DNA of 64,000 nucleotides from Synechococcus sp. UW179A (GTDB lineage: Bacteria > Cyanobacteriota > Cyanobacteriia > PCC-6307 > Cyanobiaceae), in contig NZ_UCNJ01000012.1 in the NCBI RefSeq assembly GCF_900473965.1, positions 1-64,000 of the forward strand, written 5' to 3'. Positions 1 through 64,000 of the stretch are shown piece by piece. Both the position numbers and the translations under genes were made by a program. Below the pieces are notes generated by a model. The model saw only the letters and a program-made list of their open reading frames with translations. It made no database searches and was not told the origin of the DNA. The stretch's first letter is position 1. Every line of letters begins with the position of its first letter.

Positions 1-55
1 TCAGGGCAACGATGATCACCTTGGTGAGCTTCTGTTTCAGCCCATCGAGGTCTTG
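1..55 (-). pseudogene. UPF0114 gene fragment, left repeat arm of block A
   Basis: These 55 bases are identical to 4199-4253, inside the intact UPF0114 gene. They encode about residues 119-137 of that protein on the minus strand. Identity stops abruptly at 56 and runs off the left edge, so the full length of the copy is unknown. The arm holds a piece of the gene whose N-terminal part has been replaced by block A, the same arrangement as the ctp copy at 9964-10697. It is best read as one arm of a direct repeat flanking block A. Confidence 0.8.
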
Positions 56-93
56 TCAACGCTGGGGGTGGTGCTCACCACACCACTGAACGT

Positions 94-363
94 GTGAGCG
101 GATATGGACAACCCTTTGGGATTAAACCTCCGGAGCATTTGAGAGGTCCTAGAGGTCCACAAGGTCCTCTAGGTGAAAAAGGTCCAAGAGGTGAATCACC
201 AAAAGGTCCTCAAGGTCCTGAAGGTAAAAAAGGTCCTACAGGTGCCATAGGTGAAACCGGCGTGCCCGGTCCTGATATTGATATGGAACCTGCACTAAAA
301 GACAAACTCAAATCTCTGAAGGCACTTTTAGAGCGTCTTGAACAGATTCACTCAAGTAAGTGA
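94..363 (+). CDS. small collagen-like (Gly-X-Y) protein
   Basis: This 89-residue protein probably starts at GTG 94. Residues about 18-61 are mostly Gly-X-Y triplets rich in GPR, GPQ, GPE and GEK, with a short interruption (ESPK). The C-terminal 28 residues ([18 protein letters not shown]...) look like an amphipathic helix able to form a coiled coil, which in collagen-like proteins often trimerises the triple helix. No signal peptide is visible. Proline is limited but K/E pairs could stabilise a bacterial triple helix. A strong hairpin follows at 372-413. Role unknown; it may be structural or surface-related. Codon use is more AT-rich than in core genes, as expected for accessory DNA. Confidence 0.7.
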
Positions 364-371
364 GTTCAATA

Positions 372-413
372 GGAGCACTCCCACATCAAACTTTTTTGGT
401 GTGGGAGTGCTCC
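372..413. terminator. strong hairpin after collagen-like gene
   Basis: A perfect 14-bp stem (372-385 with 400-413) extends inward through about five more pairs, including one G-U, and closes on a short T-rich loop. It begins nine bases after the collagen-like stop codon. No long T-run follows on the plus strand, so it may terminate transcription from either direction or protect the 3' end. Confidence 0.6.
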
Positions 414-467
414 CTTCTTAAACAGTTACAGGTAGACACCTGCTTAACTTACTTTGCATCTGCAATT

Positions 468-733
468 CTATTCACAGTTCAAATCCAAAAGTGTAAATAC
501 TCTTGCTAAGCGTTCTTTCCCCAAGGGAACATTAGCGTCGTAATCTTTCTCAAGTGTTTCTAGCATTTTAAAATATAATTCTTTGGCAATACACTTGTCT
601 ATTGCTCCATCGTTCCCAGGAAGACAGATATTATTTGCTACAGCAGCAATATTTTGACTTTTTATCTCCACTTCACTGCAAGCAGTTGCTGGGGTCGCAA
701 ATAAGAGGCTTAGAAGAAGGACTAGTTTTTCAT
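468..733 (-). pseudogene. small secreted protein with signal peptide out of frame
   Basis: The open frame below 671 encodes 67 residues (starting at a GTG) with no known family. Upstream in the same frame the sequence reads KLVLLLLSLLFATPATA, a typical signal peptide, but no start codon is in frame. An ATG at 733-731 is followed by a run of five A (T726-730 on the plus strand). One extra A would join MKK to this signal peptide. The gene therefore looks like a secreted protein of about 87 residues broken by a one-base deletion in a homopolymer. It could be a real decay, a phase-variable tract or a sequencing error. Two mature Cys residues are visible. Confidence 0.5.
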
Positions 734-768
734 TAGTTCATTGTATCCCGCATCTTTTGCATCAGCAA

Positions 769-1215
769 TTAATAATCTTTTTCATAGCGAAAGTGTTTGA
801 CAACCTTTTGGTTAGACCTTACTAACTCTCCATTGCCCATTATTCCTTTCTGCCTCATCTCTTCTGTATAACCAATATACTCCTTTTTATCTTCGTCTGG
901 ACTGCATCCTGCAAATAGCATTAACTTACCTTTGTCTTCTTTATCCCTTTTTGCTTCTAGTTGCTCTACTTCTTTTTCAAAGTCTTCAAGTTTGAAACCT
1001 TCTTTTAAATCAACAGTAACCCCCTTATCGGATTTGCTTACATTAAAGTATTTGTCTTCAAGTGCATAATATTGCTCATCGATGTCTTTTGATTGAGGCC
1101 TGATTGATCTGGTGGTCTCAGCCCATTTAATACAAGCATCATTGGCTTCTTGTTTTGTCTTGTATCTACATCCAACTAAAACAAGTATTAGCAGAAGAGG
1201 CGCTAGGCGACTCAT
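769..1215 (-). CDS. putative lipoprotein, hypothetical
   Basis: This protein has a short signal (MSRLAPLLLILVLVGC) ending in a good lipobox with the modified Cys at residue 16, so it is probably anchored to a membrane. I chose ATG 1215 because it places the hydrophobic stretch correctly; ATG 1230 would add five residues. The mature part is highly charged with many K/E/D residues and a probable helix around FEKEVEQLEAKRDKEDKGK. No family is recognised. It lies on the same strand as the frameshifted secreted gene at 468-733, and both may be part of one accessory gene set. Confidence 0.6.
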   Translation of the reverse strand: MSRLAPLLLILVLVGCRYKTKQEANDACIKWAETTRSIRPQSKDIDEQYYALEDKYFNVSKSDKGVTVDLKEGFKLEDFEKEVEQLEAKRDKEDKGKLMLFAGCSPDEDKKEYIGYTEEMRQKGIMGNGELVRSNQKVVKHFRYEKDY

Positions 1216-1230
1216 GGCTTCATCATTCAA

Positions 1231-1583
1231 AAAATTCTATCTTAGGATAACAGCAAAAAGCCTTTGATGTTTTCGTCTATTTGACACATCAAGCTTAACC
1301 GTTTCTAAGCGGGTTATCTATGTACTTCACGGATAAATGCTGTGCCGAGATAAAACTATTAATGTGAATAGCAGTAATGAAAAAATCTAGGCGATATCAT
1401 CATGACACTTGGAAGCTAAATAGATTTGCTCTAATACCCTCTGAGAGGGCTTCGTAAGCGTATCTGGCAGGCTTTAAGTATCTATTAGCTGTCATCCATT
1501 CATCTAGGTATGTGACACCTTCTAGAGCCTTAATTGTTCGTTTCAGAAGGTTTGGCTAAGATAAAATATCTGCAATAATCCAA
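1231..1583. other. intergenic, possible ORF remnant
   Basis: No complete gene is visible in this AT-rich stretch. On the minus strand 1556-1401 is an open frame of about 50 codons without a convincing start (contains YLDEWMTANRYLKPARYAY), which might be the tail of a decayed gene. The promoter of the first Nif11-leader gene must lie in the last part, but I cannot fix its -10/-35 boxes. Confidence 0.3.
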
Positions 1584-1847
1584 ATGTCAGAAGAGCAGCT
1601 CAAAGCCTTCCTTGAAAAAGTCAAGGGCGACACAAACCTTCAGGATAAGCTCAAAGCTGCAGCAAATGCCGATGCAGTGGTAGCAATTGCTAAAGAATCG
1701 GGATTTGTGATTTCGACGGATGAATTGAAGAAAGCCGAAGCAGAGATTTCCGACAAGGAACTTGAAAAAGCAGCTGGCGGCGATTGCATTTTAACCCACA
1801 AAATTATTGAAGATTATACAAATTTATCCTGCTGGATAATCTGTTAA
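1584..1847 (+). CDS. Nif11-leader (prochlorosin-type) precursor peptide
   Basis: This is an 87-residue RiPP precursor. Residues 1-66 form a Nif11-type leader (MSEEQLKAFLEKVKGD..., ending ELEKAAGG) and the 21-residue core starts DCILTHKI. The core has Cys at 2, 18 and 21 plus Thr and Ser, as expected for a lanthipeptide (prochlorosin) core. The Gly-Gly site fits cleavage by a C39 peptidase. No LanM-type synthetase is in the window, so the maturase would have to act from elsewhere, as is known for prochlorosins. The frame continues past the stop for 25 more codons with a Cys/Thr-rich sequence. A sister precursor follows at 2011. Confidence 0.88.
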   Translation: MSEEQLKAFLEKVKGDTNLQDKLKAAANADAVVAIAKESGFVISTDELKKAEAEISDKELEKAAGGDCILTHKIIEDYTNLSCWIIC

Positions 1848-2010
1848 TGGCGACCTTTTGATGCGACGGGTCCAACAGGAGTGTGTAATCACTGCGCTAC
1901 AGATAATGAAAACATCAGCCTCTAGTGCCTGGCACCATTGAGCGCAGTAAGCATAAGCCAAAGACACTGCAGCAGACCGTTGCTATGACTGCTGGACAGG
2001 CCTCATACCC

Positions 2011-2277
2011 ATGTCAGAAGAGCAACTCAAGGCATTTCTCTCCAAAGCCAAAGGCGATTCCAGTCTTCAGGAGAAACTAAAAGCAGCTAAGTCACCTGAA
2101 GATGTTGTAGGTATTGCTAAAGAACATGGTCATGAATTTACTGCTGATAAGATTAACCAGCTCAGTGAAGAGGAGCTAGAAAGTGTGGCTGGTGGTGCAA
2201 ATATTTGCACTGGTTGCCAAATTGCAACAACTTGCATAGATGATAGCCAGATGCTTAAATATACTAATTCTGGCTGA
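2011..2277 (+). CDS. Nif11-leader (prochlorosin-type) precursor peptide
   Basis: This 88-residue RiPP precursor shares its leader with the 1584 gene (MSEEQLKAFL.KAKGD..LQ.KLKAA) and ends in EELESVAGG at residue 62. The 26-residue core begins ANICTGCQIATTC and has three Cys with several Thr and two Ser, suitable for (methyl)lanthionine rings. It is on the same strand as the first precursor with a 163-bp gap. Leaders are alike and cores unrelated, the pattern typical of the prochlorosin family. The dedicated modifying enzyme is not visible here. Confidence 0.88.
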   Translation: MSEEQLKAFLSKAKGDSSLQEKLKAAKSPEDVVGIAKEHGHEFTADKINQLSEEELESVAGGANICTGCQIATTCIDDSQMLKYTNSG

Positions 2278-3210
2278 GGAGCATTGGTCTTCAAAATGAC
2301 AGAAATCTCTGCATTCAAATATGCGGATTTTATTGATTTAGAAAACTCATAAATTGCCTCCAGTATCTAATGCGATTGTGCGCAGTTTTGGAAATAATGC
2401 CCAAACTAAATCGCAGTCTTACTTGCTAAATTTTGGCATAATTTCCTGATGCCTATTATCGTATGTGGAAGGAGGCAAATTCCTCCAGGGCATGGGTGCG
2501 ATCCTCTGTAAGTACCTGCACGCCAGGACATAAGGCAAGGTATTTAGATCACCAAGTGCCATTTCGGCAGCTTTCCGAAAGGATGCAGATGACCACACCT
2601 ACTGCGAATACTTGCATCTGCTAATACTATTGATGATGGTCATTGCTATTTAGATATGTAATCTAATGGTTCGACACAGTCGTGCCGCTGAACAGGCAGT
2701 GCCAGCACATAACACCACTATGTTGCACACTGGCTCTACAATCGCCCGTAACAGGCCTAAGGCATGTTACGGGCAGGGATTTTCTCCTAAGCACTGCCTT
2801 CCGCTTGATACAGGTGCATACAGATGCCATTCGTATCGATATAACTGGGATCTCAGGCGCTCAGCTGCTAGGTGCATGCCAGCCATTCACTGCTACCCAT
2901 TCAAACAGTGCTTGTTATCGCTGTGTTGGACATGGTTCCTGCAGTTTCTAGTGAATTGAACTGTTGACTGGCTAATAGATAGCGACACAATGACTGGTGC
3001 TATGTATAAACAATAGGCACTATCCATGGTGTGCAAATTTTAAGAGTATCGGCTAGAATTAAAGGTTGATTATCTTTCATCAGTTTTGTATTTATTTCCT
3101 TTCTTTAGTGGACATGAAAGAAGAGGAGAGATTTGCTCTTGCCCTCCTCTTTCTTTATGCCCTATTCTTATCATTCTCCAAAGCAATCAATCAGGACCAG
3201 GAGTATCTCG
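2278..3210. other. long intergenic stretch without a convincing gene
   Basis: Two overlapping plus-strand frames (2666-2959 and 2682-2951) are open, but neither has family resemblance or a leader-like N-terminus. The last 34 residues of the second are rich in Cys, Ser and Thr (ACQPFTATHSNSACYRCVGH...) and could be the remnant of a peptide core. A 9-bp perfect inverted repeat lies at 2744-2774. A second one pairs 3121-3128 with 3144-3151 and may end the minus-strand peptide gene at 3211. Otherwise I see nothing. Confidence 0.35.
2744..2774. terminator. 9-bp inverted repeat, terminator-like
   Basis: GCCCGTAAC at 2744-2752 pairs perfectly with 2766-2774 across a 13-base loop. It is followed by AGGGATTTTC, only a weak T-run. 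It could be a terminator or part of a small RNA. Confidence 0.3.
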
Positions 3211-3372
3211 TTAATCAGGACCACCAGGGTCCCATGGTGGTGGTGGTGGCATCCCTTCTAGTCCAGAACCTCCTCCAGATATTCCCTCTAGGTCTTCCTC
3301 ACTCAACTCTTGCTTGAGTTCAGGTGACTCCTTCTCTTTCTTGTCGTCCTTGATGTTCTTGGGGTCTTCCAT
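3211..3372 (-). CDS. double-glycine leader peptide with proline-rich core
   Basis: This 53-codon gene starts at ATG 3372 and stops at 3211. The first 34 residues are charged and end in ELSEEDLEGISGG, a textbook double-glycine leader end (L..EEL..I.GG spacing) recognised by C39 peptidases. The predicted 19-residue mature peptide is GSGLEGMPPPPPWDPGGPD, with five prolines in a row, one Trp and no Cys, Ser-rich or Thr-rich ring sites. It therefore looks like an unmodified secreted peptide or the product of an unusual pathway, not a lanthipeptide. It lies in the same block as two Nif11-leader genes, 6.6 kb from the YkgJ gene of the block that holds a C39 exporter. Confidence 0.7.
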   Translation of the reverse strand: MEDPKNIKDDKKEKESPELKQELSEEDLEGISGGGSGLEGMPPPPPWDPGGPD

Positions 3373-3557
3373 GGTGTTGCTACAGGCCTTGTATTAGTGA
3401 TAGCAACGCTGTTGGCTGCTGGCATGCCAACCACAGGTTGTGACTATTTGATAGCTGAGGTGATAGGCAATGCCTGAAAGGTGTAGTTGGTATTTACCGA
3501 TTTGTTCACTAGCTGTTCTCAATACCAACTGCTTTTTGCGATACCAACAGCAGAAGT

Positions 3558-3962
3558 TCATACCAGCGCCTTACCAGCTGCAAAGCACCGTTGAGAGTCA
3601 CTGCTACTACTCAGACCATGTGACAGCCAGGGGATTCGCAAGATTTGCAGCCTGTCTCTGCGGTAATGCTTGATCTGCCCTGTGATCCTCGGCATCGCGT
3701 AGCTGCTGATGCGGTGGCCGCGACCGGCCTCAAAACGTTCAAGAGCGCGAATCAGCCCATAGCGGCCTTCTTGCACCAGATCGTCCTGTTCGCCAGATCC
3801 GTTGTGCAGCAGACGGTTGGCACCGAGATGGGCCAGTCCCAGGTGCATCAGCACAGCGTCATTCCGTTGCAGGATGTGGGCAGGGATTGGGCGGCGGCGT
3901 TCATGACGTCGTTGTCGTTCAAGCCGTCGTTGAATGGCCGCTGGTGGTGTGCTGGTGGTCAT
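3558..3962 (-). pseudogene. truncated group 3 sigma-70 factor
   Basis: Residues from about 37 to 111 match sigma-70 region 2: a stretch like HLGLAHLGANRLL, then DDLVQEGRYGLIRALERFEAGRGHRISSYA and ITGQIKHYRRDRL, which form the core-binding and -10-recognition helices of cyanobacterial type III sigma factors. Resemblance ends at about base 3627; the last roughly 22 codons are unrelated and regions 3 and 4 are missing. It could bind core RNA polymerase but not a -35 box. The break coincides with the right end of block A, so I read it as a gene cut during insertion. The start at 3962 is chosen among three nearby ATGs. Confidence 0.75.
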
Positions 3963-4070
3963 GATTGACATCAAGCAGGAACCCCTTCACGGTCTGCTGA
4001 GTCCTGGTTGGCTCACCTCCCTCCTGCGGATGAAAGGATTCGTCCTTGGGGGGGATGAATGGGCATTGCA

Positions 4071-4607
4071 TCAGTGCTTGCCGGTGCGCCCGATCAAGTA
4101 GGAGCTGAACGCCAACATGAGCACACCTGCGCAGTACTGAATCAGTTCGGTGATCGAGGTCACCTCAAAGCTCACCATCACCTTGAACGCCGTCACGATC
4201 AGGGCAACGATGATCACCTTGGTGAGCTTCTGTTTCAGCCCATCGAGGTCTTGGATGTTGAGCAGGTTGCGTCTTGAAGTCGATGCATCGTTCTGTCGCG
4301 GGTCGATGTCGGAGATCACCAGCTCGTAGATGCCGTAGCCGAAAATCAGCAGGGCGATGCCGATCAGGTAGTAGTCGATGCCTCCCACCACCTTTCCGAT
4401 CAGCAGAGTGCTGTTGTCATGGGTGAAGTCACCTCGAAAGACTTTCTGGAGAACGCTGATCTCTGCATAGGTCCCGATCACAAAACAGCTGATGCTCCCC
4501 AGCAGGCTCATCAGAACGGGAATCAGCGTGACCAGTCGGAATTTCCAGATCAGCCCTTCAAACCTGCGTTCCAGTCGGTTCGATCGGTTCATGCTCGGCT
4601 TGTTCAT
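4071..4607 (-). CDS. UPF0114 family membrane protein
   Basis: This is a 178-residue integral membrane protein of the UPF0114 (YqhA-like) family. Four hydrophobic segments are visible: LVTLIPVLMSLLGSISCFVI, YYLIGIALLIFGYGIYELVI, VIIVALIVTAFKVMV and a C-terminal LIQYCAGVLMLAFSSYLI. A conserved-looking stretch around SDIDPRQND joins the second and third. The open frame extends to 4865 upstream, but that part overlaps the next gene and has no family resemblance, so ATG 4607 is preferred. Bases 4199-4253 are repeated at 1-55. Function is not established. Confidence 0.85.
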   Translation of the reverse strand: MNKPSMNRSNRLERRFEGLIWKFRLVTLIPVLMSLLGSISCFVIGTYAEISVLQKVFRGDFTHDNSTLLIGKVVGGIDYYLIGIALLIFGYGIYELVISDIDPRQNDASTSRRNLLNIQDLDGLKQKLTKVIIVALIVTAFKVMVSFEVTSITELIQYCAGVLMLAFSSYLIGRTGKH

Positions 4608-4648
4608 GGGGGGCTTGGTCTGGAATCGGGCAGCTGTGGAGGGATGAC

Positions 4649-4888
4649 TTAAGCGAGGGTCTCCGATCTGGGAGGTCTGGTTGGAGGTGGCGGGCCCAGA
4701 AGCGCTGGTATGGAGAGTCCCACAAGGGCTGAGCTCACAGCCAGAAAAACAGCCAAGGGAAGGGGCTTGATCAGTGGCTGCCGTTCCATCACGGTTCCGC
4801 AACGGGAGCAAACAGGCAGGGCCCCTTTTGGCGGGTGCAGAACGACCGCTGGACCACAACAGCAATCAGGGCAGCGGAATCGAGGCAT
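4649..4888 (-). CDS. zinc-ribbon membrane-anchored small protein
   Basis: This 79-residue protein has two CxxC pairs (C6-C9 and C27-C30), forming a likely zinc ribbon. One hydrophobic segment follows (about residues 42-64, LPLAVFLAVSSALVGLSIPALL), then a proline-rich tail. It is divergent from mfd with an 80-bp gap and lies 41 bp upstream of UPF0114 on the same strand. The start at 4888 is the first ATG that avoids overlap with mfd. Its role is unknown; it resembles the short zinc-ribbon proteins common in marine Synechococcus. Confidence 0.7.
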   Translation of the reverse strand: MPRFRCPDCCCGPAVVLHPPKGALPVCSRCGTVMERQPLIKPLPLAVFLAVSSALVGLSIPALLGPPPPTRPPRSETLA

Positions 4889-4967
4889 GGCCGAAGAGCG
4901 CGTCGTGATGCACGCAGTGGCGAACAGTGAATTGCGACAATCATGCGTTGCCGTCAGTGGTCCTGCC

Positions 4968-7900
4968 ATGCCCCTCAGCTCCCTGGTGCGCCTGCTGCAG
5001 TGCTCAGCGCTGACCAGTGAGCTCGGCGAACGCATCGATCGGCCCGATCGGCTCTTGCTCCGCGGAGGCGGCCGGGGAGCAAGGGCTCTTGTGGCTAGTG
5101 CCCTGGCGCGGCAACAGGACCGGCCTCTGCTAGTGGTCGTGCCGACCCTCGAGGAAGCGGGTCGTTGGACGGCTCTTCTGGAGCTGATGGGTTGGCGCAG
5201 TGCCCAGCTCTATCCCACCAGTGAAGGTTCGCCTTATGAACCGTTTGATCCCACCAGTGAAATCACCTGGGGGCAGTTGCAGGTGCTCAGTGAGTTGCAG
5301 CTCGATCAACAGAGCCGTGATCTGGCGATTGTGGCCACTGAGCGTTGCCTGCAGCCACATCTGCCTCCGCCGCAGGCTTTGTCTGATCGATGCCGAACCC
5401 TGCGTAAGGGTGAGAGCGTCGACCTTGAAGCCTTGGCCATCAGCCTGGCCCAGCTGGGTTATGAACGGGTTTCAACCATCGACCAGGAAGGCACCTGGAG
5501 CCGCCGTGGCGACATCGTTGATGTGTTTCCTGTCAGCAGTGAGCTGCCAGTGCGTCTGGAGTTCTTCGGTGATGAGCTCGACAAGCTGCGTGAATTCGAT
5601 CCCGCCAGCCAGCGTTCCCTCGATCCAATCGAGAGTCTGCGACTGACGCCGACTGGATTCAGTCCCTTGATCGCTGAACAGCTGCGCGATGCCATGCCCG
5701 ATGGTTTGGATCTGCTTCTGAGTGAGGAATGTCTGTCTGAACTCCTGGATGGGGGCACACCCGAAGGCATGCGCCGCCTGCTTGGTCTGGCTTGGCAGCA
5801 GCCCGCTTCCTTGCTCGATTACCTCCCGGATGGCTGTTGTGTGGCGATCGATGAGCGACGCCATGGCCGCTCCCATGGAGACCAGTGGCTCGACCATGCC
5901 AAGGAGCATCACGACGAACTGGCGTTGCCGTTGCCGATCCTGCATCGCGACATCGAGGAGGCGATGGGGCTGGCAGAAGCGTTTCCTGGCTTTGATCTGG
6001 CTGAGTTGCAGGAAAGTGATTCCCATCCCAACGCCTTTGATCTCAACAGTCGTCCTGTGCCGGCCTATCCCAATCAGTTCGGAAAGCTTGGTGAACTGAT
6101 CAAAAGCTATGGGAAGGAGAAACAGGCGGTCTGGCTGCTGTCTGCCCAGCCGAGCCGAGCCGTTGCTCTGCTCGAAGAGCATGACTGCATCAGTCGCTTC
6201 GTTCCCAATTCTGCGGATGCGCCCGCGATCGAGCGTTTGATCGAGCAAGGAACACCTGTGGCTCTGAAGACCCGTGGCACCGCTGATCTCGAGGGGCTGC
6301 AGCTTCCTGCCTGGCGGGTTGTTCTCATCACGGATCGCGAGTTTTTCGGCCAGCAGACGCTCACGAGCACTGGCTATGTGCGCCGCCGCCGCAAGGCGGC
6401 CAGTCGCACGGTGGATCCCAACAAGATGCAGCCCGGGGATTTCGTGGTGCATCGCAATCACGGCATCGGTCGCTTCCAGAAGCTGGAGAAGCTGGCGATT
6501 AGCGGCGAGGTGCGTGATTACCTGGTGGTGCAGTACGCCGACGGCATCCTGCGTGTGGCGGCAGACCAGCTGGGCAGCCTCGGCCGTTATCGCGCCAACA
6601 GTGATGCTCCACCCCAGCTCAGCAAGATGGGTGGATCGGCTTGGGTGAAGGCCAAGGAGCGTGCTGGCAAGGCCTTGCGCAAGGTGGCGCTCGACCTGGT
6701 GAAGCTGTACGCCGAGCGACATCAGGCGCCAGGCTTCGCGTTTCCTGTTGACGGCCCCTGGCAAAACGAGCTGGAGGAGTCATTCCCCTATGAACCGACC
6801 CCAGATCAGCTCAAGGCCACAGCGGATGTGAAGCGGGATATGGAGAAGTCGCAACCAATGGATCGGCTGGTATGCGGCGACGTGGGCTTTGGTAAAACCG
6901 AGGTGGCGATCCGGGCCATTTTCAAGGCAATCACGGCCGGCAAGCAGGTGGCGATGTTGGCTCCCACAACAGTGCTTGCGCAGCAGCACTGGCGAACGCT
7001 TTCCGAGCGTTTCGCGCCCTACCCCATCAAGGTGGCTCTTCTGAATCGCTTCCGAACCACCAGCGAGCGCAAATCGATCCTTGAAGGTCTCAAGCAAGGA
7101 ACCATCGATGCTGTTGTTGGAACGCATCAGCTGTTGAGCAAGAGCACGGTGTTCGACAAGCTCGGCCTGCTGGTGGTGGATGAGGAACAGCGCTTCGGTG
7201 TCAACCAGAAAGAAAAGATCAAAGCACTGCGCAAGGACGTTGACGTGCTGACACTTTCAGCGACACCGATTCCGCGCACGCTTTACATGAGCTTGTCAGG
7301 AGTGCGGGAGATGAGCCTGATCACCACGCCTCCCCCACTGCGCCGTCCGATTAAGACCCATCTGGCCTCCCTTGATGAAGAGGCGGTTCGCAGTGCCATC
7401 CGTCAGGAGCTCGATCGCGGTGGGCAGGTGTTTTATGTGGTTCCGAGGGTCGAAGGGATTGAAGACGTGGCTGGTCAGCTGCGTCAGATGCTTCCCGGCC
7501 TGCGTCTGCTCGTGGCGCACGGTCAGATGGCCGAGGGTGAGCTGGAGAGCGCCATGGTGGCATTCAACGGCGGAGAAGCTGATGTGATGCTTTGCACCAC
7601 GATTGTGGAAAGCGGACTCGATATCCCCCGCGTCAACACAATTTTGATCGAAGATGCCCATCGATTCGGTCTGGCGCAGCTTTATCAGCTGCGGGGACGT
7701 GTCGGTCGCAGTGGCGTGCAGGCTCATGCTTGGTTGTTTTATCCAGGCAACGCCTCCCTCAGTGAGGCGGCACGGCAGCGACTGAGGGCCATTCAGGAAT
7801 TTGCCCAGCTGGGCAGTGGTTATCAGCTGGCGATGCGGGATATGGAGATTCGCGGGGTTGGAAACCTGCTGGGAGTCCAGCAGAGCGGGCAGATGGAAGC

Positions 7901-8510
7901 CATTGGTTTTGATCTCTACATGGAGATGCTCCAGGAATCCCTGGCCGAGATCCAGGGGCAGGACATCCCAGCGGTCGACGACACCCAGGTGGATCTACAG
8001 GTCACTGCGTTCATTCCCGCCGACTGGATCACTGATGCCGACGAGAAGATGGCGGCCTATCGATCGGCAGCAGAGTGTGTCACCAGCGAGTCTCTGGTTG
8101 AACTTGCCGCGATCTGGGCCGATCGCTACGGCGCTCTGCCCGGTCCGGTTCAGTCGCTGCTGCTGCTGATGGATCTGAAGCTTCTGGCCAAACGCTGCGG
8201 TTTTTCACGCATCCGTCCAGAGAAGCCGAACATTGCCTTGGAAACACCGATGGAAGAGCCGGCTTTCCGCTTGTTGCGCCAGGGTTTGCCGCAGCATCTC
8301 CATGGTCGGCTTGTGTATCAGCCTGGCTCTGGTGCAACGGCCAAGGTGATGGCCAGAGGTCTCGGCGTGTTGCCGATGGAGAAGCAGCTTGATGAAATCA
8401 AGAGCTGGCTTGAGCAGATGGCAGCTCAGATTCCTGATGCCGATGGACTCACCGCCGACGAGCGTGACAAGCAGCAAACTGAGCGTAATCAGGCCGTTCT
8501 CAGCGTTTAA
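4968..8510 (+). CDS. mfd: transcription-repair coupling factor Mfd
   Basis: This 1180-residue protein is the Mfd translocase, which removes RNA polymerase stalled at DNA damage and recruits UvrA. The N-terminal UvrB-like module is visible ([13 protein letters not shown]). The CarD-like RNA polymerase-interacting domain begins near residue 485 ([13 protein letters not shown]). The helicase core has Walker A GDVGFGKT near residue 636, motif II DEEQ near 738 and motif [16 protein letters not shown]-terminal TRCF domain follows. The frame is open back to 4710, but the upstream part overlaps the zinc-ribbon gene and shows no homology, so ATG 4968 ([10 protein letters not shown]) is chosen. Confidence 0.97.
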
Positions 8511-8513
8511 CGC

Positions 8514-8541
8514 TTGGCCCTGATCGCGCTCGACGGGCCAA
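8514..8541. terminator. hairpin after mfd
   Basis: A 7-bp perfect stem (TTGGCCC 8514-8520 with 8535-8541) begins just after the mfd stop codon. No T-run follows, so it is only a possible terminator. Confidence 0.35.
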
Positions 8542-8604
8542 AATGAGAAAGTTCCTACACAATGCGCAATTCTTCGTTACACTACGCCGAGATAATCAGA
8601 CCTC

Positions 8605-8772
8605 GTGGGCGAATTCATCGATCCGATCAGCACAGTGGGTCCAATGGGTCTCTTTTCAAGCCTGATTGGTGCTGCCGCTCTTGGCGTCTACGCCCTCTGG
8701 CAAGACGATTCAAAGAACAACGATGACGATGATTCCACGCCTGGTGGTGGCTTGATGCAGCCAGTGGCTTGA
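8605..8772 (+). CDS. small membrane protein, hypothetical
   Basis: This 55-residue reading frame starts at GTG 8605 (an inner ATG at 8644 is possible). It has one hydrophobic segment (GLFSSLIGAAALGVYALW), then an acidic linker (DDSKNNDDDD) and a Gly-rich tail. It is followed by a strong rho-independent terminator at 8818-8847, which supports a separate transcript downstream of mfd. No family is recognised. Topology suggests a single-pass protein with an acidic cytoplasmic or lumenal tail. Confidence 0.6.
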   Translation: MGEFIDPISTVGPMGLFSSLIGAAALGVYALWQDDSKNNDDDDSTPGGGLMQPVA

Positions 8773-8817
8773 CCTGCTTTACACCCTTCAAATTGTTCTC
8801 AGTCACATTCCCTCATA

Positions 8818-8847
8818 ACCATCACCCATTTGGGTGATGGTTTTTTT
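8818..8847 (+). terminator. rho-independent terminator
   Basis: A perfect 10-bp stem (8818-8827 with 8832-8841) has a 4-base loop and is followed directly by a run of T. It ends the mfd / small membrane protein transcript. Confidence 0.85.
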
Positions 8848-8892
8848 GTATCCCCATAAGAGCTTGGAACAGTCCCACGCTGTTCAGGGCAT

Positions 8893-9387
8893 TTGAACCG
8901 ACCTTTACTTCGATGTTGGTGGTGTTGGCTTCCAGTGGTCTGCCTGCCCTTTCTTCTTGCCATTCCTGCGCAGGCGGCGTCCTGGGAGGCCATCGATGTG
9001 TTGCGCAACAAGCTCACGCGGGCTGGCGTGCGCGTGGTTCAGAAAGACTGCTCTCAACGTGGGCTTCAGGGCCTGTATCACCCAAGCAGCGACACCCTTG
9101 TGGTCTGTCGGGCGCACAAGTCCCCAGCCCAGGTCTGGGACACCCTTGCCCATGAGGCGACCCATCGTATGCAGCGCTGCGCGGGAGGCCCTATTTCGGA
9201 TCAGAAACACCATCGCGCCATGTATTCAGCGCTTGCGCGCAGTCATCCGGCCGAAGTGCGTTCGATCCGTGTGTATCCCCGTCAGCAGCAGTTAGCTGAA
9301 CTAGAAGCCAGGTACACCGCCAAACTCCCTCCCCGCGATGTTCTGCAGCTGTTCGATCGCTATTGCGGAACTCAGGTCCGCGTCTGA
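8893..9387 (+). CDS. secreted HExxH-containing protein, putative metallopeptidase
   Basis: This 164-residue protein has a signal peptide (about residues 1-28, ending AIPAQA). The mature part contains HEATH at residues 87-91, which matches the HExxH zinc-binding motif of metallopeptidases, and several Cys. A clear third ligand is not identified. The start is uncertain: TTG 8893 gives a complete signal peptide. It lies directly upstream of a Gly-rich protein on the same strand. Whether it is an active protease is inference from the motif only. Confidence 0.65.
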   Translation: MNRPLLRCWWCWLPVVCLPFLLAIPAQAASWEAIDVLRNKLTRAGVRVVQKDCSQRGLQGLYHPSSDTLVVCRAHKSPAQVWDTLAHEATHRMQRCAGGPISDQKHHRAMYSALARSHPAEVRSIRVYPRQQQLAELEARYTAKLPPRDVLQLFDRYCGTQVRV

Positions 9388-9433
9388 ACGACGCAGACAC
9401 CACTTTTTTCACACACATCCACAGGGATCAATC

Positions 9434-9973
9434 ATGAATTCATTACTGATGCAGCTGGCGCTGGCTGCGCTCGGTCAGTTCGGTGGCAATGGCCCCGTGC
9501 CGATGGGCGGTTTGTCCACCGGCGGTTTTCCCATGGGTGCTGTGCCGATGGGGGGGCTTCCCATCGGAGGCTTTCCTGCCGGCGGGGGACGTCCCGTTAT
9601 GACCGTATCCAGGCCAATGCCCCGTTACCCCACGGCACCGATGCCAGGGCGAACCTCATCGCTTCAACTCGCTTCACTGGCCACAGCCACCTGTCTGCTG
9701 CGAGAGCGGCAGTTGAGCCGTGCGCAGGCTGTTGAGCTTCTTGACCGTCAGGGGCAGGTCTGGGGATGGGAACCGCGATGGGGACAACGGATTCAGCTCG
9801 CTGCAGTGGATGGTGCCATCAACGCTGCCGGAGGCTGCAGAAGCATGGTGCGTAGGATCAAGGACAGTCCAGTGTCCATGCCGCCGATGGCGACAGCTCC
9901 GGTGAATCAACGCCCGGTGCGCAGCGGCAGTCGCAGTGAACGGGAGGGGTTCGGGTTGTACCCCTACCGCTGA
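9434..9973 (+). CDS. Gly/Met/Pro-rich repeat protein, hypothetical
   Basis: This 179-residue protein begins with a short hydrophobic stretch (MNSLLMQLALAALGQF). Residues 18-50 repeat a PMGG/IGGF-like unit (GGLSTGGFPMGAVPMGGLPIGGF). The C-terminal half carries a region with ATATCLLRERQLSRAQAVELLDRQG and WGWEPRWGQR that looks folded and helical and may bind a partner. No known family is recognised. It ends at 9973 and overlaps the tail of the broken ctp copy, a convergent arrangement at the left border of block B. Confidence 0.6.
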   Translation: MNSLLMQLALAALGQFGGNGPVPMGGLSTGGFPMGAVPMGGLPIGGFPAGGGRPVMTVSRPMPRYPTAPMPGRTSSLQLASLATATCLLRERQLSRAQAVELLDRQGQVWGWEPRWGQRIQLAAVDGAINAAGGCRSMVRRIKDSPVSMPPMATAPVNQRPVRSGSRSEREGFGLYPYR

Positions 9974-10697
9974 AGCGCGGAGTGGAGGTTTGCGGATCCC
10001 GGTTGATAGGCCTGACCGCGCCCCGGTGAGCGCAGGGCTTTGATCAAGGTGGTTTCGGCAGCTCGGTACTGACTGTCTTTGCCAGTGCCAAGCTGCTCGA
10101 CGGTTAGCGATTGGATCTCTTGATCGCTCAGTTTTACGTCCACATCCGGGCGAATGCCGTTTTTGTGGATATCGGTGCCTTTGGGCGTGAGGTACTTGGC
10201 AATGGTGACCGTCAACCCGGATCCATCCGAGAGGCCGCGGACAGACTGGACCAACCCCTTCCCAAAGGTTTTCTGACCCACCAGAACGGCTCGCTTGTTG
10301 TCTTGGAGTGCGCCAGAGAGAATCTCGCTGGCACTGGCTGAACCTTCATTCACCAGCACCACAACAGGACTGTTGGTCAGTGCACTGCCAGTGGCACGTC
10401 GGACATCCTGGATGCCGTCTCTTGTTTTGGTGCTGACGATGGTGCCTTCATCTAGCCATTGCCGTGCAATGTCGATGCTGGCTTCCAGCAGCCCACCAGG
10501 ATTACTGCGCAGATCAAGCACATAGCCTTAAGCACCTTCAGCCTCGAGTTCGCGGATCGCCGCCCGCATTTCTCTTGAGGCATTGGCATTGAACTGCTTC
10601 AGTCGGATGTAAACGATCTTTTGGCCGTTCTTGGTTGTGTTCAGTCGACTGTCAACAGCCTTCTGTATTCCAATTGTGCTTCCTTTTGTCTATCTCT
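9964..10697 (-). pseudogene. broken ctp (S41 C-terminal processing peptidase) copy
   Basis: This is a C-terminal fragment of a ctp gene. Bases 10019-10527 are apparently identical to 19627-20135 of the intact gene. Upstream, 10528-10697 is a diverged homologue (VDSRLNTT..., YIRLKQFNANASREMRAAIRELEAEGA) with an in-frame TAA at the junction, so it cannot encode a full protein. The catalytic Ser and Lys segments are present, but the PDZ and N-terminal regions are missing. Its own last codons (LHSALQR) differ from those of the intact copy. It is the left arm of the direct repeat around block B. Confidence 0.85.
10019..10527. repeat. direct repeat, left copy (ctp segment)
   Basis: These 509 bases match 19627-20135 in the same orientation, with no difference seen by eye. 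Flanking bases on both sides diverge. The repeat bounds block B. Confidence 0.88.
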
Positions 10698-10776
10698 CGG
10701 AGTGAATGTCGGATGCCTGACTCAAATCTCGGGATGACTGCAGAGGTAATGAGATCGAGCTACGTTAGAAAAAAGT

Positions 10777-11583
10777 ATGTTGACAATGCCAACAAACCTT
10801 TGTGATGGTTGTCATGGTGGATGTTGCCGACACTACATCCTTCTAGTGACAGCATTTGACATTATTAGGATTGCTGATGCGCTGGGATTAAGAGAGGTCG
10901 ATATATGTTCCTTTATCCCTATTAAGGATCAGGACCACTCGCAAGGCGTAATCCTCAAAGAAAATTCTAAACAATTTCCATTCAGCCTACTAACGTTGAA
11001 AAAAATAGACAGTGAGGTTATTAAAGGGTCAACGCGCTGTCTTTTTCTTGTTGAAGGTCGCCGCAAGCAACCTTTAAATGGACATGAAACCAATGACCAT
11101 CCAGGCCAGAACTACTTTGGTAAATGTGGAATCTATCCATTACGACCATTGATGTGCCAAACGTACCCTTATGCGATGGCTAATGATAACGACATGTCAT
11201 TGATTTCACGCAGCATCAGTGAAGAGAGAATCCTAAAGAATGGATATGAATTATGTCCGTCAACTATGAACTGGCCGTGGGGAGAACAAAACAGCTTCTC
11301 TGATGTTGATAGAATTTCTAGCCAACTTGCTCGTGAACAATTTGAACTAAATACATATAAAAGGTTTGTTAAAGTTTGGAACAATAGTGTTAACCTTCAT
11401 AGTCAAAATGAGTTTTTTAAATTCATGAGAATTGAATGGTCCAACCTGATTAAACGCGGAGCTTGTGAAAATTTTAACGCAAATAATGTTGGAATATTGA
11501 CGGGTTCTGATGCCATCAGGCAAAATAACAAAGTGCTTAGTCGACTCGATCAAGCTATTAAAAAGAAAAAACTAAATCAATAA
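10777..11583 (+). CDS. YkgJ-family cysteine-cluster protein in the NHLP block
   Basis: This 268-residue protein has an N-terminal CxxCxGxCC cluster (CDGCHGGCCRH, from residue 9) and a second conserved element, CGIYPLRPLMCQTYPYA. Both are the hallmarks of the YkgJ / UPF0153 zinc- or iron-binding family. Its C-terminal third is unusual and not recognised. It is the only non-transport enzyme-like gene in block B, beside three NHLP precursors. A role in peptide maturation, metal supply or immunity is therefore possible but unproven. The gene is AT-rich like the rest of the block. ATG 10777 is used; ATG 10786 is an alternative. Confidence 0.75.
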   Translation: MLTMPTNLCDGCHGGCCRHYILLVTAFDIIRIADALGLREVDICSFIPIKDQDHSQGVILKENSKQFPFSLLTLKKIDSEVIKGSTRCLFLVEGRRKQPLNGHETNDHPGQNYFGKCGIYPLRPLMCQTYPYAMANDNDMSLISRSISEERILKNGYELCPSTMNWPWGEQNSFSDVDRISSQLAREQFELNTYKRFVKVWNNSVNLHSQNEFFKFMRIEWSNLIKRGACENFNANNVGILTGSDAIRQNNKVLSRLDQAIKKKKLNQ

Positions 11584-11886
11584 GAAGATAAGAGATAGAA
11601 AGTAATTAATTGATTGATTGACGCCAACTATAAGATTCTGGTTTAACGATTATGCTAAAGTATTTTTACTGCTATTTGGAGAATGCTTGTATAAGTTGAA
11701 ATAAAATTTAGATTATTTTTCAATGAGTTTGAACTTAAAGCTTGTAAATCTGATGTGATAAGCCAACAACTCTTGCGAAAATAAAGGCTTTCTAAACATA
11801 TTTCAAAGTACTGTGCATTGATCATTTTCCAGTTCGTGATAAGGAATGATCAGGCGCACCATTGGTTCTCTGCGTTCCAACTACCC
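11584..11886. other. AT-rich intergenic, no gene seen
   Basis: This stretch separates the convergent YkgJ gene and the first NHLP precursor. It is very AT-rich, with several stop codons in all frames. I see no clear terminator hairpin. Confidence 0.5.
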
Positions 11887-12279
11887 CTACTCAACCCCTT
11901 GATCTGGATTAGCCGGTATTTTTGTTGCAATCGGTCTAGCTGGCCCACCGACCTGTGAATGACCGATCCCCTTTCTTATGCGTGCTTTTGCTGCTATTGT
12001 ATCCGGCGAAAATAGTCCACCTGCGACAGATTCTAATTCATCTAGGTCCATATCCTCAGGAACAGTTGGAATGGGTAAAATAATGGATCCCGCAGGTTCT
12101 TCAACAATTTTGAAATCGATATCTTTTAAATCTGATTCATCAAGATCAGTAAGACGAGCAAGAATAAATGATTTTGGATCTTTGATCAATTCTTCCTTTA
12201 GACTCGGATCTTCATAAATGCATGATGCAACATGTTCACGCAATGAAGAAAGAATAGAGAGATCTTCTTGAACAGTCAT
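11887..12279 (-). CDS. NHLP-leader precursor peptide (1)
   Basis: This 130-residue precursor has an 88-residue leader of the nitrile-hydratase-alpha-like (NHLP) type: EDPSLKEELIKDPKSFILARL, then DIDFKIVEEPAGSIILPIP, and a double-glycine end DELESVAGG. The 42-residue core starts LFSPDTIAAKARIRKG and is Pro/Gly/Ala-rich and basic, with no Cys. Its leader differs from the other two at about 10 positions, so it is the older relative. Export and cleavage by the NHLP transporter set encoded from 13675 is expected. No ring-forming residues are obvious, so an unmodified bacteriocin-like peptide is possible. Confidence 0.85.
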   Translation of the reverse strand: MTVQEDLSILSSLREHVASCIYEDPSLKEELIKDPKSFILARLTDLDESDLKDIDFKIVEEPAGSIILPIPTVPEDMDLDELESVAGGLFSPDTIAAKARIRKGIGHSQVGGPARPIATKIPANPDQGVE

Positions 12280-12360
12280 GGTGCAATAGGAAGCTTTTGA
12301 CTGAAAAGACCAAAGTGGAGTCGGATCACATAATACATTAATATGTTATTCAGATTTCTT

Positions 12361-12801
12361 TTATTCAGGACGAGTGTTTTGTGGGTTTTTTGTGTTTTTT
12401 GGACGTGCAAGGTCCCGCATGCCATCGTCGTTTAAAGCATTGATCGCAACCCCTGCGGCTACTGCGCCAGCTGCTGGAGCTGCTGCTTTGGAAACTGCTG
12501 TGATTCCGGCTGCTATTGCCTTGGCAGTAAAGATGAATCCACCTGCGACAGACTCTAATTCATCTAGATCCATATCCTCAGGAACAGTTGGAATGGGTAA
12601 AATGATGGATCCCGAAGGTTCGTCAACAACTTTGAAATCGATATCTTTCAAATCTGATTCATCAAGATCAGTAAGACGAGCAAGAATAAATGATTTTGGA
12701 TCTTTAATCAATTCTTCCTTTAGACTTGGATCTTCACAAATGCATGATGAAACATATTCACGCAATGAAGAAAGCATAGCGAGTTCTTCTTGTACAGTCA
12801 T
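12361..12801 (-). CDS. NHLP-leader precursor peptide (2)
   Basis: This 146-residue precursor has a leader of 88 residues ending DELESVAGG, identical in amino acids to that of the gene at 13067. The 58-residue core starts FIFTAKAIAAGITAVSK and is Ala/Gly-rich with GxxxG/AxxxG-like spacing, able to form a membrane-active helix. The tail is basic and polar (RDLARPKNTKNPQ). No Cys is present, so lanthionine or thiazole chemistry is unlikely. It arose together with the next precursor by tandem duplication. Confidence 0.87.
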   Translation of the reverse strand: MTVQEELAMLSSLREYVSSCICEDPSLKEELIKDPKSFILARLTDLDESDLKDIDFKVVDEPSGSIILPIPTVPEDMDLDELESVAGGFIFTAKAIAAGITAVSKAAAPAAGAVAAGVAINALNDDGMRDLARPKNTKNPQNTRPE

Positions 12802-12980
12802 GTCGCAGTAAAAATACTGCTTTAAGCTAACGCCGCGGAAAAGAGTGAATTGTATTAACCAATACTTTCAATGGATTCTGAGTGATATTTGCGTTAGAGC
12901 AAATAAACAAAAATAAATTATTAAATTCTTTCCGTTATTGGCAACGTTGTTGCTAAGAACAATTTTATGAGTTGTTGATC

Positions 12981-13024
12981 ATGCGCGCAAACTTCTGGAA
13001 AAAAATCAGAATTTTGGTCATCAA
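12981..13024 (+). pseudogene. duplicated 5' stub of the HlyD-like gene
   Basis: The stub matches the first codons of the adaptor gene (13675 onward, MRANFWKK...), but has seven A instead of eight in the homopolymer and stops at GGTCATCAAT, where precursor 3 unit sequence begins. It marks the duplication junction. Confidence 0.8.
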
Positions 13025-13724
13025 TATGATATTCAGATTTCTTTTCTAAGACGTTAAATTTTTTGATTATTCGTTGTTGCGTGCATCCCTAATTGCATCA
13101 TTGGCTTGCCCGGCTGCAACCCCTGAGGCAGTTCCAATCGCTACCGTGCCAGCTGGTGTTTTTGCTGCTGCAGTTGCTGCTTTGGAAGCTGCTTTGATTC
13201 CGGCTGTTATTGCCTTGGCAGTAAAGATGAATCCACCTGCAACAGACTCTAATTCATCTAGATCCATATCCTCAGGAACAGTTGGAATGGGTAAAATGAT
13301 GGATCCCGAAGGTTCGTCAACAACTTTGAAATCGATATCTTTCAAATCTGATTCATCAAGATCAGTAAGACGAGCAAGAATAAATGATTTTGGATCTTTA
13401 ATCAATTCTTCCTTTAGACTTGGATCTTCACAAATGCATGATGAAACATATTCACGCAATGAAGAAAGCATAGCGAGTTCTTCTTGTACAGTCATGTCGC
13501 AGTAAAAATTCTGTTTCAAGTTAACTACGCAGAAAAGAGTGAATTGTATCAACCAATACTTTTAATGGATTCTGAGTGTTGTTTGCGTTAAAGCAAACAA
13601 ACAAAAATAAATTCTTAAATTCTTTCCGTTATTGGCAACGTTGTTGCTAAAAACAATTTCATGAGTTGTTGATCATGCGCGCAAACTTCTGGAAAAAAAA
13701 TCAGAATTTTGGTCATCAATCGGC
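13025..13724. repeat. tandem duplication, copy B (precursor 3 unit)
   Basis: This is the second copy of the precursor unit, running from about 13023 into the first codons of the intact hlyD-like gene. Compare copy A at 12340-13024. Confidence 0.75.
13067..13495 (-). CDS. NHLP-leader precursor peptide (3)
   Basis: This 142-residue precursor is read from ATG 13495; the frame is open to 13552, but the NHLP leader starts MTVQEELAM. Residues 1-88 are identical to those of precursor 2. The 54-residue core starts FIFTAKAITAGIKAASK, again Ala/Gly-rich and helical, with an acidic-basic end (DAIRDARNNE). Precursors 2 and 3 could act as a two-peptide pair because their cores start alike and then diverge; this is inference. 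It is divergent from the exporter genes, with about 180 bp of shared promoter space. Confidence 0.87.
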   Translation of the reverse strand: MTVQEELAMLSSLREYVSSCICEDPSLKEELIKDPKSFILARLTDLDESDLKDIDFKVVDEPSGSIILPIPTVPEDMDLDELESVAGGFIFTAKAITAGIKAASKAATAAAKTPAGTVAIGTASGVAAGQANDAIRDARNNE

Positions 13725-15138
13725 AGTTGTTATCGATATTCCAATCAAACTTACCCTTTTTGTTCTCACATTTTTAGGTGCTTGGACTGCATTATGGGCA
13801 GTCTTTAGCAAAATACCGATCAATGTAACTGCTGCTGGAATTTTAGTTCCATCAGAAGGTCTTATGGAAATCAAAGCACCCGGTAACGGGATGGTTCTTT
13901 TTCCATTTGAGAGTCGCAAAAATCCTTCAAATCAAGAACCTACACGCCCTTTAGACCGTACTGAGCTGATTCCTCCTGCCTGGAGCAAAGAGGCCTACGA
14001 CTTCCAATGGGGTGTGTCGACAACCGAGCGTTCAACACTGAAAGCAATCCAATTGGCACGATCAATCGTTAATACGATTAATACTGCGACTTGGGCCAGA
14101 ATCGATAGTAGTAGTCGTGGAGTGAATCTTCAACTTGAATATGGCGGAGATATAGAAGTCGAAAAATATGATCTTGTAGCACTTATCGACAATGCAGCTG
14201 TCAGAAATAATCTGATAACTTCTTATGATGAATACATCAAGTCTCAGTCTGTTTTTAAAGACAATCAAGTGATTCTTCGGGCTGACTTAGATAATGCCTT
14301 GAAGTTATATAAGACAATGCTAGAGAGATACGATGCCAATGTTTCTCTTCTTAAACAAGGAGCCGTTAATGCCGAGCAGATTCTCAGTTTACAATCAGAT
14401 TACATTCGACAGGAAACTAGTATTAATGATTTACGACGTCAGCTTAAAAGTAATGAGGAAAAGGCGTTAAATACAGCCAACGAATTACTGTCATCATTAA
14501 CTTCTTATCTTCAATCTTCTGCTGTTTATGCTTTGGAGGATGCACGAATCACCTCATTTAATGTTGGGCAGAGATCGACTGTTAGTCAAGGAGCACCACT
14601 AATGCTTTTAGGTTGGAAAAACGAATTATCTCCTGATGAGGTCCCCATTTTTCTGAACGAGCGTGCATTCGCACAAGTTGCTCCAGGTATGGAAGCTCTA
14701 ATTACGCCAATAGGATTTAGTGCTTCTGAAATTGGTGGCATTCGAGGCGAGATAACTTCAATCGAAACTATGCCGTTGAGTACTGAGACTATTTCAAGAC
14801 TTTTAGCTGGTAGTGGAACTACGAATTTATTGCAAAGAGGTTCTCCTAGCAATTATCTTGCTACCGTAAAGCTTTTACGATCTGATAGCGATCAGTTTCA
14901 GAAAACGATATCCAGATTTAGAGAGCAAAATGTAAATGATTTGACAGGCGGGTATGTTTGGAATAATAGAAGTGTGCCTCCAAAGCCACCGAGAGAAGGC
15001 ATACTCTTCGATGTGCAGATAGTGACGAGAGAAATGTCCCCTCTTGAAATATTCTTACCGAAAATCAGGGAGCTTACTGGGTTAATTAGACCACAAAGAT
15101 TTACTGACTTAGAAAATCAGAATCCATCTTTTGATTGA
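13675..15138 (+). CDS. NHLP bacteriocin secretion protein (HlyD-like adaptor)
   Basis: This protein of about 487 residues belongs to the NHLP-system HlyD-like periplasmic adaptors. One N-terminal transmembrane segment (LFVLTFLGAWTALWAVF) is followed by a beta domain (VTAAGILVPSEGLMEIKAPGNGMVL), a long coiled-coil region around residues 185-275 and a second beta domain. It would link the inner-membrane ABC exporter to an outer-membrane TolC, which is not encoded here. ATG 13675 is preferred over TTG 13666. Its stop is 5 bp before the next gene's ATG. Confidence 0.9.
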   Translation: MRANFWKKNQNFGHQSAVVIDIPIKLTLFVLTFLGAWTALWAVFSKIPINVTAAGILVPSEGLMEIKAPGNGMVLFPFESRKNPSNQEPTRPLDRTELIPPAWSKEAYDFQWGVSTTERSTLKAIQLARSIVNTINTATWARIDSSSRGVNLQLEYGGDIEVEKYDLVALIDNAAVRNNLITSYDEYIKSQSVFKDNQVILRADLDNALKLYKTMLERYDANVSLLKQGAVNAEQILSLQSDYIRQETSINDLRRQLKSNEEKALNTANELLSSLTSYLQSSAVYALEDARITSFNVGQRSTVSQGAPLMLLGWKNELSPDEVPIFLNERAFAQVAPGMEALITPIGFSASEIGGIRGEITSIETMPLSTETISRLLAGSGTTNLLQRGSPSNYLATVKLLRSDSDQFQKTISRFREQNVNDLTGGYVWNNRSVPPKPPREGILFDVQIVTREMSPLEIFLPKIRELTGLIRPQRFTDLENQNPSFD

Positions 15139-15143
15139 TAAAC

Positions 15144-17396
15144 ATGTTGGGTCAGCAACGTTTTACTAAACGAAAGAAAGTTCCATCTGTTCTCCAATTT
15201 GAAGCTGTTGAATGTGGTGCAGCCGCATTGTCGATGATATTACGGCGCTGGGGTTTATATCTTCCTTTGAGCGAGGTTCGACTAGGCTGTGGTGTTAATC
15301 GCGATGGCTGTAATCTTAAAGATATTGCTCTGTATGCCCAATCCCTTGGTGTCAAGGTTCAAGGCAAACGTCTTCATTACAAACAGCTTCTGAAGCCGAA
15401 CCAACCTATTTACCCCTGTATTGCTTTTTGGAACTTTTCTCATTTTGTTGTTCTTGAAGGTGTTGGAAGGAATGGAAAGATCTTCATATGTGACCCTGCT
15501 CAAGGTCACTACACACTGAGTGAATCAGATTTTTCAAAACGATATACCGGTGTCATCCTTGTTGCGACAAAAACTGATAGTTTTGTCGCTCGTGGAAAAC
15601 CTGAAAATGAACTGGCTTCACTCATTTATTATCTGAACGATTTCAAATACTCTTTACTGGCCACTGCTGTATTGACCCTTGTATCCGTTATTCCTATCAT
15701 CATTGTCGCTGGTTTAAAAGGAGCTTTTGTCAATCAGTTTCTAATAGATCGCCGATATGGTTTTGGAATACCAATTATATGGTTGACATTGGCGATGCTT
15801 TTATTGACATTTTTCACTTCGCTTACATATAAATTTATTTTTAGAAGAATGCTTTTGAAGTTGATGAGAAAGTTGTCAATATCTATCGCAAAGAAGGTTT
15901 TTACTAACGACTATAATTTTTATCTATCAAGGTTGCGTGGTGATATCGCGAGCCGATTTACTCTAGGAATTTATATAGCTCAGACTCTTATTACTGAACT
16001 CGTGGCATCTCTTCTCCAGGTTATTAGTGCTTTGCTGATATTACCAATTCTTTTTGTCATGTCGTGGCAACTTGCTCTTGCATCTGCTTTCTATGTTGTT
16101 TTTGCTGTTTTATTAATGACATACTTTGCTGCTACATTAAAAGATGTCAACCGATCTATTGATTATGATTCGGCAAAGGTTGAAGGGAAAATAGCCTCCT
16201 TTATAAACGAAAGAGAATTGATTGTTTCTACTAGTCAAGAGCAAAATATCATCTCCAATTGGCTTAATAGTTTTGCCTTGGTCTCAACTAAACTTCAAAT
16301 AAATTTTGTCAAAGTTAATATTTTTGAGTTCGTGTTTTCATTCATGAATTCAGTATATCGCTATGGCACAATTGTTTTGTCTGGTCTTTTAGTTATTAAG
16401 GGAGAACTGAATCTTGCTGGATTTATGGCTTTTCAGGCTCTTCGTAGTTATGTCATTGATCCCTTGACTGGCTTAGCTTCCTTGTCGGCTAATCTTCAGG
16501 AAGCTGAGGCTTCCCTCGGGCGCCTCACAGATTTGTTTAGCGTTAAAGATGATCCCAAAGTAAGATCACTCAATTCAGTTCATTCACTTGTACGACTAAC
16601 TGGAAAGATACCATCTTCGATTTCTTCCGAATCAGCTACAACGAAGCTACAGCTCGATCGCGTCTTAAATGGTGATCTAAATGTCAGACGTGTCTTTCTT
16701 CAATTTAGCAAGATCAGTAATCCCGTCATATCGGATATATCATTTACTCTAAAAAGTGGCCAGATGATGACGATCGTTGGCCCAAGTGGTTCTGGCAAAT
16801 CAGTATTAATAAAGCTTTTAACGGGCCTTTATGACCCATCTTCTGGGAGTATTAATTACTCCCAAAAACATTGGCTTGACTATACTAATGAAGCGATCAG
16901 AACGCATATTGGATACGTGTCGCAAGAGACATCTGGATTTAGGGGTACAATTCAGGAGAATATTTCCATCTTTGATGATGGCATTCCATTAAATATGGTT
17001 CGGGAAGCGAGTCGGTTGGCTGAGATTGATCAAACCGTTATCTCCCTCGATCAATCCTACAATACTTTCTTAGGTGATGGTGGCAGTGGGTTGAGTGGTG
17101 GTCAATTACAGCGTCTTGAAATCGCTCGTGCAATTGTTCATCAACCTAAGTTGATTTTTTTGGATGAAGCTACAAGCAACTTAGATATTCCTACTGAAAA
17201 AAGAGTTTTGAAAAATCTTCGTGCCACAGGTGCCACTTTAGTATGTGTCGCCCATCGACTATTATCTGCAGAAATGAGTGATTTTGTGATGGTTTTAGAC
17301 CAAGGTAAGGTTGTCGAATTTGGCTCACCTAGTGAATTAAGAAAGATGGATGGTATTTACACCAATCTATTAGAGCAGGAGAAAATCTATGACTGA
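15144..17396 (+). CDS. NHLP peptidase/permease/ATPase ABC transporter
   Basis: This 750-residue exporter has an N-terminal C39 peptidase with Cys24 (VECGAAAL), His100 (NFSHF) and Asp117 (CDPAQ), so the protease is complete. Six membrane segments occupy about residues 160-450. The ATPase has Walker A GPSGSGKS near 545, signature LSGGQ near 649 and Walker B LIFLDEA near 669. It would cut after the Gly-Gly of NHLP leaders and export the core. It overlaps the second ABC gene by 8 bp. The family is NHLM ABC1. Confidence 0.93.
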   Translation: MLGQQRFTKRKKVPSVLQFEAVECGAAALSMILRRWGLYLPLSEVRLGCGVNRDGCNLKDIALYAQSLGVKVQGKRLHYKQLLKPNQPIYPCIAFWNFSHFVVLEGVGRNGKIFICDPAQGHYTLSESDFSKRYTGVILVATKTDSFVARGKPENELASLIYYLNDFKYSLLATAVLTLVSVIPIIIVAGLKGAFVNQFLIDRRYGFGIPIIWLTLAMLLLTFFTSLTYKFIFRRMLLKLMRKLSISIAKKVFTNDYNFYLSRLRGDIASRFTLGIYIAQTLITELVASLLQVISALLILPILFVMSWQLALASAFYVVFAVLLMTYFAATLKDVNRSIDYDSAKVEGKIASFINERELIVSTSQEQNIISNWLNSFALVSTKLQINFVKVNIFEFVFSFMNSVYRYGTIVLSGLLVIKGELNLAGFMAFQALRSYVIDPLTGLASLSANLQEAEASLGRLTDLFSVKDDPKVRSLNSVHSLVRLTGKIPSSISSESATTKLQLDRVLNGDLNVRRVFLQFSKISNPVISDISFTLKSGQMMTIVGPSGSGKSVLIKLLTGLYDPSSGSINYSQKHWLDYTNEAIRTHIGYVSQETSGFRGTIQENISIFDDGIPLNMVREASRLAEIDQTVISLDQSYNTFLGDGGSGLSGGQLQRLEIARAIVHQPKLIFLDEATSNLDIPTEKRVLKNLRATGATLVCVAHRLLSAEMSDFVMVLDQGKVVEFGSPSELRKMDGIYTNLLEQEKIYD

Positions 17397-19557
17397 CAAT
17401 AAAGGCAGCCGAAAGGAATCGCTGCAAATCTCAATTAATCGATCTGCAGACTCTCTGGATCTCTTCAATTCAAATACTTCACCAAATGATTGTGCTAATC
17501 CTACTCAGTCAAGGTTGATTCGTAGGATACGTAAAATTCTTTCAGTTGATCACACTCAGCCGATTCTAGGGGCTAATAATCTTGAAAAACTTTTAGAGAT
17601 TAATTCGATTTTCTATCGGTTGGCTGAGGTTAATTCGAACAAAGAGTTTTCTCAGCTGCCTCATCTAAGATTTGATCTCAATTTAAAAACTGTTTATTTT
17701 GTGTATTTTAAGCAGGGACGTAGGAAGATTTATGATCCCCAAAATGATGTGTTTATTGACCCATCTAATCTTCGATCCATTGCAAGTCCACTTGTTTACG
17801 AACTCTACCCTTTGTTGCCATGTCAATGTAGATCACGTTGGCAATTACTTGGATTTATATGGCCAGCAATAAAGAATCAGTTTTACCCTGCATTGATCCT
17901 TTCTTTTCTTTTGGCCTTGTTGGCAATTACTTACCCTTATATTACCTCAAATATATTGGGTGATGTAGTTCCATCAGGGAATATTTCTTTGATTGTTAAT
18001 GCTTTTGTGTTGGGTATGCTTATTGCTACCCTAACTGCTTTTTTTACCTGGTGGAAGCAATATCTTGTTGGTAAGGCTAATTTTTCTTTGACATTGCGCC
18101 TTAAGGTTGCAATCTATGATTGGTTTTTCAAAATTCCCCTCCGAAAACTATCGGATTTTACGAACGGAGATTTGGCACTTAGAATTTCGGAGTTGGAAAC
18201 AGTTGCTGAATTTTTATCCTCCGCCCTTATTCAGGGAACTGCTGATATTTTCTTGCTTATAGGTTTTGGAGCAATGATGATCTATTATGATTACAACTTA
18301 TCTTTTTGGTTGATCGCTTATACGTTTTTGTGCGCACTTCCGACAATTGTTTTTTCCTATAAACTTTCTTACTATGATCATAAAGTCCAAGGCTTATCTG
18401 GTGACTTAAGTAATTTTTCACTTGAGGCATTGGGGTCCATCGTTCAAATTAGGTCGTCTGGAGCAGAGTCTTTTGTTCTTCATAAATGGGTCACTGTCTT
18501 AAAGCAATTATCTACGGATCAATATAAATCCCAGAGTGTTGCTGATTTCTTTAGTGCTTTAACGACCGCATTAAGTTCTGGTGGTCAAATTTTTATCTAT
18601 ATTATTATTCTTTGGAGGCTATGGCATGCTGACTCTCTAGAGGATGTGTTGTTGACGACAACAGTATTTATTGTTTTCGTAGGGTCTTACGGTGAATTTA
18701 ATCGAAGTTTCAATAATCTTCTCTATATCGCTCTCTCCCAGGTTACTGCTATCGAAGTTCGGTGGAAGAGGGTCTTGCCTTTGTTTGAGGCTAGCTTTGC
18801 TGAACATGAAAAATTGTCAGAGTTAGAATTCATAGATAAAAAACGCGTCACTGGTGATATTTCTTTCCGGCAACTATCTTTTTCTTATCCTGGTCAAACG
18901 ATACCCTTGTTTGATTCTCTGAACTTTAATGTGCATCCTGGTAAGGTGAATGCGATTTTTGGTCCTAGTGGTTCTGGAAAATCGACAATTTTTAAATTGA
19001 TCTTGCGGTTAGAGCAACCTACAAAAGGCTCGATTGTTATGGATACAAAGCCAATCGAAGACTTTTATGTTAAAGACTATCGCCGTCTTTTTGGTGTCAT
19101 CCCGCAGAAATCATCGCTTTCAGCAGGTTCGATCCGTGATGCAATCCTTGCAGGTCAGGATTACAGTGATGATCAGATTTGGGAAGCATTGGAGCTGGTC
19201 AATATACAAGATGAAATTTTCAATATGCCAATGAAGCTTTATACAGTACTTTCGGAAGGTGGAATGAATGTCTCAGGTGGACAGCGTCAACGCATTGCTA
19301 TTGCCAGGGCAATCCTTCAAAGACCTTTGTTTCTTTTAGAAGATGAGGCAACGAGCGCTCTAGATAATCAATCTCAAGCAATCATATCAAATAATTTGTC
19401 TAAACTGGGTATCACAAGATTAGTCATTGCTCATCGTCTGTCTGCCATTGCTCAGGCGGACCACTTGATTGTTATTAATGATGGGAAAGTTGAGGCTGAA
19501 GGTAGTTATGCATCAGTGATTGAAAGGAGTGAATTCCTTAACTCAGTCGTTAATTAA
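17389..19557 (+). CDS. NHLP ABC transporter permease/ATPase subunit
   Basis: This 722-residue protein of the NHLM ABC2 type has an N-terminal region (about 150 residues) with no Cys protease, followed by transmembrane helices and an ATPase. The ATPase has Walker A GPSGSGKST near 524, SGGQRQR near 629 and Walker B LFLLEDEATSALD. It probably forms a heteromeric exporter with the preceding subunit. Its end lies 15 bp from the convergent ctp gene, right at the right arm of the block B repeat. Confidence 0.92.
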   Translation: MTDNKGSRKESLQISINRSADSLDLFNSNTSPNDCANPTQSRLIRRIRKILSVDHTQPILGANNLEKLLEINSIFYRLAEVNSNKEFSQLPHLRFDLNLKTVYFVYFKQGRRKIYDPQNDVFIDPSNLRSIASPLVYELYPLLPCQCRSRWQLLGFIWPAIKNQFYPALILSFLLALLAITYPYITSNILGDVVPSGNISLIVNAFVLGMLIATLTAFFTWWKQYLVGKANFSLTLRLKVAIYDWFFKIPLRKLSDFTNGDLALRISELETVAEFLSSALIQGTADIFLLIGFGAMMIYYDYNLSFWLIAYTFLCALPTIVFSYKLSYYDHKVQGLSGDLSNFSLEALGSIVQIRSSGAESFVLHKWVTVLKQLSTDQYKSQSVADFFSALTTALSSGGQIFIYIIILWRLWHADSLEDVLLTTTVFIVFVGSYGEFNRSFNNLLYIALSQVTAIEVRWKRVLPLFEASFAEHEKLSELEFIDKKRVTGDISFRQLSFSYPGQTIPLFDSLNFNVHPGKVNAIFGPSGSGKSTIFKLILRLEQPTKGSIVMDTKPIEDFYVKDYRRLFGVIPQKSSLSAGSIRDAILAGQDYSDDQIWEALELVNIQDEIFNMPMKLYTVLSEGGMNVSGGQRQRIAIARAILQRPLFLLEDEATSALDNQSQAIISNNLSKLGITRLVIAHRLSAIAQADHLIVINDGKVEAEGSYASVIERSEFLNSVVN

Positions 19558-19571
19558 TATCTATTGATGCC

Positions 19572-20924
19572 TTAATTCTTAAGCGCTGATTGCAGGTTGG
19601 CTGAGCCGGGCTGATACGCCTGGCCTCGCCCCGGTGAGCGCAGGGCTTTGATCAAGGTGGTTTCGGCAGCTCGGTACTGACTGTCTTTGCCAGTGCCAAG
19701 CTGCTCGACGGTTAGCGATTGGATCTCTTGATCGCTCAGTTTTACGTCCACATCCGGGCGAATGCCGTTTTTGTGGATATCGGTGCCTTTGGGCGTGAGG
19801 TACTTGGCAATGGTGACCGTCAACCCGGATCCATCCGAGAGGCCGCGGACAGACTGGACCAACCCCTTCCCAAAGGTTTTCTGACCCACCAGAACGGCTC
19901 GCTTGTTGTCTTGGAGTGCGCCAGAGAGAATCTCGCTGGCACTGGCTGAACCTTCATTCACCAGCACCACAACAGGACTGTTGGTCAGTGCACTGCCAGT
20001 GGCACGTCGGACATCCTGGATGCCGTCTCTTGTTTTGGTGCTGACGATGGTGCCTTCATCTAGCCATTGCCGTGCAATGTCGATGCTGGCTTCCAGCAGC
20101 CCACCAGGATTACTGCGCAGATCAAGCACATAGCCCTGAGCGCCCTCTTTCTCGAGCTCCCGGATAGCGGCTCGCATCTCCCGGGCGGCATTGGCATTGA
20201 ATTGTTTGAGACGGATGTAGCCGACCTTCTTGCCATCGCCTGCTGTGTTCAGCCGACTCTCGACCGCATGAATTTCAATGCGTGCTCTCTTGAGAGGCAC
20301 CGTGACTACTTCACCCTTGCGGCGCAGGCCGAGGGTGACCTGGGTGCCTTCCTGGCCACGGATTAACTTGACCGCATCCTCCGTGGTCATTCCTTTCGTG
20401 GATTGGCCGTCGATCGAAACGATCACATCCTTGGGCTGCACTCCTGCTCTGGAAGCAGGGGTTCCTTCAATTGGAGACACCACAAGAATCTCTTTGGTGT
20501 CTTTGTCCAGCGTGATCTGGATGCCAACTCCCGTGAGCTCGCCGGAGGTGTCGATCTGCATCTCCTTGAACTCTTTTGGGTCCAAGAAGCGTGTGTAGGG
20601 ATCGTCGAGGCTGGCGAGCATGCCTCGGATCGCTTCATAGGACTCATCAGTGCCTGCATAGCTCTTGGCCAGCAGATCTCTTCTCAGGCTGGTCCAGGTT
20701 TCAGGGGAATACTTTCCTGAAGAGTCAAGAAAATCTCTGTAGACAATCTGCCAGACCTGGTCGATGACCTCCTTGGGGCTGTTGGTGATCGAGGAGGAAT
20801 TGGTGCTGGGAAGTCCGAGGCCTGGCGCCGCTACAGCAATGGCTGTGGTCAAACCACCTGCTCCAAGAATCAGCAGCAAACCTCTGTGCTGTGACAAAGG
20901 CGATCGAGGACTTTTAGTGGTCAT
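19572..20924 (-). CDS. ctp: C-terminal processing peptidase, S41 family
   Basis: This 450-residue periplasmic serine protease has an N-terminal membrane or signal segment (LLLILGAGGLTTAIAVAA), a PDZ domain near 115-200 and the catalytic dyad Ser328 (GSASASEI) and Lys353 (TFGKGLVQ). In cyanobacteria, Ctp enzymes process precursor D1 and other lumenal proteins. This gene lies beside ispG. Bases 19627-20135 repeat 10019-10527. If the block entered by a single crossover, the gene is a chimera with a transferred 3' end (LQSALKN) and a native remainder. Confidence 0.93.
   Translation of the reverse strand: MTTKSPRSPLSQHRGLLLILGAGGLTTAIAVAAPGLGLPSTNSSSITNSPKEVIDQVWQIVYRDFLDSSGKYSPETWTSLRRDLLAKSYAGTDESYEAIRGMLASLDDPYTRFLDPKEFKEMQIDTSGELTGVGIQITLDKDTKEILVVSPIEGTPASRAGVQPKDVIVSIDGQSTKGMTTEDAVKLIRGQEGTQVTLGLRRKGEVVTVPLKRARIEIHAVESRLNTAGDGKKVGYIRLKQFNANAAREMRAAIRELEKEGAQGYVLDLRSNPGGLLEASIDIARQWLDEGTIVSTKTRDGIQDVRRATGSALTNSPVVVLVNEGSASASEILSGALQDNKRAVLVGQKTFGKGLVQSVRGLSDGSGLTVTIAKYLTPKGTDIHKNGIRPDVDVKLSDQEIQSLTVEQLGTGKDSQYRAAETTLIKALRSPGRGQAYQPGSANLQSALKN
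19627..20135. repeat. direct repeat, right copy (inside intact ctp)
   Basis: These 509 bases equal 10019-10527. The left and right copies lie 9608 bp apart in the same orientation, so a crossover between them would delete block B. Confidence 0.88.
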
Positions 20925-20961
20925 TGATGTCCTTCAGGCCCGTGTCCTCAGATTAACGAGT

Positions 20962-22197
20962 TCAGGCAGGATCTACCCAGCGTCCGTCGTCTTTGATCAG
21001 CTGGATTAAAGCTTGAACACCATCGGCTTCCGGTACTTTGCGGATCTCTTCACGACCTCGGTAAAGCGCGATGGTGCCAGGCCCTTTGCCGACATAACCG
21101 TAGTCTGCGTCTGCCATCTCACCTGGACCGTTCACGATGCATCCCATCACGGCGATGTCCAGTCCGGAGAGATGAGAGGTTGCGTTTCTCACCTGATTCA
21201 GCACCTCCTCGAGATTAAACAAAGTGCGACCGCAGCTCGGGCAAGCCACGTATTCGACCATGGTCTTGCGTAAGCCAATGGCCTGAAGAATCGAGTAGCA
21301 GACAGGAATTTCCTTCTCAGGAGATTCAGTCAGCGAAACTCTGATCGTGTCTCCAAGTCCTTCGGACAACAGGGTTGCGATTCCCGCAGTGCTCTTGATG
21401 CGGCCGTAATCGCCATCACCGGCTTCGGTAACTCCAAGGTGTAAGGGGAAATTGAACCCTGCGTTGTCGAGCGTGTCGGCCATCATTCGATAGGCAGCGA
21501 GCATCACAGGGGCTCTGGAAGCCTTCATCGAAATCACGATGTTGTGGAAATCAAGGTCGTCGCAGATCCGCACAAATTCCATGGCCGACGCCACCATTCC
21601 CTCGGGTGTATCGCCGTAGGTGAACAACATGCGCTCCGCCAGGGAGCCGTGATTGACCCCAATGCGCAGGGCTTTGTTCTCCTTCTTCAGTGCCTCCACC
21701 AATGGGGAGAATTTGTCCTTAATGCGTTCTCCGATGGCATCGAATTCCTCTTGACTGAAGTCCTGCCGATTGGGGTCAGGTTTGTCAAACACGAACAAAC
21801 CAGGATTGATCCGCACCTTGTCCACGTGCTTGACCACTTCCAGAGCAATACGAATGCCGTTGTGGTGAACATCTGCCACAAGCGGAACATTGCATCCCTG
21901 GGCGCGCAAAGCCGCACGAATCTGTCCCATAGCCTTGGCGTGGGCCAGCGTGGGCGTGGTCACTCGCACGATCTCGCAGCCGACATCAACCAGTCGACGA
22001 ATGCCGGCCACGGACCCTTCGATGTCGAGGGTGTCCTCATTGATCATCGACTGAACCGCCACCGGGTGCTCACTGCCGATGGGGACTTCGCCGACCATGA
22101 CCGTTCGCGTGCTTCGCCGGCGAATCACCGTGTCGTAACGGGGATTGATGGCAACTTCACTGCTGCTTTCAGGAGCACTGATCAAGGTGCCGGTCAT
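20962..22197 (-). CDS. ispG: 4-hydroxy-3-methylbut-2-enyl diphosphate synthase
   Basis: This protein converts 2-C-methylerythritol cyclodiphosphate to HMBPP in the plastid-type MEP isoprenoid route, using a 4Fe-4S cluster. Cluster Cys are visible in the [14 protein letters not shown] segment and in [10 protein letters not shown]. The start is uncertain: ATG 22197 gives 411 residues, close to family length; the frame is open to 22293. It is followed on the same strand by ctp, about 37 bp away. Confidence 0.93.
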
Positions 22198-22316
22198 GGA
22201 TCGGGAGGGTTCTGAGCCAAACCTTGGCATAGACGTCAGCGCAATGACTTGCGTTTGTCCCAATCGTGCTGCTTTTGGAGTGGCACCGAACATCGATTTC
22301 GGTCCGGTTGGACGGT

Positions 22317-22871
22317 TCAGCTCCCCGTCAGCAGATGCAATCTGTGGCGGGCCTCTCGCAAATCCTGCAACGTCAGATCCTGCGGTGTTCCAGCCTCGCG
22401 AGAGCGGAATCGCAACAGGTACGAGGGATGAAACACGGGCATGAAGTCGCGGCCCTCATGGTTCTGCCAATGCCCCCTCAGCTTGCTGATGCCGCTCCGG
22501 ACACCAAGCACCGCCTGCAGGGCTGTGGCTCCTGAAAGCAACACGAGTGCTGGATCGATCAGATCGATCTGTTGCTTCAGCCAGGGTCTGGAGATCTCGA
22601 TCTCCTTGGATGTGGGCTTGCGGTTGTTGGGTGGCCTGCACTTGATCACATTGATGATGTAGAGCTCGTGCTGTTCATCCAGGCTTGCTTCTTTGATCAG
22701 TTCACTAAGCAGCTGTCCTGAGCGACCCACGAACGGCAAACCACGGGCATCCTCTTCAGCTCCGGGTGCTTCGCCGATCAGCATCAGGCGTGCATTTGGA
22801 TTTCCGCGTCCAACAACCAGCCGAGGGTTCTGATCAGGACGCTTCAGCTGGTTTCGTTGTGGAGCTGTCAT
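22317..22871 (-). CDS. family-4-like uracil-DNA glycosylase, iron-sulfur ligands absent
   Basis: This 184-residue protein has the family-4 UDG motifs: [23 protein letters not shown] near residue 34, [13 protein letters not shown] and HPSYLLR. It would remove uracil from DNA. The N-terminal CxxC and the other Fe-S Cys of classic family 4 enzymes are missing; only one Cys is present. The start is firm, since ATG overlaps the previous stop (ATGA) and an in-frame TGA lies just upstream, so the ligands were not lost to start choice. Confidence 0.88.
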
Positions 22872-23281
22872 CGAATCGTCTTCTCAGCAGATTCAGTTCG
22901 GAGCACAAGCAGCAGGAACCTTTGCCCTTCTGGATCCTCCAGCCAACATTCCGCGCCGAAGCTTTCCAACCTCGGCTCTTCCGTGCTCTTGCCTCCGAGT
23001 TGCATCACGTGCTGTTGCCAGGACTGGAGCTCCAGCAGGGGGTCAGCCTTTGCCCGCCTTTGTAGGCATGGCGCCAGCGCTGACCCCGATTCAGGCCATG
23101 GACGGTTGCGTGATGGTGTGTAGATCTGGAGACTTCCCTGCGCCTGTAAAGGAACAATCCAGTGATGAGCGGCCACCCCCGGTTTGGGGCTGGTACCCAG
23201 CAGATCCGCATAAAACTTCGCCAGTTGCTCAGGCCTACGCGAGGCAAGCACCCAACTCAGAGCAATGTCGTCACCATTCAT
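22868..23281 (-). CDS. VOC/glyoxalase-fold protein, hypothetical
   Basis: This is a 137-residue protein of the vicinal-oxygen-chelate fold (ALSWVLASRRPEQLAKFYADLLG, and ECWLEDPEGQRFLLLV). The likely start is ATG 23281, since the longer frame to 23452 begins in non-conserved sequence. The four-base overlap with the UDG gene suggests co-transcription. Substrate unknown. Confidence 0.75.
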   Translation of the reverse strand: MNGDDIALSWVLASRRPEQLAKFYADLLGTSPKPGVAAHHWIVPLQAQGSLQIYTPSRNRPWPESGSALAPCLQRRAKADPLLELQSWQQHVMQLGGKSTEEPRLESFGAECWLEDPEGQRFLLLVLRTESAEKTIR

Positions 23282-23427
23282 CCCGATATGTTCTCTGGTC
23301 TGGAGGCTGGCTGTGCGATCTGTTTCTTTGTTGTCTTTGACAACACGTCTTCTCTGTGGTTCTGACACCACATCAGGCAGGATGATCAAGCTTTTACCTG
23401 CGCATCCACTGGAGGGGTGCCGCTTCG

Positions 23428-24606
23428 ATGTCACGCCCGCTATCCCTTTCAAGCCGGGCTGAAGCCCTCCAGCCTTCTCTCACCCTTGCAATCAGTGCAA
23501 GGGCCAAGGCCTTGCAACAGGAGGGTCGCGATATCTGCAGTCTGAGTGCCGGGGAACCCGATTTCGGCACACCCTCATTCATTGTCGAGGCCTCAATTCA
23601 GGCACTTCGGGATGGGGTCACGCGTTATGGGCCGGCTGCTGGGGACCCTGCCCTGAGACAGGCCATCGCCAGCAAGATCACCAACGAGAACGGTCTTCCC
23701 ACCACTGCAGATGAAGTGCTGGTGACCAACGGGGGGAAACAGGCCATCTTCAACCTGTTCCAGGTGTTACTCAACCCCGGCGATGAGGTGTTGATTCCTG
23801 CGCCCTACTGGCTCAGCTATCCCGAGATGGCACGTTTGGCTGGTGCCCAGCCAATCTCAGTCCCTTCATCGGCGCTCAACGGTTTCCGCCTTGATATGCA
23901 GGCTCTCGAGGCAGCGATTACCCCGGCTAGCCGCTTGCTGGTGATCAACTCGCCGGGCAACCCAACCGGCCAGGTTCTCAGTCTTGATGAGTTGGAGCAA
24001 CTGGCCGAGTTGGTCCGGCGTTATCCGAGATTGCTGGTCATGTCAGATGAAATCTATGAATATCTTCTGGATGATGGCATCGAGCATCACAGTTTCGCGG
24101 CGCTGGCGCCTGATCTCAAAGAACGATGTTTCATGGTGAATGGCTTCGCCAAGGGCTGGGCGATGACTGGATGGCGCCTTGGCTATCTGAGTGGCCCCGC
24201 CTCAGTGATTAAGACTGCCTCCGCTCTTCAGAGCCAGAGCACCAGCAATGTGTGCAGCTTTGCTCAGAGAGGTGCCATCGCGGCCATCGAAGGGCCCAGA
24301 GACTGTGTGAGAGAGATGGCTCAGAGCTACAACAAGCGCCGGACCATTCTCGTGCAGGGGCTCCAGGCCCTCCCAGGCATCACGCTCGTTCCTCCTCATG
24401 GAGCCTTCTACGCCTTTCCGCAGCTTCCCGACGGCTGCGGTGACTCGGTGAGTTTCTGCAAGAGGGCTCTGGAGGAGGAGGGTCTGGCCATCGTCCCAGG
24501 TGGTGCCTTTGGTGACGACCGCTGCGTTCGCTTGTCCTGTGCGGTCTCGCGTGAGACGATCGCAGATGGACTTTCTCGGCTCGCCCGCTTGCTCCCCGCA
24601 GGCTGA
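23428..24606 (+). CDS. aspC: aspartate aminotransferase, class I PLP enzyme
   Basis: This 392-residue enzyme belongs to aminotransferase class I. PLP residues seen are Lys242 (NGFAKGWAMTGWR), Asp207 (MSDEIYE) and the SPGNPTG loop near 175-181. It interconverts aspartate and oxaloacetate with glutamate/2-oxoglutarate. It is divergent from the VOC gene, with a 146-bp gap. Confidence 0.92.
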   Translation: MSRPLSLSSRAEALQPSLTLAISARAKALQQEGRDICSLSAGEPDFGTPSFIVEASIQALRDGVTRYGPAAGDPALRQAIASKITNENGLPTTADEVLVTNGGKQAIFNLFQVLLNPGDEVLIPAPYWLSYPEMARLAGAQPISVPSSALNGFRLDMQALEAAITPASRLLVINSPGNPTGQVLSLDELEQLAELVRRYPRLLVMSDEIYEYLLDDGIEHHSFAALAPDLKERCFMVNGFAKGWAMTGWRLGYLSGPASVIKTASALQSQSTSNVCSFAQRGAIAAIEGPRDCVREMAQSYNKRRTILVQGLQALPGITLVPPHGAFYAFPQLPDGCGDSVSFCKRALEEEGLAIVPGGAFGDDRCVRLSCAVSRETIADGLSRLARLLPAG

Positions 24607-24649
24607 GTGCGCGAATTCGGTCTGATCATCGAATTACGTCTTCAACGAC

Positions 24650-25549
24650 ATGCTTTCAGGAGAACGCCGGGCCGTTGCCCTGCTGGCAGTACTGCTCTGC
24701 CAAGGGGTCACAGTCTTGCCCGTTGTTGCTCAGCCCACACTCAAGGTTGGGGCGATTCCTGATCAAAATCCTGAGCGACTCAATCGTCTCTATGGACAGT
24801 TGGCAGACGAATTGAGCGATCGCCTCGACGTGAAGGTGCGTTATGTACCGGTCAGCAACTATCCAGCGGCTGTGAGCGCTTTTCGCACCGGTGGGCTGGA
24901 TCTGGTCTGGTTTGGTGGCCTGACCGGTGTGCAGGCGCGCCTGCAGACGCCAGGGGCTCAGGTGCTTGCTCAGCGCGATATTGATGCCCGCTTCCGCAGT
25001 ATCTTCATTGCCAACACAAGCTCCGGGCTGCAACCGATCAGCTCGATCAACGGTCTCACTAGTTTGCGAGGCAAGCGGTTCTCTTTCGGTTCCGAGAGTT
25101 CGACCTCCGGCCGTTTGATGCCGCAGCATTTTCTGGCCAAAGCCGGAGTCACGCCAAGTCAGTTCAGTGGTGGCCGGGCCGGATTCAGTGGCAGCCATGA
25201 CGCCACCATCGCAGTGGTGCAGAGCGGTGCCTATGAAGCGGGTGCGCTCAACGAGCAGGTTTGGACATCGGCGGTGAAAGACGGGCGCGTGAACACCGAG
25301 AAGGTGAGTGTGATCTGGCGAACGCCTGAATACGTTGATTACCACTGGGTTGTACGCCCGAAGCTGGATCAGCGCTTCGGAAAGGGTTTCACCACGCGTC
25401 TTCAGAAGGCGATCCTGGGTCTGCAGCCAACCACGCCGCGTCAGGTGACCATTCTTGAGCTGTTTGCAGCCAAGCGCTTCATTCCAGCGAAGGCGAGTCA
25501 GTACAAGCCGATCGAAAAGGTGGGCCGGGAGTTGGGCAAGATCCGGTGA
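24650..25549 (+). CDS. phnD: phosphonate/phosphite ABC transporter substrate-binding protein
   Basis: This 299-residue periplasmic protein has a signal peptide (to about residue 27) and the PhnD/PtxB fold. Motifs include GAIPDQNPERL and a VWFGGLTGVQARLQTPGAQ segment. It begins an operon with phnC and phnE (stop/start overlaps). In picocyanobacteria this family binds phosphonates or phosphite; which one cannot be told from sequence. Confidence 0.85.
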   Translation: MLSGERRAVALLAVLLCQGVTVLPVVAQPTLKVGAIPDQNPERLNRLYGQLADELSDRLDVKVRYVPVSNYPAAVSAFRTGGLDLVWFGGLTGVQARLQTPGAQVLAQRDIDARFRSIFIANTSSGLQPISSINGLTSLRGKRFSFGSESSTSGRLMPQHFLAKAGVTPSQFSGGRAGFSGSHDATIAVVQSGAYEAGALNEQVWTSAVKDGRVNTEKVSVIWRTPEYVDYHWVVRPKLDQRFGKGFTTRLQKAILGLQPTTPRQVTILELFAAKRFIPAKASQYKPIEKVGRELGKIR

Positions 25550-26304
25550 CAACGCTGTTGGAGCTGAACGAGGTGCGTGTTGACGGTCCCCATGGAGATC
25601 GGTTGAACGCTGTCACGTTCAGGCTCCAAAACGGTGAGCGCATCGCCCTGCTCGGACGCAGCGGTGCTGGCAAGAGTTCACTGATCGGTGTTCTCAACGG
25701 CAGCCTGCCCCCAGCAGCAGGGCACGTGCGGTTTCAGGGTGTGGCGCTTGCGTCGCTCAGCCGGCGACAGCGTGCACGGATCGGAACCCTCTGGCAGGAC
25801 CTGCGTCTGATCGAAGAACTCAGCATTGGTCAGAACGTCAATGCCGGCGCTCTCGGTCGCCGTCGCCTGCCGTGGGCTTTGGCCAACCTGTTGTTTCGGG
25901 TCGATGCGGAGGCCAGCCGATCCTGTCTGCGTCAGGCAGGTCTGGAGGAGTCACTGCTATCGAACACGGGGCTTGATCGTCCTGTGGGGCAGCTGTCGGG
26001 GGGGCAGCGGCAGCGAGTGGCCCTGGCCCGACTGTTTCGTCAACAACCTGATCTGATGCTGGCGGATGAACCCCTTGCCAGTCTTGATCCGGCCATTGCG
26101 GCCGAAGTCTTGGAGAGACTTCTCACCTCTGAAGCCGATGGCAGCCTGCGCAGTGGAGCGCAGGCTGTGGTGGTGTCCTTGCATCGCCCGGAGCTGATCG
26201 ATCGTTTTGATCGGGTGCTTGGCCTGCGCGCAGGACGGCTTGTGCTCGATGCGCCTGCAAAGGCCATCTCAGCAGGTGATCTGCGCGATCTGTATGCGCC
26301 GTGA
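25546..26304 (+). CDS. phnC: phosphonate ABC transporter ATPase
   Basis: This 252-residue ATPase has Walker A LLGRSGAGKSS, signature LSGGQRQRVA and Walker B LMLADEPLASLDP. It starts at GTG, overlapping the phnD stop (GTGA). It energises uptake through PhnE. Translational coupling with both neighbours is likely. Confidence 0.88.
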   Translation: MTTLLELNEVRVDGPHGDRLNAVTFRLQNGERIALLGRSGAGKSSLIGVLNGSLPPAAGHVRFQGVALASLSRRQRARIGTLWQDLRLIEELSIGQNVNAGALGRRRLPWALANLLFRVDAEASRSCLRQAGLEESLLSNTGLDRPVGQLSGGQRQRVALARLFRQQPDLMLADEPLASLDPAIAAEVLERLLTSEADGSLRSGAQAVVVSLHRPELIDRFDRVLGLRAGRLVLDAPAKAISAGDLRDLYAP

Positions 26305-27830
26305 TCGTGTCAATGCGGACCACTGCGCCCGCCCTTGTGCTGTTGCCGGCTCTTGCTCTGCTGCCCGTACTGATTGTGGTGTTGAACGGAGCCCATGGCG
26401 GTGGGGCGGAGATTTTGGGTTCCTTTGTGGTCGGCGCCGTCAACCCTTCTCTGGACCCTGTTTTGTGGAAGGCCTTGCTGGTCGGTCTGCAGGTGACGGT
26501 CGCCACGGCACTCACTGGATGGAGCTGCAGTCTTGTGCTTGGCGTGTTGCTGGGGTGCCTGAGTTCGGAGCGTCTCTGGCTCACCTGGTCTCTTCCTGCC
26601 TGGCCAGCAATCGTGCTTGGGCGCCTGATGGCCCTGCCCCGCTCCGTCCATGAGCTGATTTGGGGATTGCTGCTGTTGCAGGTGCTTGGTCTGCATCCCT
26701 GGGTTGCGGTGATGGCGATCTCGATTCCCTATTCATGCCTGATCGCTCGGGTCTGGCGTGATCAGCTGCAAAGCCTTGATCCCTCCCAGCTGCAGGCGAT
26801 GCTCCAGACCGGCTCTTCTCCCATGGCTGCCTGCATGACGGCGTTGTCGCCTGCCATGGGCTCGGTGCTGGTGAGTTATGGGGGCTACCGACTGGAGTGT
26901 GCGTTGCGCAGTGCGACCTTGCTTGGGGTCTTCGGTCTTGGTGGTCTGGGGATGGATCTGGAACTCAGTCTCAAATCTCTGCAGTTCCAGGAACTGTGGT
27001 CGGGGCTGTGGTTGTTGATGCTGGTCACTATTGCTCTGGAGCAGGGACTCCGCTATTGGAGGCGCTGGGGTGAACAGGCTCAATTCAGACAGCGCCAGGT
27101 CATGGGGTTTGCTGTCGCGGTTGCGCTGTCAGCAAGTCTTGGCGGTGTCTGGTTGGCGCACCTGTTTCCCGATGCAGGCTCCCTGAACTGGCTTCCTGTG
27201 CAATGGCCTGATTTCAGCAGTCTTCGCCTGGCGGCTCGCGAACTTCCCTGGATCTCGATGCTTTGGGAAACCCTGATCCTGACTGTGCTTGCGGCTGGCA
27301 TCGCCATCGGCCTACCGCCATTGCTGCTGTTGCTCACTCCCGCGCATCTCTGGCAACGCTGCGTGAGTGGCTTCTGGATTCTGGTCCGGGTGATTCCTCC
27401 ACCTCTCGCGGTGCTTCTGCTTCTGCTGAGCAACCAGCCAACCCTGGCCATTGGTGCGCTGGCGCTGGGGCTTCATAACAGCGGCGTCATGGGACGTTTG
27501 CTCCAGGAGGGCCTGGACCTGCAAGACGGGTCTGCTCAAGTTGCGCTGGTCAGCAGTGGAGCCTCTCCTCGAGTGAGCTGGCTTTATGGCTTGCTCAGCC
27601 CCAGGAGTCCCTCCCATCTCGCCTATGGGGCTTATCGCAGTGATGTGATCCTGCGTGAAACTGTGGTGGTCGGTCTGATCGGTGGAAGCGGACTGGGCTG
27701 GCAGCTGCTGGAGTCGCTCAGCTCCTTTCACTGGGCCGCGGTGTTGTTGTTGATCACCACCTATGCGGCTCTAACGCTGATCGGTGAATGGCTAAGTGAT
27801 CTGTCACGGCAGCATTGGCTGCAAAGCTGA
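26301..27830 (+). CDS. phnE: phosphonate ABC transporter permease, two fused domains
   Basis: This 509-residue permease has two homologous membrane halves. One has its EAA-like loop near residues 155-205 and the other near 395-455 (GLHNSGVMGRLLQEGL ... YRSDVILRETVVVGLIGGSGLGWQL). A fused PhnE makes a pseudo-dimer from one gene. GTG 26301 overlaps the phnC stop. The usual single-domain PhnE is about half this length. Confidence 0.85.
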   Translation: MIVSMRTTAPALVLLPALALLPVLIVVLNGAHGGGAEILGSFVVGAVNPSLDPVLWKALLVGLQVTVATALTGWSCSLVLGVLLGCLSSERLWLTWSLPAWPAIVLGRLMALPRSVHELIWGLLLLQVLGLHPWVAVMAISIPYSCLIARVWRDQLQSLDPSQLQAMLQTGSSPMAACMTALSPAMGSVLVSYGGYRLECALRSATLLGVFGLGGLGMDLELSLKSLQFQELWSGLWLLMLVTIALEQGLRYWRRWGEQAQFRQRQVMGFAVAVALSASLGGVWLAHLFPDAGSLNWLPVQWPDFSSLRLAARELPWISMLWETLILTVLAAGIAIGLPPLLLLLTPAHLWQRCVSGFWILVRVIPPPLAVLLLLLSNQPTLAIGALALGLHNSGVMGRLLQEGLDLQDGSAQVALVSSGASPRVSWLYGLLSPRSPSHLAYGAYRSDVILRETVVVGLIGGSGLGWQLLESLSSFHWAAVLLLITTYAALTLIGEWLSDLSRQHWLQS

Positions 27831-27858
27831 CCCTGTTCAGCCGAACAGCAGTGAATTC

Positions 27859-28527
27859 ATGCGGGCTCCCCGTCAACTGATCGTGATCGGAGACAGCGGA
27901 GTGGTGGGATGGGGTGATCGTGAGCGTGGTGGATGGTGTGAACGTCTTCGCGGCCATTGGATGGAGATGCCAGATGCACCGCTGATCTATGGGCTCGGTG
28001 TCCGCGGCGACGGTCTTGAGGCGGTGTCAGCCCGATGGGAACGGGAGTGGGCCTGCCGAGGAGAACTGCGCAGGAAGAAGCCCGAGGCCCTGTTGCTGTC
28101 GGTGGGGCTCAATGACACGGCTCGGGTCGGTCGTATTGATGGCCGACAGCCTCTGGATGCGCAGGCTTTTCGCTTCGGCTTTGAACAGCTGCTCCGGTCC
28201 ATTCAGCCCCATGGCTCCGTTTTTGTGCTCGGGCTGACACCCGTCGATGAGCAGGCCATGCCCTTCGCCGACTGTCTCTGGTACAGCAACAGCGACATCG
28301 CTCTGCATGAAGCGCAGATTGAAGAGGCCTGCCTGGAGGCCGATGTCCCTTACCTCTGCCTTCACAGGGCGATGCAAGCGGATCCTGACTGGCTGCAGTG
28401 GCTAGAGCCCGATGGCATTCATCTCAATGCCTTGGGTCATTCCTGGATCGAGCAACGTCTGCGCTCATGGAGTGCGCTTCAGCAATGGGCTGGGCTCCAG
28501 CCCTTGCAACAGGTCATGCCCTGCTGA
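27859..28527 (+). CDS. SGNH/GDSL hydrolase
   Basis: This 222-residue enzyme has block I GDS (Ser13), block III GLND and block V DGIHLN (Asp and His of the triad). It is probably an esterase or lipase-like hydrolase, substrate unknown. ATG 27859 is chosen; the frame is open from 27796 but overlaps phnE. It may be the last gene of the phn transcript, with a 28-bp gap. Confidence 0.85.
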   Translation: MRAPRQLIVIGDSGVVGWGDRERGGWCERLRGHWMEMPDAPLIYGLGVRGDGLEAVSARWEREWACRGELRRKKPEALLLSVGLNDTARVGRIDGRQPLDAQAFRFGFEQLLRSIQPHGSVFVLGLTPVDEQAMPFADCLWYSNSDIALHEAQIEEACLEADVPYLCLHRAMQADPDWLQWLEPDGIHLNALGHSWIEQRLRSWSALQQWAGLQPLQQVMPC

Positions 28528-28562
28528 TCAGTATCAGAATCGTGCTTGTCAGCGAATTGATC

Positions 28563-28805
28563 ATGCGCCTTCTTGCTTGTGCCGCAGCCTCATTGTTGTT
28601 GTGTGGTGTTGCCTCGCTGGCGAGGGCTCAGCAAGGTCTCGTGAACTGTGAGGCCTTTTCCAGTGGTTTCACAACACCAGAGGGCTGCATCGACGGTTCT
28701 CAGCCCAGTTCAGGACCCATTCCCGCGAACCAGGATGGGATCGATGACGACTGGGGTGACATGCCTTTCGGTTGGTATGGACCGGGTGACTGGATGGATT
28801 TTTAG
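28563..28805 (+). CDS. small secreted protein, hypothetical
   Basis: This 80-residue protein has a signal peptide (MRLLACAAASLLLCGVASLARA). The mature part is acidic, with Trp/Gly/Asp-rich DDDWGDMPFGWYGPGDWMDF at the end. No family is recognised. It ends 4 bp inside the convergent gene at 28802. Confidence 0.6.
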   Translation: MRLLACAAASLLLCGVASLARAQQGLVNCEAFSSGFTTPEGCIDGSQPSSGPIPANQDGIDDDWGDMPFGWYGPGDWMDF

Positions 28806-29224
28806 TGTCCGTTGGTTGGGTCTTCCATGTTGATGCTTGGGTTTTTGAGCAGTTGCATGAGCGCTCCAAGCGGCCAGCCGAGGTTGCGCAAATGGCGAGC
28901 AAGCGATCTCGATGCCTCGTAATAACCCTCTCCGTAACTGTGGGAATAGCCGATCTCCTTCAGTGTCAACAGCAGTAACCGGTGCTCGCGACGTGTTCCT
29001 TCCCTTGCCTCCAGCAATTGGAAACCTCGCTCTCTGAGCTGTCTGAGGGACCGTTCACTTAGGTCGTTATGAAACCCCAAGTACATCACATGGTCAATTT
29101 CCCTATACGCAGTGAAAACGCGGGCGCCGCGGTGGATTTCCAGAAATTGATAGCGCTCCGTGACGGCAATCACGGCTTCCATGCAGGGGGCGAGTAGGGC
29201 ATCCTCGATCTGAGCGATGTTCAT
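28802..29224 (-). CDS. hypothetical protein
   Basis: This 140-residue protein starts at ATG 29224 (MNIAQIEDALLAP). It is helix-rich, with a conserved-looking YREIDHVMYLGFHNDLSERSLRQLRERGF. No domain is recognised. It follows the 29221-29472 gene with a four-base overlap, so the two are probably translated together. Confidence 0.6.
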   Translation of the reverse strand: MNIAQIEDALLAPCMEAVIAVTERYQFLEIHRGARVFTAYREIDHVMYLGFHNDLSERSLRQLRERGFQLLEAREGTRREHRLLLLTLKEIGYSHSYGEGYYEASRSLARHLRNLGWPLGALMQLLKNPSINMEDPTNGH

Positions 29225-29472
29225 GGCGTTGCACTGCCGGCGGCCAGACGTTCCTCGCAGGCCACTTCGTAGTTCCGGACTGCACCGGCAGGGATCGAAC
29301 CGTTGCTTTTCAGTTGTCTTACTGACAGCTCGACACACTGCAGGACCACGCTGGTCAGCTCACGTCCCTCGCACTGAGCCCAGCTGCGCAGCAACACGTG
29401 CAGGCTCGGTGGAACGGAAACCGTGAGCTTCACCTGGTTTTCCCGTGGGGGCGCCATCCGCTGGGTCTTCAC
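29221..29472 (-). CDS. ribbon-helix-helix-like small protein
   Basis: This 83-residue protein has VKLTVSVPPSLHVLLRSWAQCEGRELTSVVLQCVELSVR near its N-terminus, which resembles the beta-helix-helix layout of CopG-type DNA-binding proteins. It could be a repressor of the operon it heads. It is a weak match, so the call is tentative. Confidence 0.5.
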   Translation of the reverse strand: MKTQRMAPPRENQVKLTVSVPPSLHVLLRSWAQCEGRELTSVVLQCVELSVRQLKSNGSIPAGAVRNYEVACEERLAAGSATP

Positions 29473-29633
29473 GTCAGCTTCACCATAGCTTTAAGTAGCT
29501 CCCAAGCAACTGTGCAGTATCTGTATAGTTGCTTCAGGGCTGCTTGGTGTCGCTATTTGGCTTTTTGGGCGGTGTTGGGGCTGCGCTCAATAATCGCGGT
29601 TGTTTCTGGGAGTCGGCGCAGGCTCTCATGGTC

Positions 29634-30257
29634 TCAGCGGACCCAGGTGATCATGCGATTGTTGGCAGGCATCAAGGTGATGTTCTGAAGAGTTAGGCCC
29701 GCTTCACAGGCTTGTTTCAGGACTTTCGTCTGGTCACGCACGCCCCAGGCAGGATTCCTTTCCTTTAAGGAGGCATCAAAAGCGCGATTGCTCTCGCTCA
29801 CGTGATGACCATCAACGCTGAAGGGGCCATAGACGCAAAGCGTTCCACCGCTTGGCAGCAGTGCCGCTGTTTGTGTGAACAGGGCGGTAGTGCAGTTCCA
29901 AGCAGAAATGTGGAGCAGGTTGATCGCCACCACTGCCTGAGCAGGCTCTGCAAGTTGTTTCTGCCAATTGGTGTCCCTGACATCCAGTTGCAGGGCCGCC
30001 GGCATTTTCAGAGTCAGCTGCTCGTGCCGGATCCAGGCATCGATGCTGCGGCAATGCTCAGGATCAGGATCACTGCATTGCCAGACAAGGTCTGGAAAGC
30101 GTTTCTGAAAACTGACGCCATGCTCGCCGGATCCGCTGGCGATCTCAAGAATGAATCCTTCGGCTGGAAGCTGCTCAGCCAGCACATCTCCAATCGGGAC
30201 GCGGTTGCGCTGGGTTGCTGGGAAGATCAGGCGTTCATCGCCAAGGCCAGAATTCAT
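29634..30257 (-). CDS. DUF938 SAM-dependent methyltransferase-like protein
   Basis: This 207-residue protein has the class I methyltransferase motif LEIASGSGEHG near residue 37, DPDPEH near 62 and the DUF938 signature YGPFSVDGHHVSESNRAFDASL. It probably binds S-adenosylmethionine; substrate unknown. Confidence 0.82.
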   Translation of the reverse strand: MNSGLGDERLIFPATQRNRVPIGDVLAEQLPAEGFILEIASGSGEHGVSFQKRFPDLVWQCSDPDPEHCRSIDAWIRHEQLTLKMPAALQLDVRDTNWQKQLAEPAQAVVAINLLHISAWNCTTALFTQTAALLPSGGTLCVYGPFSVDGHHVSESNRAFDASLKERNPAWGVRDQTKVLKQACEAGLTLQNITLMPANNRMITWVR

Positions 30258-30275
30258 TTGGTCAATGGTGACGTT

Positions 30276-30401
30276 TCAGTCTGTTGATGGGCTGTTGATA
30301 GTCATCTTTTCAGGCTGCTTTGGGTCAGGATCTCGAACAGATTTCAGTCCATGGTCGTCGTCCCTCCATGCCAAGGCACCTGCTCTGAATGCGTTGAGCA
30401 T
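30276..30401 (-). CDS. short ORF, hypothetical
   Basis: The frame MLNAFRAGALAWRDDDH... is 41 residues, is basic-acidic and has no recognised motif. It lies just upstream of the DUF938 gene on the same strand. Existence is uncertain. Confidence 0.3.
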   Translation of the reverse strand: MLNAFRAGALAWRDDDHGLKSVRDPDPKQPEKMTINSPSTD

Positions 30402-30452
30402 CAAGGCAGCGATCCTTGCCGATAAATTGGATCGATCAATCGGGAGATTGCG

Positions 30453-31106
30453 TTGCCGCTCAGTTCGGTTGCCGACTATCTCGATTGGGTGATGAATTTT
30501 GACGTCTGCAAAGTCCGTCAGGAGGTGATGCTGCTCCGGCGACGCTTTCCGGATGCCACCGGTTATGAGCTTGCGGAGCAAGCTTTCAGCGACGTGCGTC
30601 TCCGCGTTGTCACGGCCGGAGCTGCCATGGGTCTGGCGGCGAATCCACTACTGAGTGTGGCTGGTGCACTGGCGGATCTTTCCGTTACCACCAGAGCGCA
30701 GCTGTTCGCTGCGGCCTGTGCCGCCGAACTGTTGATTCCCGGTTTCCTCGATAGCGACACAGCTCGTTACGAGCTGCTTGTTCCCGTGCTCGGCTCGAGC
30801 GTGATCAGTCAGTTGGCTGTGGAATTTGGTCTCAAAGTTGCAAAAACCGCAACGCGGGATGTTGTGGTCAGATTGATTAACCAACGCAGCCTGCGCTTGA
30901 TCAATGCTGTGATCACAAGAGTTTTCGGGCGCAGGGTGACTCAGAGGGCCTTGATCACCAAGACGATTCCCCTCGTGGGTTGCCTGATCGGCGGTGCCTG
31001 GAATGCCATGGAAGTTGAGGTGATCCGTAACCGCACGCTTCGCTACCTCACGGATCAATTCATGGACCCGGTCAATGTCGTTGACGTTGAAGCAGTTTCT
31101 GGCTGA
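30453..31106 (+). CDS. hypothetical membrane-associated protein
   Basis: This protein of about 217 residues starts at TTG 30453 (an ATG at 30492 is possible). It has hydrophobic segments near residues 53-74, 106-124 and 167-184 and a motif GYELAEQAFSDVRLR. EcsC-like folding is a possibility, but the match is not secure. No firm function. Confidence 0.55.
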   Translation: MPLSSVADYLDWVMNFDVCKVRQEVMLLRRRFPDATGYELAEQAFSDVRLRVVTAGAAMGLAANPLLSVAGALADLSVTTRAQLFAAACAAELLIPGFLDSDTARYELLVPVLGSSVISQLAVEFGLKVAKTATRDVVVRLINQRSLRLINAVITRVFGRRVTQRALITKTIPLVGCLIGGAWNAMEVEVIRNRTLRYLTDQFMDPVNVVDVEAVSG

Positions 31107-31247
31107 TGTTGCAGTCGCCTTTGGCCCCGCAGCAACAAGGGCCTCGACGGCTTGTGCGTTCGACCATGACCAACACATCAGAGTGTTGTGATTCACACAG
31201 CTGATCATTGATGCTTGTCGCTGAATGGACTCAGGTGCTTTTTGCGT

Positions 31248-31436
31248 ATGAGCTATGAACCTGGAAGCCTCGACTGTCGTCTGCTGATTGATGCCAAACA
31301 TCACCTTGAGCTTGCACTCGCTTCACTCAGTGGTCTTCCCCAAAGCGATCACATTCAGAGACAGCTGAAGGCTGTTCATCAGCAGCTTGAGGGCATGCAC
31401 GATCTCAAGAGGGCGTTGCAGACTGACAACGCTTGA
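31248..31436 (+). CDS. small hypothetical protein
   Basis: This 62-residue, helix-rich protein starts at ATG 31248 (MSYEPGSLDCRLL). No family is recognised. It is short but flanked by genes on the same strand. Confidence 0.5.
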   Translation: MSYEPGSLDCRLLIDAKHHLELALASLSGLPQSDHIQRQLKAVHQQLEGMHDLKRALQTDNA

Positions 31437-31490
31437 TCAATCTCCCCAGCTGACCCAACTTCGATCGATTGGCTGCGCTCTTGGGTGACA

Positions 31491-31625
31491 ATGACATCTC
31501 CCACCTCAGCCCGTATGTTCGAAAAGAAGGAGCGCCCCGCCTGGCTCAACTGGTTGTTCCTGGGCATCTTCCTGATCTCGAGCTGGCAGCTCGCCGGCTT
31601 CTGGTTTGAGAAGCTGCACGGCTGA
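31491..31625 (+). CDS. small single-pass membrane protein
   Basis: The 44-residue frame is MTSPTSARMFEKKERPAWLN..., with one hydrophobic segment LFLGIFLISSWQLAGFWF. An inner ATG at 31515 gives 36 residues. The basic N-terminus suggests the in-out orientation of a small membrane protein. No known family. Confidence 0.5.
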   Translation: MTSPTSARMFEKKERPAWLNWLFLGIFLISSWQLAGFWFEKLHG

Positions 31626-31631
31626 AGCCCT

Positions 31632-31937
31632 CTATCCCTCGGCTGCAATCACCTTGGCAGTGGAGCGAGATACCTCAGCGGCTGGCTTGGCAGACGTTCT
31701 GTTGAGTTCACGCTCGAGCGCTTCAACACGGCGCTCACGCAGGCAATATTTGCAACCTCCAGTGGTCTGAAGGTGCCGTTCAGGAGTGATGGTGATTTCC
31801 TGAACGGGGTGCTTGCAGCAGCGGATTTTTACAGGGCTCTTGAAGCTCCGCCATTGGATGCCGGAGTAGTCGAACTGATCACCGAAGCGCTGTTTTGCTC
31901 GCTTCAGGAACGTTTCCAGCGTGATCCGTGCTCCCAT
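31632..31937 (-). CDS. small zinc-ribbon protein, hypothetical
   Basis: This 101-residue protein has CCKHP and CKYCLRE cysteine pairs after a FDYSGIQWRSFKSPVKI segment. This resembles the DUF723 pattern of homing-endonuclease-linked DNA-binding modules, although the match is partial. Function unknown. Confidence 0.5.
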   Translation of the reverse strand: MGARITLETFLKRAKQRFGDQFDYSGIQWRSFKSPVKIRCCKHPVQEITITPERHLQTTGGCKYCLRERRVEALERELNRTSAKPAAEVSRSTAKVIAAEG

Positions 31938-32049
31938 CCCTGCAATCTATGGGTTGTGGTCGGCAACTTCGCTCACGCTGTTATCCGTCTTCACGCTCCA
32001 TCAAGTCCGCGCGGTCGCCAGAGTGCTTCAGCGTGATGGTGTGCTGGGG

Positions 32050-32637
32050 ATGGCCACAGACGAGGCCGTTGAAGTCATGAACTGGGCCCATCAACCAGCC
32101 TGGCTTTCTCCAGATCTCAGCCAGACCTGGATGGATCGCTGTGTGGAGCAGATCAGCTGGGATCAGCCTGAGGTCCGTGTCTATGGGCGATGGCATTTGG
32201 TGCCAAGGCTGACGGCCTTTCTTGCCGACCGCCAAGTGTCCTACCGCTACAGCGGTGCGCTGCATCGAGGTGAGGGCTGGCCAGACTGGTTCCTGCCCCT
32301 GTTGGACCTCGTCTCATCCCGGAGCTCAGCGCCGTTTAACGGCTGTCTTTTCAATCTCTATCGCGATGGTGAGGACCGAATGGGGTGGCACGCCGATGAC
32401 GAACCAGAGATTGATGCCTCGTTCCCTATCGCATCGCTGTCATTCGGATCAAGTAGAGATTTGCAGTTCCGCCATCGATTCAATGGAACGCGTTGCGATG
32501 TCACGCTCGCTGATGGCGACCTTCTGCTGATGGATCCTGATTGTCAAAGGCTTTGGATGCATGGCCTGCCGGTGAGAAAGCGGGTGAAACAACCAAGGCT
32601 CAACCTCACGTTCCGGGTGTTCCGCTCAGTGGACTGA
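32050..32637 (+). CDS. AlkB-like 2-oxoglutarate/Fe(II) oxygenase
   Basis: This 195-residue protein is read from ATG 32050; the frame is open to 31921 but upstream is not conserved. Fe(II) ligands His114 and Asp116 (GWHADDEP) and His171 are visible, and Arg183/Arg188 (PRLNLTFR) would bind 2-oxoglutarate. It probably demethylates alkylated DNA bases, as AlkB does. It overlaps the AEC gene's end by 32 bp, convergent. Confidence 0.85.
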   Translation: MATDEAVEVMNWAHQPAWLSPDLSQTWMDRCVEQISWDQPEVRVYGRWHLVPRLTAFLADRQVSYRYSGALHRGEGWPDWFLPLLDLVSSRSSAPFNGCLFNLYRDGEDRMGWHADDEPEIDASFPIASLSFGSSRDLQFRHRFNGTRCDVTLADGDLLLMDPDCQRLWMHGLPVRKRVKQPRLNLTFRVFRSVD

Positions 32638-33529
32638 TCAGCAGACTCCAAATCGGGACACTGATCAGAGCTGACAGTGTGCTGATCAGGATCAGTTGTG
32701 CCGGTCTGGCGGCGTTCAGTTGTTCGGCTTCGGCGATGAGCAGAACGGAGATCGCGGTTGGGGCGGCCGCCTGCAGAACCAACGCCTGACGTGCATAGCC
32801 AGGCAGTGGAAAGGCCAGGCTGATCAGCAGCATTAGGGAGGGAAACAAGACAAGTTTGCAGATCAGTGGTGCACTCAGATCGATGACTGGTCCCTTCAAC
32901 TTTCGTGCTGCGATATCCCCAAGTCGCATTCCCACCACAACCAGCGCCAGCACGATGACCGCGCGCGAAGGCAGCCAAAGAGCATCACGGATCAGCTCAT
33001 GCCATGGGGTTACCTTCACGATCAGTGCCCCAAGAAGTCCTCTTGTGGCAGGGCTAGCACTGAGATGTGCAAGCAGATCCCGCCAGCGCTCACGGGTCCT
33101 TTGCATTTGGCTTTTTCGGTTCAGCCAAAGAGGTCCAAGAGTCCAGACCAAAAGAGTTGCGCCAAGGTCGTAGCCGATGCTCACCGGTAGCGCCTCTGGC
33201 GGAAGCAGGGCCAGAGTGGCTGGAATCCCGAAGTAAGCCGTGTTGCCGATGCAGCTGCCCAGCTGCAGATCCGCCCGGCCCAGAGCGGCGATGCCTGCAC
33301 TCAGCCAGTGCAGGATCATCATCATCAAGGTGATGGCTGTAACCGAAAGCAGCGCCATCCCAAATAACGAACCGTTGAGGCCGCCATGCAGCAGCAGCCC
33401 CATCAGGCTCACAGGAACGCCGAAACGCACCAGTGGCAGGGCGAGGGGTGCGATCCACTGAGGTCGCCATCGTCCGATGAGTGCTCCGCCGATGAGGCAG
33501 GGAGTCATCTCCCAGAGGAGGTTCAGCAC
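32606..33529 (-). CDS. AEC-family (auxin efflux carrier-like) permease
   Basis: This 307-residue protein has about ten hydrophobic segments, typical of the AEC family (GSCIGNTAYFGIPATLALL and QALVLQAAAPTAISVLLIAEA signatures). It is a transporter of unknown substrate. Confidence 0.8.
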   Translation of the reverse strand: MLNLLWEMTPCLIGGALIGRWRPQWIAPLALPLVRFGVPVSLMGLLLHGGLNGSLFGMALLSVTAITLMMMILHWLSAGIAALGRADLQLGSCIGNTAYFGIPATLALLPPEALPVSIGYDLGATLLVWTLGPLWLNRKSQMQRTRERWRDLLAHLSASPATRGLLGALIVKVTPWHELIRDALWLPSRAVIVLALVVVGMRLGDIAARKLKGPVIDLSAPLICKLVLFPSLMLLISLAFPLPGYARQALVLQAAAPTAISVLLIAEAEQLNAARPAQLILISTLSALISVPIWSLLISPLSGTPGT

Positions 33530-33614
33530 TGGTGATGCATCAGCAAATCAAGACCCTGAACCCAAGCCCTTGTGCCAGACTTCCATCCGTCCGTACCAAA
33601 GGACCATTGTGACC

Positions 33615-33833
33615 ATGGCTGCTCCCTCCTGCTTGATTCAGAGGCATTTCCTTCAGCTCAGCACGACCCTGGCTGATCGATGCGAGCAGCTGCAGCTGGA
33701 ACTGTCTGATCAGGTTGCCAGTCTGCCGTTAGGCAATGAACGTTGGTTGTTGACTGAACGGGAGCTCTCGGCGGCAGAGGATGCGCTGCTACGTCTCCAC
33801 GACCATGTTGATCAGCTTGTCTCGATCCCGTAG
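33615..33833 (+). CDS. small hypothetical protein
   Basis: This 72-residue, helix-rich and acidic protein starts at ATG 33615 (MAAPSCLIQRHFL). It ends 22 bp inside the convergent next gene. No family is recognised. Confidence 0.5.
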   Translation: MAAPSCLIQRHFLQLSTTLADRCEQLQLELSDQVASLPLGNERWLLTERELSAAEDALLRLHDHVDQLVSIP

Positions 33834-34318
33834 TAGCGAAGCGGGATGCCAAAAGTCACGACGTCATGTGGATCGCTTGGTAGTAGGGCCACAATTGCAA
33901 GCTCTCGATCGTCGAATGCTTCCTTGGATTTGAAGACAAATGCTGCTGCATCCGATGCGCTCCATAGAGGTGCTCCATTGCTGCGCTCTTCGCGATACGT
34001 CTCGAAGATGGCCTCAAACTCCTCTCCGTAGTCGGCATTGCTGAGCATCAGGTCCAATGCGGAGTTGTCACTCCTGGTTTGGATCAGCTTGAACAGCTGT
34101 TGCATCAGTGGATGGTCGATGGTCGTGGAGACCCGGACAACATTGCCGATGGTTCCCACCGCCGTGACATGAAATCGTCTTCTGTCGGAACGGGCATCGA
34201 TCACCGCTACGGGCAGGGTCAGATCCCACTGACGATGTTCCGCAACGTTGGTTGCAAGACTGCTGAGATCTTTGGCGTGGTCCTCGCAAAGCTGTTGAAC
34301 CCTCTCACGTTGGTCCAT
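33812..34318 (-). CDS. hypothetical protein
   Basis: This 168-residue soluble protein has no recognised domain. Its stretch DLTLPVAVIDARSDRRRFHVTAVG and the C-terminal IVALLPSDPHDVVTFGIPLRYYG look folded. The 34325 gene precedes it on the same strand, 6 bp upstream. Confidence 0.6.
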   Translation of the reverse strand: MDQRERVQQLCEDHAKDLSSLATNVAEHRQWDLTLPVAVIDARSDRRRFHVTAVGTIGNVVRVSTTIDHPLMQQLFKLIQTRSDNSALDLMLSNADYGEEFEAIFETYREERSNGAPLWSASDAAAFVFKSKEAFDDRELAIVALLPSDPHDVVTFGIPLRYYGIETS

Positions 34319-34324
34319 AGCGGG

Positions 34325-34507
34325 TTAGCGGTGTGGGTGTGCAGACAGTTCGACCGCTCGGCTGCCGGGCAAGCAGAACTCCAGATAGAGGCTGGCGGCG
34401 TCTCTCTTTCTGTTGTCCAAGATCAGCATTGATACGCGCTCACGCCACCAGGAGGAAACAGTGGATTCCACTGCGTCGCGGGGGGGGTGTCTCGATGGAT
34501 CGCTCAT
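34325..34507 (-). CDS. small hypothetical protein
   Basis: This 60-residue protein (MSDPSRHPPRDAVES..., WWRERVSMLILDNRKRDAA) has no recognised family. It is probably co-transcribed with the 33812 gene because of the 6-bp gap. Confidence 0.45.
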   Translation of the reverse strand: MSDPSRHPPRDAVESTVSSWWRERVSMLILDNRKRDAASLYLEFCLPGSRAVELSAHPHR

Positions 34508-34583
34508 CCGATCTCGTCGTTAACGCCCCCTTACCATGGCCAGGTCCTTGGCAAAAAACAGGTTCCTGCGCTTGAGATCCTGC

Positions 34584-35327
34584 TTAATGCGCCATTTGAT
34601 TGAGAAAACGCCTGCTGCGCTCCTCCTTCGCCTGGGTGAAAAATGTAGAGGAGTCTGTGAGTTCCACGACTCGCCCCGCATCCATGAACAAAACCCGGTC
34701 GGCGACTTCACGCGCGAACCCGAGCTCATGGGTCACAACGATCATCGTCATGCCATCGGCAGCAAGTTTTCGCATTGCATCCAGCACCTCCTTGACCCGT
34801 TCTGGATCGAGAGCACTGGTGGGCTCGTCAAACAGCATCAACTCTGGATCCATGGCCAGTGCCCTGGCGATGGCCACCCGTTGTTGCTGACCCCCGCTTA
34901 GTTCAGAGGGATATTTGCTGGCCTGATCGGCGATGCCCATCTGCGCCAGAAGTCCGTGTGCCCTTGCTTCTGCATCAACTTTGCTGATTTTCCTCACTCG
35001 GATTGGTGCCAGCGTGATGTTGTCGAGGATCGAGAGGTGCGGGAACAGATTGAATTGCTGGAACACCATCCCGACTCGACGGCGAATCCGCCGGATCTGT
35101 CGTTCATCCTGCTCCGTATCAAGAGGGATGCCGACGATCTCCAGCTGCCCGGCATCGATTGCTTCAAGACCGTTAAATGTGCGAATCAGGGTGCTCTTTC
35201 CGGAACCGGAAGGCCCCATCACCACCAGCACTTCGCCATGGTTGACGCAGAGGTTGACTTGATCGAGTGCCTTCTGTGAACCGTTGAAGGTTTTGCTGAT
35301 TGATTCGGCTCTGACGGAGACGGTCAT
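34584..35327 (-). CDS. polar amino-acid ABC transporter ATPase
   Basis: This 247-residue ATPase has Walker A GPSGSGKST, LSGGQQQR and Walker B LMLFDEPTSALDP. It is the GlnQ/BgtA-type subunit and ends the operon of binding protein and two permeases. It starts with a four-base overlap with the permease gene. Confidence 0.9.
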   Translation of the reverse strand: MTVSVRAESISKTFNGSQKALDQVNLCVNHGEVLVVMGPSGSGKSTLIRTFNGLEAIDAGQLEIVGIPLDTEQDERQIRRIRRRVGMVFQQFNLFPHLSILDNITLAPIRVRKISKVDAEARAHGLLAQMGIADQASKYPSELSGGQQQRVAIARALAMDPELMLFDEPTSALDPERVKEVLDAMRKLAADGMTMIVVTHELGFAREVADRVLFMDAGRVVELTDSSTFFTQAKEERSRRFLNQMAH

Positions 35328-36364
35328 GAAGGAATGGCTGAAGTGGAGGCAGAGGGGCCCTGACGTTCAAGTTGACGAGCCATAAGGGCCATGGCGGTGC
35401 ATACCAGCCAGTACAGAACAGCAAGCCAGATGTAGGTCTCGAGGTGTCGACCGATATAGGCAGGATTGGCCAGCAGGCTGCGACTGATTCCAAGCAGTTC
35501 CACCAGTCCAAGAATGGCCATCAAGCTGGTGTTCTGGAGCAAGCCAATGGCTTGATTGGTGAGTGCAGGCACCGCCACGCGCAGTGCCTGAGGAAGCACC
35601 ACCAGCTGTTGGATCTGCCATGGACCCAGCCCTAATGCAGCGGCTGCCTCGAGCTGCGTGCCCGGAATGGCCTGTAAACCTCCGCGAACATCTTCGGCGA
35701 CATAGGCGGCTGCGAAGAGCGCGAAAGCCACGACGGCTCTGAGTACCCGGTTGATTTCGATCTCGACCGGCAGAAACAGGGGAAGAAGCAGTTGTCCGAA
35801 AAAGAGCACGGCAATCAATGGCACTGCTCTCATGCCATCGATGTAAAAGCGACAGAGATGACGTGGCAGCGTCAGCTTGCTTCTGCGTCCAAGGGCCAGC
35901 AAAATTCCAAGTGGTAGTGCCAGCAAACCGCTGAAGCCAGTGAGCAGCACCGTCAGCGTCAGTCCACCCCAGTCCCTCGAGCTCACCGTCTGTAAGCCCG
36001 GTCCGCCAGCAAGCAACAGCAGGCCGAAAGGAAGCATGGCGAGCCAGCACCACGAAAGAGCTAGACCACTAATTCGCCATCGTGCAGAAACGAGAGGCTG
36101 CAGCAGCGTGACCGCCGTTATGACGCACAGCAGCCCTAGCCAGAGATAAGGCCTCCAGCGCTCGTTCTCTGGGTAGGCACCTACGGCAAAAAGAGGAAGA
36201 TTCTGCGTGACAATGGACCAATCTGCTCCCACAACCAGCCAAGCAGCTGTGGACCAGACGACCCAAGCGATCAGGGCCAGGATCACAACACTGAACAGTG
36301 TCTGCAGTGGGTGATGTCTGGCTTGGAGAAGTCGTTTCCGGTACGCAGTCTGTGACCCGGTCAT
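35324..36364 (-). CDS. polar amino-acid ABC transporter permease
   Basis: This 346-residue permease has six or more membrane helices and the C-terminal EAA loop (EAAAALGLGPWQIQQLVVLPQALRVAVPALTNQ). ATG 36364 overlaps the stop of the HdeD-like gene by one base (TGATG), so translation is probably coupled to it. The frame is open to 36469. It acts with the 36889 permease. Confidence 0.87.
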   Translation of the reverse strand: MTGSQTAYRKRLLQARHHPLQTLFSVVILALIAWVVWSTAAWLVVGADWSIVTQNLPLFAVGAYPENERWRPYLWLGLLCVITAVTLLQPLVSARWRISGLALSWCWLAMLPFGLLLLAGGPGLQTVSSRDWGGLTLTVLLTGFSGLLALPLGILLALGRRSKLTLPRHLCRFYIDGMRAVPLIAVLFFGQLLLPLFLPVEIEINRVLRAVVAFALFAAAYVAEDVRGGLQAIPGTQLEAAAALGLGPWQIQQLVVLPQALRVAVPALTNQAIGLLQNTSLMAILGLVELLGISRSLLANPAYIGRHLETYIWLAVLYWLVCTAMALMARQLERQGPSASTSAIPS

Positions 36365-36864
36365 CAACTCCCGGGCTGCTCCGCAGGTGAGGTGAACAGG
36401 TTGAGAGCTGACGTGAACAAGGCGACTCCGAACAGAGTTCCTAAGGCCCAGAGACTGTCGAATGGCCACTCCACTACCAGCAGAACTCCAATCAAGGAGG
36501 TGAGTATGCCATCAACAATGCTCAGGCCGCCTGCCGGACCTGATGCACTGGCTCCTGAGGCAAGCTCCATCACACCTTCAACCAGCAGCAGGATGCCTGC
36601 GAAGAGGGTGAGGCTGACTTCACTGTCAATGGGATCAATCAGGATGAAGATTGCGCCACCGATGTAAAGCAGTCCTGAGAGAATACGGAACAGTTTCCCC
36701 TGACTGTTGCTCTCATCGCCAAGACGCAGAAATTGACCGATGCCTGCGGCAAAAGCGATCCCACCAATTCCAATTGTGAGAAGAGTTGCGGAAGCAAAGG
36801 GCAGCAGGATCGCAGCGATTGCGGCGATCACCAACAGCACCGCTGCGATGCGACGGGAATTCAT
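36364..36864 (-). CDS. HdeD/DUF308-like membrane protein
   Basis: This 166-residue protein has about six hydrophobic helices and the DUF308 pattern (AGILLLVEGVMELASG and GALTSL-like DGILTSLIGVLLVVEWPF). It sits between two permease genes of one amino-acid ABC operon, an unusual place. It might help assembly or stress tolerance; no direct evidence. Confidence 0.72.
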   Translation of the reverse strand: MNSRRIAAVLLVIAAIAAILLPFASATLLTIGIGGIAFAAGIGQFLRLGDESNSQGKLFRILSGLLYIGGAIFILIDPIDSEVSLTLFAGILLLVEGVMELASGASASGPAGGLSIVDGILTSLIGVLLVVEWPFDSLWALGTLFGVALFTSALNLFTSPAEQPGS

Positions 36865-36888
36865 GGGCTAAGGAGTAACAGAGTGATG

Positions 36889-37788
36889 CTAGGTCCGTTG
36901 TGCTGGACGAACCACGATTCGATTTAGCACCTGCATACCACCATTGATCAGAAGATTAAGTGCGAGAAAGCTCAGCAAAAGGATGAGGAATCCTTCGATG
37001 GCTCTTCCGGTCTGGGTGATCGCTGTATCACTTACGGCGTAGAGATCTGCAAAGCCAACCGCGATTGCCAGGGTGCTGTTTTTGGCCAGATTTAAATACT
37101 GACTGCTCAGAGCAGGAAGAATTGCTGGTAGAGCCTGTGGCAAGACGACCCTCCTCAGTCCCATGGTTTCGCCGATACCCAAGCTCCTAAATGCTTCCCA
37201 CTGACCCCTAGGGACGGAGTCGAGTCCACCGCGAACGACCTCCGCAATCGCTGCACCGGTGAAGACGCTCAGGCCAACTAAAACCGCAGAGAACTCCACG
37301 CTCAGGTTCAATCCAAGAATCGCGATGCCCTGATTCGAGAGGCTGATGAGCGCCCCGAGCGGAGCCATCGGTTCGGACGGCAGGCCAAGAAAAGCCACGA
37401 AATACCAGAAGAGAAGCTGCAGCAGTAAGGGAATCTGGCGGATTAAGCCCACATACAAGCCAGCTAGCTGACGCAGCAGAGGATTGAGACTGCGTCTTGC
37501 CGCTCCGGCCACAACACCCAGCACCGTGGCAAGCACGATGCTGCAAGCGATCACCCGGAGGCTGTTAAGCCAGCTCACCAGCAAAGCCCAGGCTGTGCTG
37601 TCTCCGGGCTGATAGGGAAGTGTGTGTTCGCTAAGGGCGAATCCAGCAGGCTGCCAGAGCCATTCGAAGCTCAGTCCTAGCCCTGTGCGGATCAGATTCA
37701 CGGCCAGGTTATTGACCAGAATTCCCACAAGCGTGAGAACTACTACCGCCAGGACGATCTCAAGCCATCGAAAGCCCTTCCGTTTCAT
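36889..37788 (-). CDS. polar amino-acid ABC transporter permease
   Basis: This 299-residue permease resembles the AapQ/NatG type, with the EAA loop EAFRSLGIGETMGLRRVVLPQALPA. It overlaps the binding-protein gene by four bases (ATGA). Two different permease genes suggest a heterodimeric channel. Confidence 0.88.
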   Translation of the reverse strand: MKRKGFRWLEIVLAVVVLTLVGILVNNLAVNLIRTGLGLSFEWLWQPAGFALSEHTLPYQPGDSTAWALLVSWLNSLRVIACSIVLATVLGVVAGAARRSLNPLLRQLAGLYVGLIRQIPLLLQLLFWYFVAFLGLPSEPMAPLGALISLSNQGIAILGLNLSVEFSAVLVGLSVFTGAAIAEVVRGGLDSVPRGQWEAFRSLGIGETMGLRRVVLPQALPAILPALSSQYLNLAKNSTLAIAVGFADLYAVSDTAITQTGRAIEGFLILLLSFLALNLLINGGMQVLNRIVVRPAQRT

Positions 37789-38837
37789 TGAAACGGAGGT
37801 GCAGTAATGACTCCTCCGTCGCGATGCAACTGATTGAGTCCGCGTGGGATTGGAACGGCGCTTTCTGGCCCCAGATGTCGGTTGTAGATCTCTCCGTAGT
37901 TGCCGGTGGCCTTGATCACATTCACCACGAAATCATTGCTGAGACCAAGCTTGCTGCCCAGGTCGCCTTCGACTCCAAGAAACCGCCTCAACTTCGTGAG
38001 ATCAGGATTGTCCTGTGCCTCTTTCAGCTTGTCGTTCACATTGGCCTGGGTGATTCCCATTTCCTCTGCAGTGATCACTCCATAAACCACCCAGCGCATG
38101 GCGTCTGAGAGGCGCTGATCCCCACCTGAGGACAGGGGAGCTAGAGGTTCTTTGCTGAGAACATCAGCAAGAATCACGTGCTCCTCAGGTTGTTCAAATC
38201 CTGAGCGGGCTGATGCGAGTTGGGATCGGTCTGAGGTCATTGCCTGGCAACGCCCCTGGAGATAACCAGCAACCACTTGGTTGAGATCCTGATATTTGAT
38301 CGGTTGATAGGGCAACCCAAGTGACTGAAACGCATCATTCAGGTTCTGTTCTGTCGTGGTACCCGAGCCAACACAGATCGACTGACCTTTGAGATCTTTA
38401 AGACTGCGGATTCCGCTGTTTCGCCGCACCAATAACCCCTGCCCATCGTGGAAAACGACTGGCGCAAAACTCACCCCATTTCCACCTGAAGCATCCCTAC
38501 TGAGGTTGAACGTTGTGTTGCGTGAAAGAAGATCGATCTCTCCTGTTTTCAGTGCTGTAAATCGTTCCGGTGCAGTCAGCGGTCTGTATTGCACCTTGCT
38601 GGGGTCCTCGAGTATCGCCGCCGCAAAGGCCTTGCATAAATCCACATCCAAGCCTGCGTAGTTGCCATCTCTTTGCAGGAAGCTGAAACCTGGGATCTTT
38701 CCACTGACGCCGCAACGCAGTTCCCCTCTGCTGCGAATCAGATCCACTCGGGATGCATCACCATCTCCGAGGCTTGCGCAGGCTGAGAGTGCCAGGCACG
38801 CCGAGAAAAGGGAGACAATTGAGCGACGCTTCGTCAT
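37785..38837 (-). CDS. polar amino-acid ABC transporter substrate-binding lipoprotein
   Basis: This 350-residue protein has lipobox Cys20 (LFSACLALSAC) and the AapJ/NatF-type binding fold (LRCGVSGKIPGFSF, LSRNTTFNLSRD, CVGSGTTTEQN). It heads the operon and binds neutral or acidic amino acids by family analogy. It is divergent from the 38931 gene. Confidence 0.88.
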   Translation of the reverse strand: MTKRRSIVSLFSACLALSACASLGDGDASRVDLIRSRGELRCGVSGKIPGFSFLQRDGNYAGLDVDLCKAFAAAILEDPSKVQYRPLTAPERFTALKTGEIDLLSRNTTFNLSRDASGGNGVSFAPVVFHDGQGLLVRRNSGIRSLKDLKGQSICVGSGTTTEQNLNDAFQSLGLPYQPIKYQDLNQVVAGYLQGRCQAMTSDRSQLASARSGFEQPEEHVILADVLSKEPLAPLSSGGDQRLSDAMRWVVYGVITAEEMGITQANVNDKLKEAQDNPDLTKLRRFLGVEGDLGSKLGLSNDFVVNVIKATGNYGEIYNRHLGPESAVPIPRGLNQLHRDGGVITAPPFQ

Positions 38838-38930
38838 ACGAGTGGTCCTTGGAGGGCAATTTTGTCAGAACTTCGAGAGGTTTGAGGCGGATACCTGCTG
38901 ACCTTGGCAGGAATCTCTACTGTTGCTTGC

Positions 38931-39275
38931 ATGTCGATCAAGCTCCGAAAGATGTTTCGGTTCCGAGCGGGATCCTTATTAGCCATGGGATTTGTACTGT
39001 CCATGGTTGGTTCTCCTGCTTTGAGCTGGCAGATGGGAGACCGACAGGCTTACAACAACAAGATGGCTTTGCTCAACGTGATGCTTGAGGGGGCTAAGCA
39101 GCGTGCTGTTGACACTAACGATCTTCAGACTCTTTGCCTGGTGATGAGCATCGGCAACGATGTGACAGAGCGCTATCTCCAGGAGCATTCCAGCGACCAG
39201 CAGATCGAACAGCGGTTGAAAGGAATGCGCAACGACTTCACCTCCTGCTTGGGCCTCCTTTACAGCGTTCAGTGA
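38931..39275 (+). CDS. secreted hypothetical protein
   Basis: This 114-residue protein starts at ATG 38931 (MSIKLRKMFRFRAGSLLAMGF). It has an N-terminal signal peptide to about residue 32 (FVLSMVGSPALS), then a helical part with two Cys. No family is recognised. Confidence 0.6.
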   Translation: MSIKLRKMFRFRAGSLLAMGFVLSMVGSPALSWQMGDRQAYNNKMALLNVMLEGAKQRAVDTNDLQTLCLVMSIGNDVTERYLQEHSSDQQIEQRLKGMRNDFTSCLGLLYSVQ

Positions 39276-39322
39276 ACCTGTTGATCAATCAGTTCACATA
39301 TCAACTCTAAGAATTCCCCTTG

Positions 39323-40906
39323 TCAGCCATGCCCACCATTGGGTTGGGATCCAATCCGTTCAAAGAGATTGAGACTTTCTTCGTTTAATCCCAGCACTTC
39401 GACTTTTGATCCGCCTTGCTCAAGCTTGCGAATCACCTGGTTCAGAGCGCTCACACCGCTTTGATCCCAGATATGAGCAGCTGACATATCAATGGTGACC
39501 TGGTTGGGATGGTCATGAACATCAAATCCCTGAACAAAATAAATCTTGCTTACGAAAAACAACTGTCCGTTCACGACATAGCGGCGCATCTCCTCATTCA
39601 CATCCACTGCATCAACACGGATCACTTTGGCCACTTTGCGGCTGAACAAAATGCCTGCCAAAGCCACTCCTGCAATCACTCCAAGCGCCAGATTGTGGGG
39701 CGTGGTGAGCATGGTGACGGCGAAGGTCATCAGCATCACCGCCGTGTCGCTCTTTGGGATCGACCGGAGCCGACGCAGCCCGGCGATATCAGCTGTGCTC
39801 ACAGCGATGCTGATCATCACAGCTACCAGTGCGGCCATGGGGATCTGTTCGAGCCATGGCCGTCCCAGCAGAATCATGGCCAGCAGGCTGACCCCTGAAA
39901 AGAGAGTGGAGAGCCTGGTTCGTCCACCGTTGTCGATGTTCATGACCGACTGACCAACCAGGGCGCAGCCGGCCATGCCCCCAAACAGGGAGGACACGAT
40001 GTTGGCGATGCCCTGACCTCTTGCTTCCACGTTCTTGTTGGAGTTGCTGTCGGTGCGTTCATCGAGGATGTCCTGGGTCAGAAAGGTCTCCATCAGACCC
40101 ACCAGTGAGATCGCCAGGGCCGTTGGCAGAACGATTCCCAAAGTCTCGAGACTGAAGGGAACCTTGATCTCGTCCGGCGAACCGAACGGCCAGCTCGGAA
40201 TCGGCAGTCCGGTTGGCAAGTCTCCGAGGCTGCTCACGGTGGGGATATCCAGGCTGAAACCGATCGAGATCACGGTCAGCACAATGATGGCCACCAGCTG
40301 TGATGGCACTAGTCGTGTCAGGCGCGGCAATCCATAGATGATCAACAGCCCGAGCACGACCAGTCCCCAGATCACCGGAATCTGGCTGCCTTGAGGCAGC
40401 AGGTCATGGGCGTGGCCCGCCGCATCGGTTTCGCCGAAGTGCAGATTGATGCCCAGCTGGGGAAACTGTGCCTGGAAGATCAGCAACGCCAGCGCATTCA
40501 CAAAGCCGCTGAGCACGCCTAGAGGCACGAAACGCATTTGGTAGGCCAAACGCAGCCAACCCCAGATAATTTGCAGGATGCCTGTGACCACACCGGCAAC
40601 AAGGAGGTAGGTCAATCCCAGTCCCTCTCCGCGCGCCTCCCCGGTGGCGACAAGCCCAGTCATCAGCAGTGCTGTAGAGCCTGTGGCAGAGGTGATCATC
40701 GCTGAGCGACCACCGACAAAGGCGATCGTGATCGACAGCAGAAACGCTCCAAACAGGCCAACCTGCGGATCCACACCGGCAATGCCAGAGAACGCAATCG
40801 CCTCCGGAATCATGGCGAAGGCCACCACAAGTCCGGACAGCAGATCCTTGCTTGGGTTGCCGAAGCCGACATTCATCTGCCGAGGCACGGATCCTGAGGC
40901 CATCAA
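39323..40906 (-). CDS. SulP-family anion permease with STAS domain
   Basis: This 527-residue protein has the SulP membrane domain ([30 protein letters not shown]) and a C-terminal STAS domain from about residue 430. It could transport sulfate or bicarbonate; the sequence does not decide. It is single-gene and not clearly the BicA type. Confidence 0.83.
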
Positions 40907-40933
40907 TCTTCTGTTGAGTGCAGGGACCGTAGT

Positions 40934-42175
40934 TCAGAGCGGCGGCAATCGTCCTTCCGGATCCAGTGCGCTCTTGAGTTGGCGAAGTTCCGGCAACCAG
41001 TCCCCGAAGGCGTCCACCAGTTCCCGTTGATGGCCCGGCAGATGGTCATGCAATTGAGCGAGATGCACTCCAGGGCATGTTGTGCTCAAGTCGGCACTGA
41101 CCTGATTCATCCACTCAAGACTTTGTTGTCGCCCAGAGCGATCTCCAGGATTCCAGGCTGCTGTGATCCAGGGTTTCCACATGGAATCGCGGTGGACGAA
41201 GGAAGAGCTCTCGCGCTTGATTCGCATTGTTGCTCCCCCCAGTTGTTGAGCGCTGATGCGGCACTCTCCATGGGGTCTCTCCTGCATGCGACAGCTCAGC
41301 AGCTCCATCAAGGGGCCGGCCTCATGCTTCAGGGCTGGACCGAGACGCGCGAGCACTTCGCTGTGAACGGGTCTAGAAGCAACGGCTTGAGAGGCAAGGC
41401 TGCCAAAGGTCGGCTGCTCCAGTTGATCCTTGCAGTGCTGGATTGCAGCGTGCTGATCTCTTCCCAGGATTGGATCAAGTTCTTTCAGCTTTCGGGATAT
41501 GGGTTTATCGGAGCTGCAGTCCACGGCATAGATCTCCAACCTCTTCCCCCAGCTCCATTGCAGGCTGCAGGTTTCAGGCCAGCTCTCCGCGATCTGGATC
41601 AGCTCTGATAGTTGCGACGGAGGGATCAACCCATGGCGCACCTGCAGCGGTTGGAGTCGTTGGGTGCGCAGGCGCAGCCGCGTGACGATTGCCAAGAATG
41701 GTGAGGCACCCATCAGGGCGCGCCAGCGGCACACATCCTCTGCTGTTTGATGCTCCGAAAGGGCAAAGGGCTCACCTGACCCCCAGATCCCGTCGATTGC
41801 GGTGATGGAGTCCAGGGCAAGCCCCTGGGAACGGCTCAGGGGACCCATTCCTCCCGTGAGGATGAAGCCGCTGCCGGTCAGACCAGAGAGTCCGATGGGA
41901 ATGCTGCGGTCAGAGGCTCGTAAGACCTGCAGCAGCTCGGCCATCGTCAGGCCGGTTCCGAACTCGATTTCTCTTGAGTTCTCGTGATAGCAGACCTTCC
42001 GGTGTCGTCGCAGATCCACTGTCCAGCTGCCATCGCCTGCGCAGCGACTGCTGTTTCCTCCTGAGCAAACCCGCACGGGCACGGATCCGAGCGGTTGCAG
42101 CATCAGCTGCTTCAACAGCTCCGGACTGGGAGTCAGGCAACCAAGGCTCTTTGCATCACTCGCCAGCGGGTTCAT
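40934..42175 (-). CDS. FAD-linked oxidase-like protein
   Basis: This 413-residue protein starts at ATG 42175 ([11 protein letters not shown]); the longer frame overlaps the cbiX promoter. The FAD-binding segment is visible ([36 protein letters not shown]), as is a C-terminal berberine-bridge-like part ([24 protein letters not shown]). Its substrate is unknown. It is divergent from cbiX, with a 50-bp gap. Confidence 0.75.
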
Positions 42176-42225
42176 GGTCTTTGTTTTACAGCCGCGAATA
42201 GGTTTGATGCAGATGCACCGCATGT

Positions 42226-43359
42226 GTGACCCAGCAGATCGTTGCTCCTGCTGCAACCAAACATGGAGTTCTGATTTGTGGTCATGGCAGCCGCAACCGT
42301 CTGGCGGTTGCCGAGTTCGAGGGGTTGGCCAACGGACTTAAAGAGCGCCTGACCGGATTGCCGGTGGAATATGGCTTTCTTGAATTCGCACGTCCCATCC
42401 TGAGAGATGGTCTGGAAAGGCTGCGCGCGCAAGGAGTCGTCAAGGTGCTTGCCGTTCCGGCGATGTTGTTTGCCGCTGGACACGCCAAGAACGACATCCC
42501 GTCTGTGCTCAACACCTACAGCGCTGAAACTGGACTGGAGATTGACTACGGCCGTGAACTGGGCGTGGACCGCTTGATGATCGCCGCGGCAGGAGCACGC
42601 ATTGAGGAGGCTCTCAATAGGACCTCCAGGGTTGATCTCGCCAACACCATGCTTGTGGTCGTGGGTCGTGGTTCTTCGGACCCTGACGCCAATTCCAACG
42701 TTGCCAAGGTCACCAGGATGTTGGTGGAGGGTTTTGGTTTCGGCTGGGGGGAAACCGTTTATTCGGGCGTCACATTTCCTCTGGTGGAACCCGGACTGCG
42801 TCATGTGGTGAAGCTTGGTTTTAAGCGCATCATCGTGTTTCCTTATTTTCTGTTCTCCGGGGTGTTGGTCAGCCGCATCCGTCAACACACACAACGGGTT
42901 GCGGATGATCATCCCGACGTTGACTTTGTCAACGCGTCTTACTTGGGTGATCACAGCTTCGTTCTAGACACGTTCCTGGAGCGGGTTCAGGAAGTGATGG
43001 GCGGAGAAGCCGCAATGAACTGCTCTCTCTGCAAATACAGGGCTCAGGTCTTGGGCTTTGAGCAGGAAGTGGGACTTGATCAGTCAAGTCACCATCACCA
43101 TGTAGAGGGGCTCACGGAAGCCTGTGCACTCTGCGAACGGGAATGCACGGGTGTATGTCAACCCGACGGCATCCCGATTCCAGTGGGCGCTGGGCACCAT
43201 CACGATCATGACCACTGCCATGAGCATGACCAGCACAGTCATGACCAGCACAGTCATGACCATGGACACCATCCCTACCCCCACGCCGATCACCCCCTCG
43301 GACCGACAACGTTGCGTCGAACGGCACCCCAGCAGGAAGCAACTGGGTCTCAAATCTGA
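42226..43359 (+). CDS. cbiX: sirohydrochlorin cobaltochelatase with His/Cys tail
   Basis: This 377-residue CbiX-type chelatase inserts cobalt or iron into sirohydrochlorin. The catalytic His is at 20 (ICGHGSRN), and AMLFAAGHAKNDIP carries the second. The C-terminus has CxxC and CALCERECTGVC clusters, then a His-rich tail (GHHHDHDHCHEHD...), which could store metal. It starts at GTG 42226. The two-Cys clusters beyond the usual His tail are less common. Confidence 0.88.
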   Translation: MTQQIVAPAATKHGVLICGHGSRNRLAVAEFEGLANGLKERLTGLPVEYGFLEFARPILRDGLERLRAQGVVKVLAVPAMLFAAGHAKNDIPSVLNTYSAETGLEIDYGRELGVDRLMIAAAGARIEEALNRTSRVDLANTMLVVVGRGSSDPDANSNVAKVTRMLVEGFGFGWGETVYSGVTFPLVEPGLRHVVKLGFKRIIVFPYFLFSGVLVSRIRQHTQRVADDHPDVDFVNASYLGDHSFVLDTFLERVQEVMGGEAAMNCSLCKYRAQVLGFEQEVGLDQSSHHHHVEGLTEACALCERECTGVCQPDGIPIPVGAGHHHDHDHCHEHDQHSHDQHSHDHGHHPYPHADHPLGPTTLRRTAPQQEATGSQI

Positions 43360-43747
43360 AGTAATTCGGTAGAAACGGCGCACTCAGGCGTCTCTGTCTT
43401 GCCTTGGTCTCGCGAGACTTGCTCGCATAAGCGTGACTGATGTCTCGTGGCGCTGTGGAGAAAGGCTGCGGTTTTCCACAGTTCTTAGACGCTTTTCCAC
43501 TGCTATTTGCTGAAAGCAGTCGCCTGGAGGGAGAGGCTGTGGTTTTGGATTCCGGTGCCTTTCGTGACTTGACAGGGGTCCTCGCTTGATTGCTCGAGTG
43601 GTGTGCTGTGTTCGTCTTTCAAGCAAGCCGCCTGTGCTGCAATGAGTCTTGTTTGAGATCAGCGTTTGGTGGCAGCCCGTTGTTCGCTTTGACGATCAGG
43701 GAGCTTGTGTGGCTTCCTGTTGGTGGAAACGGGACGCAGAAGCGCGG
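43360..43747. other. intergenic region with several inverted repeats
   Basis: No gene is seen. Inverted repeats pair 43453-43459 with 43475-43481 and 43499-43504 with 43515-43520. Two TTTTCCAC words (43472, 43493) resemble DnaA boxes, but the region lacks the rest of an origin. It may contain a small RNA or terminator of cbiX. Confidence 0.4.
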
Positions 43748-44011
43748 ATGGATTGCAATCACTTGGAGCGCTGCATGGATCCGCAGCCGGCCACTGCATC
43801 GGATGGTGAATCACGCTTCGTGAGTCTTGAGGCTGAAATCCCTGAAGCTCTCTACCAGGGCATGAAAGCCTTCGTTGGGTCCAATCAGGCTTGGGATCAG
43901 TCCCAGGTCATGAGTTCCGCCCTGGCCCAGTTCCTTTTCCAGAACGGTTGTTCTGAGCGCGCCGTCACGGAGCTCTATCTCGATGATCTATTCAGCCGTT
44001 CCAAGGTGTAA
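43748..44011 (+). CDS. DUF2811 protein
   Basis: This 87-residue protein starts at ATG 43748 (MDCNHLERC...) and has the DUF2811 pattern (VSLEAEIPEALYQGMKAF, and SSALAQFLFQNGC). It is typical of marine Synechococcus. Role unknown. It overlaps the convergent GMC gene by 20 bp. Confidence 0.78.
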   Translation: MDCNHLERCMDPQPATASDGESRFVSLEAEIPEALYQGMKAFVGSNQAWDQSQVMSSALAQFLFQNGCSERAVTELYLDDLFSRSKV

Positions 44012-45647
44012 TTGCTGCCAGGCATGCTCTCCGGGTGATCGCCATCATGGTGAGCGTCGGGCTCTGCCAACCGGAACTGGGCCAGCAGGCGCCGTCCACA
44101 ACCAGCACATTGGGACATCGCCAGAGACGGTTCCAGCGATCAACCACGCTGTGTTCCTCGTTGCTTCCCATTGCTGCACCTCCGACTTCGTGGATGTAAT
44201 AGCCCGGAGGTGGAGCGTCCTCCTGAGCCGCAAGAGCCTTCGCGACGAGAGGCTTCACGAGTGGAAGGTGCACCTGATCTGCAAGTGATGTCGTAAGACC
44301 ACCGGCAATGTTGATGCAGTCCTGAATTGTGTTCTGCATGTGTTGCACCATGGCCTGCTCATTCGCTCCCCAGCTGCAGCTGATGTGGGGTATCGGCACA
44401 TCAAGTGGGTCGCAGTGTTGCGAGAGGCTCACCTGATTTTCTGAATCTGAGAGCACCTCACCGTGGCCGATCAGAAAGCCAAGCCGACGGTCTGGATTGC
44501 GTTTAAGCCACCGGGGCGGATCAAATCGGTTGATGGCTCCCCAGATCCCATAGCCGCGCAGAAAAGGGCGCCCGGCGCAGGTCTCAGGGGCATTTCCGAA
44601 GGGCAGGAAGAAGCTTCCTGCTCCTGAAAGCCTGCTGGATGGGTCGGATTGCTGAGCCGCGCCGCGTCCGGTTTCGCTTGGAACCGAGAAGAATCGACAG
44701 CAAGACACATGATCCATCAATCCCTTGCCCAGCAGCCCTGAGGGATCCTTGAAGCCCTTTGAATTTGCCTGTTGCTCAGACTGCAGCAGCAGTCTGAGCG
44801 TTGCGATCGTGGAGGCGCAGGTCACCACCAGATCGCATTCCAGTCGCTGCCGTTCCCCATTGATGCGGTTGACGACCACAACGGCGCGGGCTCGTTGCTG
44901 GGCGGGATCGATCTCCAGGGTCTCCGCCATTGAATTGCACAGGAGTTGCACCCGCCCTGTGGCCAGTGCTCGCTGAAGGCTGCTGCCGTTGCTGCTTGAT
45001 CGAGGCCACTCGGCTGACGTGGTGCGCTGGGGGGCCTCAAAACCCCGGGAATGGATCAAGGCAATGCCGCGCTCCTTGTGCAGGAGTTCACGCATCCGCT
45101 CTTCCTCAGGCATGAAGGGTAAAGCTGGTGCCATCTGTCCATCAGGGAGCTGCTCAAGACCATCCCGCTCACCACGGACTTCAAACAGCTGCTCGAGTGC
45201 GCTGTAGTGAGGATCGAGATCGGCATGCGTGATGGGCCAGTTTTGACCGTATCCGTCTTGATCCGCAGCTTTGAACTCATAGTCGGAAAGCCGCAGGGTG
45301 ATGCCACCCCACGTGAGGCTGCGGCCGCCAACCTGACGACCCTGGGTCCACAGAAATGGTTGATCGTCTGGCGTGCTGTACGGGTACTGACGTTCGTCCG
45401 CGTAAAGGGAGGGGTTCTGTTTCCAGTAGCCAGGGTGTTGAATCTGACGCCGATGGCGACCGCTGATCAGACCTTCGGCTCGTCTGAAACTATTGCCAGG
45501 TTCGCTCCCGAGGGCTTCCGAAGCTGATCGATCGGGACCCGCTTCCACAACCAAAACACTGAGCCCTGCTTCTGCAAGTGTCATCGCTGCCACACCGCCT
45601 GTGGCTCCCGATCCGATCACAATTGCTTCAAAGGGATTCAAGGACAC
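43992..45647 (-). CDS. GMC-family oxidoreductase
   Basis: This 551-residue flavoenzyme starts at GTG 45647 (MSLNPFEAIVIGSGATGG), which contains the Rossmann GxGxxG for FAD. C-terminal signatures are NVLVVDGACWPSSGWQSPTLTMMA and HEVGGAAMGSNEEHSVVD. It oxidises an alcohol or sugar of unknown identity. A decayed copy of its 5' end lies at 45670-45757. Confidence 0.85.
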   Translation of the reverse strand: MSLNPFEAIVIGSGATGGVAAMTLAEAGLSVLVVEAGPDRSASEALGSEPGNSFRRAEGLISGRHRRQIQHPGYWKQNPSLYADERQYPYSTPDDQPFLWTQGRQVGGRSLTWGGITLRLSDYEFKAADQDGYGQNWPITHADLDPHYSALEQLFEVRGERDGLEQLPDGQMAPALPFMPEEERMRELLHKERGIALIHSRGFEAPQRTTSAEWPRSSSNGSSLQRALATGRVQLLCNSMAETLEIDPAQQRARAVVVVNRINGERQRLECDLVVTCASTIATLRLLLQSEQQANSKGFKDPSGLLGKGLMDHVSCCRFFSVPSETGRGAAQQSDPSSRLSGAGSFFLPFGNAPETCAGRPFLRGYGIWGAINRFDPPRWLKRNPDRRLGFLIGHGEVLSDSENQVSLSQHCDPLDVPIPHISCSWGANEQAMVQHMQNTIQDCINIAGGLTTSLADQVHLPLVKPLVAKALAAQEDAPPPGYYIHEVGGAAMGSNEEHSVVDRWNRLWRCPNVLVVDGACWPSSGWQSPTLTMMAITRRACLAAITPWNG

Positions 45648-45669
45648 GGCATGAGGATGACCTACTGAT

Positions 45670-45757
45670 AGTGCCCGACGCGGTCGAGAGCTCTGGCCAG
45701 TGTCATCGCAGCTACGCCGCCTGTAGTTCCTGAACCTGCACAATCGCTGCAAAGGTG
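45670..45757 (-). pseudogene. decayed copy of the GMC gene 5' end
   Basis: The minus strand here reads AAIV..., then, after a frame change, TGGVAAMTLARAL. It aligns with EAIVIGSGATGGVAAMTLAEAG of the neighbouring enzyme, at roughly four bases in five over the best part. Frames are broken. It looks like a remnant of an older duplication. Confidence 0.5.
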
Positions 45758-45819
45758 TGCTTTGGCAAGACAGAAAGGGAGTATTTAGATAGTTTGCGAC
45801 AAGGCATTGTGTTTGATCA

Positions 45820-46860
45820 ATGATCATTCCTTCTTATTTATCTCTGGCTGTTTTGCGGTGGTTGGGTGGTTTTTTTGCGGTCTTAGCGCTCAGATATTTT
45901 TTTGGATTTTTAATACGTCGTATAAGGAGAAAGAAGCACAATTTTTCCGAGTTTATTAGACAATTGCTCATAGGTGCGCTTGTTCCAGCTGGGCTGTTGC
46001 TGACCCTTGTTTGGGGCTGGGATGCTTTGCCTGACGCCGGTCAGGTAGATGAAATTAGCTATGCAATTGTAAGTTTTATCGCGATGGTCCTTTTGGTGAG
46101 GCTGAGCAATACTTCACTGGTGTTTTTTGTTGATAGCTATATCAGGCAGAAGCAGAAAGCATCTTTCAGCCCTGAAATGTTTGCAGCTCTATCACCTATC
46201 TTGCGTGTGTTTGTCTGGGTGATAGCGCTGTTGATCTACTTTCGACAACAGGGTCTTCAATTGGGCGCAATTTTCGCAGCTTTGGCTGGAGCAGGGATTG
46301 GTGTTGGTATTGCCTTTCAGCGCCCGATACAAAATTGGGCCGACTACATAATAGTTCTTTTTGATAAACCCTTTTCTTTTAATCAACTTATTAGAGTTGG
46401 TAAAGTTGTTGGCCGAGTTGAGCAGGTTGGCGTGCGTACCACCTCGATTCGAAGCGTAAGTGGACAACTTATTGTTATGAGTAATAGTGATTTACTCGAT
46501 TCAACTATTGAACATCTTGATGATTTTCCTAGGCGCCGAATAAAGCAGATCATAGGTGTTGAGTACGGAACTTCTCCCGAGCTGCTTGAGTTGGTTCCTG
46601 GGTTGATCGAGACTGCTGTGAATTCAGTCTCTGGAGCGGAGTTTGATCGGGCCAACTTTATTTCTTTTGGAGATTTTGCGCTCAAGATTGAATATGTGTT
46701 TTATGTGGCCAGCTCGAAAAACTCCGTTGCCTTGGGTCTCAGGCATAGTATAAACATTCAGATATTGCGATGCTTTGGTAAGCATAATATTAGGTTTGCC
46801 GTTTTGTCCTGCCCTGATTGTGTAAGGCGATTAAAATCGGAGGCCCGAAATGGTGATTAG
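45820..46860 (+). CDS. MscS-family mechanosensitive channel
   Basis: This 346-residue protein has five hydrophobic N-terminal segments and the conserved MscS pore and beta core (AIFAALAGAGIGVGIAFQRP, DKPFSFNQLIRVGKVVGRVEQVGVRTTSIRS). It would release osmolytes on hypo-osmotic shock. The gene is more AT-rich than its neighbours and sits between a GMC remnant and the initiator tRNA, which suggests lateral acquisition. Confidence 0.87.
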   Translation: MIIPSYLSLAVLRWLGGFFAVLALRYFFGFLIRRIRRKKHNFSEFIRQLLIGALVPAGLLLTLVWGWDALPDAGQVDEISYAIVSFIAMVLLVRLSNTSLVFFVDSYIRQKQKASFSPEMFAALSPILRVFVWVIALLIYFRQQGLQLGAIFAALAGAGIGVGIAFQRPIQNWADYIIVLFDKPFSFNQLIRVGKVVGRVEQVGVRTTSIRSVSGQLIVMSNSDLLDSTIEHLDDFPRRRIKQIIGVEYGTSPELLELVPGLIETAVNSVSGAEFDRANFISFGDFALKIEYVFYVASSKNSVALGLRHSINIQILRCFGKHNIRFAVLSCPDCVRRLKSEARNGD

Positions 46861-47028
46861 AATGAAATTACCTGCCTTTTAATGTGCTGTAATTGTGTTG
46901 AATAGCGCCAAAATAATTATTGATTGATTTTTTATAGTTTGGGAAAGCTTTTCGGTTAGTGATCGCTAGATATCATCTAAATATTTGCATAAAAAGCGCC
47001 AACTTGAACTGCAATCTTCGTTTTGATT

Positions 47029-47105
<77 letters not shown>

Positions 47106-47156
47106 GTGACCCAATCATCATACAACTTGGTGATCGAAGACACCACTCAATTGTGG

Positions 47157-48128
47157 TCAGGTTCGCAGCTCACCCTCTACATCAAGGTGAACGCCAGGAT
47201 TGAGGATCAATAGCTGTTCCTCCAGTTCCTTCAGTCCGCTTGGCGTCATCCAGTCGAGCTGACGCAGTAGATGGAGGGCCACAGCCTGCTTGGCTCGTCT
47301 AGCGCCGTCTTCAACCTTGATCGCAACGCCAAGCCCTTCACCGGTTCGGCTCAGGCATTGAATGCCTTCTGCACCCCCTTTGCTGATCACCTGGTGATGG
47401 GAGCGTCGCATTAATTCTGTATCGAAGCGCCCCTCTCCAGCTACTAGTTCTGGGTGTGCAAGCATCGCCCGGCTGATCTGTTCCAGTTGCGCGTGGGCTG
47501 AAGATCCGAGATGGGCATACAACAGAGCCATCTGGTCGAGCTGAAGGCGCAGTGTGGGAGCTCCGCAGTCATCCCGTTCAGCAACCAGTTCATCAGGGGG
47601 CAGACCGAGCAGTTCTGCTACGCGTCGCGTGACCTCCTGCTGCAGGGGATGGTCTCCCTGGAGATAGGTCTCGATCGGCCATCCCATTTTTCGGGCGGTG
47701 ATCAGAAATGCAGCATGCTTACCTGAGCAGTTGTGCTCCAGGGGACTAGTGCGGCCCAAGGGGATCGGGCATTGCAGATGGTCGCTTTCGAGCTCTGCGT
47801 TCCACAGCAACCGGAAGGCCTCACGCGCATGCCCAGGGGTGCCCGAATGGGATCCACAGCTGATGGCGATTCCCCGCTCAGCGCAGTTGTAGGTCTCCGA
47901 TGCACCGCTGCTGATCAGCGGTAGGGCCTGAAAGGGTTTGAGCGCCGAGCGAATAAACGTTTCGAAGTCAGGCTGTCCAGCTTTCATCAGGACCCGGCCG
48001 CGGCTGTCGCAGACCACTGCATGCACTCGATGGGTGGACTCGATGGAAGACCCTCGCCGCAGCCGAACCTCGAGAGGTGGGGTACTCAGGGAGCGCGCCG
48101 AGCCGCGGTAACCCGATGGGATCGACAT
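47157..48128 (-). CDS. asparaginase (PF06089 family)
   Basis: This 323-residue protein belongs to the plant/bacterial type asparaginase family: VCDSRGRVLMKAGQPDFETFIRSALKPFQALPL, CGSHSGTPGH, HNCSGKHAAFL and DDCGAPT. It would hydrolyse asparagine. It stands at the end of the CGLD27 strand group. Confidence 0.87.
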   Translation of the reverse strand: MSIPSGYRGSARSLSTPPLEVRLRRGSSIESTHRVHAVVCDSRGRVLMKAGQPDFETFIRSALKPFQALPLISSGASETYNCAERGIAISCGSHSGTPGHAREAFRLLWNAELESDHLQCPIPLGRTSPLEHNCSGKHAAFLITARKMGWPIETYLQGDHPLQQEVTRRVAELLGLPPDELVAERDDCGAPTLRLQLDQMALLYAHLGSSAHAQLEQISRAMLAHPELVAGEGRFDTELMRRSHHQVISKGGAEGIQCLSRTGEGLGVAIKVEDGARRAKQAVALHLLRQLDWMTPSGLKELEEQLLILNPGVHLDVEGELRT

Positions 48129-48147
48129 GCCCTGATGTTCCTAAGAT

Positions 48148-48642
48148 TCACAGAGCCTGACAGATGCTTGCTCCACCGAGCATCAGACCTGTGACCAGGG
48201 CCATGGCTCGCCCGAGTCGGCCAAGGATGGGCCTGACTTCATGCTGAGCAAGCAGTAGATCTCGCTCCCGCCACGACACAGGTTTTTCCCAGACCTGGCC
48301 GTCGTACCACCCTGATTCCTCGTATTCCACCTTTTCCGAGAGCAGGCGTTTGTGGACGTAGGTCCAGCCAAGCCACTGACGGACTAACAGCAGCATCGGC
48401 ATCACAAGGGCTGCAACACCGCCGGCGAGCAGCAAACGCACTGGATCGTGGCGCAAGGTCCAACTACCACTGGCCACCAGCACGGTGATCGGTGAAATCA
48501 GCAGCCAGCTGATCAGTAAAGCCCGGTCGAGAGAGACCTGGGCCGTACAGGGCCATGCAAAAAACCAGGATCGGCTGAATTGAGCAAATTCCTCCTGAGG
48601 TCTCTGCTCAGGGGGAACAGGGCAGGAGATGCTCGAGGCCAT
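48148..48642 (-). CDS. CGLD27-like membrane protein
   Basis: This 164-residue protein has three hydrophobic segments and the CGLD27 (green-lineage) pattern YEESGWYDGQVWEKP near residues 106-120. The family occurs in cyanobacteria and plastids and has been linked to iron-stress and photosynthesis. It is followed by asparaginase on the same strand. Confidence 0.83.
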   Translation of the reverse strand: MASSISCPVPPEQRPQEEFAQFSRSWFFAWPCTAQVSLDRALLISWLLISPITVLVASGSWTLRHDPVRLLLAGGVAALVMPMLLLVRQWLGWTYVHKRLLSEKVEYEESGWYDGQVWEKPVSWRERDLLLAQHEVRPILGRLGRAMALVTGLMLGGASICQAL

Positions 48643-48655
48643 GCCGGGCCGCCTG

Positions 48656-49021
48656 TTAATCGTCTGTTGTCCTGGAGGTTAGGTAGGGACGACGTTCCCC
48701 GTGACTCCAAAATGCTTCAAGGTCGTAGTAACTCCTTTCCCCAGGTTGGAGCACGTGCACGATAAGTTCGCCGTAATCCAGCAATGCCCAGCGACCCTCG
48801 TTCACTCCCTCCTTGCGTAGAGGAAGTCTCTGGACCTCATCCTCGATTCGATCCTCGACTGATCGCGCAATAGCCCTGACCTGGACATCGCTCTGACCAC
48901 CGGCAATCACCATCCAGTCGGCAAGACTCGAGACCTCATCGACTCGGATGAGCTGGATGTCCACCGCCTTACGGTCATCGCAGGCGTCGGCTGCGAGTTC
49001 CGCAAGCTGTTCACTATCCAT
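48656..49021 (-). CDS. rsfS: ribosome silencing factor
   Basis: This 121-residue Iojap/RsfS protein starts at ATG 49021 (MDSEQLAELAADACDDRKAVDI). Family signatures are SLADWMVIAGGQSDVQVRAIARSV and GRWALLDYGELIVHVL. It blocks subunit joining by binding ribosomal protein L14. It overlaps the DUF3318 gene by 8 bp. Confidence 0.92.
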   Translation of the reverse strand: MDSEQLAELAADACDDRKAVDIQLIRVDEVSSLADWMVIAGGQSDVQVRAIARSVEDRIEDEVQRLPLRKEGVNEGRWALLDYGELIVHVLQPGERSYYDLEAFWSHGERRPYLTSRTTDD

Positions 49022-49649
49022 AGACGTTTTCGCTGCTAACGGATTGACGTGAACCTTGCTGCTGCGCCATTTCAGCGCGAGCTTTTCCAGCACTTTTGCG
49101 CAAAGCCTCAAGTCGGTCTTCGTAGAAGCTGCGTTTTTTCTTCTTTCTGGTTTTCTCGACGAGGTCCTTCAGAGCGCCGCCCAGACTTTTGTAAGCATTC
49201 GGAACGCTGTAGCCAAAACGACAGGCCAGATCGATGGCCCGCTCATCAGCCGAGATCGCATCGCGCAGCCGTTTTTCCGCATTGTTTTTCAGATAGAGGC
49301 GGTAGCCCGCGAATCCCGACAGACCTAAGGCCATGAATAACAGCAGGCCGTCTTGAACCCAGAGCTCACCGATGGCTCCGCCGAGACCGATCGCAAGCGC
49401 TGCCATCTCCCAGCCATCGCGGGGAATGGTGTCGTTCTGGATCCGGCCTACTTCATGCCAGAACAGCAGATTGCGGTGGTCGAGGGCAAGATTGTCCCAA
49501 GCGTCGAGATCAACTTGGATCTCAACTTCATCCCTGCCGATCTCCTCAAGGGTGATCAAGGCCGGCTCAACGGCGGCGGCCGCCTCGACGAACACCCAGC
49601 TCTGCATCTCCGGGGGAAGCAACCCTTTCAGACGCTGGAGCTCACTCAT
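49014..49649 (-). CDS. DUF3318 protein
   Basis: This 211-residue protein has the DUF3318 layout: a soluble N-terminus (VFVEAAAAVEPALITLEEIGRDEVEIQVD), FWHEVGRIQND, two hydrophobic segments and a basic C-terminus. It is conserved in cyanobacteria; role unknown. It is divergent from carB. Confidence 0.85.
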   Translation of the reverse strand: MSELQRLKGLLPPEMQSWVFVEAAAAVEPALITLEEIGRDEVEIQVDLDAWDNLALDHRNLLFWHEVGRIQNDTIPRDGWEMAALAIGLGGAIGELWVQDGLLLFMALGLSGFAGYRLYLKNNAEKRLRDAISADERAIDLACRFGYSVPNAYKSLGGALKDLVEKTRKKKKRSFYEDRLEALRKSAGKARAEMAQQQGSRQSVSSENVYG

Positions 49650-49771
49650 GATTGTCGATGGTTCTCCTGACCCCTAACGCTAGCGACTGCTGGGCACCTA
49701 CTGCTGCACAGACGCAAGTGGACATGGGGCTGCGTGGGAGACTCAAAAGGTTTGGCTGCTGAGAGAACGCC

Positions 49772-52700
49772 ATGCCCCGGCGGAATGACCTTCGTCGCAT
49801 TCTTTTGCTGGGTTCTGGGCCGATCGTGATCGGCCAGGCTTGTGAGTTTGATTACTCCGGAACTCAGGCGTGCAAAGCACTTCGCGCCGAGGGCTATGAG
49901 GTCGTGCTGGTGAATTCCAATCCGGCTTCGATCATGACCGATCCGGATATGGCGGATCGCACCTACGTGGAACCGCTCACCCCTGAAGTGGTCGAAAGGG
50001 TGATCGAACAGGAACGACCCGATGCCCTTTTGCCAACGATGGGTGGCCAGACCGCCCTCAATCTGGCAGTCACTCTTGCTGAAAACGGAACACTGGAACG
50101 ATTCGGGGTCGAGCTGATCGGTGCCGATCTGCAGGCGATCCGAAAAGCGGAGGATCGACTCCTGTTTAAGCAGGCGATGGAGCGCATCGGCGTGAAGGTC
50201 TGTCCTTCGGGAATCGCCTCATCGCTGGAGGAGGCGGAGGCTGTGGGCGCTGCCATCGCCACTTATCCGAGAATTATTCGCCCCGCTTTCACTCTGGGCG
50301 GAAGTGGAGGTGGCATCGCTTACAACCCTGAAGAATTTGCCTCGATCTGCAAAACCGGTCTAGATGCCAGTCCCGTCTCTCAGATTCTGATCGAACAGTC
50401 CCTCCTGGGTTGGAAGGAATTCGAACTTGAGGTGATGCGCGATCTCGCCGACAACGTGGTGATTGTCTGCAGCATTGAAAATCTCGACCCCATGGGGGTT
50501 CACACCGGTGATTCGATCACCGTGGCTCCAGCCCAGACCCTCACGGATCGTGAATACCAGCGACTGAGAGATCAGTCCATCGCCATCATTCGCGAGATCG
50601 GTGTTGCTACCGGCGGCAGCAATATCCAGTTTGCGATCAACCCCGCTGATGGCGATGTGGTGGTTATCGAGATGAATCCCCGCGTCAGCCGATCGTCGGC
50701 TCTGGCCAGCAAGGCCACTGGATTCCCCATTGCCAAAATCGCGGCGCGTCTCGCCGTGGGCTACACCCTTGACGAGATTCTCAACGACATCACCGGCAAG
50801 ACACCCGCCTGCTTTGAACCAACGATTGATTACGTCGTCACCAAGGTTCCCCGTTTCGCCTTTGAAAAATTCCGGGGCTCGCCTGCGGTGCTCACCACGG
50901 CGATGAAATCCGTTGGTGAGGCCATGGCCATCGGGCGTTGTTTCGAGGAGTCGTTCCAGAAGGCTTTGCGATCCCTGGAGACCGGTCTGGCCGGCTGGGG
51001 TGGTGATCGCGCTGAGCCCGAGCTCACAGCGGCTGAGCTTGACCGTTCTCTGCGGACACCCTCTCCGGAAAGAATCCTCACTGTGCGCGCCGCCATGGTG
51101 GCCGGACGGACAGATGAGCAGATTCACGATCTCAGCCGCATTGACCCGTGGTTCCTGGCCAAGCTGCGTGGTCTGATCAACACTGAATCTGAACTGCTGA
51201 ACGACAGGCAGTTGTCGGACATCAGCGCTGCGGATTTTCTCAGGCTCAAGCAGCTCGGCTACTCCGATCGTCAGATCGCCTGGTTCACCGGTTCGGATCA
51301 GCTAGAGGTGCGCCAAGCGCGACAGGAACTTGGAGTGCGTCCAGTGTTTAAGACCGTGGACACCTGTGCGGCTGAATTCGCTTCAACCACTCCGTATCAC
51401 TACTCAACCTATGAACGTCCCTTGTCTCGCCTGGATGCAACGGGGACGTTGACGGTTCAGCCTCCTGCGACGGAAGTCTCTGAGGACAACAGGCCGAAAC
51501 TGATGATCCTGGGCGGTGGTCCCAATCGCATTGGCCAAGGGATCGAATTTGATTACTGCTGTTGCCATGCTTCGTTTTCTGCACAAGATCGGGGCTTCGC
51601 CACGGTGATGCTCAACAGCAATCCCGAAACGGTCTCCACCGACTACGACAGCAGTGATCGTCTCTATTTCGAACCGCTCACGTTTGAGGATGTTCTCAAT
51701 GTGATCGAGGCGGAACGCCCCGAAGGTGTGATTGTTCAGTTCGGCGGCCAAACGCCCCTCAAGCTGGCGATGCCTCTGCTGCGTTGGCTGAACTCGCCGG
51801 CAGGTCAGGCCACGGGCACCCGTATCTGGGGAACCTCACCGGAATCGATCGATCGTGCTGAGGACCGTGAGCAGTTCGAAGCGATCCTGCGTGAACTTGA
51901 CATCCGCCAACCGCGCAACGGCCTCGCTCGAAGCGAGCAGGAGGCACGCGCTGTGGCAGACAACGTGGGTTATCCGGTGGTGGTGCGTCCCTCCTACGTG
52001 CTGGGTGGCCGAGCGATGGAGGTCGTTCACGACGAATTGGAGCTCAATCGCTACATGACCGAAGCCGTGCAGGTGGAACCTGATCATCCGGTGCTTATCG
52101 ATCAATACCTCCAAAACGCCGTTGAGGTGGATGTGGATGCGCTTTGCGACCGTGATGGTGTGGTGGTGATCGGTGGGCTGATGGAGCACATCGAACCCGC
52201 TGGGATTCATTCAGGGGATTCCGCCTGCTGTCTGCCATCGGTTTCTCTTGGTGATGAGGCCCTTGCCACCATTCGCTCCTGGACCAAGGCCCTCGCCCTG
52301 CGCCTTCAAGTTCAGGGTCTGATCAATCTTCAGTTCGCGGTTCAGCGCACTGCCTCAGGGGAAGAACGGGTTTTCATCATCGAAGCCAATCCGCGCGCCT
52401 CGCGGACGGTGCCATTCGTCGCCAAGGCCACCGGTGTGCCATTGGCAAGAATTGCTACACGCCTCATGGCTGGCGAGAGCCTCGCGGATATCGGTCTCAG
52501 CCAGGAGCCCTCTGCGCCGCTTCAAGCAGTGAAAGAGGCCGTCCTGCCGTTCCGGCGTTTCCCTGGTGCCGATTCATTGCTGGGACCGGAAATGCGCTCC
52601 ACCGGAGAGGTCATGGGGTGGGCTCCGCAATTTGGGATGGCTTACGCCAAGGCGGAGCTGGCTGCTGGGGAGGCACTACCCACCAAGGGCAACGTTTTTT

Positions 52701-53080
52701 TATCGACCCATGACAGAGATAAGCCTGCTCTCGTGCCGGTGGCCAAGCGATTGCTTGAACTGGGATTTGAGCTCACCGCTACTGCTGGAACGGCGGCCAC
52801 CTTGACTGAGGCTGGCCTTGAAGTTCAGTCAGTGCTCAAGGTTCATGAAGGGCGTCCGAATATTGAGGATCTGATTCGCTCCGGTGCTGTGCAGCTCGTG
52901 ATCAACACACCGATCGGTCGTCAAGCGGCCCATGACGATCGCTACTTGCGGCGTGCTGCGCTCGATTACTCCGTACCGACCCTTACCACGCTTGCCGGAG
53001 CACGGTCTGCTGTGCAAGGGATTGAGGCGCTCCAATCGCAGACGTTTGATATCCATGCCCTTCAGGATGTTCATCGATAG
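49772..53080 (+). CDS. carB: carbamoyl-phosphate synthase large subunit
   Basis: This 1102-residue enzyme has two ATP-grasp halves (first half [19 protein letters not shown], second half [17 protein letters not shown]) and a C-terminal regulatory domain. It makes carbamoyl phosphate for arginine and pyrimidine synthesis together with CarA, which is not in the window. Length is normal. Confidence 0.97.
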
Positions 53081-53121
53081 GGTCAGTCCCGGTAAGGTCG
53101 CCTGAGCATCAATGTCTTCAC

Positions 53122-53790
53122 GTGACTGTCACCAGCATTCCCAACGTTGCCCCCGGCAGTGACTGCCGGGATGCTTTTCAAGCTGCTTATCAGAACCGCT
53201 ACACCTGGGAACCAGGTTTTAGCGGATACAAGGGTCGGTGCATCTGGGAGCAAGGCGACCGACGTGTCGAAGGGCGTTTCCAGATCGGTGCGGATCTGAA
53301 GGCCAAGGTCGAGGGCATCGATGATGCTGAGGTTGAGAAGGCGATCGCCTCTCAACTCTGGGAAGTCGCCATCCATCGCGTTCGCAGGCCTTTCGAGCAG
53401 GTGCACGGTGCCAACACCTTCACTGCTGGTGACAGCACCGATGAAGGCTTGGAAGTGCTGATCGGAGGCAAGGGTGAGGGTGATCGCTATCGCATCAAAG
53501 CTGATGTGGTGACGATGGTTCACCGCCATATCCACGGCACGGTGGTCACGATTCACACAGGAAGCACGACGGACACTGGATCGGGTTATCTGAGTCGCAA
53601 CTACACGAGTCAGTACTCGGATCCCGCCAGTGGCGAAGTTAAGGGAGCTTCCAGCAGCTTTGAAGACACCTTCGTGCCTCTCGGTGCCCAGGGCAGCTGG
53701 GTGCTTGAGCGTCGAGCGATCAGTTCCAAAGATTCCGATGGCAAGGACACGCTTCAGGTGTTCGAGTTCAACGATCTGGCTTCACTCTGA
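53122..53790 (+). CDS. DUF3386 protein
   Basis: This 222-residue protein has the DUF3386 pattern: DAFQAAYQNRYTWEPGFSGY, and later TGSGYLSRNYTSQYSD. It starts at GTG 53122. Its stop overlaps the AGCS start by one base. Cyanobacterial, role unknown. Confidence 0.82.
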   Translation: MTVTSIPNVAPGSDCRDAFQAAYQNRYTWEPGFSGYKGRCIWEQGDRRVEGRFQIGADLKAKVEGIDDAEVEKAIASQLWEVAIHRVRRPFEQVHGANTFTAGDSTDEGLEVLIGGKGEGDRYRIKADVVTMVHRHIHGTVVTIHTGSTTDTGSGYLSRNYTSQYSDPASGEVKGASSSFEDTFVPLGAQGSWVLERRAISSKDSDGKDTLQVFEFNDLASL

Positions 53791-55163
53791 TGACAGCTCC
53801 TGCAAACGCTTCCGACAACTTCGACAGCGTCGTCACCGCGATCAACGGTCCGATCAGTTCCTTCGCCTGGGGATGGCCGACCGTGGGTCTGATTTCGATC
53901 ACGGGCATTTTGCTCATGGTCGGTCTGCGGTTCATGCCGATCCTGCGTCTTCCCTACGGGGTGCGCATGATGCTGGCCCCCTCTGAACAACAGGCTGAGG
54001 GAGATATCAGTTCCTTCCAGGCTCTGATGACATCGCTCGCCGCCACCGTCGGGACTGGAAACATCGCCGGGGTAGCAGGAGCGATCGCCATCGGCGGTCC
54101 TGGGGCGATCTTCTGGATGTGGTTGATTGCCTTCTTTGGCATTGCAACCAAATACGCCGAAGCTGTCCTGGCCGTTCACTACCGCGAGGTGGATGAATTG
54201 GGTCATCACGTCGGTGGGCCGATGTATTACATCAGCAAAGGTCTTGGACCTCGCTGGGTATGGCTTGGTGGGCTGTTTGCTGTGTTCGGCATGCTGGCCG
54301 GTTTCGGCATCGGCAACGGCGTTCAATGTTTCGAAGTGTCCAGTGCATTGCTCGGGCTGGGTGTGCCTCGTGAAGTGACAGCCGTGGTCCTAGGGGTGCT
54401 GGTCTTTGCTGTGATCATCGGCGGTGTGCGCCGTATTTCGAAGGCTGCCTCCGCGATTGTGCCGTTTATGGCAATCGCCTACGTGCTCGCCTGCCTCATC
54501 ATCCTGTTGGCCAACATCAGCAGTGTCGGCGACGCCATCGCCAGCATTTTCAGCAATGCATTTACCGGACAAGCCGCTGCAACGGGCACGCTCACTCAGG
54601 TGATCCTGATGGGATTCAAACGAGGGATTTTTTCCAATGAAGCTGGTCTGGGCAGTGCACCGATCGCCCATGCTGCTGCCCGTACTGATGACCCCGTTCG
54701 TCAGGGCACGGTGGCGATGCTTGGTACCTTCATCGACACGATGATCATTTGCACGCTTACTGCCCTGGTGATTTTGGTTAGCGGCATCGCCGGCGGTGGA
54801 CTGTCAGGGTCTGAGCTGTCGATTGCAGCTTTCAATGAGGCTCTGGCCGGTTCGGGCTGGATCGTTACCTTCGGCCTGCTTGTGTTCGCTTTCACCACCG
54901 TTCTCGGTTGGAGTTTCTATGGCGAACGCTGCACAGAATATCTGTTCGGCGTGAAGGCGATTCTGCCCTTCAGGGGCGTGTGGGTCGCCGTGGTTGTGAT
55001 TGGTTCACTGGTGGGCGATCGCGGTGTGGTGTGGGGTGTTGCGGATACGCTCAATGGCCTGATGGCCATTCCCAACCTGATCGCGCTGTTGCTGTTGTCA
55101 GGAACTGTGTTTGAACTGACCCGTCGTTATCGCTTCCCCGAGACGTCGGAATCATCCAACTGA
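53790..55163 (+). CDS. AGCS-family sodium:alanine/glycine symporter
   Basis: This 457-residue protein has about eleven hydrophobic helices and the AGCS signature (GTGNIAGVAGAIAIGGPGAIFWMWLIAFFG). It probably takes up alanine or glycine with Na+. It is joined to the DUF3386 gene by a one-base stop/start overlap. Confidence 0.9.
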   Translation: MTAPANASDNFDSVVTAINGPISSFAWGWPTVGLISITGILLMVGLRFMPILRLPYGVRMMLAPSEQQAEGDISSFQALMTSLAATVGTGNIAGVAGAIAIGGPGAIFWMWLIAFFGIATKYAEAVLAVHYREVDELGHHVGGPMYYISKGLGPRWVWLGGLFAVFGMLAGFGIGNGVQCFEVSSALLGLGVPREVTAVVLGVLVFAVIIGGVRRISKAASAIVPFMAIAYVLACLIILLANISSVGDAIASIFSNAFTGQAAATGTLTQVILMGFKRGIFSNEAGLGSAPIAHAAARTDDPVRQGTVAMLGTFIDTMIICTLTALVILVSGIAGGGLSGSELSIAAFNEALAGSGWIVTFGLLVFAFTTVLGWSFYGERCTEYLFGVKAILPFRGVWVAVVVIGSLVGDRGVVWGVADTLNGLMAIPNLIALLLLSGTVFELTRRYRFPETSESSN

Positions 55164-55189
55164 TCAAATGGGCTGATTCAGTGTTAAGT

Positions 55190-55221
55190 GCCTCCGCCAT
55201 TTGGCGGAGGCTTCTTGTTTT
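55190..55221 (+). terminator. rho-independent terminator after the AGCS gene
   Basis: A perfect 9-bp stem (GCCTCCGCC 55190-55198 with 55203-55211) has a 4-base loop and is followed by TTCTTGTTTT. It serves the plus-strand transcript. Confidence 0.8.
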
Positions 55222-55248
55222 GGAGACTCTTGACGTTTCCTAGATGGT

Positions 55249-55479
55249 TCAGCCTTGGTCGGGCATCGGGGTGACGTTCTTGAGTCGCTCATTGAGCTGC
55301 ATTGCCATGGACTGACGTCCAACCGCAAGAACTTTCAGGGTGTCTTCATGCATGCGCAATTGCGCATCGGCGACTTGCATGCCTCGCACCAGTTCCTTCA
55401 GATCTTCAGGAAGTTCATTGAGGTTGTAGCGCTTACCTTCAAAAGTGAGCACTGGATTTTCTGCTGGCGTTGCGGTCAT
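55249..55479 (-). CDS. DUF6447 protein
   Basis: This 76-residue protein (EGKRYNLNELPEDLKELVRGMQVADAQLRMHEDTLKVL) matches the DUF6447 pattern. It is mostly helical, and its role is unknown. Confidence 0.75.
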   Translation of the reverse strand: MTATPAENPVLTFEGKRYNLNELPEDLKELVRGMQVADAQLRMHEDTLKVLAVGRQSMAMQLNERLKNVTPMPDQG

Positions 55480-55514
55480 CGGATGGACAGAATCACAGTT
55501 GAATCCAACGAAAC

Positions 55515-57257
55515 CTAGCTGCGCCCATCGCGAATCATTTGGCGTTCACACAGATCTCGATAGCGACCGTTATTCGCCATCAACTGATCATGGCTGCCTC
55601 GTTCGCTGATCTGGCCATGGTCAAGGACCACAATTTGATCGGCTTCCTGCACAGTGGCCAGTCGGTGAGCGATCACCAGCACGGTGCGACCGTGCATCGC
55701 CTGACGTAGCCCCAACTGAACAGCAGCCTCAGCCTCAGCGTCCAGGGCGCTAGTGGCTTCATCGAGCAGCAGCACCGCAGGATTTCCCAGGACGGCTCTG
55801 GCAATGGCAATCCGCTGCAGTTGCCCCCCTGAAACATTGGTGCCGCGTTCCTCCAGCTTCGTCTCATAGCCATCCGGCAAGGCCATGATGAAGTCGTGGG
55901 CATTGGCCAGACGGGCTGCCTCGAGCAGCTGGCCATGGCTCGCCGGCCTACCAAAACGAATCGCTTCAGCAATGCTGCCGGAGAACACCGTTGTGCGTTG
56001 GGGCACGAGGGCGACCTGTTGCCTGAGTTCGCGCGCTTTCACTTGTGCCAGATTCTTTCCATCCAGCTCGATCTCTCCTGACTGGGCACTGTTAAAGCGC
56101 AAAAGCAAGGAGAACAAGGTGCTTTTCCCAGCACCGGATGGGCCCACCAGTGCCACCACCTGACCGGCTTCGATGCTCAGGTTGATGTCTCGAAGAACTG
56201 GTTCACCGTTGCCGTAAGCAAAGTGGACGCGATGCAGATTCAGGTGGCCTTCAGGTCGACCAATCGGCAAGGCCGGATCCGGATCTGCCGTTTCCTGAGG
56301 TTCTTGTTCGATCTGTCGTAGCCGCCGCAGCGAAGCCTGGCCCTGCTGAAATTCATTGAAGTTGTTGGTGACGTGAGCGATGGGGTCGATCAGCACCACA
56401 AGGCCGGTGAGATAGCTGCTCAAGCCAGCAATGCTCAGACCATCGTTCTGAATCCTCCAGGCGGCCAGGCCCAGAACGGAGAAAAGGCCCACCACTTCGA
56501 TCATGCCCACCACCGGGTGCTGCAGGGCTACAAGGCTGTAGGTGCGATGCCGGGCTTGACGATGCTGGTCAATCTCGTCTTCAAACCTGCCTTGCAACCA
56601 GGGCTCTGCAGCAAAGGCCCGCACCAGCGGCAGGCCCTCGATCGCTTCGCCGAGCAAACCGGCCAGTTCGCTCACTTTTTTCTGACTCCGTTCGGTGGCC
56701 GCCATCACCCGTGCGCCAAACAGGCTGATCAGCCAGATGATCAACGGTGCCAGCAGCAGGATGGAAGCCGTGAGTTTCCAGTCCAGCCAGAGCATGTATC
56801 CCAGCACCGCCAGCAGTTGGAGCACGCTTGGAAGTGTGTCGTGAATTGATTTGTAGAGCACTTCACTGACACGATCGGCGTCTTCGGTCAGTCGGTAGGT
56901 GAGATCGCCTGCGGAGAGTTTTTCCAGTGCGCCCAGTTCAACAGTCTGCAAACGCCCAAACAAATTGCTGCGTAGGGTTTTGCTCACCTGAAGGGCAGGT
57001 CCGGCTAGTAGGGAGTCCTGACCGAACTGAGCCAGTTTCTGGATCGCAAAAATCAAGACGCCCTGCCCGATCAGTCCGAGCACCCGGCCAAGATCCCTCG
57101 ATCCCAGTGCGGGGAACAGGGATCCCGCGAGATTGAGCAGCAACAGAAAGCTGCTCACATAAATGAGCATGCAGACCAGCCCGAGGCTCAGTTGGGGCAG
57201 ATGCGGACGCAGCAATGGCAGCAGCCTGCGGAATCCTGCCTCGGAGGTTTTCAGCAT
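55515..57257 (-). CDS. ABC exporter (MsbA/HlyB-like)
   Basis: This 580-residue half-transporter has six membrane helices and an ATPase with Walker A GPSGAGKST, signature VSGGQLQR and Walker B VLLLDEATSALD. It may export lipid or peptide; no peptidase domain is present. Confidence 0.88.
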   Translation of the reverse strand: MLKTSEAGFRRLLPLLRPHLPQLSLGLVCMLIYVSSFLLLLNLAGSLFPALGSRDLGRVLGLIGQGVLIFAIQKLAQFGQDSLLAGPALQVSKTLRSNLFGRLQTVELGALEKLSAGDLTYRLTEDADRVSEVLYKSIHDTLPSVLQLLAVLGYMLWLDWKLTASILLLAPLIIWLISLFGARVMAATERSQKKVSELAGLLGEAIEGLPLVRAFAAEPWLQGRFEDEIDQHRQARHRTYSLVALQHPVVGMIEVVGLFSVLGLAAWRIQNDGLSIAGLSSYLTGLVVLIDPIAHVTNNFNEFQQGQASLRRLRQIEQEPQETADPDPALPIGRPEGHLNLHRVHFAYGNGEPVLRDINLSIEAGQVVALVGPSGAGKSTLFSLLLRFNSAQSGEIELDGKNLAQVKARELRQQVALVPQRTTVFSGSIAEAIRFGRPASHGQLLEAARLANAHDFIMALPDGYETKLEERGTNVSGGQLQRIAIARAVLGNPAVLLLDEATSALDAEAEAAVQLGLRQAMHGRTVLVIAHRLATVQEADQIVVLDHGQISERGSHDQLMANNGRYRDLCERQMIRDGRS

Positions 57258-57298
57258 CGCGTCACACTATCAATGCTCTTTTGTGCTCCCATGAGCTG

Positions 57299-57481
57299 AT
57301 GCGACTCGATCAGTTCTTGAAATGGCAAGGATGGGTTGGCACCGGCGGTGAGGCCAAGATGCTGATCCAGGCTGGAGAAGTACGTGTGAATGACTGCGTT
57401 GTCACCCAGCGCGGTCGACAGCTCAAGATCGGGGATCGTGTGATCCTGGGTGGAGATCAGGCCGTCGTCACGAAGATCTGA
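57299..57481 (+). CDS. S4-domain RNA-binding protein
   Basis: This 60-residue protein is almost all an S4 domain (RLDQFLKWQGWVGTGGEAKMLIQAGEVRVNDCVVTQRGRQLKIGDRV). It is a YbcJ-like RNA-binding factor. ATG 57299 is chosen. Confidence 0.85.
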   Translation: MRLDQFLKWQGWVGTGGEAKMLIQAGEVRVNDCVVTQRGRQLKIGDRVILGGDQAVVTKI

Positions 57482-57541
57482 GACGTTCTTGCTCGCGTAG
57501 GAACGTAAGTTGGCTGCTGCTGAGCCGCAGAGGACGCAAGC

Positions 57542-58273
57542 GTGGGCAAACCGGTGATTGCTGGAAACTGGAAGATGCACATGACGTGCGCCCAGGCCCG
57601 GGACTGGTTGGCCACGTTTCTGCCATTGATCGCCGACACGCCTGATGACCGTGAGCTGGTGGTGGCGCCTCCGTTCACTGCGATCAGTACCACCGCTGAG
57701 GTCACGTCAGGATCAAGGCTTGAGATTTCAAGTCAAAACGTGCACTGGGAGGCTCAGGGCGCATTCACAGGTGAGATCGCTCCGTCGATGCTGGAAGAAC
57801 ATGGAGTGCGTTACGCGATCGTTGGGCATAGCGAGCCACGTAAATACTTCAGTGAGAGCGATGAGCAGATCAACCACCGGGCGCGTTCAGCGCAGGCCCA
57901 TGGTCTGATCCCCATCGTCTGCGTTGGAGAAAGTGATGAACAGCGCAGCCGTGGCGAAGCCGAACGTGTGATCCGCCGTCAGGTGGAGCAGGGCCTCGAA
58001 GGACTCGATCCAAATCATCTTGTGGTTGCCTATGAACCCATCTGGGCCATCGGCACCGGCAAAACCTGTGAATCCTCGGAGGCGAACCGCATCTGTGGCC
58101 TGATTCGTAGTTGGGTGGGTGCCCCTGATCTGATCATTCAGTACGGAGGATCCGTCAAACCCGGAAACATCGATGAGCTCATGAGCATGAGTGATATCGA
58201 CGGTGTGCTCGTTGGTGGCGCATCCCTCGATGCCGAAAGCTTTGCTCGTATCGCCAACTATCAGGTCAGCTGA
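57542..58273 (+). CDS. tpiA: triosephosphate isomerase
   Basis: This 243-residue enzyme interconverts glyceraldehyde 3-phosphate and dihydroxyacetone phosphate. Catalytic residues are Asn9/Lys11 (AGNWKMH), His96 (VGHSEPR) and Glu165 (AYEPIWAIG). It starts at GTG 57542 and is 3 bp upstream of folP. Confidence 0.97.
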
Positions 58274-58276
58274 TTA

Positions 58277-59134
58277 GTGATGCGTTATCCCGCCTGCTGG
58301 GGCTGTCGCCCGGCTGTGATGGGGGTAATCAACCTCACCCCGGACTCCTTCAGTGATGGAGGGCGGTTCAACCGGGCGGATCTGGCCCTGAACGAGGCGT
58401 CACGCCAGCTTCGGGATGGAGCGCAGGTGCTCGATCTCGGTGCCCAGAGCACCCGGCCTGGTGCTGTTGATGTGGGTGCGGAAGAAGAGCTGTCGCGTCT
58501 TCTCCCCTGCCTGCAAAGCATCCGAGCAGCCCATCCGCAGGTGATTCTTTCCGTGGACACATTTCTGGCATCCGTGGCCAGAGCGGCGTTGGAAGCAGGC
58601 GCCGACTGGATTAACGATGTCAGCGGAGGCCGGCGTGACCCTGCCATGCTGCCGTTGGTCGCTGAGGCTGGTTGCCCGTATGTGCTGATGCACAGTCGCG
58701 GTGACAGTCAAACCATGGACGACTGCACCGATTACGGCGACCAGGGCGTTGTCGCCGGAGTGTTGCAGGAACTCAGGCTCAGCACCAACCGAGCTCTCCA
58801 AGCGGGCCTGAGCCAGGACCAGCTGATTTGGGATCCAGGTCTTGGCTTCGCGAAGACCACAGACCAGAACCTTCAGCTGATCAGACAGTTGGACGAGCTT
58901 CAGCAGGACGGCATTCCGCTTTTGCTTGGACCTTCACGGAAGCGTTTCATTGGCGCTGTTCTTGACCAGCCCCGTGCCAAGGCAAGGATCTGGGGGACGG
59001 CTGCTGTCTGCGCCAGGGCTGTGGAGGCTGGGGTCCACGTGCTGCGCGTCCACGATGTAGGGCCGATCAGTCAGGTGGTAACCATGGCCGCGGCGGTGGC
59101 TCGGCAAGGTTCGCCCGCCAACATTCGTGACTGA
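58277..59134 (+). CDS. folP: dihydropteroate synthase
   Basis: This 285-residue enzyme of folate synthesis has the signatures GVINLTPDSFSDGG, DLGAQSTRPGA and ILSVDTF, plus GPSRKRFIG near the C-terminus. It follows tpiA by 3 bp. Confidence 0.95.
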   Translation: MMRYPACWGCRPAVMGVINLTPDSFSDGGRFNRADLALNEASRQLRDGAQVLDLGAQSTRPGAVDVGAEEELSRLLPCLQSIRAAHPQVILSVDTFLASVARAALEAGADWINDVSGGRRDPAMLPLVAEAGCPYVLMHSRGDSQTMDDCTDYGDQGVVAGVLQELRLSTNRALQAGLSQDQLIWDPGLGFAKTTDQNLQLIRQLDELQQDGIPLLLGPSRKRFIGAVLDQPRAKARIWGTAAVCARAVEAGVHVLRVHDVGPISQVVTMAAAVARQGSPANIRD

Positions 59135-59173
59135 GCTGGCTAGAACAGACCTCTTTGAAAGTGAAAGACACTC

Positions 59174-59578
59174 ATGAGCACGAGCCCTGAGCTCACCCTG
59201 CTCTACGACGGGGGATGTCCACTGTGCGTGCGCGAGGTGACGTTTTTACGTCGCAAAGATCGCGATCAGTCGATCCGTTTCATTGATGTCGATGCGCCGG
59301 ACTACTCCCCTGAGAACTGGTCCGGTATCAGCTATCGACAGGCGATGGCGAGGATTCATGCCATTCAGGCCGATGGAACCGTGCTCACTGATGTCGCAGT
59401 GTTTCGCGAGGCTTATCGCCTGATTGGTCTCGGCTGGCTGTATGCGCCCACCCGCTGGCCAGTGCTCGGACCAGTGGTTGATGCTCTTTATGGCGTCTGG
59501 GCTCGATACCGGCTGAAGATCACCAACCGTGCATCACTGGACCAGCTTTGTCAGGAGCGTTGTTCGCTGCCGCAGTGA
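59174..59578 (+). CDS. DCC-family (DUF393) thiol-disulfide protein
   Basis: This 134-residue protein has the DCC motif YDGGCPLCVREV, a CxxC pair with thioredoxin-like character, and the family RIHAIQADGTVLTDVAVFREAY. It follows folP by 39 bp. Confidence 0.82.
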   Translation: MSTSPELTLLYDGGCPLCVREVTFLRRKDRDQSIRFIDVDAPDYSPENWSGISYRQAMARIHAIQADGTVLTDVAVFREAYRLIGLGWLYAPTRWPVLGPVVDALYGVWARYRLKITNRASLDQLCQERCSLPQ

Positions 59579-59596
59579 ACTGTGTGGTTCACCCTT

Positions 59597-59623
59597 GAAA
59601 AAGCCGGTGTCAGATCACCGGCT
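59597..59623 (-). terminator. terminator of chlH
   Basis: An 8-bp perfect stem (59602-59609 with 59616-59623) has a 6-base loop. On the minus strand it is followed by TTTT from the A-run at 59598-59602. It ends the chlH transcript. Confidence 0.7.
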
Positions 59624-59672
59624 GAAGAGTTGAACCTTCAGAGCTGAAAGGTCAGTGCTGTGAGGCCAATGT

Positions 59673-62600
59673 TCAGGCTTCGGCGGTCGTGACGCCCTCA
59701 ATCCGATCCTCGACTTCCTGGTAGAGCTCCTGCAGCTGTTGGATGTTTTCATCCGAGGTGTCCCAGTAACCGCGTCCGTGCACCTCGAGCAGAGTTCCCA
59801 CAATCCGACGGAAGCTATTGGGGTTCAGATCCAACAGACGCTTACGCATTTCCGGATCGTTGATGAAAGTTTCGTTGGCTTCTTCGTAGACGAAGTTGTC
59901 AACCGAGCCACTGGTAGCACTCCAGCCAAGCGTGAAATTAAGGCGCTTCGCAACTTCTCGAACACCCTCGTAACCCGAGTCGAGCATTCCTTCATACCAC
60001 TTCGGATTGAGAAGTTTGGTGCGCGAGTCGAGACGAATCGTCTCGTTCAGGGAACGCACCTGAGCATTGGCGGTGGTGGTATCGGCGATGTAGCTGGTGG
60101 GTGCCTTGCCGTCATCACGCAAACCAGCGATCAGTTTGGTGGGATCGGAGTCGAAATAGTGACTCACATCAGTGAGGGAGATCTCTGCAGAATCCAGGTT
60201 CTGGAAGGTGACGTCAGCGGTTTTCATCACATTTTCGAAGACATCACGCTTCTGGTTCATCTCACCAGGATTGTCAGCATTGAAGGCAAAGGTTTTCCTG
60301 GAGAGATACATCTCCTGCAGTTCGCCTTCCTCTTCCCAGGTGCTATTTTCAACGGCCAGATTCACGTTGGAGCTGTAGCTGCCACTGGCATTCGAGAACA
60401 CCCGACAGGCCGCGTCTCGCAAGCTGCTTCCCTCTTTTTCAGCCTGCTCAAGAGCATGTTTGCGCACAAAATTCTGCTCAAGCGGCTCATCAGCTTCGGC
60501 TGCCATCTTCACGGCCTGATCGATCAGTGCCATCTGGTTGATGAATAGATCACGGAAAACTCCAGAGCAGTTCACCACCACATCAACACGGGGGCGTCCC
60601 AGCTCCTCGAGAGAAATCAGCTCAAGCTTGTTGACTCGACCGACGGAGTCCGGCATGGGCTTCACACCCACAAACCAGAGAATCTGAGCAAGTGATTCGC
60701 CGTAAGTCTTGATGTTGTCCGTGCCCCAGAGAACGCAAGCAATGGTTTCAGGCCATGTTCCCTGCTCCTGCCTTTGGCGCTCGATCAACTTGTCAACGAC
60801 CCCTTTGGCGGCTGCAACAGCAGCTCTTGTTGGTATGGCCTGAGGATCAAGGGCGTGAATGTTTTTGCCACTGGGAAGCACTCCAGGGTTACGGATCGGA
60901 TCACCACCAGGTCCTGGGAGGATGTATTCACCATCAAGAGCCTTGAGAAGACTCTCCATCTCCATGTCGGCGCAAACCTGCTCAAGGCAGAAGCGTAGAT
61001 ACGCGAACAGCCTGTCGAGCTCTGTTGGATCGATTTCGTTGAATCCATTGTTGTGACATGCCTTCAGCCATGGAGAAGGTCGCTTGAAGCCGAAGCGGGC
61101 AAGCAGGTTGTTGAACCACGACCAGTTGTTGCGCAGGTTGACCCTCCCGTCACTGCCGGTGACAGACCGGACCATGGCGGAGGTGGCTGCACGCGATGCC
61201 TCGGTGATAGTGCGGTTGAGTTCGACATCAGCGAGTACACCGTTGTCATTTCCTTTGTAGACGTCTTCGATTGTTCGACCGATGGATTCAGCCAACAAGC
61301 CTGGAAGTGATCGGAGTCCGTCTTCATCGCGTTCGAGCGCGGCGATGTTGACCAGGGTGGCGATGGCTTCTTCGGCTGTTGGTGGCTTGCCGATGGTGTG
61401 CAGTCCGCAAGGAAGCAAGCGGCTTTCGATCTCCATCAGTTGGCGGTAAACCGCTCCAACGAGGGCATCGCGGCCGTCTAGATCAAGTGTTGAGGCATCC
61501 TCCTCGGGAAGATCAACATCCTTGTCGAGGTTGCATTGACGAGCCGTCTCGACAATTGTGTTGACGATCTGAATACCGCGACCACCTTCACGCAGTTGTT
61601 GGTACGAGCCAACCAATTCGCCTAGTTCTTTGAGACCCTTGTAGAGACCTGCATTCTCTGCGGGCGGAGTGAGATAGCTAATTGTCGATGCATAACCCCG
61701 ACGCTTGGCAATCGTGGCTTCCGAGGGGTTGTTGGCTGCGTAGTAGTAGAGGTTCGGCAGCGATCCAATCAGGGAGTCTGGATAGCAGGTTTCGCTCATC
61801 CCCATCTGTTTGCCGGGCATGAATTCGAGGGACCCGTGGGTGCCGAAGTGCAGCACTGCGTCCGCTTTCCATATTTTTTCTAGGTAGGTGTAATAAGCGG
61901 CAAATCCATGATGAGGACTAGCGCTTCGCGAATAAAGCAGACGCATGGGATCACCCTCGTAGCCGAAGGTGGGCTGTACGCCGACAAAGATGTTGCCGAA
62001 GTGCCTGCCGAACACCAACAGGTTCTGCCCATCGCTGTTCAGGTTGCCGGGAGGTTTGCCCCAGTTCTCCTCAAGCCGCTCTGAGTAGGGAGTGAGTCGC
62101 TCATATTCCTCGACGCTCATCCGGTGGGCGATGGAAAGCTCCGGTGATCCCTGCATGGCATTGGCATCGTTGATCACCGCTTCCAGCAGTGCCCGGGGGG
62201 TGGCAGGCAGATCAGTCACGTTGTATCCCTTCGCTTTCATCTCCTCCATAACGCGATGGATGGAGCCAAAGACATCGAGATAGGCCGCAGTGCCAACATT
62301 TCCTTTGTCGGGTGGGAAGCTGAATACCGTGATCGCCAGTTTTTTGTCGACGCGGGGTTTGATTCGTAGAGACGACCACCTGATCGCGCGTTCAGCGATT
62401 GCGTCAACTCGATCCTGCAATGTGTGAGCTTTTCCGGTGGCGTCATCTCTGCCTGAGAGAACAATCGGTTCGATCGCGCCGTCCAGCTCTGGAATGGCAA
62501 TTTGCAAGGCAACTTGAACCGGATGCAGACCGAGGTCACTGTCTTCCCATTCCTGAGTCGTCTGAAACACCAGTGGCAAAGCCACCATGTAGGGGCGATT

Positions 62601-63689
62601 GAGTTTTTTTAGTGATTCAACTGCCTTTGGATGGTCCTGACGGGCAGGGCCACCCACTAACGCAAAACCGGTGAGGGAAACGATGCCGTCAACAAGCGGT
62701 TGCTCTGGATTGAGAGGGTCGTAAAAGAAGGCGTTGACTGGTTTGGAGAAGTCGAGGCCCCCGCAGAAGATGGGAATGACACGGGCACCACGGAACTCCA
62801 ACTCCTGGATCGTGGCCACGTAGTGGGCATCATCTCCGGTGACAATGTGACTGCGCTGTAGAACAAGACCGATCACCGGCCCTTTTAGAGCTTTCTCTGA
62901 GAGATCTGTGCGGCTGGATGTCCAGTTGAGGTATTCCCTGAGGTCTTCGAACATCGAGGGTGCCAGTGGATGCCAGATGCCGAGATCAGGAAAGACTTCG
63001 GGGGCTGCAACGTCCATCACAGGACGCTCCTCGCCTTCCTCTGCAGGGAAAACATATTTGTCAGCCAGCATCAGCAGAAAGTTGCGCAGATTGTCTGGTG
63101 TTCCACCCAGCCAGTACTGAAAACTGAGCATGAAGCTGCGCGCGTCCTGCGCCTTCTCGACCGGCAAATATTTTAGAACCGTGGGCAGGGTGTTGAGGAG
63201 CTTGAGCATGGCGTCCTGGAACCCTGCTCCGCCAGCCTCCTTGCGCTTTTTCATAAACCCGGCAATGGCGCTCTTGCTCTGCCCGAGCTGAGCCATTGAG
63301 AAGCTGCCGAGTTTGTTGAGACGCATGACCTCCGGCATGGAGGGAAAGACAACTGCAGCTTTAAGACTGTCGCGATGTGGTGTTACGGCATCGACGACCT
63401 TCTGAGCCAGATCTTCGATAAAAATCAATGAGGCGATGAAGACATCCGCTTCAGAAACATCTTGTTTGAAGTCCTCGTAATTACTGTCGTCCCGAAGTTC
63501 TTCAATCAGGTATCCACTGAGTTCGATTCCCAGATCGCTCCCACCGGCATTCAGAGCTGTGGCTGCTTGCGTGAGCGCATTTTGATATTGAGGCTCCAAA
63601 ACCACATAAACCGCTTTCATCACGGATTTGTGGTTCTGACCCTCCACAGGAGCCACGCGGCGATTGGCGGAGCGGACCTGTGTGAACAT
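59673..63689 (-). CDS. chlH: magnesium chelatase subunit H
   Basis: This 1338-residue ChlH inserts Mg2+ into protoporphyrin IX, together with ChlI and ChlD, at the first committed step of chlorophyll synthesis. Family signatures include [15 protein letters not shown] and WLLFSW-like porphyrin-binding segments. ATG 63689 ([17 protein letters not shown]) is chosen, as the frame to 63779 is not conserved. Its length is normal. A terminator lies downstream. Confidence 0.95.
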
Positions 63690-63805
63690 CGGCGCACGTT
63701 TAGCTGTGTAACGAACTTTACGGCGAGGAGCAGATCTAGGCGCATGTTTTCTCGCGGTGTTACAACTCGATCTGCCCATAGGCTCCGACGAGAGACACCC
63801 CTGGC

Positions 63806-64000
63806 ATGAGCGCTGTTGCGAATCAGACGATCCCTGTTCTGGTCACCGGAGCGCTGGGGCGCATGGGTGCCGAGGTGATCCGCGCTGTTCAGTCTTCAAA
63901 GGACTGTCATCTGGTGGGGGCTGTCGATACGACACCTGGCAAGGAAGGAGCAGACATCGGTGAACTGCTGGGTCTCGGAGCCATAGAAGTGGCCGTTACG
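63806..64000 (+). CDS. dapB: 4-hydroxy-tetrahydrodipicolinate reductase, partial
   Basis: The N-terminal 65 codons ([24 protein letters not shown]..., [21 protein letters not shown]) contain the GALGRMG dinucleotide-binding motif. The gene runs off the right edge. Divergent from chlH. Confidence 0.9.

What the first reader, a model, noticed from the sequence alone, without database searches (positions are those of the whole stretch)
3211..3372. Overlooked 53-residue double-glycine peptide with a PPPPPW core
A short minus-strand gene ends its leader in ELSEEDLEGISGG and has a mature part GSGLEGMPPPPPWDPGGPD. No Cys, Ser-rich or Thr-rich ring sites are present. Such a proline-rich secreted peptide could act as signal, antimicrobial or ligand; I know no matching family.
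Basis: partly seen in the sequence, partly recalled or inferred. Interest (0 to 1): 0.62.

Follow-up and report, generated by a model that had tools for sequence, protein, structure and literature searches.

The report
Secreted-peptide precursor from a variable-core family
This small gene of a Synechococcus-group cyanobacterium looks real: it keeps an export leader shared with relatives but carries a payload of its own, and it seems to run from the same promoter as many of the cell's prochlorosin-type peptides, hinting at a second, ring-free set of diverse secreted peptides.

Summary
The ORF is as described: 53 codons, leader ending ELSEEDLEGISGG, 19-residue core GSGLEGMPPPPPWDPGGPD. It is very unlikely to be chance. 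The whole protein matches six other places in this genome and three of 30 other genus genomes. The leader is under purifying selection (pN/pS 0.29 over 8 genes). In 14 members, leaders are alike (median z 10.3) and cores unrelated (median z -0.16; 91 pairs). At -34 lies TTGCTATCACT, an extended -10 box typical of the genome's Nif11 (prochlorosin-type) precursor genes. The gene ends in a hairpin block that mostly accompanies this family (9 of 11 sites). It sits on an AT-rich peptide island. It is neither Nif11 nor, by NCBI's model, CCRG-2; CCRG-2 is the nearest named group. Best reading: precursor of a secreted, lanthionine-free peptide processed by a C39 exporter, one payload of a second hypervariable double-glycine library tied to the prochlorosin promoter. 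The proline core occurs nowhere else among 31 genus genomes, so its own function is untested; decay of this member is a live rival.

The parts
3211..3372 (-). 53-aa double-glycine precursor (P0001)
3271..3372 (-). leader, 34 aa, MEDPKNIKDDKKEKESPELKQELSEEDLEGISGG
   Evidence: homologous leaders; pN/pS 0.29 over 8 genes
3214..3270 (-). core, 19 aa, GSGLEGMPPPPPWDPGGPD; monoisotopic mass 1858.82; a (CCA)5 tract encodes the prolines
   Evidence: cleavage after Gly34 inferred from the GG rule; core found only here among 31 genus genomes
3396..3406 (-). extended -10 box TTGCTATCACT, 34 nt before the ATG, as in many Nif11 precursor genes
   Evidence: matrix built from Nif11 upstream regions: 15.7 bits here; none of 20000 random 40-nt pieces and none of 5000 shuffles as high
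3110..3162 (-). 3' hairpin containing the 3' block AAAGAAAGAGGAGGGCAAGAG (3136-3156)
   Evidence: fold z -4.92; block in 3 of 31 genomes, 11 sites, 9 of them beside a family gene
56..3625 (.). AT-rich island (42.5% GC against 54.4% beyond R) holding the peptide genes
   Evidence: homology of the closest relatives ends at 3626; composition
3626..4253 (.). segment R (end of the 264-aa ORF 4071-4865 plus 5' part of a sigma-factor gene), inferred to occur twice, on both sides of the island
   Evidence: 55-bp exact overlaps of contig ends with the two borders of R
2011..2277 (+). Nif11-leader (prochlorosin-type) precursor on the same island, with TTGCTA at -31
   Evidence: TIGR03798 87.6 bits
1584..1847 (+). 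Nif11-leader precursor on the same island; no TTGCTA in its 70 upstream bases
   Evidence: TIGR03798 87.8 bits
15135..17396 (+). C39-peptidase ABC exporter, one of four in the genome; candidate processing and export enzyme
   Evidence: PF03412 115.9 bits; ORF; assignment to this peptide is inference

Best explanation
The gene encodes the precursor of a secreted, probably unmodified 19-residue peptide. It is one member of a hypervariable double-glycine peptide family in which leader, promoter and 3' block tend to be kept while the payload differs. Shown by sequence: conserved leader, unrelated cores, a promoter box shared with many Nif11/prochlorosin-type genes, residence on a peptide island. 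Inferred: transcription starts about 20-25 nt before the ATG; the leader end ELSEEDLEGISGG docks on the peptidase domain of a C39 ABC exporter, which cuts after Gly34 and exports GSGLEGMPPPPPWDPGGPD; with no Cys or Thr and one Ser the core is not made into lanthionine rings by the genome's LanM-type enzymes. The Pro5-Trp stretch should form a stiff polyproline-II rod (general knowledge). The most likely use is outside the cell, as one of a varied set of ligands towards neighbouring cells, made together with the prochlorosin-type peptides.
For: Whole-protein matches at E<=1e-3 in 4 of 31 genus genomes, 7 places in the own genome including itself. pN/pS 0.29 in the leader. Leaders alike, cores not: 91 pairs, median z 10.3 against -0.16. 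Promoter matrix from Nif11 genes found in 9 of 17 family genes tested, including all 8 that open a row, at -31 to -34, p_genomic 0.0153 or lower. 3' block: 11 sites in 3 of 31 genomes, reversed control 0. Two cores are kept across species under different leaders: FKFHEHKQNPTQVPISQPLDD / FKFHRQERNPTQVPLSEPRDD and VDLAAVAISMYDGYEGRA / VDLAAIAIPMYSGHEDRA, both with pN below pS on few sites. Four C39 exporters in the genome, one about 12 kb away.
Against: No expression or peptide data. The PPPPPW core has no orthologue, so selection on it cannot be tested. Two close siblings are damaged: one has a TAG inside the leader, one lost the GG site. The proline tract is a simple (CCA)5 repeat, and after the stop the same frame reads RDTPGPD* (read), which could mean recent shortening. 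P0001 itself scores below the cut-off of every NCBIfam and Pfam double-glycine model listed. One of the two Nif11 genes on the island lacks the box. Two of 11 copies of the 3' block have no family gene on their strand nearby. Which exporter serves it is unknown.
Confidence: 0.7

Rival explanations
1. Decaying family member: promoter and leader are intact by recent descent, but the core is the accidental result of an indel or a premature stop and has no function.
For: Two of the seven MED-type genes seen in this genome are broken. The core is low-complexity and unique. After the TAA the frame continues RDTPGPD*. A 47-bp stretch beginning about 33 bases after the P0001 stop is 94% identical to the last 24 coding bases plus 23 following bases of the sibling at L009:7852, so the end of the gene has been rebuilt.
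Against: The frame is intact from ATG to stop. The leader's non-synonymous rate is well below its synonymous rate against each of seven homologues. The promoter scores third of the 17 genes tested. Unrelated cores are also the rule among intact members.
Confidence: 0.22
2. The peptide is a modified RiPP of a non-lanthionine kind.
For: The genome is rich in RiPP precursor genes and has two LanM-type proteins.
Against: Core has no Cys or Thr and one Ser. I recognised no modification-enzyme gene on the island, where the ORF list shows only short frames (only some were family-scanned). Other modifying enzymes were not searched genome-wide.
Confidence: 0.1
3. It is a class II bacteriocin-like antimicrobial aimed at close relatives.
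For: P0001 comes near the TIGR01847 leader model (13.8 bits, cut-off 15.7). Six of ten relatives scanned pass it, and L042 passes the class IIb model TIGR03949 (22.5 bits, cut-off 21.5).
Against: Leader resemblance speaks for export only. The core is short and acidic (pI about 4.05). I made no dedicated search for an immunity gene and recognised none on the island.
Confidence: 0.12
4. Chance ORF.
For: Short; core without relatives.
Against: Leader homology and selection, promoter, 3' block.
Confidence: 0.01

Closest known systems
CCRG-2 family RiPP (NCBIfam NF033456; short double-glycine peptides of Prochlorococcus/Synechococcus)
   Same: Short non-Nif11 leader ending in ELxxxELxxxSGG and variable cores. 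The family profile also matches genome G100 (genus g30), two of whose peptides pass the CCRG-2 cut-off (24.5 and 25.1 bits against 24).
   Different: P0001 gives no CCRG-2 match at E<=10 and its place is not in the own-genome list of that model. 4 of 9 aligned members match weakly, best E 0.0045; such weak matches also occur in 9 of 14 control genomes. The MED-type leaders have their own N-terminal half (MEDPKNIKDDKKEKESPELKEEL).
Prochlorosins / Nif11-leader precursors (TIGR03798, PF07862)
   Same: Conserved leader with variable core, double glycine, same -10 box at nearly the same distance from ATG, neighbours on the same island.
   Different: No Nif11 leader (12.7 bits against 32.3). Cores mostly without Cys: 4 of the 14 members listed have one, against 44 of 45 Nif11 cores.
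EbfG1-4 of Synechococcus elongatus PCC 7942 (PMC4997328, passages read)
   Same: Small proteins with a GG motif, efficiently secreted only with a working C39-peptidase transporter (PteB).
   Different: The paper gives 6-7 kDa mature proteins without homology to proteins of other cyanobacteria; here 1.9 kDa. No sequence comparison was made here.
NHLP-like precursors in this window (11887-13552; name from the look of the leaders, not scanned)
   Same: Leaders ending in GG, near-identical, with different cores, beside a C39 exporter.
   Different: Long leaders of another type.

Membership tests
CCRG-2 (NF033456) | NCBI leader model at or above 24 bits | tested here: not met
   P0001 not listed at E<=10 (HMMER filters drop most weak matches); in the own genome siblings reach at most 17.2 bits and only a Nif11-type gene passes, counting neighbouring stretches
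CCRG-2 (NF033456) | Response to co-culture with a heterotroph (recalled from Aharonovich and Sher 2016; paper not held) | not testable with these tools
   no expression data
Nif11 / prochlorosin precursor | Nif11-type leader | tested here: not met
   TIGR03798 12.7 bits against 32.3; no PF07862 match
Nif11 / prochlorosin precursor | Cys and Ser/Thr in the core for lanthionine rings | tested here: not met
   core has no Cys, no Thr, one Ser
Nif11 / prochlorosin precursor | Same promoter box (shared with many of them, not a defining feature) | tested here: met
Double-glycine (C39-exported) peptide, general kind | Leader with acidic/hydrophobic pattern ending in GG | tested here: met
   (by eye against the known pattern)
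Double-glycine (C39-exported) peptide, general kind | C39 peptidase-ABC exporter in the genome | tested here: met
   four PF03412 matches over the cut-off
Double-glycine (C39-exported) peptide, general kind | Cleavage after GG and secretion | not testable with these tools
   needs a biochemical assay
Class II bacteriocin leader (TIGR01847) | Score at or above 15.7 bits | tested here: not met
   13.8 bits; 6 of 10 relatives scanned pass
EbfG biofilm proteins | Sequence homology of mature part | not tested
   no EbfG sequence compared

The most novel reading that the evidence does not exclude
Some marine Synechococcus keep a second combinatorial peptide library beside the prochlorosins: short-leader, mostly Cys-free, ring-free peptides whose payloads are swapped between leaders, sometimes two leader-payload units in one gene. 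It is switched on by the same extended -10 promoter as the lanthipeptide library and spreads on small islands. The PPPPPW peptide is one payload. The biological role of prochlorosins would then depend on diversity and secretion, not on rings.
Probability: 0.45. Interest if true: 0.75.

Novelty: new variant of a known kind. Interest (0 to 1): 0.5.

Why it matters
The biological function of prochlorosins, of which some marine Synechococcus carry about 80 genes, is described as unknown (PMC10783134, abstract and first part of the results). A ring-free peptide family with the same promoter box and the same keep-the-leader, change-the-core habit separates two hypotheses: that the lanthionine ring matters, or that secreting many different peptides matters. 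It gives a matched comparison set inside one cell, with concrete peptide masses and a promoter to test.

Tried and rejected
Chance ORF: rejected. Nif11 membership: rejected. CCRG-2 membership by model: rejected, though relatedness at group level stays likely. Viral or phage origin: 92 stretches of viral contigs matched a pattern of alignment A3, none was confirmed; no match in 50,697 phage records. Orthologue of the core: best non-self E 0.646 among 31 genus genomes; four hits share a 107-aa frame length and were taken as chance without further study. One scan of genome contigs: 103 pattern matches, one confirmed, Synechococcus sp. AG-679-A04. The idea that CCATGG in the core is a copied start region in another frame was considered and not tested. 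Structure prediction was not run: a short, probably disordered peptide would give a weak model.

Limits of the counts. Profile A2 was built from 9 rows of the own genome, 2 of G017, 3 of G008 and 1 of G013, so its matches there are partly by construction; G005 and G026 are the independent strong ones. The 40-peptide set came from a motif search, contains some truncated Nif11 and unrelated entries and starts at a wrong Met for some (for instance L013), so its 12 of 40 with Cys is rough. The 14 members were picked by me and omit, among others, the double-leader gene L009:7509 (which has Cys) and a further G008 gene seen. In one search the labels 'first' and 'internal' were set by eye after seeing the upstream DNA. 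By strict position 8 of 8 genes that open a row of family genes have the box, and 1 of the 9 others (G008_1456, third in its row, about 117 nt past the previous stop). C12_10323 is counted among the others because it follows a relic 3' block, though no intact sibling lies directly before it. The 17 include the two damaged genes. Some upstream regions are related by descent, so the 17 are not independent; the weakest box (G017_763) has p 0.015. The matrix used 38 of 44 Nif11 upstream regions, those with at least 7 of 11 matches to a seed that I chose after reading. The random pieces came from window 20001-64000, which is richer in GC than the island; shuffles of each upstream region gave the same division into hits and misses.

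Full report
What is there. Among 158 ATG ORFs of 40-70 residues in the window it is the only one with such a double-glycine site.

It belongs to a family. The whole protein matches seven places of the window's own genome at E<=1e-3, itself and six others, one of them with a TAG in the leader. In the genus, 4 of 31 genomes match at that level: the own one, G008, G013 and G017. A profile of 15 leaders taken from these four genomes (A2) matched 14 of 400 genomes of the taxonomic family at E<=1e-3, with 12 matches in the own genome. Six of the 14, all in the own genus, reach E<1e-6: the four source genomes plus G005 and G026. G017's match sits at the same contig position as a record titled Synechococcus sp. 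AG-679-A04, so the genus includes that organism; that it is a marine picocyanobacterium is general knowledge, not a result here. No relative was confirmed in viral contigs or phage records.

Leader kept, core changed. P0001 and its closest relative (G017_763) are 92% identical over 100 bases, from 20 bases before the ATG to codon 27; the cores then differ, and similarity returns in a 27-bp 3' block. Over 14 members (91 pairs) leaders are clearly related (median z 10.3) and cores are not (median z -0.16). The one core pair above z 4 consists of two double-leader genes whose 'core' contains a second leader. Leaders are under purifying selection: pN 0.135, pS 0.464 over all pairs of eight genes. 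So the reading frame is real for the leader; for P0001's own core nothing can be said, because no second copy was found.

Evidence that cores matter in this group. Two cores recur in other species under a different leader: FKFHEHKQNPTQVPISQPLDD (L011) and FKFHRQERNPTQVPLSEPRDD (L047, G024); VDLAAVAISMYDGYEGRA (L014) and VDLAAIAIPMYSGHEDRA (L042, G026). Both pairs have pN below pS (0.161 against 0.380; 0.133 against 0.202), on very few sites. This is what exchange of payloads between leaders would leave. Proline-rich payloads are not unique to P0001: a fourth G008 gene has the core APIGVNPLPFPPSIRNPEHTAPSGDLLASK after a MEDPKQEKQSPELKEEL leader.

Double-leader genes. L009:7509-7790, L016:1759-2022, L015:739-1011 and a gene in L030 hold two leader-like sites in one ORF, so one precursor could release two peptides. 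The first unit DGVVTDVPGN(P/T)LGSL is shared between the own genome and G008.

A promoter box shared with prochlorosin-type genes. Of 37 Nif11 upstream regions, 19 hold TTGCTA, 16 of them 31 nt before the ATG (mean 0.5 of 37 after shuffling). A matrix from 38 of 44 Nif11 regions (TTGCTATAACT, which reads as an extended -10 box by textbook rules) was applied to 17 genes of the present family. All 8 that open a row carry it at -31 to -34, and so does 1 of 9 others. P0001 has TTGCTATCACT at -34, 15.7 bits; none of 20,000 random pieces and none of 5,000 shuffles score as high (labelling and independence caveats are in Tried and rejected). Of the two Nif11 genes on P0001's own island, 2011-2277 has the box at -31 and 1584-1847 does not. 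The two precursor families are therefore probably transcribed together, though not without exceptions.

A 3' block. AAAGAAAGAGGAGGGCAAGAG with up to two mismatches occurs seven times in the own genome, three times in G008, once in G017, and not in the other 28 genus genomes; read backwards it occurs nowhere. Nine of these 11 sites lie beside a family gene on the same strand. The other two (C4:70547 of the own genome and G008:2034300) do not; the first lies about 90 bases beyond the end of a convergent small gene with a GVDGA site, MSKEEKQLQQPKEELTAEQLKGVDGAEG. G013 has a MEDPKN leader (L052) but no block. Below P0001 the block forms a strong hairpin (z -4.92); at three siblings the fold is weaker or absent (z 0.73, -2.36, -2.02). 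It may be a terminator or processing site; this is inference.

The island. Alignment of the window with relatives runs through the 5' part of a sigma-factor gene and stops at 3626 in nine of 24 loci; in the others it ends earlier. In the seven closest relatives (L080-L086) the gene runs on past that point; open frames are 269-291 residues in five, 228 in L082 and 131 in L086. The missing part of the own gene starts contig C4. Contig C12 begins with an exact 55-bp copy of 4199-4253, and C4 begins with 55 bp of the window's sigma fragment. Among 22 contig ends examined, one further pair (C32, C7) also overlaps by exactly 55 bp, which points to assembly overlaps at repeat borders. The simplest reading is that segment R (3626-4253, 628 bp) exists twice and flanks the island 56-3625, leaving one whole copy of each broken gene; a circular form is not excluded. 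The island has 42.5% GC against 54.4% for the window beyond R, and carries two Nif11 precursors, a collagen-like ORF and P0001.

What it is not. No Nif11 domain, no CCRG-2 score, below the bacteriocin leader cut-off. Cores are Cys-poor: 4 of the 14 members (my count), against 44 of 45 Nif11 cores. Of ten relatives scanned, two peptides of G100 (genus g30) reach the CCRG-2 cut-off (24.5 and 25.1 bits), so CCRG-2 is the nearest named group. CCRG-2 peptides are described as secreted small peptides related to prochlorosins in PMC8120280 (passages). The original CCRG paper is not held; what I say of it is recall.

Mechanism. Expression with Nif11 genes, export and cleavage by a C39 ABC exporter (four in the genome, one at 15135-17396, one about 5 kb from a LanM gene), and release of a linear proline-rich peptide. 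Dependence of small GG-motif proteins on a C39 transporter has been shown in Synechococcus elongatus (PMC4997328, passages). Target and effect are unknown; I favour an extracellular ligand role within a diversified set, and give decay of this single member 0.22.

Literature. Seven searches, of which I saw the listings and passages of five papers, showed no description of this leader family or of a promoter shared with Nif11 genes. PMC10783134 (abstract, first of three parts of the results, passages) has no occurrence of 'promoter' or 'CCRG'. The library lacks most subscription papers, so this is not proof of absence.

Noticed in passing
window 9970-10659 and 19578-20267: The 3' part of a protease-like gene (450 aa, 19572-20924; looks like a carboxy-terminal protease, not scanned) is repeated (690 bp, 92.9%) on the other side of the AT-rich C39-exporter cluster (38.9% GC between them, 56.9% after 21000). 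Same architecture as inferred for the P0001 island: a peptide island flanked by a duplicated gene fragment that leaves one whole gene. It may reflect insertion by single crossover of a circle; not tested in relatives.
   Followed up: partly
window 11887-13552 (-): Three precursors with near-identical long NHLP-like leaders and different cores, next to a C39 exporter, a second ABC protein and a probable membrane-fusion protein (the last two and the leaders were not family-scanned).
   Followed up: partly
window 94-363 (+), hairpin 372-413: Small collagen-like ORF (PF01391 29.9 bits, cut-off 27.2) followed by a 19-nt inverted repeat, on the same island.
   Followed up: no
L010:9589-9939: Another double-glycine ORF with a proline-rich tail (VVGGWIPPLMRLPIPPPGGFQPWHERTPPTETYRS) in the same genome.
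   Followed up: no
window 3187-3210 (-): Right after the P0001 stop the same frame reads RDTPGPD and stops again, echoing the core's DPGGPD end; a stretch further on matches the 3' end of a sibling gene.
   Followed up: partly
L109:1480-1570 (G000 C4, about 70526-70616): Orphan copy of the 3' block and the DNA after it, closely like the stretch behind P0001, with no family gene on that strand before it.
   Followed up: partly
G000 C25:302417 and C12:385941: Two LanM-type proteins (PF13575 324.1 and 109.2 bits), the first about 5 kb from a C39 exporter.
   Followed up: no
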